A DNA stretch of 34,907 bases, from NCBI GenBank assembly GCA_030765535.1, contig JAVCCH010000093.1, positions 1 to 34,907 on the forward strand, given 5' to 3'. Under the pieces are notes generated by a model that searched no databases, was not told the DNA's origin, and saw nothing but the letters and a program-made list of their open reading frames with translations. Positions within the stretch are counted from its first letter, which is position 1; each line of letters starts with the position of its first letter. This DNA is from Candidatus Tenebribacter davisii (GTDB lineage: Bacteria; Cloacimonadota; Cloacimonadia; Cloacimonadales; TCS61). A program made the position numbers and the translations under genes. Positions 1 to 34,907 of the stretch are shown here, piece by piece.

Positions 1-2
1 AT

Positions 3-314
3 GCACCCGGAGCTTCTGATCCTGCCTTAGATAGAGCAGCGATTGATCCTTTGTTTACCTGTACTCAGATAATAAATGAAGCTGGTGATGATGATTATCC
101 CTATTATTGGACCAGTACATCTGCCCTATTTGAATCAGGTGGAGCATATTATTATGCCTGGTATGTAGCATTTGGGATGGCTGTAAATGCTGAAGGACAA
201 GATTTCCACGGTGCTGGAGCTGTACGCTTCGATACTAAAGTTGAAGACGGTCCTGCCGGTGAAGGTGGAGAACGTTATTACAACTATGTTCGTTTGGTTC
301 GAAATGTTAATTAG
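3..314 (+). CDS. C-terminal part of a DUF1566-type (Lcl C-terminal-like) exported protein, truncated by the window edge
   Basis: The reading frame is open from the first bases of the window with no stop, so this is the 3' end of a longer gene rather than a small gene starting at the TTG at 51. The visible part carries the pattern of the DUF1566/Lcl C-terminal fold: a YYWTSTS segment, then AWYVAFGMA about 25 residues later, and a final YNYVRLVRN. In this family such domains sit at the end of secreted or lipid-anchored proteins and are related to C-type-lectin/sulfatase-modifying-factor folds. Function is unknown. A strong rho-independent terminator follows 26 bases after the stop, so the gene ends its transcription unit. 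The family call rests on motif resemblance only. Confidence 0.6.
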   Translation, partial: APGASDPALDRAAIDPLFTCTQIINEAGDDDYPYYWTSTSALFESGGAYYYAWYVAFGMAVNAEGQDFHGAGAVRFDTKVEDGPAGEGGERYYNYVRLVRNVN

Positions 315-339
315 GTAAACTATATAAATTTTATCTCAA

Positions 340-382
340 ATCCCGGGAAAAATCATTTTTATTTTCCTCGGGATTTTTTTTT
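340..382 (+). terminator. Rho-independent terminator after the DUF1566-type gene
   Basis: A 12-bp stem (340-351 with 362-374, one bulged T at 368), built around ATCCCG and CGGGAT, closes a loop of about 10 bases and runs directly into nine T residues at 374-382. This separates the truncated first gene from the efflux operon. Confidence 0.85.
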
Positions 383-461
383 GAATAATCCTTCATGTTT
401 TTCGCAGACAATCTCTTCCATGATTGTCTTTAAAAACAAAAGGAAAATAAGTGAGGAAAAA

Positions 462-1694
462 ATGAAAAAGATATGGTTAATAATTTTCGTAATTGTTCTA
501 ATCGTTGGCGGAGCATTTTATTTAAATTCCAAGAAAAACGGCAATTCAGAAACTGGATATGAATTTACCGAAGTTACACGCGGTGATCTGGAAAATTTAG
601 TTTCCTGTACTGGAACTCTGGAAGCTGTGGGAGCTGTGGAAGTGGGAACTGAACTTTCAGGGACTGTGAGTAAGGTGTTTGCGGATTACAATGATGATGT
701 GAAAAAAAATCAAGTTCTGGCAATTCTGGATACTACTCAATTGGCGATCAATTTGCGTAGTTCCAAGGCTGATCTGATCAGAACAAAAGCTCAATATGAA
801 CTCAGTAAAAAAGAGTATGAAAACGATCTGAAATTACATGAGCAGGATTTTATTTCCGAACTGGAATTGGAGACTTCTAAAACAGCGATGAAAACAAATT
901 ATGCCAGTATGTTGAGTACAGAAGCTAATCTGGAGAAAGCAGAATTGAGTATTAATAAATATTCCATTATCCGCTCTCCCATTACCGGTAAAGTGATAGA
1001 CCGCAGCATTGAGGAAGGTCAAACAGTAGCTGCCAGTCTATCCTCTCCCACTTTGTTTTATATTGCCGAAGATTTGAAGAATATGGAAATATATGCTAAT
1101 GTTGATGAAAGCGATATCGGCATGATAAAAACCGGAATGCAAACGGTTTTCACCGTAGAAGCTTATCCTGATGATTCATTTGAAGGAGTGGTAAAACAGA
1201 TCCGTTTGCAGCCAGAAACCATCTCCAACGTGGTGAATTACACTGTTGTGGTAGAAACTTCTAACGATTCCGGTATGCTGCTGCCCGGTATGACCGCAAC
1301 TATCGATTTCATTATCGAGCAGAAAAAAGACGTTTTGCTGGTTTCCCGTTCTGCTCTCACATTCACTCCCGATGAAAGTACCTTGATGGAAATGATGCAG
1401 AAACGCAGAGCTGAAAGAGAAAAGAATTCTACTGAGGCAACTTCATCTCGACCAAAAATGGGACAAGGTATGAATCCACAAAAAATGGAAGATGCAACCA
1501 AACTCTGGTATATGGATGATGCCGGCGATCTGCATATGAGCATTGTAGAAACTGGTTCTACTGATGGTAGTAAAATTGAAATCGTGAGTGGAAAAGACAT
1601 TGAAGCTGGAATACAGGTAATCTCAAAACAAACCACAACCTCCAAATCATCCAGCAATAGTTCCAATAATATGCGCATGATGCGACCATTTTAG
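462..1694 (+). CDS. macA: MacA/HlyD-type periplasmic adaptor of an ABC tripartite efflux system
   Basis: Adaptor (membrane fusion) protein that links an inner-membrane MacB-type transporter to an outer-membrane channel. The ATG at 462 is chosen because GAGG lies about seven bases upstream and the protein then begins with MKK plus a hydrophobic stretch (about residues 4-19), a signal anchor. An upstream in-frame TTG at 381 lies in the preceding terminator. Order of parts: anchor, N-terminal barrel-sandwich half (GTLEAVGAVEVG), an alpha-helical hairpin (about residues 100-165), the second biotinyl-lipoyl half (SIIRSPITGKVIDRSIEEG), then beta-barrel and membrane-proximal domains. Odd points are a Lys/Met/Gln-rich charged insertion near residues 315-350 and a Ser/Asn-rich tail ending in MRMMRPF. 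It lies 8 bases from the ATPase gene. No TolC-type channel is in the window. Substrate cannot be predicted. Confidence 0.85.
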   Translation: MKKIWLIIFVIVLIVGGAFYLNSKKNGNSETGYEFTEVTRGDLENLVSCTGTLEAVGAVEVGTELSGTVSKVFADYNDDVKKNQVLAILDTTQLAINLRSSKADLIRTKAQYELSKKEYENDLKLHEQDFISELELETSKTAMKTNYASMLSTEANLEKAELSINKYSIIRSPITGKVIDRSIEEGQTVAASLSSPTLFYIAEDLKNMEIYANVDESDIGMIKTGMQTVFTVEAYPDDSFEGVVKQIRLQPETISNVVNYTVVVETSNDSGMLLPGMTATIDFIIEQKKDVLLVSRSALTFTPDESTLMEMMQKRRAEREKNSTEATSSRPKMGQGMNPQKMEDATKLWYMDDAGDLHMSIVETGSTDGSKIEIVSGKDIEAGIQVISKQTTTSKSSSNSSNNMRMMRPF

Positions 1695-1702
1695 GATGAT
1701 TC

Positions 1703-2437
1703 ATGAAACCTGTAATTGAGATGAATAAAATCGTAAAAAACTACGCGATGGGCGATGTGGTTGTACGTGCTCTACGCGGTGTTGATGTGATCATAAACGA
1801 AAGTGACTTTGTGGCTATCATGGGAGCTTCCGGCTCAGGAAAATCAACTCTCATGAACATCATCGGTTGTTTAGATGATGCCACTGAAGGAAATTATCAG
1901 TTGGATGGAAGCAATACCAATTCTTTAAATAAAGATCAATATGCCGACATACGCAACCAGAAAATTGGTTTTGTTTTTCAGGGATTTAATCTGCTTCCCC
2001 GCACCACAGCCCTAGAAAATGTAGAGCTTCCACTTCTATATGATCGCAAGGAACGCATTAAAAATCCACGCCAGCAAGCCATCAAAGCACTAGAGTCTGT
2101 GGGGTTGGCAGATAGAATGGATCACGTTCCCAACCAGCTTTCAGGTGGACAACAGCAAAGGGTAGCTATTGCCAGAGCATTAGTCAATGATCCCGCTATA
2201 ATTCTGGCAGATGAACCGACCGGGAATCTGGATTCCAAGACTTCGGTGGAAGTAATGTCTGTTTTTCAAGAATTGAACGAACAGGGAAAAACGATAATCC
2301 TGGTAACTCATGAAAATGATATTGCCCAATATGCCAAACGCACCATTGTGCTGCGGGATGGACATGTAATCCAAGATGATAAAGTAGAACAACAGCAATC
2401 TGCAAAAAAAGTGCTGGCGAACTGGATTGAGGAGTAG
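1703..2437 (+). CDS. macB: MacB/LolD-type ABC transporter ATP-binding protein
   Basis: Cytoplasmic ATPase that powers the adjacent FtsX-like permease; in classical MacB both halves are one polypeptide, here they are separate. It shows Walker [10 protein letters not shown] (about residues 41-49), the Q-loop [10 protein letters not shown], the signature LSGGQQQR, Walker [14 protein letters not shown] and the H-loop VTHE, all in canonical spacing. The length of 244 residues is normal for the LolD/MacB/FtsE family. The gene starts 8 bases after the adaptor stop and ends 3 bases before the permease ATG, so the three are one operon. The symbol is used in the broad family sense; substrate specificity (macrolide, lipoprotein, peptide or heme) is not determined. 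Confidence 0.88.
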
Positions 2438-2440
2438 ATA

Positions 2441-3658
2441 ATGAAGTGGAATAGAATACAAAAAATAGCTCTGCAAAGTATCATGAAAAACAAAATGCGC
2501 AGCATTCTAACCTCTCTTGGAATCATCATTGGAGTCTGCTCTGTAATCGTGATGGTAGCCGTAGGACAGGGCTCACAAGCTCAGATAGAAAAGCAGATCA
2601 ATTCCCTGGGAACGAATCTTCTGATGGTATTTCCCGGTAGCAGTAATCAAGGTGGAGTTCATCAAGGAGCCGGCAGCATGAACAAAATGAAACTATCAGA
2701 TTGCGAAGCTATATTGGAAGAAGCTGTACATGTGAAATATGTATCTGCCAGCGTTCGAGCTGGAGGTCAGATCATCGGTGGAACAGGTAATTGGAATAGT
2801 TCAGTAGAAGGTGTCTCAGAGCAATTTTTAGACATCAGAGATTGGGATCTAGCAAGCGGTGAATTCTTTACTGTTAAAGATGTGAAATACAAAAAGAAAG
2901 TTGCTGTTCTGGGAAAAACCGTGGCAGATGAACTCTTTCCTGATATGGAAGCAATTGGTGAAAAAATTCGTATCAATAATACTCCCTTTACTGTTATTGG
3001 AGTTTTGGAAGAGAAAGGGCAAACGGGCATGGGGAACGATCAGGATGATACTATCCTTGCACCTGCAACAACTGTTCTCACCAGGCTAAAAGGCAAAGAT
3101 AAAATTAACATGATCTACGTAAGTGCCAATTCACTGGAAGAAATAGATGCAGCCCAGGCAGAAGTGGAAGAGATCATGCGCAGGGAACATGACATCGACT
3201 ATGGCGATGATGATGATTTCCAGATTCGTAGTCAAACCGAGATCACGGAGATGGCTTCTGAAACCTCTGAGACTCTAACACTGCTTTTGGCTGCAATAGC
3301 CGGAGTTTCTCTCATTGTGGGTGGGATTGGCATCATGAATATCATGCTGGTTTCGGTTACAGAAAGAACCCGTGAAATCGGGATTCGCCTTTCAATCGGT
3401 GCACGTAGTCATGATGTACTCACCCAGTTTCTGGCTGAATCAATCACTCTCAGTTTCATTGGAGGTGTCATCGGGATTCTGCTGGCTATTGGAATTTCGT
3501 TGTTTATGAATAACTTCACGGAAATTTACACAGTTATCAATCCAACTATTGTATTTCTTTCCATGGCATTCAGCGCTGCAGTGGGAATTTTCTTTGGTTA
3601 TTATCCAGCCAGGAAAGCTGCTAATTTAAATCCAATAGATGCGCTGAGATATGAATAA
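2441..3658 (+). CDS. macB: MacB-type ABC transporter permease (MacB periplasmic core plus FtsX domain)
   Basis: Integral membrane partner of the preceding ATPase. The N-terminal segment (about residues 20-45, SILTSLGIIIGVCSVIVMVAVGQG) is the typical first helix of MacB proteins. It is followed by a MacB_PCD-like periplasmic domain to about residue 270, then three C-terminal helices of the FtsX domain with the conserved MLVSVTERTREIGIR and ending in NPIDALRYE, the usual family terminus. Length 405 is normal. The protein acts as a mechanotransmission unit with the adaptor and an outer-membrane exit duct encoded elsewhere. A strong terminator starts 27 bases after the stop. Confidence 0.88.
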   Translation: MKWNRIQKIALQSIMKNKMRSILTSLGIIIGVCSVIVMVAVGQGSQAQIEKQINSLGTNLLMVFPGSSNQGGVHQGAGSMNKMKLSDCEAILEEAVHVKYVSASVRAGGQIIGGTGNWNSSVEGVSEQFLDIRDWDLASGEFFTVKDVKYKKKVAVLGKTVADELFPDMEAIGEKIRINNTPFTVIGVLEEKGQTGMGNDQDDTILAPATTVLTRLKGKDKINMIYVSANSLEEIDAAQAEVEEIMRREHDIDYGDDDDFQIRSQTEITEMASETSETLTLLLAAIAGVSLIVGGIGIMNIMLVSVTERTREIGIRLSIGARSHDVLTQFLAESITLSFIGGVIGILLAIGISLFMNNFTEIYTVINPTIVFLSMAFSAAVGIFFGYYPARKAANLNPIDALRYE

Positions 3659-3685
3659 TTAGTCTCCCTGCAACTCGCAGATAGG

Positions 3686-3727
3686 AACCCCATTTCAGAA
3701 GTTTTGGAATGGGGTTTTATGTTTTTT
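3686..3727 (+). terminator. Rho-independent terminator of the macA-macB operon
   Basis: An 11-bp stem with arms AACCCCATTTC and GGAATGGGGTT (one T-G pair) around a 9-base loop, followed by a T-rich run through 3727. It isolates the efflux operon from the next gene. Confidence 0.85.
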
Positions 3728-3783
3728 CTTGCTAATTATTTTCTCAAAACTGAAATGGATTTGCATAAATTCAGGAGAGGTAT

Positions 3784-5460
3784 ATGGATTTAAAAAAACT
3801 TGTTATTTCATTAATTTCTCAAACTAATGAAAATGAATGGATTGAATACAAAGTAAATAACTATAACCCTCAGCTTATTGGCGAATACTTATCAGCTTTA
3901 AGTAATTCAGCTTGTTTAAATTTTGAACCATTTGGATATCTAATTTTTGGTGTGAAAGATAAAACTAATAAAATAGTTGGTACAAGGTTTAATCCCACGA
4001 ATGCAAAAGGAAAAGGAAGCGAATCATTAGAACCATGGCTTAGAAGATTATTAAACCCAAGAATAAACTTTAAAATTTCTGAATTATGGATTGAAGAACA
4101 TAAACTAGTTGTATTTCAAATAGATGCTGCACCGGATCAACCTGTAAAATTTAAGGGAACGGCCTATATTCGCATCGGTGAGCATAAACATAAACTTTCG
4201 GAACATCCTGCTTTGGAAAAGAAAATTTGGAATAATGCAAATCTCAAAAAAGATTGGAGTGCTCAGATTGCCGAAGGAGCTTACCTTGAACATCTTGATG
4301 ATGATGCTATAGAAAAGGCAAAAAAAGAATTTAAAACAAAACACAAGCAAAGTAATTTCTATTTAGAAATTGATGGCTGGAACGATCTTACTTTTCTTAA
4401 TAAAGCTAAATTAGCCATAAATGGTAAGCTAACTTTTGCAGCAATTATCTTATTAGGAAAACAGGAATCAACTCATTTCATAAATCCTGCAGTTGCTAGA
4501 ATTTCTTGGATTCTAAAAGACAAAAATGGAATAGAACTCGATTATTTTCACTTTGATCCACCCTTTTTATTAAATGTAGATAAATTGTTTAACAAGATTA
4601 GAAACCTGACAATTCGTGAATTACCGGACGGTACTCTTTTCCCAATCGAGATTGATCAATATGACAATTGGGTGATGAGAGAAGCTTTGCACAATTGTAT
4701 TGCTCACCAAGACTACAGGATGCAAAATAGAATTACGATTTTAGAGAATCCAGATGATTTGGTTTTCGTAAATTCGGGATCCTTTCTTCCTGGGAGCATT
4801 GAGAATGTGTTGGAACAAAATGCTCCTCATTCTATATATCCCAATAAACAGCTTACAGAAGCAATGGTTAACCTTAATATGATTGACATTATTGGAAGTG
4901 GAATAAGACGTATGTTTATTTCTCAAAGAAATAGGTTTATGCCGCTACCTGGATATGACCTTTCAATTGAAAACAAGGTTCGAGTGAAATTAATTGGAAA
5001 GGTGTTGGATGGAGAATATACGAAAGCTTTAATAAAAAATACTGAACTAACTCTAGCCGAAACAATTTTGTTGGATAAAGTACAGAAAAGACACAAAATC
5101 TCTCAAGAAGCTCATCAATTGCTTAAGAAAAAAAAATTAGTGGAAGGAAGATATCCTAATATCTTTGTGTCTTCAGAAGTTGCCCAAAAAACAGATAGAA
5201 AAGTTGAATATCAAAAATATAAGGCATTTAATACTGGATATTATAAAGATATGATTTTAGCATTTATTAAACGTAATCATTCAGCTTCACCGGAAGAATT
5301 GAATCAGTTAATATTAGGTAAATTACCAGATAATCTTAGTGTAACTCAGAAAAAGAATAGATTAAGAAATATCATGTATGATATGTCGCATAGGGATCAA
5401 ACAATTAAAAATAATGGTAAAAGAGGTAACCATACTAAATGGTACATTAAATTAGATTAA
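3784..5460 (+). CDS. AlbA_2/Schlafen-like and HATPase_c_4 domain protein (RecG-like putative transcriptional regulator family)
   Basis: Cytoplasmic protein of the widespread AlbA_2-HATPase_c_4 family, whose biochemical role is poorly defined and which is often found near accessory or defence genes. The N-terminal AlbA_2/Schlafen-type domain (about residues 15-135) starts with EWIEYK at residues 18-23 and includes GYLIFGVKD. The ATPase-like part shows REALHNCIAHQDYR near residue 300 and ENPDDLVFVNSGSF, typical of HATPase_c_4. The remainder (about 410-558) is Lys-rich and probably winged-helix. The start has AGGAGAGG 5-7 bases upstream. The gene stands alone: the efflux terminator precedes it and 136 non-coding bases follow. 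Codons are more A/T-rich than in the efflux genes, suggesting acquisition. A run of nine A residues at 5128-5136 encodes a Lys stretch and could be slippage-prone. Function beyond the family is unknown. Confidence 0.8.
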   Translation: MDLKKLVISLISQTNENEWIEYKVNNYNPQLIGEYLSALSNSACLNFEPFGYLIFGVKDKTNKIVGTRFNPTNAKGKGSESLEPWLRRLLNPRINFKISELWIEEHKLVVFQIDAAPDQPVKFKGTAYIRIGEHKHKLSEHPALEKKIWNNANLKKDWSAQIAEGAYLEHLDDDAIEKAKKEFKTKHKQSNFYLEIDGWNDLTFLNKAKLAINGKLTFAAIILLGKQESTHFINPAVARISWILKDKNGIELDYFHFDPPFLLNVDKLFNKIRNLTIRELPDGTLFPIEIDQYDNWVMREALHNCIAHQDYRMQNRITILENPDDLVFVNSGSFLPGSIENVLEQNAPHSIYPNKQLTEAMVNLNMIDIIGSGIRRMFISQRNRFMPLPGYDLSIENKVRVKLIGKVLDGEYTKALIKNTELTLAETILLDKVQKRHKISQEAHQLLKKKKLVEGRYPNIFVSSEVAQKTDRKVEYQKYKAFNTGYYKDMILAFIKRNHSASPEELNQLILGKLPDNLSVTQKKNRLRNIMYDMSHRDQTIKNNGKRGNHTKWYIKLD

Positions 5461-5481
5461 GTTAGATTGTGTTTTGTAACA

Positions 5482-5503
5482 TTTCAAAGTGAAACGTTTC
5501 AAA
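5482..5503. promoter_or_regulatory. LacI-family-type operator candidate (perfect 12-bp palindrome) upstream of the RNase operon
   Basis: TGAAACGTTTCA at 5490-5501 is a perfect palindrome with a central CG, the architecture of LacI/GalR-family operators such as the Cra/FruR site. The flanks contain TTTCAAA twice (5482-5488 and 5497-5503), 15 bases apart. It lies about 95 bases before the ATG at 5597. No LacI-family gene is in the window, so the regulator is unknown. Confidence 0.4.
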
Positions 5504-5596
5504 TATCAACTAGTTAGCTTCTTAAAATTAGATTGAGAATTCATTGTTTAGCTTAAGAGTACCTGCTAAAAAATAGAAATATTGAGGTAAAAAAAT

Positions 5597-6988
5597 ATGC
5601 CAAAACTAACATTTCTCGGAGCAACAGGAACCGTTACCGGTTCACGTTTTCATTTAGAAATTGAAGGAAAAAATCTACTGATCGACTGTGGAATGTTTCA
5701 AGGTCCAAAACAGATCCGTTTAAAAAACTGGGAAGTATTTCCTGTTCCACCTTCTACATTTGACTATATTCTACTCACTCATGCCCACATCGATCACAGC
5801 GGTTATATACCAAAATTCGTACGGGAAGGCTTTAATGGAAAGATCATTTGCACTCATGCTACTGCTGAATTGTGTAAAGTAATGTTGAAAGACAGTGCCC
5901 ATATCCAGGAAGAAGATGCCAAATGGGCTAACAAAAAAGGTTTCTCAAAACATTCTCCCGCTCTTCCACTTTACACCAAAGCAGATGCAGAAAAAGCGAT
6001 CACTCTTTTCCATCCTGTTCATTATGGGGATTTCTTCAAACTCTCAGAAACAACTCGAATCAAGTTCCATGATTCCGGTCATATCCTTGGTTCCGCTCTT
6101 ATTGACATCAAGACCAAAACTGTGGAAACGTCTCGCAAAATTTTATTCAGCGGTGATCTGGGACGTCCTGAAATCCCGGTGTTAAACGAACCAGATCAAG
6201 TTTATAATGTAGATTATTTAATTTTAGAATCAACTTACGGACAGCGTTTACACGAATCTTCTGATCCAATTTCTGATCTTGTTGAAGTAATAAACAGGAG
6301 TATGAAAAGAGGTGGTTCACTGGTAATTCCTGCCTTCAGTGTTGGTAGAACTCAAACATTACTTTACCTTTTGCGACTACTGGAAGAAGAGGGTAAGATC
6401 CCATCCTATCCTATTTTTGTTGATTCCCCCATGGCAATTAATGCACTTGATATTTTTAAAGATCACATAAAAGATTTTGATCTTTATGCACGAATGCAAA
6501 AGATGCAGGGTAAAAATATTTTTCACCCAAAAGACCTGCATATTTGCCGAACGCGAGAAAATTCAATGAGTATAAATGAACATCGAAAAGGCTGCATAAT
6601 CATATCCGCCAGTGGTATGGTAACTGGTGGCAGGATCCTGCATCATTTAGCACAGCGGTTACCTGATCCTAAAAACACTGTTCTACTTATGGGATATCAA
6701 GCAGAAGGGACACGAGGTAGAACAATAATGGAGAAAAAAGAATCAGTGAAAATACATGGCAAACAGATTCCAATAAATGCTCAGATTGAAATGATCGACG
6801 GTTTTTCCGGGCATGCTGATTATAACGAAATGCTGGCCTGGCTGATGCCTTTCAACAAGAGACCAAAACAGGTATTTATGGTTCACGGTGAAGAAGAAGC
6901 AAGCAGATCAATGGCTGAGAAAATAAATAAAACATATGGCTGGAAAGTCACAGTTCCAAAATTTGGCGATAGTTTTGAATTGATATAA
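5597..6988 (+). CDS. Beta-CASP metallo-beta-lactamase fold RNase (CPSF73/Ysh1-like)
   Basis: Probable zinc-dependent ribonuclease of the beta-CASP branch of the metallo-beta-lactamase superfamily, which in bacteria processes or degrades RNA. The metal site is intact: THAHIDHSGYIP with the HxHxDH box at residues 62-67, the later DSGHILGS histidine and the SGDLGRPE aspartate. The beta-CASP part carries VIPAFSVGRTQ, SASGMVTGGRI and the C-terminal SGHADYNEM and VHGEEEA motifs. The length of 463 residues is typical for bacterial CPSF73-type proteins. The start has GAGG 9-11 bases upstream. It heads an operon with yhbY beginning 14 bases after its stop, consistent with a role on RNA. The exact substrate cannot be told from sequence. 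Confidence 0.85.
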   Translation: MPKLTFLGATGTVTGSRFHLEIEGKNLLIDCGMFQGPKQIRLKNWEVFPVPPSTFDYILLTHAHIDHSGYIPKFVREGFNGKIICTHATAELCKVMLKDSAHIQEEDAKWANKKGFSKHSPALPLYTKADAEKAITLFHPVHYGDFFKLSETTRIKFHDSGHILGSALIDIKTKTVETSRKILFSGDLGRPEIPVLNEPDQVYNVDYLILESTYGQRLHESSDPISDLVEVINRSMKRGGSLVIPAFSVGRTQTLLYLLRLLEEEGKIPSYPIFVDSPMAINALDIFKDHIKDFDLYARMQKMQGKNIFHPKDLHICRTRENSMSINEHRKGCIIISASGMVTGGRILHHLAQRLPDPKNTVLLMGYQAEGTRGRTIMEKKESVKIHGKQIPINAQIEMIDGFSGHADYNEMLAWLMPFNKRPKQVFMVHGEEEASRSMAEKINKTYGWKVTVPKFGDSFELI

Positions 6989-7002
6989 AAATGGAGAATA
7001 AT

Positions 7003-7299
7003 ATGGAATTAACGAATAAGCAAAAAGCAAAATTGAAAGCGATTGCCCAGCATTTGGATGCAATCGTAAAGATTGGTAATAAAGGTGTAACTAAAGCTGT
7101 GATCAGCAGCATGAATGAAGCACTTATAACAAAAGAACTTGTTAAGTTTTCAGTCGCAAATTCAGATAGAAAAGTGAGAAAAGAGATGATGATCGAACTT
7201 GCGGAAGCAACAGATGCAATCCTGGTAAATATCATTGGCAAAACAGGATTACTATTTAAAGTAAGTCCTGATAATCCCGTAATTTCAGAAAAATTATAA
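7003..7299 (+). CDS. yhbY: YhbY-family RNA-binding protein (CRM domain)
   Basis: Small ribosome-assembly-associated protein with a single CRM domain; family members bind pre-50S particles. The start at 7003 is preferred over the ATG at 6991 because GGAG (6993-6996) is spaced six bases from 7003, giving 98 residues, the usual family length. The family pattern is visible: LTNKQKAKLKAIAQHLDAIVKIG, the GNKGVT loop corresponding to the conserved GxxG element, ALITKELVKFSV, and the terminal AILVNIIGKTGLLFK. It lies 14 bases after the RNase gene and just before the DUF2161 gene, so probably all are co-transcribed. Linkage with a beta-CASP nuclease supports a role in ribosomal RNA maturation, which is inferred. 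Confidence 0.9.
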   Translation: MELTNKQKAKLKAIAQHLDAIVKIGNKGVTKAVISSMNEALITKELVKFSVANSDRKVRKEMMIELAEATDAILVNIIGKTGLLFKVSPDNPVISEKL

Positions 7300-7308
7300 A
7301 ATTTATCA

Positions 7309-8016
7309 ATGAAGGAATCAGATCTATTTGCACCTTTAAAAAACTATCTGGAATCAAATGGTTATAAGGTAAGAGCTGAAGTTAGAAACTGTGATATCAC
7401 TGCTACAAAAGGTGATGAACTAATAATTATTGAACTAAAATTAAGTGCAAATTTACAGCTTCTAATCCAGGCAGCAGACAGACAATATATCACAGATTCT
7501 GTTTATGTAGCAATCCCTAAACCAGCCAAAAGGACAAATAAACGCTGGAAAGGCATTTTACACATTCTTAAACGGTTGGAATTGGGACTAATTTATGTTG
7601 ATATTGACAATCTCATAAATCCGGTTGAAATCGTTTTTCATCCGATAGAATTCCAAAGAAGAAAATTCAAACACCGAAAAAAAGCAATTATCAAAGAAGT
7701 TGAAAATCGCTCTCAGAATTTAAATGTGGGTGGTTCTAATAAAAAGAAGATCATTACCGCCTATAAAGAAAATATGATCCAAATTGCAGTTTATCTGAAC
7801 AAACTCGGTGCTACATCTCCAAAGATATTAAGAGAATATAATTCCGGCGAAAAAACTCTTTCCATTTTATATAGTAATTTCTATGGTTGGTTTCAAAGAG
7901 TTGATCGAGGAATTTATGATATTACCATGAAAGGAAAAAATGAATTGAAGAAATTCCCGGGTTTAATAAAAAAATATGAAAAATATTTGAAAGATATTAG
8001 GGATAATAATGAGTAA
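7309..8016 (+). CDS. DUF2161-family protein, putative PD-(D/E)XK phosphodiesterase
   Basis: Conserved protein with an N-terminal PD-(D/E)XK-nuclease-like core. The likely catalytic residues are Asp29 (in RNCDITA) and Glu42-x-Lys44 (in IIIELK), separated as expected for this fold, and a following Gln-containing helix ([12 protein letters not shown]). The substrate is unknown. The C-terminal half (about 150-235) looks like a small winged-helix domain (SPKILREY, then [15 protein letters not shown], then MKGK). The length of 235 residues matches DUF2161 proteins. The gene has no clear Shine-Dalgarno; its start follows the yhbY stop by 9 bases, and its 3' end overlaps glpK by 8 bases, indicating translational coupling. 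The family name rests on motif and overall resemblance. Confidence 0.7.
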
Positions 8017-9490
8017 ATTTATTGGAGCAATCGATCAGGGAACAACCAGTACCAGGTTTATTCTCTTCGATCATGAAAGCAGGAAAGTAGCTTCCCACCG
8101 AATAGAGCATCGGCAAATATTTCCAAAAGCCGGCTGGGTAGAACATGACCCTATAGAGATCTGGCAGAATACGAAAAAAGTTATTAAGAAAACCACTTCA
8201 AAAGCCGGAATATCTGAAGAATTCATTGCTGCTATAGGCATTACAAATCAACGTGAAACTACAGTAATTTGGAATAGAAAAACCGGTAAACCTTATTATA
8301 ATGCTATTGTATGGCAAGATATCCGTACAGACAAAATTTGCCGATCTCTAAAAAAACATGAAAATTTATTTCAGCAAAAAACAGGACTTCCCATCTCGAC
8401 CTATTTTTCCGGTCCAAAGATCAAATGGCTTCTGGAAAATGTGAAAGGTCTTCGCAAAAATGCAGAAAATGGAGATGCAATTTTTGGGAATATGGATAGC
8501 TGGATTACTTGGAATTTATCCGGTGGAAAACATTTAACAGATGTAACAAATGCCAGCCGAACAATGCTGATGAATTTGCAGACACTTGAGTGGGATGATG
8601 AATTATTACAAATTCTTGATATTCCACGACAAATACTTCCCACCATTTGCTCTTCATCTGAGATCTATGGAAAAACGAAATTAGGATTCAAAAAAGAGAT
8701 CCCCATTTCTGGAATTCTGGGTGATCAGCAGGCAGCATTAGTTGGTCAAACCTGTTTTAAAAAAGGTGATGTAAAAAATACTTACGGAACTGGATGTTTT
8801 ATTCTGTTGAATACCGGCCATAAAATCTGTCATTCTAAAAATGGATTACTCACAACTGTGGGTTATCAGATTAAAGGTCAGAAACCGGTTTTTGCCCTGG
8901 AAGGTTCAGTTGCCATTGCCGGATCCTTAATTCAATGGATCAGAGATAATTTTAGTTTGATTACAAAATCAAGTGAGATCAATGATCTGGCAGAAAAAGT
9001 TGAAGATAATGGCGGAGTTTACTTTGTGCCTGCTTTTTCTGGTCTTTTCGCTCCACATTGGAATTCAAGAGCACGTGGCACAATTATCGGACTTACTCAT
9101 TATGTTACAAAATCACATCTTGCCAGAGCAGTTTTGGAATCTACCGCATTCCAGACTCGTGATGTATTTGAAGCAATGCAAAAAGATTCCGGGTTGAAGA
9201 TCCAATGGCTTAAAGTTGATGGTGGAATGACTGCGAGTGAACTCCTTATGCAGTTTCAAGCAGACATTCTGGATATTTCTGTGATTGTGCCTGAGATAAC
9301 TGAGACAACTGCACTTGGCGCTGCTTATGCTGCTGGGCTAGCTATTGGATATTGGAAAAATGAAAGTGAGTTGCAGCAAAACTGGCAGGAAAAGAAAGTG
9401 TGGAAATCTGATATGACTAAGCAAAAAAGAGATAAATTATATAATAAATGGCAGAAAGCAGTGAAAAGATCACTTGATTGGGAGGAATAA
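8009..9490 (+). CDS. glpK: Glycerol kinase
   Basis: ATP-dependent phosphorylation of glycerol to glycerol-3-phosphate in the cytoplasm, feeding phospholipid synthesis or glycolysis. It is a full-length FGGY-family protein of 493 residues. The phosphate-1 loop is [10 protein letters not shown], the FGGY signature 1 is [13 protein letters not shown] (a Pro replaces the usual Thr), [12 protein letters not shown] and TYGTGCF lie in the active cleft, and the second signature is [17 protein letters not shown]. It begins inside the end of the DUF2161 gene (8-base overlap) and the downstream esterase starts 3 bases after its stop. The esterase neighbour suggests that glycerol comes from acylglycerol hydrolysis. 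No glycerol facilitator gene is in the window. Confidence 0.95.
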
Positions 9491-9492
9491 TT

Positions 9493-10236
9493 ATGGATCT
9501 AACAAAATTTCACAAACCATTTTCGCATAAATCAGATAGTGAAGTAGGAGTTTTAGTAATTCACGGAATTACATCAACTACATCATCCATGGAATTTCTA
9601 GCAATACAATTTGCTAATACCGGATTCAATGTTGAATTACCCGGTCTAACCGGTCATGGAACAAAATGGCAGGACATGAATTCCTTAAAATATACCGATT
9701 GGATTGATGACCTGGAAAAAGCTTTAGCAAAGTTAAAAAATAGATGTTCAAAAATTTTCCTCTGCGGATTATCTCTGGGCGGAGGATTGGCTTTGTTCAT
9801 GGCTGGTAAACATCCTGAAATAAGCGGTGTGATCCTCATCAATCATGCAGCTAAATTCACAAATCCAAAATTCTGGTTCGTTCCCATTTTAAAGAAGTTC
9901 GTCAAATCTGTTCCTGCTGTAGCTTCCGATCTTAAAGATCCGGATGCAAAAGAAATAGCTTATGATCGTACCCCTACAAATGGTGTTCATGAAATGTTGA
10001 AAATGCTGAAAGAAGTAAAAAAAATGCAGCCGCATATTAATTCACCTGTGCTTATTTTCAAATCAAAAGAAGATCACGTAGTTCCACGCATTAGCGCTAC
10101 ATTTACAATGAAAATGCTGGGTTCAAAAGATAAAGAATTGATCTGGCTGGAAAATTCCTATCATGTTGCTCCACTGGATTATGACAAAGAATTGATCGCA
10201 AAGAAAAGTATTGAATTTATTGAAAAACGCATTTAA
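9493..10236 (+). CDS. Alpha/beta-hydrolase, carboxylesterase/monoacylglycerol-lipase-like
   Basis: Serine hydrolase of 247 residues resembling Est30-type carboxylesterases and bacterial monoacylglycerol lipases. The complete triad is visible: nucleophile Ser94 in GLSLGG, Asp194 in SKEDHVV and His224 in NSYHVAPLD; LVIHGITS at 21-28 supplies the oxyanion hole. No signal peptide, so it is cytoplasmic. The ATG at 9493 is chosen because GGAGG at 9481-9485 sits 7 bases upstream; this ribosome site overlaps the end of glpK. Direct coupling to glycerol kinase suggests it releases glycerol from monoacylglycerols, which glpK then phosphorylates. The substrate is inferred from context only. It is the last gene of the operon. 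Confidence 0.82.
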   Translation: MDLTKFHKPFSHKSDSEVGVLVIHGITSTTSSMEFLAIQFANTGFNVELPGLTGHGTKWQDMNSLKYTDWIDDLEKALAKLKNRCSKIFLCGLSLGGGLALFMAGKHPEISGVILINHAAKFTNPKFWFVPILKKFVKSVPAVASDLKDPDAKEIAYDRTPTNGVHEMLKMLKEVKKMQPHINSPVLIFKSKEDHVVPRISATFTMKMLGSKDKELIWLENSYHVAPLDYDKELIAKKSIEFIEKRI

Positions 10237-10247
10237 AACATCTTCTG

Positions 10248-10299
10248 AGTGTAAAAAAAGTTTAACTATTATTACAACGTAGTGTAAAAATAGTTTGAC
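10248..10299 (+). repeat. Two 19-bp direct repeats upstream of the isomerase-macro gene
   Basis: Near-identical units AGTGTAAAAA-A/T-AGTTT-A/G-AC occur at 10248-10266 and 10281-10299, differing at two positions and spaced 33 bases start to start, about three helical turns. The second overlaps the -35 element of the candidate promoter. They may be a paired operator, or the leftover end of an IS21-like element, whose termini carry similar multiple repeats. No transposase is nearby. Confidence 0.6.
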
Positions 10300-10324
10300 C
10301 TTTTAAATATAGATAAAGTATTAT
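10295..10324 (+). promoter_or_regulatory. Candidate sigma-70-type promoter for the isomerase-macro gene
   Basis: TTGACC at 10295-10300 and TATTAT at 10319-10324 are separated by 18 bases, and the ATG follows 35 bases after the -10. The intervening sequence is nearly pure A/T. The -35 falls inside the second direct repeat, so a repeat-binding protein would compete with RNA polymerase. Confidence 0.5.
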
Positions 10325-10359
10325 ATTTTATATTAAATAGTAAAAATTCGGAGAAAAAT

Positions 10360-12855
10360 ATGTTAAATAAGTTCGATCCAACAAAAACCATTTCATGGAT
10401 GAATCTCGAAGAGCATTTTCAACGCATGAAAAATCTTCATATGAAAGATCTATTTGCTAAAGATAAAAAACGTTTCGATAAATTCTCTCTTAATTTTGAA
10501 GATATCCTCATAGATTTTTCCAAAAATATTATTACTGAAGAAACCTTAAAACGGCTCTTGCAATTAGCTGAAGAAATTAATTTAAACTCGGCCATTAACG
10601 CTATGTTTTCCGGTGTAAAGATCAATGAAACCGAAGATCGGGCAGTTTTGCATACAGCTCTTAGAAATCGTTCCAATACCCCGGTATTTTTGGATGGGAA
10701 AGATTTAATGCCAGAAGTAAATGAAGTTCTTAACCAGATGAAAGAATTTTCTGAAAAGATCACATCCGGGACCTGGAAAGGCTATACAGGTAAATCAATA
10801 ACTGATATTGTAAACATTGGAATTGGCGGTTCCAATTTGGGTCCGCTGATGGTTACAGAAGCTCTCAAACCTTATTCCAATGGAATAAATACTCATTATG
10901 TTTCTAATGTAGATGGAACGCATTTGGTTGAAACCCTCAAGAAACTTGAGCAGGAAACTACCCTTTTCTTAATAGCTTCCAAAACATTCACAACCCAAGA
11001 AACTATGACCAATGCCTACTCTGCCAGAGAATGGTTTTTAACTAAAGCTAACAATAATGATCACGTTAAACAACATTTTGCAGCAATCTCTACAAATAAA
11101 GAAGGTGTAGAAGAATTCGGTATAGATCCGGAAAATATGTTTTGTCTCTGGGATTGGGTGGGAGGAAGATACTCACTCTGGAGTGCTATCGGTCTTTCTA
11201 TTGCCTGTTCAATCGGGTTTAATAACTTTGAAGAATTACTTGATGGTGCCCATGCTATGGATGTCCATTTTAGAGAAACTCAATTTAAAGATAATATTCC
11301 TATATTATTGGCTCTTATAGGTATTTGGTATAATAATTTTTTCGGTGCCGAAACAGAAGCAATATTGCCTTATGATCAATATTTACATAGGTTCCCAGCC
11401 TATTTCCAGCAGGGAAATATGGAAAGCAATGGCAAGTGCGTAGACCGCTTTGGTAATGAAGTGAGTTATCAAACCGGACCTATTATTTGGGGAGAACCTG
11501 GTACCAATGGACAGCATGCATTTTATCAACTTATCCATCAGGGAACAAAAATGATACCTTGTGATTTTCTAGCTCCGGCAATTTCACATAATCCGGTTGG
11601 TGATCACCACCAGATACTGCTCTCAAACTTTTTTGCTCAAACAGAAGCACTGATGAACGGAAAGACAGAGAAAGAAGTAATTTCAGAACTTAAAAAAGAG
11701 GGAAAAACAGAAGAACAAATAAGTGCACTTCTTCCCTACAATACTTTTAAAGGAAACAAACCAACAAACTCTATTCTTTTTAAACAGTTAACTCCCAGAA
11801 CGTTGGGAAGTCTCATTGCCATGTATGAACATAAAATTTTCACACAGGGAATTATCTGGAATATTTTCAGTTTTGATCAATGGGGTGTAGAACTTGGAAA
11901 ACAGCTTGCTGAAAAGATCTTACCGGAATTGAATACTTCAAAAGTAATCTTATCTCATGATGTCTCAACTAATAATTTAATTAACTATTATAAGAAAATG
12001 AGAAGTTCACGTTCCAAACTCAAGAAATTAAATCTGGATAAAATAAACCTATCTGTTAATTTACCAATTCCTGATTGGGATCCCAAGAATCTTACAAAGC
12101 TGCATTATCAAGTCTTGAAAGCTTGCTCAAATCATGAAATGTCAACTAAACAAATTTCTGAGAATATTGGCAGAAACGGTAAATCCGGTAATTTTAAACG
12201 TGCTATCACTCTTCTCCGATCTTATAAATTAATTGCCTATAAATTCCCGAATAAACCGGGAAGTTCATATCAAAAATATAAAATAACAAATCTGGGGATT
12301 AATACAATTAGTAAACTTGAAAGTATTGACCTTAAATTAATGGATCATGTACAGGTAATGAAAGGCGATATCACCAAAATTAAAGTTGGCGCTATAGTTA
12401 ATGCTGCTAATACCACACTTCTTGGTGGCGGCGGTGTGGATGGAGCTATCCATAATGCAGCTGGTGAAGAGCTATTGCGTGAGTGCAGAAAATTGGGTGG
12501 CTGTGCAACCGGAAAAGCAAAGATCACCAAAGGACATAACCTACCGGCAAAATATGTTATCCATACCGTTGGCCCGGTTTGGCATGGGGGAAAAACAAAA
12601 GAGGATGAATTACTTAGAAGCTGTTATCGAAATTCATTTGAACTTGCCAGTCAGAATGCTATAAAATCAATTGCTTTTCCCGCTATAAGTTGTGGGATAT
12701 ATAGATTTCCCATAGAAAAAGCCGCAAAAATAGCGATTGAAGAAGCAAAAAATTATGTTAAAGAACACTCTGAGATAAAAAAAGTATTATTGGTTTGCTA
12801 TAATGAAGAAGTATATCAAATCTATAAAAAAATTCTGGAAAATGATTTTAGTTGA
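10360..12855 (+). CDS. pgi: Trimodular fusion: glucose-6-phosphate isomerase - winged helix - macro domain
   Basis: A single uninterrupted 831-codon frame. Residues 1 to about 550 are a complete glucose-6-phosphate isomerase (glucose-6-P to fructose-6-P): [14 protein letters not shown] is signature 1, [10 protein letters not shown] holds the catalytic Glu, [16 protein letters not shown] the catalytic His, [13 protein letters not shown] the active-site Lys, and [13 protein letters not shown] matches the normal C-terminus of such enzymes. After a basic linker, residues 578-646 form a winged helix ([22 protein letters not shown]). Residues 661-828 are a macro domain with GDITKI, IVNAAN, the [14 protein letters not shown] loop and [10 protein letters not shown], as in O-acetyl-ADP-ribose/ADP-ribosyl hydrolases of the MacroD/YmdB type. 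The start has GGAG seven bases upstream. The internal ATG at 11998 lacks a good ribosome site, favouring one polypeptide. The fusion is directly visible; a role linking sugar metabolism to ADP-ribose signalling is inference. Confidence 0.88.
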
Positions 12856-12857
12856 AT

Positions 12858-13487
12858 ATGAAATTAGTTAAAACAAGAGACGGCTCTTTCACAGTCTACA
12901 ATGAAAATGCAGGTGAGCATTATCACACGATCTCCGGTGCAATTGAAGAAGCATTTGAAAAGCATGTGAATGCTTTGGGAATTGAAGACGGAATGTATAT
13001 TCTCGATTTCTGTTTTGGTCTTGGCTATAATTCCATTGCCGCCTGTAAAGATCATTCAAATTTGCATATCATTGCACTGGAAAATGACATTGAAATTATT
13101 AAGACAATGAAGAATATTGAGATCCCCGAAATATTATCAGTAGAATTTGATTTTTTCAGAAATATTGTAGATAGTTTAGATGTTACAGATTCCCATAACA
13201 ACAGAATTCAAATATTATTAGGTGATGCCTTACAAAAAATTGATAAACTACCCAGTATGTACTTTGACAGAGTCTTTTTCGATCCTTTCTCTCCTAAAAA
13301 ACAACCTGAAATGTGGAGTGAAGACATTTTCCAAAAAATATACAACAAAATGAAAAAAGGTGCAAAATTAAGTACTTACAGTTGCGCTAAATGGATCAGG
13401 AAAAATATGGTTTCAGCAGGATTCAAAGTTATTGACGGTCCCATTATCGGACGTAAAAGTCCCGCTACAATTGGAGTGAAAAAATAA
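12858..13487 (+). CDS. mnmD: MnmC-type tRNA (mnm5U34) methyltransferase domain protein (MnmD-like, DUF752)
   Basis: SAM-dependent methyltransferase resembling the methyltransferase half of MnmC, which completes mnm5(s2)U34 in tRNA. The SAM site is ILDFCFGLGYNSIAA, followed by an acidic residue after the next strand (ALEND). The family-specific motif DPFSPKKQPEMWSEDIF is clear, and the protein ends with the usual GRKSPATIG-like element. The N-terminus (TRDGSFTVYNENAGEHYHTISGAIEEAFEKHV) also matches. No FAD-oxidase half is present, so this is the stand-alone type. The ATG at 12858 lies 2 bases after the stop of the isomerase-macro gene; a TTG at 12852 overlapping that stop is an alternative. 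No good ribosome site is visible, so translation may be coupled to the gene upstream. Confidence 0.8.
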   Translation: MKLVKTRDGSFTVYNENAGEHYHTISGAIEEAFEKHVNALGIEDGMYILDFCFGLGYNSIAACKDHSNLHIIALENDIEIIKTMKNIEIPEILSVEFDFFRNIVDSLDVTDSHNNRIQILLGDALQKIDKLPSMYFDRVFFDPFSPKKQPEMWSEDIFQKIYNKMKKGAKLSTYSCAKWIRKNMVSAGFKVIDGPIIGRKSPATIGVKK

Positions 13488-13577
13488 TGTGTATTATGTA
13501 CAAAAAATCACTTGCAATAAATCTTGTTCTCAAGCTAAAGGTTATTAAAACTTTAAACTGAAGCAAAAGAGGAATAG

Positions 13578-14609
13578 ATGTTAGAAAGAATTGTTGATCC
13601 GGCTAATGTACCGGAAGAGAAAGATTTTGACCGCAGTTTGCGTCCAAAAACATTGGCTGAATTTGTCGGTCAAGAAAAGATGAAGGAGATCCTGGATATT
13701 TCCATACAAGCCACAAAATTACGCAATGAACCACTTGATCATATCCTTTTTTACGGTCCACCCGGACTTGGAAAAACAACTTTAGCGCATATAATTTCCA
13801 ATGAACTTGGTGTAGAAGTGAAGGTGAGTTCTGGTCCTGTGCTGGAAAAAGCTCCAGACCTGGCAGGGATATTAACCAACCTGCAAAGGAATGATGTCTT
13901 CTTCATTGATGAAATTCACAGATTGAATCATGTAGTTGAAGAGTATATGTATCCTGCAATTGAAGATTTTGAAATGGAAATAATCATTGATAGCGGTCCA
14001 TCAGCTCGTTCACTCTCTATCGATATAGAACCATTCACCCTAATCGGTGCAACAACCAGAGCGGGATTATTAACATCTCCACTAAGAGCTCGTTTCGGTT
14101 TGGTTTTGCGTTTAGATTATTACGATGTAAAAAGTATTGAACATATCATCAGGCGTTCAGCTGGACTTCTGAACATACCTCTGGAAGAAGCGGGTACAAA
14201 AGAGATGGCACGACGCAGCCGTGGAACCCCACGAGTTGCTAATCGTCTGCTTCGACGTGTTCGGGATTATGCCCAGATAAAGGGTGACGGGGTTATTACA
14301 AAAGAGATCGCAATCAAAGCTCTTAAAATGTTGAATGTTGATTTTGCCGGACTGGATGATATGGATAAGCGTCTACTGAGAATTTTAATTGAGAATTACA
14401 ACGGTGGACCGGTTGGTTTGAAAACATTGGCAGTTGCCCTGGGAGAGGATGCTGGAACAGTTGAAGAAATCTACGAACCTTATCTAATTCAGCAAGGTTT
14501 CCTGGATAGAACTTCCCAAGGCAGAAAAGCAACAATGAAGACATATAAACATTTTAATATCAAACCAACTCGAGCTCAGATGAGTGTATTTGACACTATT
14601 GAGGAATAA
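13578..14609 (+). CDS. ruvB: Holliday junction branch migration ATPase RuvB
   Basis: Hexameric AAA+ motor that drives branch migration of Holliday junctions with RuvA. The protein of 343 residues shows the RuvB N-terminus ([11 protein letters not shown]), Walker [10 protein letters not shown] at residues 60-68, Walker B with DEIH at 111-114, the sensor region [18 protein letters not shown], the arginine-rich [14 protein letters not shown], and the C-terminal winged helix ending near [19 protein letters not shown] lies about 7 bases before the ATG. RuvA and RuvC genes are not adjacent. The next gene begins 1 base after its stop, so the two form a short operon. Confidence 0.97.
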
Positions 14610-14610
14610 T

Positions 14611-15051
14611 ATGAAAGAAAATATTGGAATAATTATTTGTGACCGTTATAGACGCTGTGCTGGAGGGAAATGTTTCCGTTCCTTACAAAAAAGAGAAGGT
14701 GCTTTTGCCCGTTACAAAAATACCGAAGTAGAACTTGTGGGCTATACAACTTGTGACGGATGTCCGGGTGGAAACATTGAATATGCTGTGGATGAAATGA
14801 TGAAAAATAATGTTACAAAAATTCATCTGGCAACTGGGCTTATCGTTGGTTATCCGCCTTGTCCTTATATCCATGACTTCATTAACTTCATTGAAACGAA
14901 ATATGGTTTGGAAGTTGTACTCGGTACTCATCCAATTCCCCAGAAATATTTTTTAATGCATGAAAAACTGGGAACCTGGAAAAATGATACCTGGCAGGAA
15001 TATATTAAGCCGACTTTGGTAGATGAAGAACTGAGACTGGAGTATGATTAA
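14611..15051 (+). CDS. CGGC-domain protein, putative metal-binding
   Basis: Small cytoplasmic protein of 146 residues resembling the CGGC domain family, which is rich in conserved Cys and His and is thought to bind metal; no reaction is established. Visible Cys positions are CDRYRRCAGGKC near the N-terminus (residues 10, 16, 21), TTCDGCPGG (about 47-50) and YPPCPYIHDF (about 89). The ATG at 14611 is used because GAGG sits six bases upstream within the end of ruvB; an upstream GTG at 14584 would lie inside ruvB without a ribosome site. Co-transcription with ruvB is likely from the 1-base gap, but it may carry no functional meaning. Confidence 0.75.
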   Translation: MKENIGIIICDRYRRCAGGKCFRSLQKREGAFARYKNTEVELVGYTTCDGCPGGNIEYAVDEMMKNNVTKIHLATGLIVGYPPCPYIHDFINFIETKYGLEVVLGTHPIPQKYFLMHEKLGTWKNDTWQEYIKPTLVDEELRLEYD

Positions 15052-15119
15052 CCAATTATTTTGCCAAGTTCTCCCAAAGCTTGACGAAAAATAATAGATA
15101 AATTTTTTCACTTTTAAGT

Positions 15120-15196
<77 letters not shown>

Positions 15197-15264
15197 TTAT
15201 TTTTTTGGTGTATGTTTCTGTACATACTTTGATGTTGTCTTTATTAATCATGGAGAAATAAATT

Positions 15265-16485
15265 ATGAATATTGAAACGTTCCAAGATTTACTCAATCTT
15301 ACAATAATTCAGACCTATCTGGTTATGGCTGCAACAGCTTTTATCCTGGCATTTCTGCTTTATTTTATTACAAAAAACATCTTCCTTAGAATTATAATAA
15401 AAGTTAGTAAGAAAACTAAAACCCTGTGGGACGATAAGCTGGTTGAACGCAAAGTTTTCCACAAACTAAGCTACATTGTCCCACTGGTAGTTATCTATTA
15501 TAGCGCAACACTTTTCCCTGCTTTCACTACTATCATCCAGCGTCTGGCTAAAGCCGGAATGTGCTGGTTTGCTATTTTAGCAGTTTCTGCACTGCTCCTT
15601 GCAGTTAACGATATCTATCTCACCACACGACGTGCCAAAGAGAAACCCATCAAAAGTTACCTGCAGATCATTAATATCTTTTTCTTTATCATGGGTTTCA
15701 TCATCATTTTAGGAACACTACTGGGAAGATCACCCTGGGTATTCGTAAGCGGACTTGGGGCCATGACAGCAGTACTGCTATTGATCTTCAAAGATACGAT
15801 CCTCTCACTCATCGCCAGCATGCAAATCACCATTAATAACCTGATAGAAATTGGAGACTGGCTTTCTGTACCACAATTCAATGCTGATGGAAATGTGATA
15901 GATATTGCTTTGCATACGGTTAAAATCCAGAATTGGGATAAAACCATCTCCGTAATTCCCACTTATAAACTGATGGAAGGTACATTTAAAAATTGGCGTG
16001 GTATGCAGGAATCTGGAGGACGACGCATCAAACGTGCCATCAATCTTGATATCACCAGTATCCGTTTTTGTGATGATGCAATGATGCAGAAATTTGAACG
16101 TTTTGAGCTGCTGAAACCCTACCTTGCAGCAAAAAAGAAAGAACTAGCAGAATATAACTCCCACCATAATACTGAAGAGTTGATCAATGGTCGTAACCTT
16201 ACCAACATAGGTACACTGCGCGCCTATATTCAAGCTTACCTGCACAATCATCCCCGTATCAATAATGAGATGACCTTTTTGATACGTCAATTGGAGTCTG
16301 GAGCTTCCGGGCTGCCTATAGAAATCTATGTATTCACTGATGAAAAAGCTTGGGCAAATTACGAAGCAATTCAAGCCGATATCTTCGATCATATCCTGGC
16401 TGTAGTTCCAGAGTTTGGATTAAAAATTTTCCAGTATCCTACCGATTTAGGATTTGACTTAAAAAAATTAGGAATGCAAGAATAA
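15265..16485 (+). CDS. MscS-family mechanosensitive ion channel (YbdG-like)
   Basis: Inner-membrane channel that opens on hypoosmotic stress. The protein of 406 residues has an N-terminal hydrophobic half with about five helices (around residues 18-38, 68-85, 95-115, 133-152 and 160-180), followed by the MscS-type cytoplasmic domain. The pore-adjacent helix and beta domain are recognisable in GLGAMTAVLLLIFKDT, MQITINNLIEIGDWL and VKIQNWDKTISVIPTYKLMEG. The NWRGMQESGGRRIKRAINLD segment and overall length resemble E. coli YbdG more than MscS itself. AGAAAT-type sequence precedes the ATG (a GGAG lies 12 bases before). It is a monocistronic gene after the tRNA. Confidence 0.87.
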   Translation: MNIETFQDLLNLTIIQTYLVMAATAFILAFLLYFITKNIFLRIIIKVSKKTKTLWDDKLVERKVFHKLSYIVPLVVIYYSATLFPAFTTIIQRLAKAGMCWFAILAVSALLLAVNDIYLTTRRAKEKPIKSYLQIINIFFFIMGFIIILGTLLGRSPWVFVSGLGAMTAVLLLIFKDTILSLIASMQITINNLIEIGDWLSVPQFNADGNVIDIALHTVKIQNWDKTISVIPTYKLMEGTFKNWRGMQESGGRRIKRAINLDITSIRFCDDAMMQKFERFELLKPYLAAKKKELAEYNSHHNTEELINGRNLTNIGTLRAYIQAYLHNHPRINNEMTFLIRQLESGASGLPIEIYVFTDEKAWANYEAIQADIFDHILAVVPEFGLKIFQYPTDLGFDLKKLGMQE

Positions 16486-16563
16486 CTGAATTTTGATTGG
16501 ATAATTCTATTAAATATGCTACCATCATCCAGAATTTTATATCTTAATTGCTTCGAAAAGTGA

Positions 16564-17223
16564 TTACTTAGAAAAATAAACTGTCGCTTTAATGTATGGG
16601 AGGAAAAGCAAATTTCCTGTATCCTCAGCTAATGGGCGGACTCCTGCAATATCCCAGGCTACTCTTTCTCCTTTGAAACGAACTCCCAAAGATATAAATT
16701 TACTAAAATCATTATCCCACACAGAATTTGTTGTCTCATATTCAACAATACAAGCTGTACGTTCAGAAATATCCATTTTTCCACCAAACATAAAAAGATA
16801 TTCCCACTTTTTGGCATTTAATACTTTTAAACCTGAAATGCCTAAATGAATACTAGAATTTTCTTTGCTAATACTTAACACATTACCAATACTAAAACCT
16901 TCAATTTCTGCAGTATAGGCAAGCCAGGCTGCAGATTCTAAACTTTCAGTTCTTAAATAGTTTTGTTTAGCACCAATTGAAAAGGTATCTAAAAATTCGG
17001 TGACAACTGGAAACAGGGTAAAAAAACCAACATGAGTTCTATTGGTTGGTGCAAAAGTAAAGTTTAGGAAGACCAACTCATAATCTGTAAAATAAGTATT
17101 TCCAGCAGGCATAGTGTAAGCAGTAGGCATTGCAAACAATTCATGATCGCCAACTTGATAATCTCTTCCAAATAAGCCATTTGCCAGAAATAGTATTATA
17201 ATTAATGTGATGATCTGTTTCAT
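16564..17223 (-). CDS. Exported protein, probable outer-membrane beta-barrel, unknown function
   Basis: Protein of 219 residues starting MKQIITLIIILFLANG, a clear Sec signal peptide with probable cleavage near residue 18-20. The ATG at 17223 has GGGAG seven bases upstream; an in-frame upstream start at 17250 would bury the signal. The mature part alternates polar and hydrophobic/aromatic residues (TYFTDYELVFLNFTFAP, THVGFFTLFPV, KFISLGVRFKG) and ends YIKATVYFSK, close to a beta-barrel terminal strand. No catalytic motif is seen. It stands alone, divergent from gpsA with a 206-base intergenic region and convergent with the channel gene. The function is not known; the localisation is inferred from the pattern. 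Confidence 0.65.
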   Translation of the reverse strand: MKQIITLIIILFLANGLFGRDYQVGDHELFAMPTAYTMPAGNTYFTDYELVFLNFTFAPTNRTHVGFFTLFPVVTEFLDTFSIGAKQNYLRTESLESAAWLAYTAEIEGFSIGNVLSISKENSSIHLGISGLKVLNAKKWEYLFMFGGKMDISERTACIVEYETTNSVWDNDFSKFISLGVRFKGERVAWDIAGVRPLAEDTGNLLFLPYIKATVYFSK

Positions 17224-17429
17224 AAGCTCTCCCGTAATTAAAATTAACACTCTCCTTTAAGTTTCCTTAAGAATCTATGTCAAATTATATGTAGAAAATT
17301 CCTATGATTGATTAAACTAATTACTAACTTATGGAAAGTTGAGTATGATATACTCTACACAAAAAAATCTTTACTATAAATATAGACTTTCAAGACTTGC
17401 ATTAAATTAAATTCAGTTGGAGTAAAGTT

Positions 17430-18416
17430 ATGGAAGAACTTGGCAAAATAATCGTGATCGGTTCCGGTAATTGGGGAACCACACTGGCAATGATATTTTC
17501 CAAAAAGCAGAAAGTATATTTATGGACAATAAATGAAAAAGAGGCAACTGAGATCAATGAGAAACATGAATCTCAGTTCCTTCCTGGTATTAAATTACCT
17601 GCTAATATTATTGTTGAGAAAAAATTCAGCCGAAAAATAGATAAGAACGATATTGTCATCATTGCTATCCCTTCCCGTTTTATAGAAGACATTACAGATG
17701 AATTTATTGCACATCAAGCTGATGAATTTGTCATTGTAAATGCTTCTAAAGGCGTAGAACATAAAACTCTTAAAACTATTTGGGAAACCATTATGGTGAA
17801 AATGCCAAAGATAAAATTTGCTAATTTGGCAGGACCAACAATTGCTCGTGAACTGGCAGAGGGGATTCCGGCTAAAGCCATACTTGCAGCTCGTGATGTC
17901 GCTCTTCTATTCCAATTACAACAAAAATTTGAAAACGATATTTTGAAATTTGAATTCAGTAGAGATATAAAAGGTGTGGAACTCGCTTCCGCCTTAAAGG
18001 GACTTATTGCTATTGCAGTGGGAATGGCTGACGGACTTGGTTTTAAAACAAATATTTTCGGTATCATCATGACTTATGGTGTAAATGAATTTGTTACGAT
18101 CATGAAATTCCTGGGTGTTTATCATAAAACAGCTTACAGTATTGCAGGAATTGGAGACTTGATAACAACCTGCATTTCTGAGAACAGTCGTAACAGAAAA
18201 TTTGGTAAATTGCTAGCTCAAGGTTATTCTACCGAAGAAGCTTTAGAAGAGGTAGGAATGGTGGTAGAGGGCGTTTCCATGGCAAAGACTATAAATAAAC
18301 TTGCAAAATTCAATCTTTCAATTCCGCTAATTTCCTGCGTTACCCGTATCATTTTTGAAGACGTAGAAGATGTTCGCAAAGAGATGCTGGATACCTTGAA
18401 TTCGATTTCGGGATAG
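17430..18416 (+). CDS. gpsA: Glycerol-3-phosphate dehydrogenase [NAD(P)+], divergent GpsA
   Basis: Cytoplasmic enzyme interconverting dihydroxyacetone phosphate and sn-glycerol-3-phosphate, normally for phospholipid backbone supply. It begins with the dinucleotide-binding GSGNWGTTLA, has NASKGVEHKTL, NLAGPTIARELAEGIP, the active-site Lys in ELASALKGLIAIAVGMADGLG, and IAGIGDLITTCISENSRNRKFG. Length of 328 residues is normal. The segment after DGLG, usually N-T-K/R-A-A-x-I-x-R-G, reads TNIFGIIMTYG, losing two basic residues widely conserved in the family; substrate handling may be altered. Weak GGAG lies 8 bases before the ATG. Together with glpK and the esterase in this window it completes a glycerol-phosphate theme. 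Confidence 0.87.
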   Translation: MEELGKIIVIGSGNWGTTLAMIFSKKQKVYLWTINEKEATEINEKHESQFLPGIKLPANIIVEKKFSRKIDKNDIVIIAIPSRFIEDITDEFIAHQADEFVIVNASKGVEHKTLKTIWETIMVKMPKIKFANLAGPTIARELAEGIPAKAILAARDVALLFQLQQKFENDILKFEFSRDIKGVELASALKGLIAIAVGMADGLGFKTNIFGIIMTYGVNEFVTIMKFLGVYHKTAYSIAGIGDLITTCISENSRNRKFGKLLAQGYSTEEALEEVGMVVEGVSMAKTINKLAKFNLSIPLISCVTRIIFEDVEDVRKEMLDTLNSISG

Positions 18417-18454
18417 AATAATAATCAAATAGCAATATACGCTCCGCTTGTGTC

Positions 18455-18487
18455 AGCCTGAGCCCTTCGACAAGTTCAGGACTGGCT
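18455..18487. repeat. Dispersed palindromic repeat, copy 1 (CTTCGACAAG type)
   Basis: CCTGAGCCCTTCGACAAG at 18457-18474 is repeated, exactly inverted, at 31341-31358. Here CCTGA pairs with TCAGG (18476-18480) and outer AGCC with GGCT (18484-18487), so the element can fold into a hairpin. Related CTTCGACA-G-CTCAGG palindromes are common in intergenic DNA of many bacteria. It sits 39 bases after gpsA. Confidence 0.75.
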
Positions 18488-18505
18488 TAATAAAAGGACG
18501 GATAA

Positions 18506-18547
18506 ATGATAAAAAACATAAAAATCTTGGAGTGTAATAAATTATGA
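18506..18547 (+). CDS. Possible 13-codon leader peptide overlapping the symporter start
   Basis: A short frame (MIKNIKILECNKL) starts with ATG at 18506, preceded by AAGGA about eight bases upstream, and its TGA (18545-18547) overlaps the symporter ATG at 18544 in an ATGA arrangement. The symporter start itself has its GGAG 12 bases away, longer than usual, so coupling through this leader would make sense. There is no homology evidence for so short a peptide. Confidence 0.35.
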   Translation: MIKNIKILECNKL

Positions 18548-19977
18548 TCGCACGCTATATCGCAGTATTTCTGTATGCAGCAATGGTAATTTTCATTGGA
18601 GTTAAAGGCTCACGTAAAACTAAATCATTCCATGACTTTGCCCTAGGTGGAGGAAAGATCGGTCCCTGGATGACTGCATTCAGTTATGGAGCTGCCTATT
18701 TTTCAGCAGTTTTGTTCATTGGTTTTGCCGGTAAGATCGGCTGGGCATTCGGGCTTTCCGGACTTTGGATCGCATTGGGAAATACACTTGTCGGCACACT
18801 TGGTGTGTGGCTGCTTCTTGGAAACAAAGTGAAGCAGCAGGCAATTGCTTATGATGTTCACACTATGCCGGAATTGCTGGAAGCACGTTTTAACTGTCCA
18901 TTTTTGAAAATATTCACTTCTGCAGCGATCTTTATTTTCTTTATTCCCTACACAGCAGCTGTTTTCATGGGACTCAGTTATTTATTTGAATTCACCTTCA
19001 ATATGCCATATACTTATGTGCTTCTCTTTATGGGAATTTTCACAGGAATTTACCTGATTATGGGCGGTTACAAATCCATGGCTATGATAGACGTGATCTT
19101 TGGAATGATAATGATAGTTGGGGTTATAATTCTTCTGGTCAGCACGATCCATCGTGGTGGTGGAATCCCAAATATTATAACAGTATTACGTGATATAAAC
19201 CCAAAACTGGCTGCTCCCGTCGGACCTCCCGGGTTCATCCCCCTGGCATCATTGGTAATTCTTACCAGTATAGCTCCTTTTGCCATGCCGCATCTTCTGC
19301 AAAAATTTTATGCGGTTAAAGATGAAAAATCAGTGAAAATAGGTACCTATGCTTCAACTGTTTTTGCCTTACTTGTGGTTGGAATTGCTTATTTCACTGG
19401 AGCTCTAACCAGAGTATTTTTAAATCCAACAACAAGTCCTGCTGCTTTCACTGCAAACGGCAAACCTATCTTCGACGCTTTAATGCCGGAAATGCTGGTA
19501 ACAGTTATTCCCTCGGCTCTCACGGTAATTATTTTATTGCTAATCCTTGCCGCTTCCATGTCCACACTAGCTTCATTGGTTCTTATTTCCAGTACTTCTA
19601 TTACTAAAGATATTTATAAAGGGTTCATCAATCGTGATGCATCAGACCAAAAACTTACTTCTACGGTAAGAATAGGAAGCGCATTCTTCATTATGCTTTC
19701 CATGCTCTTAGCTTTCCTGAAACCAGCAATCATAGTAACTATTCTCTCTGTTTCCTGGGGTGCAATTGCATCTGTTTTCCTGGGACCTTTCGTCTGGGGG
19801 ATATTCAATAAAAAAGTAAATCAATTGGGAGCAATTGCCGGTTCAGTTGGTGGTCTTGCTATTTGCCTGGTTCTCTTCCTGGTGTGGGGATCAAAAATGG
19901 TACCACAGGCTGCCAGTGTGGGGATGATCGCTTCATTGGTTTTGGTTCCGGTTTTTAGTTTGTTTGGGAAGAAGTAG
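18544..19977 (+). CDS. Sodium:solute symporter (SSS family)
   Basis: Inner-membrane secondary transporter of 477 residues with about 13 hydrophobic helices spread across the whole protein, the SSS (PutP/SglT-like) architecture. Recognisable elements are KSFHDFALGGGKIGPWMTAFSYGAAYFSA near the N-terminus, a Na+-site-type stretch, TYVLLFMGIFTGIYLIMGGYKSM in the middle (the family GGxxAV region), and LAASMSTLASLVLISSTSITKDIYKGF, a segment strongly conserved in SSS proteins. The substrate cannot be assigned: proline, pantothenate, sugars and acetate are all possible in the family. The stop is directly followed by a hairpin repeat that may terminate transcription. Confidence 0.87.
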   Translation: MIARYIAVFLYAAMVIFIGVKGSRKTKSFHDFALGGGKIGPWMTAFSYGAAYFSAVLFIGFAGKIGWAFGLSGLWIALGNTLVGTLGVWLLLGNKVKQQAIAYDVHTMPELLEARFNCPFLKIFTSAAIFIFFIPYTAAVFMGLSYLFEFTFNMPYTYVLLFMGIFTGIYLIMGGYKSMAMIDVIFGMIMIVGVIILLVSTIHRGGGIPNIITVLRDINPKLAAPVGPPGFIPLASLVILTSIAPFAMPHLLQKFYAVKDEKSVKIGTYASTVFALLVVGIAYFTGALTRVFLNPTTSPAAFTANGKPIFDALMPEMLVTVIPSALTVIILLLILAASMSTLASLVLISSTSITKDIYKGFINRDASDQKLTSTVRIGSAFFIMLSMLLAFLKPAIIVTILSVSWGAIASVFLGPFVWGIFNKKVNQLGAIAGSVGGLAICLVLFLVWGSKMVPQAASVGMIASLVLVPVFSLFGKK

Positions 19978-20086
19978 GGTCAATTACCCGAATTGACCGA
20001 TAAGCAAATTCAAGTAATTCAAAATCTGAGGGTCAATTCCCCGAATTGACAGTGTACTAGGACAATTGAAGGTAATTGTCCCTACA
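19978..20086. repeat. Compound palindromic repeat, locus 1 (three hairpins)
   Basis: Three hairpins in a row. 19978-19998: GGTCAATT, loop ACCCG, AATTGACC. 20032-20050: GTCAATT, loop CCCCG, AATTGAC. 20060-20081: GGACAATT, loop GAAGGT, AATTGTCC, followed by CTACA. The same arrangement recurs at 22184-22258. It begins at the base after the symporter stop codon and ends about 50 bases before the next ATG. Confidence 0.85.
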
Positions 20087-20135
20087 AAAAAAACATTAAA
20101 ATTCAAACCTAAATTTTTTCAATACTGGAGGAAAA

Positions 20136-21320
20136 ATGAAAAAGTTGATATTATTAGCAATTTTAATCTTATTGTTAACAAATCTCTTCGGAATCAGAGA
20201 GTTTGCCTGCATGTTTACCCTGATTAATCCATCTACGACAGATGTAGCATTTGGATTAAATTCCGGTACAACCAATATCTGGAATACAAGTCCTTTGAGT
20301 GTATGGAGCAATCCTGCCAAACTTGGTTATCATAATGGTTTAGCCTTTGGCTATTCCAATGATCCCTATTTTGAAAAAATATTCCCTGATATCTATCACC
20401 GTTCATCGTATGTAAGCTATGGCTGGAACGGAATTGGAGTTCTTCTTCCAGCTCCAAGTGCAAAAAAGCATTGGGGAACATTTATGGACTATGGAGAGCA
20501 GACCATGATGGATGAATATGGAAATGTCATTGGAACTTTTGAATCTTATGACGCATGTTCAAAATTCGCTATTGGTCTAAATACTATAGAGTTTGTATCC
20601 AACTTTATTAATAATGAGAGGTTTCGTTCTCTTCAATGTTACGGAGATCTTTCAATTGGATATAATTATGATAATATTATTAGTGATTTAGCACCTGAAG
20701 GTACCGGTGGTGGAGAAATTGGTATTAAGGGATTAGGAGAATCGCATTCATCAGGATATGGTTTTATTGGTCGTATCAGTCCTTTTAATAAAATCAATGC
20801 GATAGGTAAATTTTGTCGGTTAGATCTTACTGCTGGAATTTATTATCTGAATAATGAAAGAACAAAGATTACTTATATAAATGAATCACAAGCCGATCCC
20901 CTACCTTATGGTATAAGAAGTGCTTTTTCCGGTAAGTTTTCTATTGATTTAGGTATAATCCCAGAAATTGATAATACTGGGTTAAGAGATTTTATCAACA
21001 ACCTATTTTCAATATATTATAGCCAAGACAACGCACAATACGGTGAAAAAGATGAATTAAATCCAGGTATTTGGGGAGAAGGGATTGAATTTACTTTCTT
21101 TGATATTCTATCAATTAGAAAAGGACAGCATGTCGATAGAGCAGGAGAAATGGTTGGAGATACTGACGGTTTTGGATTAAATTTCAATTATAAGGATATC
21201 TTTCAGTTCCAATATAATAAAACAAAATTCCCTGGTGGTGAATTACAAGATAAACAAGAAAAAACTGATTACATGGTTAGAATTGATTTCATAAAAACAT
21301 ATAATTTATTCAAGAATTAA
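20136..21320 (+). CDS. Exported PorV/UPF0164-like outer-membrane protein, unknown function
   Basis: Protein of 394 residues with a Sec signal peptide (MKKLILLAILILLLTNLFG). After it comes NPSTTDVAFGLNSG then VWSNPAKLGYHNGLAFGYS, which resembles the start of PorV/PorQ/UPF0164-type barrels, where an NPA-L-G motif marks the first strands. The rest alternates hydrophobic and polar residues with many Gly and Tyr, including SIGYNYDN, GFIGRISPF, LDLTAGIYYL and a terminal DYMVRIDFIKTYNLF. GGAGG lies five to nine bases before the ATG. In FCB-group bacteria such proteins can be part of the type IX secretion or surface system, fitting the sorting-domain protein at 24364-26682, but the specific role is not shown. 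The family call is tentative. Confidence 0.6.
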   Translation: MKKLILLAILILLLTNLFGIREFACMFTLINPSTTDVAFGLNSGTTNIWNTSPLSVWSNPAKLGYHNGLAFGYSNDPYFEKIFPDIYHRSSYVSYGWNGIGVLLPAPSAKKHWGTFMDYGEQTMMDEYGNVIGTFESYDACSKFAIGLNTIEFVSNFINNERFRSLQCYGDLSIGYNYDNIISDLAPEGTGGGEIGIKGLGESHSSGYGFIGRISPFNKINAIGKFCRLDLTAGIYYLNNERTKITYINESQADPLPYGIRSAFSGKFSIDLGIIPEIDNTGLRDFINNLFSIYYSQDNAQYGEKDELNPGIWGEGIEFTFFDILSIRKGQHVDRAGEMVGDTDGFGLNFNYKDIFQFQYNKTKFPGGELQDKQEKTDYMVRIDFIKTYNLFKN

Positions 21321-21340
21321 TTGGGTAAGATTAGCTTAAA

Positions 21341-22168
21341 ATGATATCATTATTTCTCAGTATCATCATGTCAGTTGCAATTGCCAACTTACTGCCTTAT
21401 TTCAAAAAAGATAAAAAGATAAAAATTCTACATGTTTTCCTGGGAAATTATTTTTTAGCTTCAATATTCAGTTTTATTGATAAAGGTAGTCCACTGGCTG
21501 AAGCTGGAAATTTTGAGATTTTCACAGGTTCTCTAACAGGAATTCTCTTCTTTGCAACATTCCTTATTTATCAGCATAATATTTCCAAAAATGGTGTTTC
21601 TTTAAGTGTGGGTGCAATGAGGTTTTCTGTAGTAATTCCCATCATCATGGCTTTATTAATATTTGGTGAACCAGTTTTTCTACTTAATGTAATTGGAATT
21701 ATTTTGGTGTTACTGGCTTTCACATTCTTAATGGATACAAAATCTTTTCACAGCATTTTCTGGTTGGGATTGCTTTTCCTGGGAACCGGTATTGCTGATT
21801 CCATCATGAAATTATATGAACAGTACGGTTTGGAATCTACTCGTCCTTTTATGATCTACATTTTCGGTTCTGCCATGATCTTCAATTTACTGGTTGTGCT
21901 GATCAAAAAAACTCCCTTTCATTTGAAATCGTTCTGTTTTGGAATGATCTTGGGAATTCCTAACAGATTAACTACCAAGTATTTTCTTGATGCTTTGCAG
22001 GAAATACCTGCTTCTGTAGTCTATCCCATGTTTGCAGCATCAGTGGTCGTTTTAGGAATTCTTTCAGATGTCTTGATCTGGAAAAAGAGATTTAATGCTA
22101 AGCAGTGGATAGCTTTGACAATTATGGTTGTAGGAATAGCTTTATTATATATAAGAATTGGAATCTAA
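21341..22168 (+). CDS. EamA/DMT-family membrane transporter
   Basis: Integral membrane protein of 275 residues with around nine to ten hydrophobic helices and short loops, in two halves like EamA/drug-metabolite transporters. The second half ends with VVYPMFAASVVVLGILSDVLIWKKRFNAKQWIALTIMVVGIALLYI, the typical DMT C-terminal pattern of a short loop with basic residues between the last two helices. The first half has VIPIIMALLIFGEPVFLLNVIGIILVLLAF, the equivalent repeat. No strong ribosome site is visible; the gene starts 20 bases after the upstream exported-protein gene and may be coupled to it. The substrate is unknown. Confidence 0.75.
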   Translation: MISLFLSIIMSVAIANLLPYFKKDKKIKILHVFLGNYFLASIFSFIDKGSPLAEAGNFEIFTGSLTGILFFATFLIYQHNISKNGVSLSVGAMRFSVVIPIIMALLIFGEPVFLLNVIGIILVLLAFTFLMDTKSFHSIFWLGLLFLGTGIADSIMKLYEQYGLESTRPFMIYIFGSAMIFNLLVVLIKKTPFHLKSFCFGMILGIPNRLTTKYFLDALQEIPASVVYPMFAASVVVLGILSDVLIWKKRFNAKQWIALTIMVVGIALLYIRIGI

Positions 22169-22183
22169 TTCAATTTCTTTGCA

Positions 22184-22258
22184 GGATTAATTCCCCGAAT
22201 TGACCGCTTAAAATAATTTAAAATTCGTAACGGACGATTAATGATAATCGTCCCTACA
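22184..22258. repeat. Compound palindromic repeat, locus 2
   Basis: Second copy of the repeat at 19978-20086. A decayed first hairpin (22184-22205, GGATTAATT, CCCCG, AATTGACC) and an intact second one (22232-22253, GGACGATT, loop AATGAT, AATCGTCC, then CTACAA). Relative to locus 1 the second stem has a compensated A-T to G-C change. It lies between two convergent genes and may act as a terminator for both. Confidence 0.85.
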
Positions 22259-23255
22259 ATTTTAATAGTTCCTTATTTTCCAGCACAAATTCCACTTCTA
22301 CAATAGCCAGAGGAAGATCATGTTCGATGAACTGTAATTTAGCATAATCCTTTTCAGTGGTCAGAACGAAATCAATTTTTTCCAGTTTCACATCAGCAGA
22401 GATCTGTTTGATAACTCCTTTTTTCTTGAAGTCATAATGATCAGGAAAACGGAAATGCTTATCAAAGTGTAACCCTGCCTCATGAATTGTGTTCTCAAAA
22501 GATTGTGGTAAACCGATTCCGGAAAGAAGTGCCAATTTTCCTTCTGGATTAATTTCTTTCCCATTAACATCTGAAAATTGTTTGATTTTGTATCCACCTT
22601 TTAAAATTGGCTTGTTGAATTTTTGGATTTGTACTGGAATTTCACCTTTTCCATTGAATACTATATAATCAGCATATTTCAGAGCTGAAAGAGATTCCCG
22701 TAAGATACCAGCAGGTAAGACAAAACCATTGCCAATTCCGCCAATAGAGTTAAAAACCACAAAATCAAAATCATGCTGAACTTTGAGATGCTGGAATGAA
22801 TCATCCAGAATTATATATTCCAGATCGGGATATTTTCCTTCCAATATTTGAATTGATCTTTTACGATTTCTGCCAGTTATAACCGGAATTCCAGACAACT
22901 TTGTTGCCAATAAATACGTTTCATCACCTGCATCTCCGGCAAAATCGAATACTCCCTTTTCATCAGAGATTAGCTTGTTCTCATTTTCGAATTTACCTTT
23001 ATAACCGCGATGTGAAACTGCAACTTTTTTTCCCTGTTTTTGTAGATATTTAGCCAGAAATATAGTTGCCGGAGTTTTACCGCTGCCGCCACTGACGATA
23101 TTTCCTACATTGATTATCCTACAGCTTGATCGATACCCTTTAGAATGAAATTTTCTTCGCAAAATCAAAATACAGGAATAAATTGCTGACATCGGTAAGA
23201 GTAAAAAGGAGAGTAACGATTTTTCATATAAATTTTTTTCGATCATTTTTTGCAT
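22254..23255 (-). CDS. lpxK: Tetraacyldisaccharide 4'-kinase LpxK
   Basis: Inner-membrane-associated kinase that phosphorylates the 4' position of the lipid A precursor, so the organism makes lipid A. The protein of 333 residues has an N-terminal hydrophobic segment (about residues 13-32), then NVGNIVSGGSGKTPATIFLAKYL with the P-loop near residues 55-62, the family motif DDSFQHLKVQHDFDFVV, RKRSIQILEG, and a late LTTEKDYAKL element typical of LpxK. The start is preceded by GGTG six bases upstream, overlapping the stop of the small exported gene. Other lpx genes are not adjacent. The stop lies on the edge of repeat locus 2. Confidence 0.93.
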   Translation of the reverse strand: MQKMIEKNLYEKSLLSFLLLPMSAIYSCILILRRKFHSKGYRSSCRIINVGNIVSGGSGKTPATIFLAKYLQKQGKKVAVSHRGYKGKFENENKLISDEKGVFDFAGDAGDETYLLATKLSGIPVITGRNRKRSIQILEGKYPDLEYIILDDSFQHLKVQHDFDFVVFNSIGGIGNGFVLPAGILRESLSALKYADYIVFNGKGEIPVQIQKFNKPILKGGYKIKQFSDVNGKEINPEGKLALLSGIGLPQSFENTIHEAGLHFDKHFRFPDHYDFKKKGVIKQISADVKLEKIDFVLTTEKDYAKLQFIEHDLPLAIVEVEFVLENKELLKL

Positions 23256-23259
23256 ATTA

Positions 23260-23787
23260 TCACCATATATAGGAAATATAAATATTACTGATCAGGATCT
23301 TGAAACCAGCATCAGCAGAAAGTCTTATATAATTGTCATTCTTTAATTTCCAACTGTAACCGCAACCAACTGCCAGATCTGGAAAGACAATCCAACTTGA
23401 ATTATAAATACCAAAATAAAAGGATTCAAAACCCACATTGAAAAACCAGTTAAAACCACTGTAGTCTGCTTTACTAAAATATGCACTTTTAAATTTTGCT
23501 CCCCAAAAGTATATTTTATAAAATTCTTCTATGTCCGGTTCCCAAATGAGAGGAATTAAATCTGCATGAAGAATTATTGTTCCTTCCTGATAGACTTTCT
23601 TAAGTTTTGAGCGTTGAGATATCCCAATTCCTACATCGGCAACAACAACGGGTGAGATATAGAACTCAAAACTAATGTCATCCCAATCTTTTTTTGAAAC
23701 TTCTATCTTTTCTTGAAGAGTTGGTTCTTCTGCAATAAGAGCACTAAATACAAAAAAGATCAGAAAAGTAATAATCGTGATTTTCAT
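23260..23787 (-). CDS. Small exported protein of unknown function
   Basis: Protein of 175 residues with a Sec signal peptide (MKITIITFLIFFVFSALIAEE, cleavage likely after Ala near residue 18). The mature part has beta-strand-like alternation and many aromatic residues (FEFYISPVVVADVGIGIS, GFNWFFNVGFESFYFGIYN, FKILISNIYISYIW), ending in Trp, as outer-membrane barrels often do. No domain is recognised. The ATG at 23787 overlaps the stop of the cobalamin adenosyltransferase gene (TGAGATGA region); a TTG at 23799 is an alternative start within that gene. It lies between cobO-like and lpxK on the same strand and is probably co-transcribed with both. Confidence 0.6.
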   Translation of the reverse strand: MKITIITFLIFFVFSALIAEEPTLQEKIEVSKKDWDDISFEFYISPVVVADVGIGISQRSKLKKVYQEGTIILHADLIPLIWEPDIEEFYKIYFWGAKFKSAYFSKADYSGFNWFFNVGFESFYFGIYNSSWIVFPDLAVGCGYSWKLKNDNYIRLSADAGFKILISNIYISYIW

Positions 23788-23788
23788 C

Positions 23789-24295
23789 TCAAAATTCAAT
23801 TCCCTTTCTGGCTTCTACACCCAACACAAAATAGTGTTTTATCTCTTTCATTTCGGTAACCAGTGAAGCGCGATGTAAAACCTCATTTTTAGCATATCTT
23901 CCTGTCATGATGATCTCTGCATCAGTATCCATTTCCATCAACTCGATCTGTTTTTCAAGTGGAAGTAGTTTCCATTTCACAGCCACATTTATCTCATCGA
24001 TCACAATGATGTCATATTTTTCAGAAGCTATCACTTCCTTACATTTTGCATAAGCCTCTTCAGCTTCATCAAAATCGATTTTTGCTGGATTTTCCGGATT
24101 TACAAGTTGTGCAGTTCCGAATTGAAAAATATCCAATCCTTTTTGCTTAGAAAGAAATTTTATTTCTCCAAATTCAAAATTTTTCTTCATGAACTGAATC
24201 AGGCAGACATTCTTTTCCTGTCCCAAAGCGCGCACGATTAAACCCAGAGCAGCTGTGGTTTTACCTTTTCCATTTCCTGTGTATATTTGGATCAT
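23789..24295 (-). CDS. cobO: Cob(I)yrinic acid a,c-diamide adenosyltransferase (CobO/CobA/BtuR type)
   Basis: Transfers the adenosyl group of ATP to the cobalt of corrinoids to make coenzyme B12 forms; cytoplasmic. It starts IYTGNGKGKTTAALGLIVRALG, the modified P-loop of the CobA/BtuR family (residues 7-18), followed by VCLIQFMKK, IVIDEINVAV (Walker-B-like), and the terminal TGRYA and VTEMKEIKHYF elements. The length of 168 residues is normal for the short form. AAGGAA lies about seven bases upstream of the ATG. No other cobalamin genes are in the window, so it may serve in corrinoid salvage. An intergenic pair of hairpins lies just upstream. Confidence 0.9.
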   Translation of the reverse strand: MIQIYTGNGKGKTTAALGLIVRALGQEKNVCLIQFMKKNFEFGEIKFLSKQKGLDIFQFGTAQLVNPENPAKIDFDEAEEAYAKCKEVIASEKYDIIVIDEINVAVKWKLLPLEKQIELMEMDTDAEIIMTGRYAKNEVLHRASLVTEMKEIKHYFVLGVEARKGIEF

Positions 24296-24312
24296 AATTA
24301 TTCCTTCTGTAC

Positions 24313-24358
24313 AGCGAGCTGCCAGCTCGCTTATATCTTTCTCGACCTGGCAGGTCGA
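24313..24358. repeat. Pair of odd palindromes with CTGNCAG cores
   Basis: AGCGAGCTG-C-CAGCTCGCT (24313-24331) and TCGACCTG-G-CAGGTCGA (24342-24358) are perfect palindromes around a single central base, separated by ten bases and sharing the CTGNCAG core. Neither is followed by a T-run, so they are not classical terminators. They lie between cobO and the beta-propeller gene. Confidence 0.8.
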
Positions 24359-24363
24359 TCTAC

Positions 24364-26682
24364 TTATTTTATTAAAATCATTTTCTTAGTTTCTATATAA
24401 TTACCCGCCTGCATTTTGTATAGATAAACTCCGCTTGAAACATTCTTACCATTATCATCTGTTCCATTCCAATTAACTGTATGATCTCCAGCTGGAAGAA
24501 TTTCATTCAATAGAGTTTTTATTTTTTGACCTTTCAAATTATAGATAATTATCACTGTATTCTCTACGGCCTCGGTAGTTGAAAAAGAAATTAATGTTTC
24601 CGGATTGAAAGGATTGGGATAATTATTATTTAATTTTGTTACTAAGGGTACTAAATTAGGATTAGTTCCAGATCCCATTCCAACAGTTTCGGAAAATTCT
24701 GATTCCCAATCACCATCATATACAGCAGTTATATTCCAATAATGATAAGGAGAAATATTAAGATCAATAAACATAAACCCTGTAACACCTTCTTCAATCA
24801 ACATATCATCACGGTATATATTATAGTTGTCAACACCTCTTTCTGGTGCTTGCCATGTAATCATTATGTTTGGTGGCTGTGATTGTGCATCAACATTAGA
24901 AGGAGGATTGAGAACGATCTCAGCTGTTACTGGAGCTGTTGGAACAGATTCTCCGTCTGGATTTGTGTAAATTGCTGTTATTGCATATTCGTATGTACCT
25001 GCATCGAGTGCTTCTACCAGATAATTAAGTGTGGCAGGATTCATGATCTTTGCGAATTCTATTCCGTTTTGATATACTTTGTAACCACTTAAAATTTCAT
25101 CAGTTATAATTGGTTCTTCCCATGTTAATAAGACATCGTTATAATCTTGAATTTCAGCTTCAGGATTTGTAGGTGGATAAAAGGCAGATGCTTCATCTGG
25201 ATCATATAAGCCATTATGTTGGATATTAACTCCATCAATTATCATATAGGCGAGGTCTTCGTTCCAGGCTGAATCAGTGTCCCATAAATAGCATTCAACC
25301 ACCCAATTCATAATGTCTGTTGCTGCTCCCATAATCTCCAGATCACCATCATTATCTACATCACCGAAAATTGGTGAAATCTGCATTGTGGTTGAGCTCC
25401 ATACAGTTCCACAGGGAAGCGGCCAATCTGTACAATGAGTTCCATCGTGGTTATAGCAATCGTAGCCAAAGCCAAAGTTATTATCATCTATCATCAATTC
25501 TACATTGTTATCTCCATCCAGATCTGCAATTCCAATTTGAGCATAGATTGCATTGGTAGGTCCAGCTGGAAATCCGGTTAAAGCATTACCACCAGAATCC
25601 CAGGCATAGATATGATTTGCTGGTGTACCTGATGATACCTGATCTCCAACTACAACATCTAACGAGCCATCCTGATCAACATCTCCCAGCGCTACTGTTC
25701 CAAAGATCCACTGATCTGTGGTTTGGGGCCATCCGGCAGCAGAACTGGCATCATTATTAACTGCAAACACAGCACCAGCATTACTGGAACAACCACCCCA
25801 AATTATCTCTCTTAATCCATCATCATCAAGATCGTATAGAATTGGTTGAGAATAGGAATATGTGTAACCTGTATTTTCTAACGGGAAACCTGATAGCAAA
25901 TTGCCTGCAAGATCATAAACATGAAGTTTGTTATAACTCAAAGCAATTATTTCTGGAATGCCGTCACCTGTAACATCTCCAGCAGAAATTCCAGCTCCGG
26001 GAATGTAATCAAGCTCTTGTGGAAATCCAGGATATTCGCTACCATCACCATCAAACACGTATACCCAGCCTTGCGGATAATTCCTGATATTAACAAGAAT
26101 TTCCATATCTCCATTAGCATCGAGATCATAAAGGCAAACATTATTCGTTCCACCACCAGCTTGCGTTACAGGAAAACCAGTACAGGGTGTTCCATCAAGT
26201 TCAAAAGCATAAAGTGCTCCTGTATTAGCTGAAGAGTTATTTCGACTTGTACAAACGATTTCAATTTCTCCATCACCATCAATATCTCCGGCAGCCGGAC
26301 TACTCCAAATATAGAAACCCAATTGAACAGGCCATCCGGTTACTGTACTTCCATCCAAATTCAGGGCAGTAATCTTTGTTCCAACACCAAACAGGATCTC
26401 CAGATCAGCATCAGCATCCATATTCACATATATTGCACCATTTTTACAATTTGAACCAGTATAACTTACAGGCCAACCATTTGCAACTGATGGAAGTTCC
26501 CTGCTTAAAATTTCATTTTCAATAAGTTGTGATTCCAAATCAGAGATTAATACCCGACCATCCATATCTGGAATAACTTTTGTTTGCAGCTTTTCAGGTA
26601 ATTGAGAGTAATTAATGATTTCCGCTACTAGTGTTACAGAGATTAACATGAAAAAAATAAAAAATAGTTTAAATAATTTCAT
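24364..26682 (-). CDS. Secreted FG-GAP/VCBS beta-propeller protein with fibronectin-type segments and a FlgD-like C-terminal sorting domain
   Basis: Large extracellular or surface protein of 772 residues. Residues 1-20 are a Sec signal peptide. Residues of roughly 65-480 contain eight calcium-loop repeats of the DxDxDGxxEI type (for example DIDGDGEIEI, DVTGDGIPEI, DVDNDGDLEI) spaced about 50 residues, which suggests a seven- or eight-bladed propeller. Two fibronectin-III-like stretches follow (about 505-670, with VLLTWEEP and IMITWQAP). Residues 686-772 form the YPNPFNPETxISF ... VSSGVYLYKM ... KKMILIK domain, the type-IX/FlgD-like C-terminal signal common in Cloacimonadota and other FCB bacteria. 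AGGAGGA is the ribosome site. It is monocistronic. The ligand or function is unknown; adhesion or polymer binding is typical of the family. Confidence 0.88.
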   Translation of the reverse strand: MKLFKLFFIFFMLISVTLVAEIINYSQLPEKLQTKVIPDMDGRVLISDLESQLIENEILSRELPSVANGWPVSYTGSNCKNGAIYVNMDADADLEILFGVGTKITALNLDGSTVTGWPVQLGFYIWSSPAAGDIDGDGEIEIVCTSRNNSSANTGALYAFELDGTPCTGFPVTQAGGGTNNVCLYDLDANGDMEILVNIRNYPQGWVYVFDGDGSEYPGFPQELDYIPGAGISAGDVTGDGIPEIIALSYNKLHVYDLAGNLLSGFPLENTGYTYSYSQPILYDLDDDGLREIIWGGCSSNAGAVFAVNNDASSAAGWPQTTDQWIFGTVALGDVDQDGSLDVVVGDQVSSGTPANHIYAWDSGGNALTGFPAGPTNAIYAQIGIADLDGDNNVELMIDDNNFGFGYDCYNHDGTHCTDWPLPCGTVWSSTTMQISPIFGDVDNDGDLEIMGAATDIMNWVVECYLWDTDSAWNEDLAYMIIDGVNIQHNGLYDPDEASAFYPPTNPEAEIQDYNDVLLTWEEPIITDEILSGYKVYQNGIEFAKIMNPATLNYLVEALDAGTYEYAITAIYTNPDGESVPTAPVTAEIVLNPPSNVDAQSQPPNIMITWQAPERGVDNYNIYRDDMLIEEGVTGFMFIDLNISPYHYWNITAVYDGDWESEFSETVGMGSGTNPNLVPLVTKLNNNYPNPFNPETLISFSTTEAVENTVIIIYNLKGQKIKTLLNEILPAGDHTVNWNGTDDNGKNVSSGVYLYKMQAGNYIETKKMILIK

Positions 26683-26715
26683 TGCTTCCTCCTAAGTATA
26701 TTTGTCTGTTTTCAT

Positions 26716-26743
26716 TTAATATATTTTGTTATATTTGTGTCAA
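26716..26743 (-). promoter_or_regulatory. Candidate promoter of the beta-propeller gene
   Basis: On the minus strand TTGACA (26738-26743) and TATTAA (26716-26721) are 16 bases apart; the -10 ends 34 bases before the ATG at 26682. The surrounding sequence is very A/T-rich. The -35 is a perfect match to the consensus, the -10 weaker. Confidence 0.5.
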
Positions 26744-26826
26744 TGATCTTAAGAGAATTATACTTAATTTTAAAAACTCTTTTTATATTTATAATTAATA
26801 ATAATTTTGTAATTTTGTTTTTATAA

Positions 26827-27426
26827 TTATTTATTAATTAAATTCCATAATATTGTAAAATTATCGTTAGAAACAAAATTTATATTTAATTTTTGATCTA
26901 ATTCACAAATAAAGATACTACCCTCGATAATTGTTTGAATAAAGACTGCAAGTCGTGAAGGCTGCAGATCAGGTCTGATTAAATTTTCTTCTTGAGCAAC
27001 AATTATTTTTTGTTCCAGTATCTTTCTTATATTAAGTACATCTTGTGATATTCTTTTACGAAATTCTGGTTTGTACTTACTCAGAATTCCTATAAGATCA
27101 TTATATGAATAAGAATATCTCTTATTTTTCTCCTCGAGTAAGACAAGTTCTACATTCATAAATACAGGTATGGCCTGAAATATTTTCTCAAAAAATTCTT
27201 TAGCAGAGTTGGAAGGTGGAAAATAATCAGAGCTCCATTCACCCATTTTATCCGTAAAGTAATCTAATACGCCATGCACCATTTCATCTTTATTTTTAAA
27301 ATGGTAATAGATAGCAGGTTTGGAAATTCCGATCATATTCGCAATCATTACCATTGAAGTATTATGGAATCCATGTTGCAGAAACAGTTTCAATGCAGTT
27401 CTAACAATCAATTCTTTTGTAGTCAT
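26827..27426 (-). CDS. TetR/AcrR-family transcriptional repressor
   Basis: DNA-binding regulator of 199 residues. The N-terminal helix-turn-helix is typical: ELIVRTALKLFLQHGFHNTSMVMIANMIGISKPAIYYHFKNKDEMV (about residues 4-49), with the YYHFKNK recognition end. The C-terminal ligand domain is divergent and helical (LVLLEEKNKRYSYSYN and later), so the inducer is unknown. The ATG at 27426 has AAGGAG five bases before it; a GTG six bases upstream is less likely. A palindrome lies within its own promoter (27435-27450), suggesting autoregulation, and it is divergent from a sugar ABC permease pair it may control. TetR control of ABC sugar genes is unusual but not unknown. Confidence 0.9.
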   Translation of the reverse strand: MTTKELIVRTALKLFLQHGFHNTSMVMIANMIGISKPAIYYHFKNKDEMVHGVLDYFTDKMGEWSSDYFPPSNSAKEFFEKIFQAIPVFMNVELVLLEEKNKRYSYSYNDLIGILSKYKPEFRKRISQDVLNIRKILEQKIIVAQEENLIRPDLQPSRLAVFIQTIIEGSIFICELDQKLNINFVSNDNFTILWNLINK

Positions 27427-27434
27427 TTTCACTC

Positions 27435-27450
27435 CTTACCAACCGGTAAG
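27435..27450. promoter_or_regulatory. TetR-type operator (CTTACC-AACC-GGTAAG)
   Basis: Perfect 6-bp inverted repeat with a 4-base centre, matching the TTACCnnCCGGTAA-like sites used by many TetR/AcrR repressors. It begins 9 bases upstream of the tetR ATG and occupies the expected transcription start just downstream of the -10 of the tetR promoter, so a bound dimer would block initiation. Confidence 0.7.
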
Positions 27451-27451
27451 T

Positions 27452-27480
27452 AAAATAGAAAACGGGGCTTAAATTGTCAA
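27452..27480 (-). promoter_or_regulatory. Promoter of the tetR gene
   Basis: On the minus strand, TTGACA (27475-27480) and TATTTT (27452-27457) are separated by exactly 17 bases. The operator palindrome starts immediately downstream. The spacing and a perfect -35 make this the clearest promoter of the window. Confidence 0.65.
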
Positions 27481-27592
27481 AGGTTATTTCTCTGAGGTCT
27501 TTTGAATTCAGGATAAAAAGATGAGACACTAAAATTAATTTGACATTAGAGAACGGAATTTAATTCTCGAATAGAGAATGATAGGAAATTAT

Positions 27593-28588
27593 ATGAAAAA
27601 GAAATTTGATTATGGACCATATTTATATATCTTGCCGGCAGCAATTATTGTAATTGTATTCCGCCTCATACCTATCATATTATCATTTATAGTTAGTTTT
27701 TATGATTGGACCATTACGGGACCTGGCAAATTTATTGGTTTTGAAAATTATATTATGATGTTTCATGATGGTGAGTTCTGGCAATCAATGCTGAATACAT
27801 TTTATTTAGTTATCTTCGTTGTTCCGGTAAGTTTGGTTCTATCACTTGTTTTTGCAAATTTTTTGAATGGAATTGAGAAACTAAAGAGTCTTTTCCGTTC
27901 AATTTACTTTATTCCTACTGTAACATCAATGGTTGCTATATCAATTGTTTGGAAGATCATATTTAATCAACAAACAGGACTGGCAAATTACTTCCTAACA
28001 AAATTAGGCTTTGATCCGATGGGTTGGCTGGCAGAAAGCAGGGGAATATTAGATATTATTTTAAGTAGTCTCGGCGTTAATTTTCAAGGTTTTATCCAAT
28101 CTTTTTCCAGTGGAATAGGAATGAATTACAATACACTATATCTGCTGCTAGGAGGTCCTTCACTTGCACTATTTTGTATTATTATAGTAACGATATGGAA
28201 GGGATTAGGCTATAATACCATCATCTATTTAGCCGGACTGCAAAATATTCCCAAAGTGTATTATGAAGCAGCTGATCTAGACGGAGCAGGAAAGATTAGG
28301 CAGTTTTTCAAAATTACCTGGCAATTAATATCTCCTACAACTTTTTATGTTTTAATGATGACGACCATTGTAACTTTCCAGGTGTTCTCTCAGATCTACC
28401 TGATGACAGGTCCACCTGTGGGAGGTCCTCTGGGAACGACTAAAGTAATCGTGTACTTCCTATTTGATAAAGGATTTGGCGAAAGTAATAATTTGAGTTA
28501 TGCAAGTGCTATTGCGCTGGTTCTTTTCGCCATAATTTTAACTTTAACATTATTCCAGAAAAAACTGGAAAAGAAAGTTCATTATTAA
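27593..28588 (+). CDS. Carbohydrate ABC transporter permease (MalF/UgpA type)
   Basis: Inner-membrane subunit of a sugar or sugar-phosphate-type ABC importer. It has about six to seven hydrophobic helices, and the cytoplasmic EAA loop reads YYEAADLDGAGKIRQFFKITWQLISP, which contacts the ATPase. The ATG at 27593 has AGGA seven bases upstream; an ATG at 27578 is an alternative. Compared with usual family members, residues following GWLAESRG and before the PSLALFCIIIVTIWKGLG helix include about 37 extra residues (nt 28046-28155), probably periplasmic. A perfect TTGACA at 27540 and a 6-bp inverted repeat ATTCTC-GAATA-GAGAAT at 27563-27579 lie upstream, the latter overlapping the alternative start. 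No binding protein or ATPase gene adjoins. Substrate unknown. Confidence 0.87.
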   Translation: MKKKFDYGPYLYILPAAIIVIVFRLIPIILSFIVSFYDWTITGPGKFIGFENYIMMFHDGEFWQSMLNTFYLVIFVVPVSLVLSLVFANFLNGIEKLKSLFRSIYFIPTVTSMVAISIVWKIIFNQQTGLANYFLTKLGFDPMGWLAESRGILDIILSSLGVNFQGFIQSFSSGIGMNYNTLYLLLGGPSLALFCIIIVTIWKGLGYNTIIYLAGLQNIPKVYYEAADLDGAGKIRQFFKITWQLISPTTFYVLMMTTIVTFQVFSQIYLMTGPPVGGPLGTTKVIVYFLFDKGFGESNNLSYASAIALVLFAIILTLTLFQKKLEKKVHY

Positions 28589-28597
28589 GGAAACATC

Positions 28598-29569
28598 ATG
28601 AAGAAATCAATATCATATATTATTTTAAGTGTTTGCGGATTATTTATGGTTATTCCGTTTATCTGGATGTTAACGACCTCTGTAAAATCTCAATTAGAAG
28701 TTAATAAAGGAAATGTCGGCTTTTTACCGATCGAACAACATACTAGTTATGAAGAAAACGGAATTATTTATAGAGTAACTCCCGTTAAGGTTGAGGGAGA
28801 TAGTACCTATATCCATGTTTTTGATAAGGATATGAAACGTATTCGTTCATATTTAAAAGTTGCAAGTTCTGAAATTACTGAGAAAAAAGAGATAAAATTA
28901 CACTTTGAAAATTATAAGGAAGCCTTTACAAAAGTTCCCTTCAAAAGGTATTTTATCAATACCTTGTTTGTATCTATTTCAGTTGTATTTGGTGTGTTGG
29001 TAACTGGATCTTTAGCAGCCTATGCGTTTGCCACAATGCGATTTAAGGGCAGAGATTTCATTTTCTACCTGTTCATCAGTATGATGATGGTTCCACAGCC
29101 TGTGTACCTGATTCCATCTTACGTCTTATTAAATCATCTTGGTTGGATCGATACATACAATGCGCTTATTATACCCTGGATAGCTAATATCTTCACGATA
29201 TTTCTATTAAGGCAGCAATTTAAGACCATCCCAGATGAGTTATTCGATGCTGCTAGAATTGATGGATGCGGACGATTACGTACTTTATGGACACTGGTTC
29301 TACCACTTTCAAAATCGGTGATCGTTACTTCCGCCATATTCGGTTTTATTGGAAGCTGGAATAGTTTCATGTGGCCACTAGTGATGACTGACAGCCCATC
29401 GATCAGGGTACTTCAGGTAGGTCTAAGTTATTTCTCACAGGAAGCATCTGCTCAAACATCTCTTTTAATGGCAGCTTCTACTTTCAGTATTCTACCGCTG
29501 GTTATTCTCTTCATCTTCGCCCAGAAGCAGATCATTGCCAGTTTTGCTTCGAGTGGATTGAAAGGTTAG
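28598..29569 (+). CDS. Carbohydrate ABC transporter permease (MalG/UgpE type)
   Basis: Partner of the preceding permease, starting 9 bases after its stop. Six hydrophobic helices are visible. The EAA loop reads LFDAARIDGCGRLRTLWTLVLPLSK and the last helices end in KQIIASFASSGLKG, the usual MalG-type C-terminus. Between the first helix (residues about 7-27) and the LHFENYKEAFTKVPFKRYFINT motif there is an unusually long hydrophilic stretch (about residues 43-98, including TYEENGIIYR-like and DSTYIHVFDKDMKR), about 50 residues more than typical, and probably periplasmic. Both permeases thus carry matching extra periplasmic mass. It ends the operon; the next gene is convergent 160 bases on. Confidence 0.87.
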   Translation: MKKSISYIILSVCGLFMVIPFIWMLTTSVKSQLEVNKGNVGFLPIEQHTSYEENGIIYRVTPVKVEGDSTYIHVFDKDMKRIRSYLKVASSEITEKKEIKLHFENYKEAFTKVPFKRYFINTLFVSISVVFGVLVTGSLAAYAFATMRFKGRDFIFYLFISMMMVPQPVYLIPSYVLLNHLGWIDTYNALIIPWIANIFTIFLLRQQFKTIPDELFDAARIDGCGRLRTLWTLVLPLSKSVIVTSAIFGFIGSWNSFMWPLVMTDSPSIRVLQVGLSYFSQEASAQTSLLMAASTFSILPLVILFIFAQKQIIASFASSGLKG

Positions 29570-29729
29570 ATTTAGAAACTAACAATTATTGTTGGCTTTG
29601 CAGAGCAATAATAAGATGGCTTTACGAAGTAAAACATCGTTGCTTTAAACAACAACTTCTTCAAATAAAAACTAGCAACGAAAAAAATACTTTTAAAGTT
29701 TGTTACAATTGTGACTAAACTTAGTATAT

Positions 29730-30176
29730 TTATACAAAAAACGCAGCTACAATTATATAACCAATTATACGGAAAGAATATACAATAATTGAAAATTTAA
29801 GAAAGTTTAAGCGGAAAATACCGGCTGCAATTGTAATGGGATCACCCAAGAAAGGTACCCAAGAAATCAGTAAACTCCAGGTTCCATATTTGGTTGTATA
29901 TTTAATTGCTTTACGTCCGCTTTTTGATTTTTCCAATTTGGGAATTAATGGTCTGCCGATAAGTCTTCCTAGCCAGTAATTGGCAGCACAACCCAAACTG
30001 TTACCGATAGAACAGGCAATTAGAGCGGGAATGGGAGAAGCTCCTGCTGCTAAAGCAGCAAGCAGAATTGCAGCAGAACTGGCCGGTACGATTGTAGCAG
30101 CAATAAAGGAAGTAATAAAGAGTGCTAACACACCATAATTATTTATAAATTCTAAAAGCCAGGGAGATAGATCCAT
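29730..30176 (-). CDS. YqaA/DedA (VTT)-family inner-membrane protein
   Basis: Small membrane protein of 148 residues with four to five hydrophobic segments (about residues 15-40, 45-65, 100-120 and 125-146). The YqaA/VTT-type motifs are visible: GNSLGCAANYWLGRLIGR and the late SWVPFLGDPITIAAGIFRLNF, which matches the conserved proline/glycine-rich reentrant hairpin of this family. DedA-like proteins are linked to lipid scrambling or proton-dependent membrane homeostasis, but this YqaA branch is uncharacterised. The gene follows the Nif3-family gene by four bases without a clear ribosome site, so coupling is likely. It ends the minus-strand block. Confidence 0.8.
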   Translation of the reverse strand: MDLSPWLLEFINNYGVLALFITSFIAATIVPASSAAILLAALAAGASPIPALIACSIGNSLGCAANYWLGRLIGRPLIPKLEKSKSGRKAIKYTTKYGTWSLLISWVPFLGDPITIAAGIFRLNFLKFSIIVYSFRIIGYIIVAAFFV

Positions 30177-30180
30177 TTAT

Positions 30181-31284
30181 TTAAATGATTATCTGATCTT
30201 TAATCTCATGCTCATTTGGTTTTAATTCTAATATTTCCAGATCAAAGACCGAAAGCATCTCTCTCAAATTTTCAAGTACCGGGTTTTCAGTATAAAAATG
30301 TCCAGCATCAATTAATGGTATACGGCTATCTAAAACCGTGTGATAAGTAAAATCAGCAGAGACAAAAACATCAGCTTTGCCATAAACTTTTGCAAGTAGA
30401 GATGTTCCGCTGCCACCACAAATCGCAACTTTTTTTACTTTTGTATTTGCAGGGTTACCAGCTTTCCACAATTTCACAAAAGGAGCTTTTAAATTTTTCT
30501 TAACCTTTTTTGCAAAATCGTCCAATCTCATTTCCTGCTGGATTTCACCTACCATTCCAAGTCCGTAATTTTCGTTTGATTTGTGTTGTAAATTCACGGA
30601 ATAAGCTGGTGTCTCGTAAGGGTGAATTTTCTTCAATATTTCGAGAACTTTATTTAATTTGAATGAATCAACAAAGAATTCAAGTTTACGTTCAACAACT
30701 TTTTCCAGTTTATCGGTTGATCCTAAGATCGGATTACTGTCCTCACCAGGCATGAATTGACCGCTAACCTCATAGTCATTCATACAATTTGTATAATTTC
30801 CAATTACACCGGCACCGGAAGAAAATACCGCATCTGCAACTTTCACCATACTGCCGGATGGAACGTAAACTGCAACTTGATAAACTGTCGCTCCCGATTC
30901 AGCTGAGAGAAATTTAACATTGTTTAGATCAAGTTTAGCTGCTAAAGCAGAATTTACGCCTTTCTTGATAACATCAAGATTTGAATGAGCACAAAATACA
31001 GAAATATCATTCTTAATAAGCTTGAGATAAAGCGGATTTGTGATCTTAATAATTGGTTTAAAGATAAAGGGATGATGCGAAATAATCAGATCAACATTCT
31101 CTTTAATAGCTTTATCAATCGCATTTTCAGTGACATCCAAACTTAATAATATTTTCTTTACTTCTTGGTTCCCATCACCAAGCTGAAAGCCAACATTGTC
31201 CCACTCATAAGCTAAGGATGGATTGGCTATTCCATGTAAGTGACTAACGATATTTGAAACTGTGACTATTTTTTCTTTTTTCAT
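30181..31284 (-). CDS. Nif3-like dinuclear metal-centre protein (YqfO/DUF34 family)
   Basis: Widely conserved family whose enzyme activity is debated (annotated elsewhere as GTP cyclohydrolase I type 2-like). The length of 367 residues reflects the long form, with a central PII/CutA-like insertion (about residues 125-230, including VAVYVPSGSMVKVADAVF and HPYETPAYSV). Metal-binding motifs are LIISHHPFIFKP and VFCAHSNLDVIKKGVNSALA in the N-terminal half, and IPLIDAGHFYTENPVLENL in the C-terminal half. ICGGSGTSLL is also family-typical. It lies upstream of the YqaA-like gene and 105 bases from the phosphoribosyltransferase gene, with a palindromic repeat between. Confidence 0.9.
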   Translation of the reverse strand: MKKEKIVTVSNIVSHLHGIANPSLAYEWDNVGFQLGDGNQEVKKILLSLDVTENAIDKAIKENVDLIISHHPFIFKPIIKITNPLYLKLIKNDISVFCAHSNLDVIKKGVNSALAAKLDLNNVKFLSAESGATVYQVAVYVPSGSMVKVADAVFSSGAGVIGNYTNCMNDYEVSGQFMPGEDSNPILGSTDKLEKVVERKLEFFVDSFKLNKVLEILKKIHPYETPAYSVNLQHKSNENYGLGMVGEIQQEMRLDDFAKKVKKNLKAPFVKLWKAGNPANTKVKKVAICGGSGTSLLAKVYGKADVFVSADFTYHTVLDSRIPLIDAGHFYTENPVLENLREMLSVFDLEILELKPNEHEIKDQIII

Positions 31285-31326
31285 CTTCTAATCCTTAAAT
31301 TGCTTCTTCTTTCTTATCCTTCGGTT

Positions 31327-31358
31327 GAGCCTGTTTTGATCTTGTCGAAGGGCTCAGG
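31327..31358. repeat. Dispersed palindromic repeat, copy 2 (CTTCGACAAG type, inverted)
   Basis: CTTGTCGAAGGGCTCAGG at 31341-31358 is the exact reverse complement of 18457-18474. Here GAGCC (31327-31331) can pair with GGCTC (31351-31355), forming a hairpin around a different loop than in copy 1. It lies in the 105-base gap between two minus-strand genes. Confidence 0.75.
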
Positions 31359-31389
31359 ATAACACAAACGAAGAATATTCAATACTAAA

Positions 31390-31872
31390 TTATTTCACAT
31401 CCCAGGGATAAATGATCCAATTATTTCCTGCATTTTCACCAACAAAATCGGGTTTGAATTTACTTTGATCTTTAAGATGAATAACAGCTGTATATAAATT
31501 ATTAGGAGCTAGTTCTTCAATATATTCTTTAGCTTTTAAGAAAGTACCGCCTGAATCAGCCACTTCGTCAACAAGGAGGATATTTTTACTATGAAAACCG
31601 ATATTTACAGGGAGGTCCTGCACAATTGTGGGATTGTTAAGCAGATTATCTTCACTATCGTAATTAATTATTCCAATTGAGTAGAGAGGTTTAGGGAATC
31701 TTCCGTCATGTGGAAGAAATGTACGCAGAATTCTTGCCGGTATCCAGCCGCCTGTAGCAATTCCAATTACTATATCTATATTGATCCCACTACTCGTAAT
31801 ATCATCAGATATTTTTTTAACTAAGCCGTGCAGTTGATCATAAGAATATTTGACCTTTTTAATATCTCCCAT
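31390..31872 (-). CDS. Type I phosphoribosyltransferase (xanthine/guanine/hypoxanthine-like)
   Basis: Purine-salvage-type phosphoribosyltransferase of 160 residues. The PRPP motif is ILLVDEVADSGGT (residues about 98-110), an acidic VDE with the usual SGGT loop, and the first PPi loop is IGIATGGWIPARIL (about 36-49). The C-terminal DFVGENAGNNWIIYPWDV resembles the end of xanthine-guanine phosphoribosyltransferases (a Trp next to the nucleobase). The exact base cannot be deduced. It follows recX with only 2 bases between, so it belongs to the recA operon. AGATT-type sequence precedes its start; no strong ribosome site is obvious. Confidence 0.82.
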   Translation of the reverse strand: MGDIKKVKYSYDQLHGLVKKISDDITSSGINIDIVIGIATGGWIPARILRTFLPHDGRFPKPLYSIGIINYDSEDNLLNNPTIVQDLPVNIGFHSKNILLVDEVADSGGTFLKAKEYIEELAPNNLYTAVIHLKDQSKFKPDFVGENAGNNWIIYPWDVK

Positions 31873-31874
31873 AT

Positions 31875-32483
31875 TTAATCCTCCAGTTTATCCTTTACTT
31901 TCCAATATGCAAAACCTTTACGCGTCAAGTAGTTTAATATTTTTTCATTACGAACTTTTTCGCTGAATCTGGAAAATCTTATTTTTGCTTTTTCTATATT
32001 TATTTCTAATATCTCATTTGCTGTTTGGGAATTGAATTTCTTTTGAAGAATATCTGTAATGATTTCCTTATCTATTTTCTTTCCATAAAGTTTATTCTTG
32101 ATCACTATTTTGCTTTTAGAGTTTCTTATCAGCTCTTCTGTCAGCATTTCAGCAAATCTTGTATCATTAATAAAATTACTGGAAACAGCTTTATCCAGCA
32201 GTTCAGGTTGAAGTTCTTTCTTCAGGAACAATTTCTGGGAAAGAAAGGTTTTGCATTCACCTAAAGAACGTTCCCGATATGCGAGATAATCAAGTAATTT
32301 ATTCCAGGATATTCGTTTGATATCTTTTAGAAGTTTATCGGCTTCACCATCAGTAAGCTCAAATGTTTCTGATTGATTTTTGCTATAAAAATGGAGGATC
32401 TTATTCGGTAAGATCCCCCAAAATTCTTCATCTGCTAAAACTATGGATGTAGTTTTAGTCCTCTTTATCGTTTTTAACTTCAT
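31875..32483 (-). CDS. recX: Regulatory protein RecX
   Basis: RecA inhibitor/modulator of 202 residues. The N-terminal part ([27 protein letters not shown]) matches the RecX start, followed by three tandem three-helix repeats: [45 protein letters not shown] and the C-terminal [21 protein letters not shown]. The ATG at 32483 lies inside the last codons of recA (29-base overlap), which is unusual; a TTG at 32498 is the only other upstream option. No strong ribosome site is seen, so translation is likely coupled to recA, keeping RecX in low proportion to RecA. Confidence 0.88.
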
Positions 32484-33498
32484 TTTCTGGTGATTCAATA
32501 AGTCCTAATACTTCTTTCACTTTTATTTCTATTTCATCTTTTATCTTTTCATTTTCAAGCAGGAATTCCTTAACTTTTTCAGCACCCTGTCCTATCTTAG
32601 TTTCACCATAGGCAAACCAGGAACCACTTTTATTCACAATATCGTGTTCTACAGCAATGTCAACCAGCAGATCAAAATGTGAAATTCCTTTTCCAAATAT
32701 AATTGGGAATTCAACCTTCTTAAAAGGAGGAGCAAATTTATTCTTAACTATTTTTGCTCTTGTCTTATTCCCTACAATTTCTGCTCCCTGTCCAATTTGT
32801 TTGATTGATCCCACACGTCTTACTTCTATTCTTACAGAGGAATAGAATTTTAAAGCTACACCACCAGTTGTTGTTTCCGGATTTACATAGGCAGGAACTC
32901 CAATTTTCATCCTGGTTTGATTAATAAAGATCACCGATGTATTTGATTTACTTATGATCCCTGTAAGTTTACGAAGAGCCTGTGACATCAAACGTGCCTG
33001 CAAACCAACATGCGTATCACCCATACTGCCTTCGATCTCGGCTCGTGGTACAAGTGCTGCCACAGAGTCTATTACGATCAGATCAATAGCATTACTGCGT
33101 ACTAAAGTTTCCACGATCTCCAATGCCTGCTCACCACCATCTGGCTGGGAAAGTAGAAGGTTCTCAGTATCAACTCCAATATTAGCTGCATAAATAGGAT
33201 CAAGTGCGTGCTCAACATCAATAAATGCAACTATCCCTTCCTGTTTTTGAGATTCTGCTACACAATGCAGGGCAAGAGTAGTTTTGCCGGAAGCTTCCGG
33301 ACCGTAGATCTCAGTTATCCTTCCTCTTGGAATACCGCCAATTCCCAAAGCGGCATCTAAATTGATCGCTCCAGTAGGGATAACATCAACAGTTGTATGT
33401 GGTTTATCTCCCATTCTCATGATCGTGCCGACACCGAATTGTTTATCCAATTGAGTGAGTGCAGTTTTCAAAGCTGAATTTTTATCTTTAATGACCAT
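32455..33498 (-). CDS. recA: Recombinase RecA
   Basis: ATP-dependent strand-exchange protein central to homologous recombination and SOS induction. A full-length 347-residue RecA: Walker A GPEASGKT at residues 66-73, [11 protein letters not shown], Walker [11 protein letters not shown], the loop-1 motif [21 protein letters not shown], and the loop-2 region [10 protein letters not shown] with the following Gly-rich stretch. The acidic C-terminal tail is present. AAGGAG lies five to eight bases before the ATG. It sits 14 bases downstream of thpR and overlaps recX. No LexA-type palindrome was recognised in the short gap before the gene. Confidence 0.98.
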
Positions 33499-33512
33499 AT
33501 TTAACTCCTTGT

Positions 33513-34061
33513 TTAAAATTTAATACTCATCAATGAATTATACCGAGGTCCTTCTGGCCTCAGTAAACTCTTATATAATGTAGCCTTACCAACTTTAATG
33601 CTTTTCATCTTTAACTCTGTAGTTAATATTTGCTGGATAAGTATTTCTGGCAACCTTTTTTTTATTCTACCCAGAGTTATATGAAAACGTAAAGGTTTTG
33701 AATCAATTTTATAACCCATTTTTCTCAATTTTTCTTTGAACCTTTTCGATATTTTGCGAATTAGGCTATTCTCAATTTTTAAACTTATCCAGATCATTCT
33801 TGGCTCTCTTCCCGGAATAATTTCTAATTCCGGCTCAATAAAATTAAGCATTTTGAGTTCAGAAAAGTTGATTTCCAAAAATTCTGAGATTTCGGAAATA
33901 TCATTTTCTTTTGTCTCACCAATAAACTGAAAAGTAATATGAAGATTTTCCGGTGGTACCCATTTTACACCAAAAGGGCAGTTAGAACGAAAATCATTAA
34001 TTACTCTCGAGACCTCTTGTCTGATATTTTCAGGCAGGTCCAGAGCAATAAAGGTTCTCAT
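33513..34061 (-). CDS. thpR: RNA 2',3'-cyclic phosphodiesterase (2'-5' RNA ligase family)
   Basis: 2H-phosphoesterase of 182 residues acting on RNA with 2',3'-cyclic phosphate ends. The two catalytic HxTx motifs are HITF at residues 41-44 and HITL at 127-130, with the expected spacing. It begins [14 protein letters not shown], the classical start of ThpR. The start codon overlaps the stop of the upstream adenosine-kinase-like gene (TAATG), indicating coupling, and recA follows 14 bases later. Linkage of an RNA-end enzyme with recA occurs in other genomes (often with cinA), so this is a partially conserved neighbourhood. Confidence 0.93.
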
Positions 34062-34543
34062 TATCTCTTATAGCCAATATCAATTAAGAAGTTCTTGCGA
34101 TGAGTTATATCACTATCAAGTTCAATTCCCTTAGGTGAAAAACCATCTATAACACCCAGAACACCTCGTCCCTGTTCGGTTCCCGTTAATATAACCTGCA
34201 CAGGATTGGCTGTAGCACAAAAAATATTCACAACTTCTCTGCAATTTTTTATAGCTGGTAAAACATTAATCGGAAAAGCATCTCTCATTACAATTAGAAA
34301 TGTGTGACCTGCCCCAATTTTATATAAATTATCAATCGCTACTTGCATAAGTTCATCATCAGTTCCCTCTTTACGAACAAGACAAGGGCCTGAAGCTTCA
34401 TTGAAAGCAAGACCGAATTTTATACCTGGAACACTATTAACCATTGCCTCATACAAATCTTCAACTGATTTGATAAAATGTGACATGCCAAAAATAATAT
34501 TGCAATCTTCGGGGAAATTGATTTTTTCTAATATTAGTTCCAT
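34061..34543 (-). CDS. Adenosine-specific kinase (DUF355 family)
   Basis: Protein of 160 residues matching the small adenosine-specific kinase family first described structurally in thermophilic archaea and present in scattered bacteria. Conserved segments are IIFGMSHFIKSVEDLYEAMV, GIKFGLAFNEASGPCLVRKEGTD, GAGHTFLIVMRDAFPINVLPAIK, IFCATANPVQVI and GRGVLGVIDGFSPKG. It probably phosphorylates or binds adenosine, contributing to purine salvage along with the phosphoribosyltransferase at the other end of the operon. GGGAG lies about seven bases upstream of the ATG. A 122-base gap with a bidirectional terminator separates it from rpmB. Confidence 0.88.
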   Translation of the reverse strand: MELILEKINFPEDCNIIFGMSHFIKSVEDLYEAMVNSVPGIKFGLAFNEASGPCLVRKEGTDDELMQVAIDNLYKIGAGHTFLIVMRDAFPINVLPAIKNCREVVNIFCATANPVQVILTGTEQGRGVLGVIDGFSPKGIELDSDITHRKNFLIDIGYKR

Positions 34544-34622
34544 CTTTTTACTCCCTAGTCTGAATTGGTTACAATATGAAAATCGTATAATTTACAGTAA
34601 AGAATTTTTTAAAATTTTAAGC

Positions 34623-34650
34623 AAAAAAAAAGACCGTTACCGGTCTTTTA
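34623..34650 (-). terminator. Rho-independent terminator of rpmB
   Basis: AAAAGACC and GGTCTTTT around a GTTACC loop form an eight-bp stem flanked by an A-run at 34623-34631, which reads as a U-run on the minus strand. It starts 15 bases after the rpmB stop and could work in both directions. Confidence 0.85.
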
Positions 34651-34665
34651 ATTAATTTATTGTTA

Positions 34666-34857
34666 TTAAACAACTTTTTTTACTTTGTTACCCTTTAAAC
34701 AAGAAGAACATACTTTAACGGATCTAACCTTACCGTCAATCTCCGCTTTTATTTTATGGAGATTAGGATAAAATTTCCTTTTGGTAGCATTCATAGCGTG
34801 ACTTCTATGATTACCAACTTGTGCTCCCTTTCCACAGATATCACAAACTTTTGACAT
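34666..34857 (-). CDS. rpmB: 50S ribosomal protein L28, zinc-ribbon form
   Basis: Ribosomal protein L28 of 63 residues, short form. It begins [33 protein letters not shown], the conserved L28 N-terminus, and contains two Cys pairs, CDIC (residues 5-8) and CSSC near residues 51-54, which would hold a zinc ion; forms lacking the Cys occur in other bacteria. AGGAAGG lies about ten bases before the ATG. It is followed by its own terminator. The promoter lies at or beyond the window edge. Confidence 0.95.
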
Positions 34858-34907
34858 AATAACACCTTCCTAATCCTTTATTTTTCATTAGATTGAACTA
34901 AAAAAAA

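Follow-up and report, generated by a model that had tools for sequence, protein, structure and literature searches.

Two hairpin sites in the window

The window analysed here is a stretch of 34,907 nucleotides from Candidatus Tenebribacter davisii, corresponding to contig C168 of a 3.0 Mb genome assembly (G000; 218 contigs, 95% complete). Hairpin repeats were found at two sites, W1 (19974-20085) and W2 (22181-22259), both at gene 3' ends. The genes and repeats are listed below; RAYT denotes a REP-associated tyrosine transposase (TnpA-REP; HuH-Y1 type).

18544-19977, plus strand: sodium:solute symporter (SSF) gene (Pfam PF00474), with its stop codon within REP 1
19974-19998, plus strand: REP 1 of W1, GTAG tag and GGTCAATTA-CCC-GAATTGACC, from the sequence and the genome pattern search (1 mismatch to consensus)
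19999-20026, plus strand: 28-nt spacer of a recurrent 53-bp REP unit, GATAAGCAA...TTCAAAATC, like spacers elsewhere in the genus
20027-20051, plus strand: REP 2 of W1, tag decayed to TGAG, GGTCAATTC-CCC-GAATTGACA, from the pattern search
20060-20085, minus strand: inverted REP (iREP) of W1, GTAG-GGACAATTACCTTCAATTGTCC, which holds a compensated A-T pair
22181-22259, no strand assigned: W2 as a whole, a single REPIN where the relatives G005 and G006 have REPIN-RAYT-REPIN
22181-22205, plus strand: decayed REP of W2, GCAG tag and a stem mismatch, with left flank and stem identical to the left REPIN of G006
22232-22257, minus strand: iREP of W2, GTAG-GGACGATTATCATTAATCGTCC, whose TAG (22256-22254) is the LpxK gene stop codon
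22254-23255, minus strand: gene for LpxK, tetraacyldisaccharide-1-P 4'-kinase (Pfam PF02606), with its stop codon within the W2 iREP

A 394-aa ORF at 20136-21320 has no Pfam match. Homologous ORFs occupy this site in G001, G005 and G007 but not in G002, G004 and G006.

An earlier note on this DNA had described two copies of a compound hairpin, and all the sequences it gave are present. At W1 these are a hairpin at 20031-20050 and GGACAATT...AATTGTCC at 20060-20081, followed by CTACA; at W2 they are a hairpin at 22185-22205 and GGACGATT...AATCGTCC at 22232-22253, again followed by CTACA. W1, however, starts at 19974 and holds three hairpins, REP 1, REP 2 and the iREP. REP 1 reads in full GTAG-GGTCAATTACCCGAATTGACC, with the complete hairpin GTAGGGTCAATTACCCGAATTGACC, and REP 2 reads TGAG-GGTCAATTCCCCGAATTGACA, with 8 nt separating it from the iREP. 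The first hairpin of W2 is present in sequence but decayed (GATTAATTC/GAATTGACC), with one A-C mismatch and one T-G, and is unformed in the predicted single-stranded DNA fold. The decayed REP reads in full GCAG-GATTAATTCCCCGAATTGACC and lies 26 nt from the iREP, the W2 REPIN spanning 22181-22257. The CTAC(A) at the foot of the repeats had been seen, but not that every intact palindrome carries a GTAG tetranucleotide there.

The 53-bp unit of REP and spacer at W1 recurs, with similar spacer ends, in G003, G004, G005, G006 and G009. At other loci of the genus a REP-to-REP spacing of 52-54 bp is found with the same type of spacer.

A genus-specific family of inverted GTAG hairpins

At each site two GTAG-tagged palindromes stand in inverted orientation, GTAG-GGTCAATTC-nnn-GAATTGACC on one strand and GTAG-GGACGATTA-nnnn-TAATCGTCC on the other, which is the arrangement of a REPIN or BIME. 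The family consensus sequences, GTAGGGTCAATTCNNNGAATTGACC and GTAGGGACGATTANNNNTAATCGTCC, fit the definition of a GTAG REP, an imperfect 20-40 nt palindrome with GT[AG]G at its foot. The paired hairpins are real and far beyond chance. A 21-mer REP core matched the window three times with at most three mismatches, against 0.00 matches expected in shuffles, and the z-scores for single-stranded DNA folding were -4.6 at locus 1 and -4.5 at locus 2, with none of 200 shuffles as good.

The family extends beyond the two sites first noticed, with further copies on C33, C40, C59 and C63 of the same genome, dispersed and extragenic as are the two on C168. A pattern search counted seven REPs and four iREPs in 3.0 Mb. 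With up to two mismatches allowed, REPs turned up in every one of the ten genus genomes, with 1 to 18 matches apiece (a few being a single palindrome counted once per strand), and in none of 89 further genomes from the family and order; iREPs likewise occur in 10/10 genus genomes. A reversed-pattern control gave no match, and a looser pattern run on 125 genomes of the phylum gave one stray match outside the genus. All copy counts come from pattern and BLAST searches. These overlook copies that have decayed strongly, and they may pick up a single palindrome once per strand.

Inverted doublets are frequent, 28 of the 70 collected REP copies having an iREP within 120 nt downstream. The linkers fall into classes of 8-15, 23-32 and 61-65 nt, plus two longer ones, and the 61-65 class holds a second REP, as W1 does. 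Both loci are best explained as non-autonomous elements of the REP/REPIN (BIME) kind that belong to a single family confined to the genus. In several genus genomes (L106, L107, L111, L120, L213) a second inverted-repeat element, AAGTTGAACTTGC...GATAAGTTCAACTTATCAACAAG, was observed immediately 3' of single REPs.

The compensated stem pair

One stem position is A20064-T20077 at W1 and G22236-C22249 at W2, and the earlier note had read this preserved pairing as a sign of selection on folding. The corresponding explanation holds that the repeats are a structured RNA or a binding site under selection for the stem. Besides this one exchange of A-T for G-C, it can draw on the REP and iREP consensus stems, which differ at three of nine pairs and remain paired at all three. 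Those three differences, between just two consensus sequences, also fit two related hairpins that may be recognised by one protein.

Wider sampling gave little sign of such selection. Among 27 distinct iREPs, 93.8% of the pair cells are standard and a single cell is changed on both sides, namely the one first noticed, a result reached by 355 of 500 shuffles. Among 47 distinct REPs three cells are changed on both sides, which 58 of 500 shuffles reach. The compensated change is therefore one event without excess over shuffles and by itself shows no selection for folding, and covariation was rejected as proof of a folding requirement. The copies were collected by near-consensus patterns, a procedure biased against seeing double changes, so the result is an absence of support and no disproof. 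The inner core of the compensated W1 stem, CAATT/AATTG, is moreover that of the adjacent REP, and copying between neighbouring repeats may suffice to explain the change in one step. Selection on an RNA or binding-site stem is judged most improbable as the origin of the pattern. As a practical caution, when two copies of a repeat are compared, a compensated pair in one of them should be given little weight as a sign of RNA function.

The transposase of the family in related genomes

The suggestion that a REP-like family had been moved by a Y1 transposase fared better. Y1 hits are numerous across the genus; among the RAYT-like ORFs read out there, only two, on G005:C195 and G006:C19, have a REP and an iREP of this family on both sides. 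Both genes are situated 3' of lpxK, at the position of W2, between two REPINs. The two proteins share 73% identity and score 104.7 (G005) and 99.2 (G006) against the NCBIfam model NF047646 (REP_Tyr_transpos; cut-off 80). The RAYT matches the IS200 model below its cut-off (27.6 vs 55), and no IS copy with these repeat ends was seen.

The best PDB match of the G005 RAYT is E. coli TnpA-REP, 4er8 (E 1.9e-9). The HuH motif and Y115, N119, W94, Q95, E100, H101 and R104 are identical in the alignment, the 4er8 residue numbers from R104 to Y115 having been counted along it. Roles have been assigned to the HuH motif, Tyr115 and Asn119, and GTAG-related roles to Trp94, Gln95, Glu100, His101 and Arg104 (PMC6006769, PMC8266576).

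The gene is found in relatives but not in the window's own genome, where a search with the G005 and G006 proteins gave no match at 1e-8. RAYTs of this type are also absent from most sampled congeners, though the assemblies concerned are incomplete MAGs. In G009 a similar reading frame begins beside a REPIN 3' of lpxK, and the contig breaks off after seven of its codons.

The one Y1-transposase hit in G000 lies on C126. It was rejected as the mobiliser of these REPs because it scores 63.5 on NF047646, below the cut-off of 80, and its flanks carry an unrelated repeat, AACTTGTCTCATAACACC...GGTGTATAAGACAAGTT. This different repeat, of 55 bp (AACTTGTCTCATAACACC..CGGTGTATAAGACAAGTT), occupies positions 1053-1107 and 1828-1882 of locus L009 (G000:C126). 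The closest relative of the C126 protein, at 93% identity, is found in Candidatus Tenebribacter mawsonii; the next best matches are from Cloacimonadota too, and on this basis the organism was placed in Candidatus Cloacimonadota.

Taken together, more than two copies in the genome, occurrence in all genus genomes and a RAYT between the elements at the orthologous W2 position of two relatives support a REP-like family linked to a Y1 transposase. The repeats are very probably REPINs spread by a RAYT of the genus acting on single-stranded DNA, as in other REPtrons; the RAYT has since probably been lost here. Points against this reading are the low copy number, the absence of the RAYT from G000 and most sampled congeners, and the uncertain direction of change at W2.

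Stop codons and transcription termination

The earlier observation that the elements adjoin stop codons was correct but understated the relation. In G000 the TAG of REP 1 (19975-19977) is itself the stop codon of the SSF gene, and the TAG of the iREP tag is the lpxK stop codon in G000, G001, G005, G006 and G009. In G005 the SSF frame enters the REP and stops at a TGA inside the REP stem.

These positions bear on whether the repeats are instead bidirectional intrinsic terminators or stabilisers of RNA 3' ends, selected at gene ends and not mobile elements; bidirectional transcription stops had been proposed in the earlier note. In its favour are the position of both sites at gene 3' ends, where they provide stop codons, the placement of W2 between convergent genes, and the terminators found beside other copies (L003, L115). 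Against this, no T-run follows the hairpins in the sense of the genes, and a terminator scan found no more than chance would give (one terminator-like site vs 1.4 expected), its single hit being antisense, into the SSF gene. Orthologous sites vary in the presence or absence of the repeats, while the same GTAG-tagged sequence recurs at unrelated sites and with a flanking RAYT. The repeats have no Rfam match either; a scan of the window with Rfam 15 returned only a tRNA above the gathering threshold. Selection as terminators or stabilisers is thus very improbable as the source of the repeats, and a secondary RNA role after insertion may exist.

Loss or gain of the transposase at W2

At the W2 position, G005 and G006 have REPIN-RAYT-REPIN, G009 has a REPIN and an apparent RAYT start, G000 and G001 have a single REPIN, and G002, G004 and G007 have no REPIN. 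At the W1 position, G000 has the trimer and G005 a 59-nt REPIN, whereas G001, G002, G004 and G006 have no copy of the family and G007 has a different hairpin cassette. This compound cassette of G007:C38 (L175, about 130-265 and 1600-1760) has one copy at the W1 position and another at the W2 position, on either side of a homologue of the 394-aa ORF, and the SSF frame reads through the cassette. A second GTAG cassette family in G007 was considered and rejected, the probed part occurring only twice, both times at this locus.

W2 holds a hybrid REPIN. On the left, its flank and first palindrome equal the left REPIN of G006 with zero mismatches over about 39 nt. From the start of the linker through the second palindrome to the flank on the right, it follows instead the REPINs that lie to the right of the RAYT in G006 and G005. 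Deletion or replacement of a RAYT between two REPINs would leave such a structure. A tract at about 18.7-22.2 kb has 92-98% DNA identity between G000 and G006 (G006:C19), within surroundings of roughly 75-84%, and ends at the W2 REPIN. Alleles have therefore undergone recent homologous exchange between species here, and it may instead be G006 that acquired the RAYT segment. The LpxK and SSF trees are largely unresolved and do not polarise gain versus loss.

The opposite direction, in which the single W2 REPIN is ancestral and G005, G006 and G009 gained the RAYT and a second REPIN, draws on the single REPINs without RAYT in G000 and G001 and on the diverged segment of G006 inside the near-identical tract it has in common with G000. 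Against it stand the RAYTs of at least two clearly diverged species (73% identity), which share one position, and the hybrid nature of W2 itself. Reported REPtrons also seem not to travel as whole units (PMC6006769), and in E. coli the loss of a REPtron through deletion has been reported (PMC3733652). Such a gain is considered unlikely, and the RAYT was probably lost from the window's lineage rather than acquired later elsewhere. Its loss at W2 would have come about either when the stretch between the two flanking REPINs was deleted or when an allele lacking the RAYT took over.

A broader reading, offered tentatively and with some doubt, is that the lpxK 3' end is a long-lived docking site where RAYT and repeats come and go. 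REPINs would do more than land near gene ends, the TAG within the GTAG tag serving again and again as a stop codon, and loss of the RAYT by recombination between its two flanking REPINs would have left the hybrid scar in G000.

Proposed mechanism

Homology and repeat anatomy suggest how the family may have spread. In single-stranded DNA each palindrome would fold into a hairpin with GTAG at its foot. The cognate RAYT would recognise GTAG together with the hairpin, nick nearby and pass the strand on, and this transfer would spread the REPIN doublet to gene 3' ends. With the RAYT between two REPINs 3' of lpxK lost from the window's genome, one hybrid REPIN (W2) would be left there, and the handful of partly decayed copies in G000 would be what remains of the family.

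Comparison with known systems

REP repeats with a GTAG tag and REPtrons (PMC3733652, 2013), and RAYTs (PMC2817692, 2010), are a known kind of bacterial repeat system. The present family shares several of their features: palindromes of 20-26 nt with GTAG at one end, grouping into inverted doublets or larger clusters, a position beside gene 3' ends, a RAYT with its cognate REPs on either side and, probably, loss of the RAYT by deletion in some strains. It differs in its AT-rich stems, in having two stem types per doublet, and in its phylum, Cloacimonadota not being among the groups for which the 2013 survey listed GTAG repeats (Proteobacteria, Cyanobacteria, Chloroflexi and PVC; PMC3733652). It also comprises about ten units per genome, whereas REPs usually exceed 100 copies (PMC2817692). 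The low number lowers the likeness but does not exclude membership among the GTAG REPs, because more than 100 copies is a usual and not an exclusive feature (PMC2817692).

As in the REPINs described in 2011 (PMC3116915), two inverted REPs and a variable linker make up the repeated unit, and singlets resemble decay products; here three stem pairs, all compensated, distinguish one half from the other, and there are several classes of linker length. In comparison with E. coli TnpA-REP (4er8) and BIMEs (PMC8266576, PMC6006769), the G005 RAYT keeps the HuH-Y1 catalytic and GTAG-contact residues, and the REPIN-RAYT-REPIN layout is the same. The REP stems are without the conserved mismatch bulge of E. 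coli and look more like the palindrome of the S. maltophilia REPtron, which is short and perfect. MITEs of the IS200/IS605 type involve the same transposase superfamily (Y1), but the RAYT stays below the IS200 cut-off and the repeats do not match the ends of any IS copy seen.

Among the loci read out across the phylum, closely matching GT[AG]G-tagged hairpins were found in both flanks of 10 of 43 RAYT-like ORFs versus 0 of 191 control positions, and GTAG REP/RAYT systems therefore recur in Cloacimonadota. The flanking hairpin sequences differ between genera. Other Cloacimonadota RAYTs, each with GT[AG]G-tagged hairpins of its own, are at L142, L188, L229, L230, L236, L237, L243 and L255, and G008 and G031, of a different genus, have nearly the same REP.

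A literature search with a few chosen terms, not exhaustive, found no earlier mention joining Cloacimonadota with GTAG REP/RAYT systems, and the case of this phylum is apparently undescribed. The present family extends these systems to Candidatus Cloacimonadota. It also provides one intergenic site that is seen with the transposase, with a single REPIN and empty, a natural comparison for the loss of a REPtron and the persistence of its repeats.
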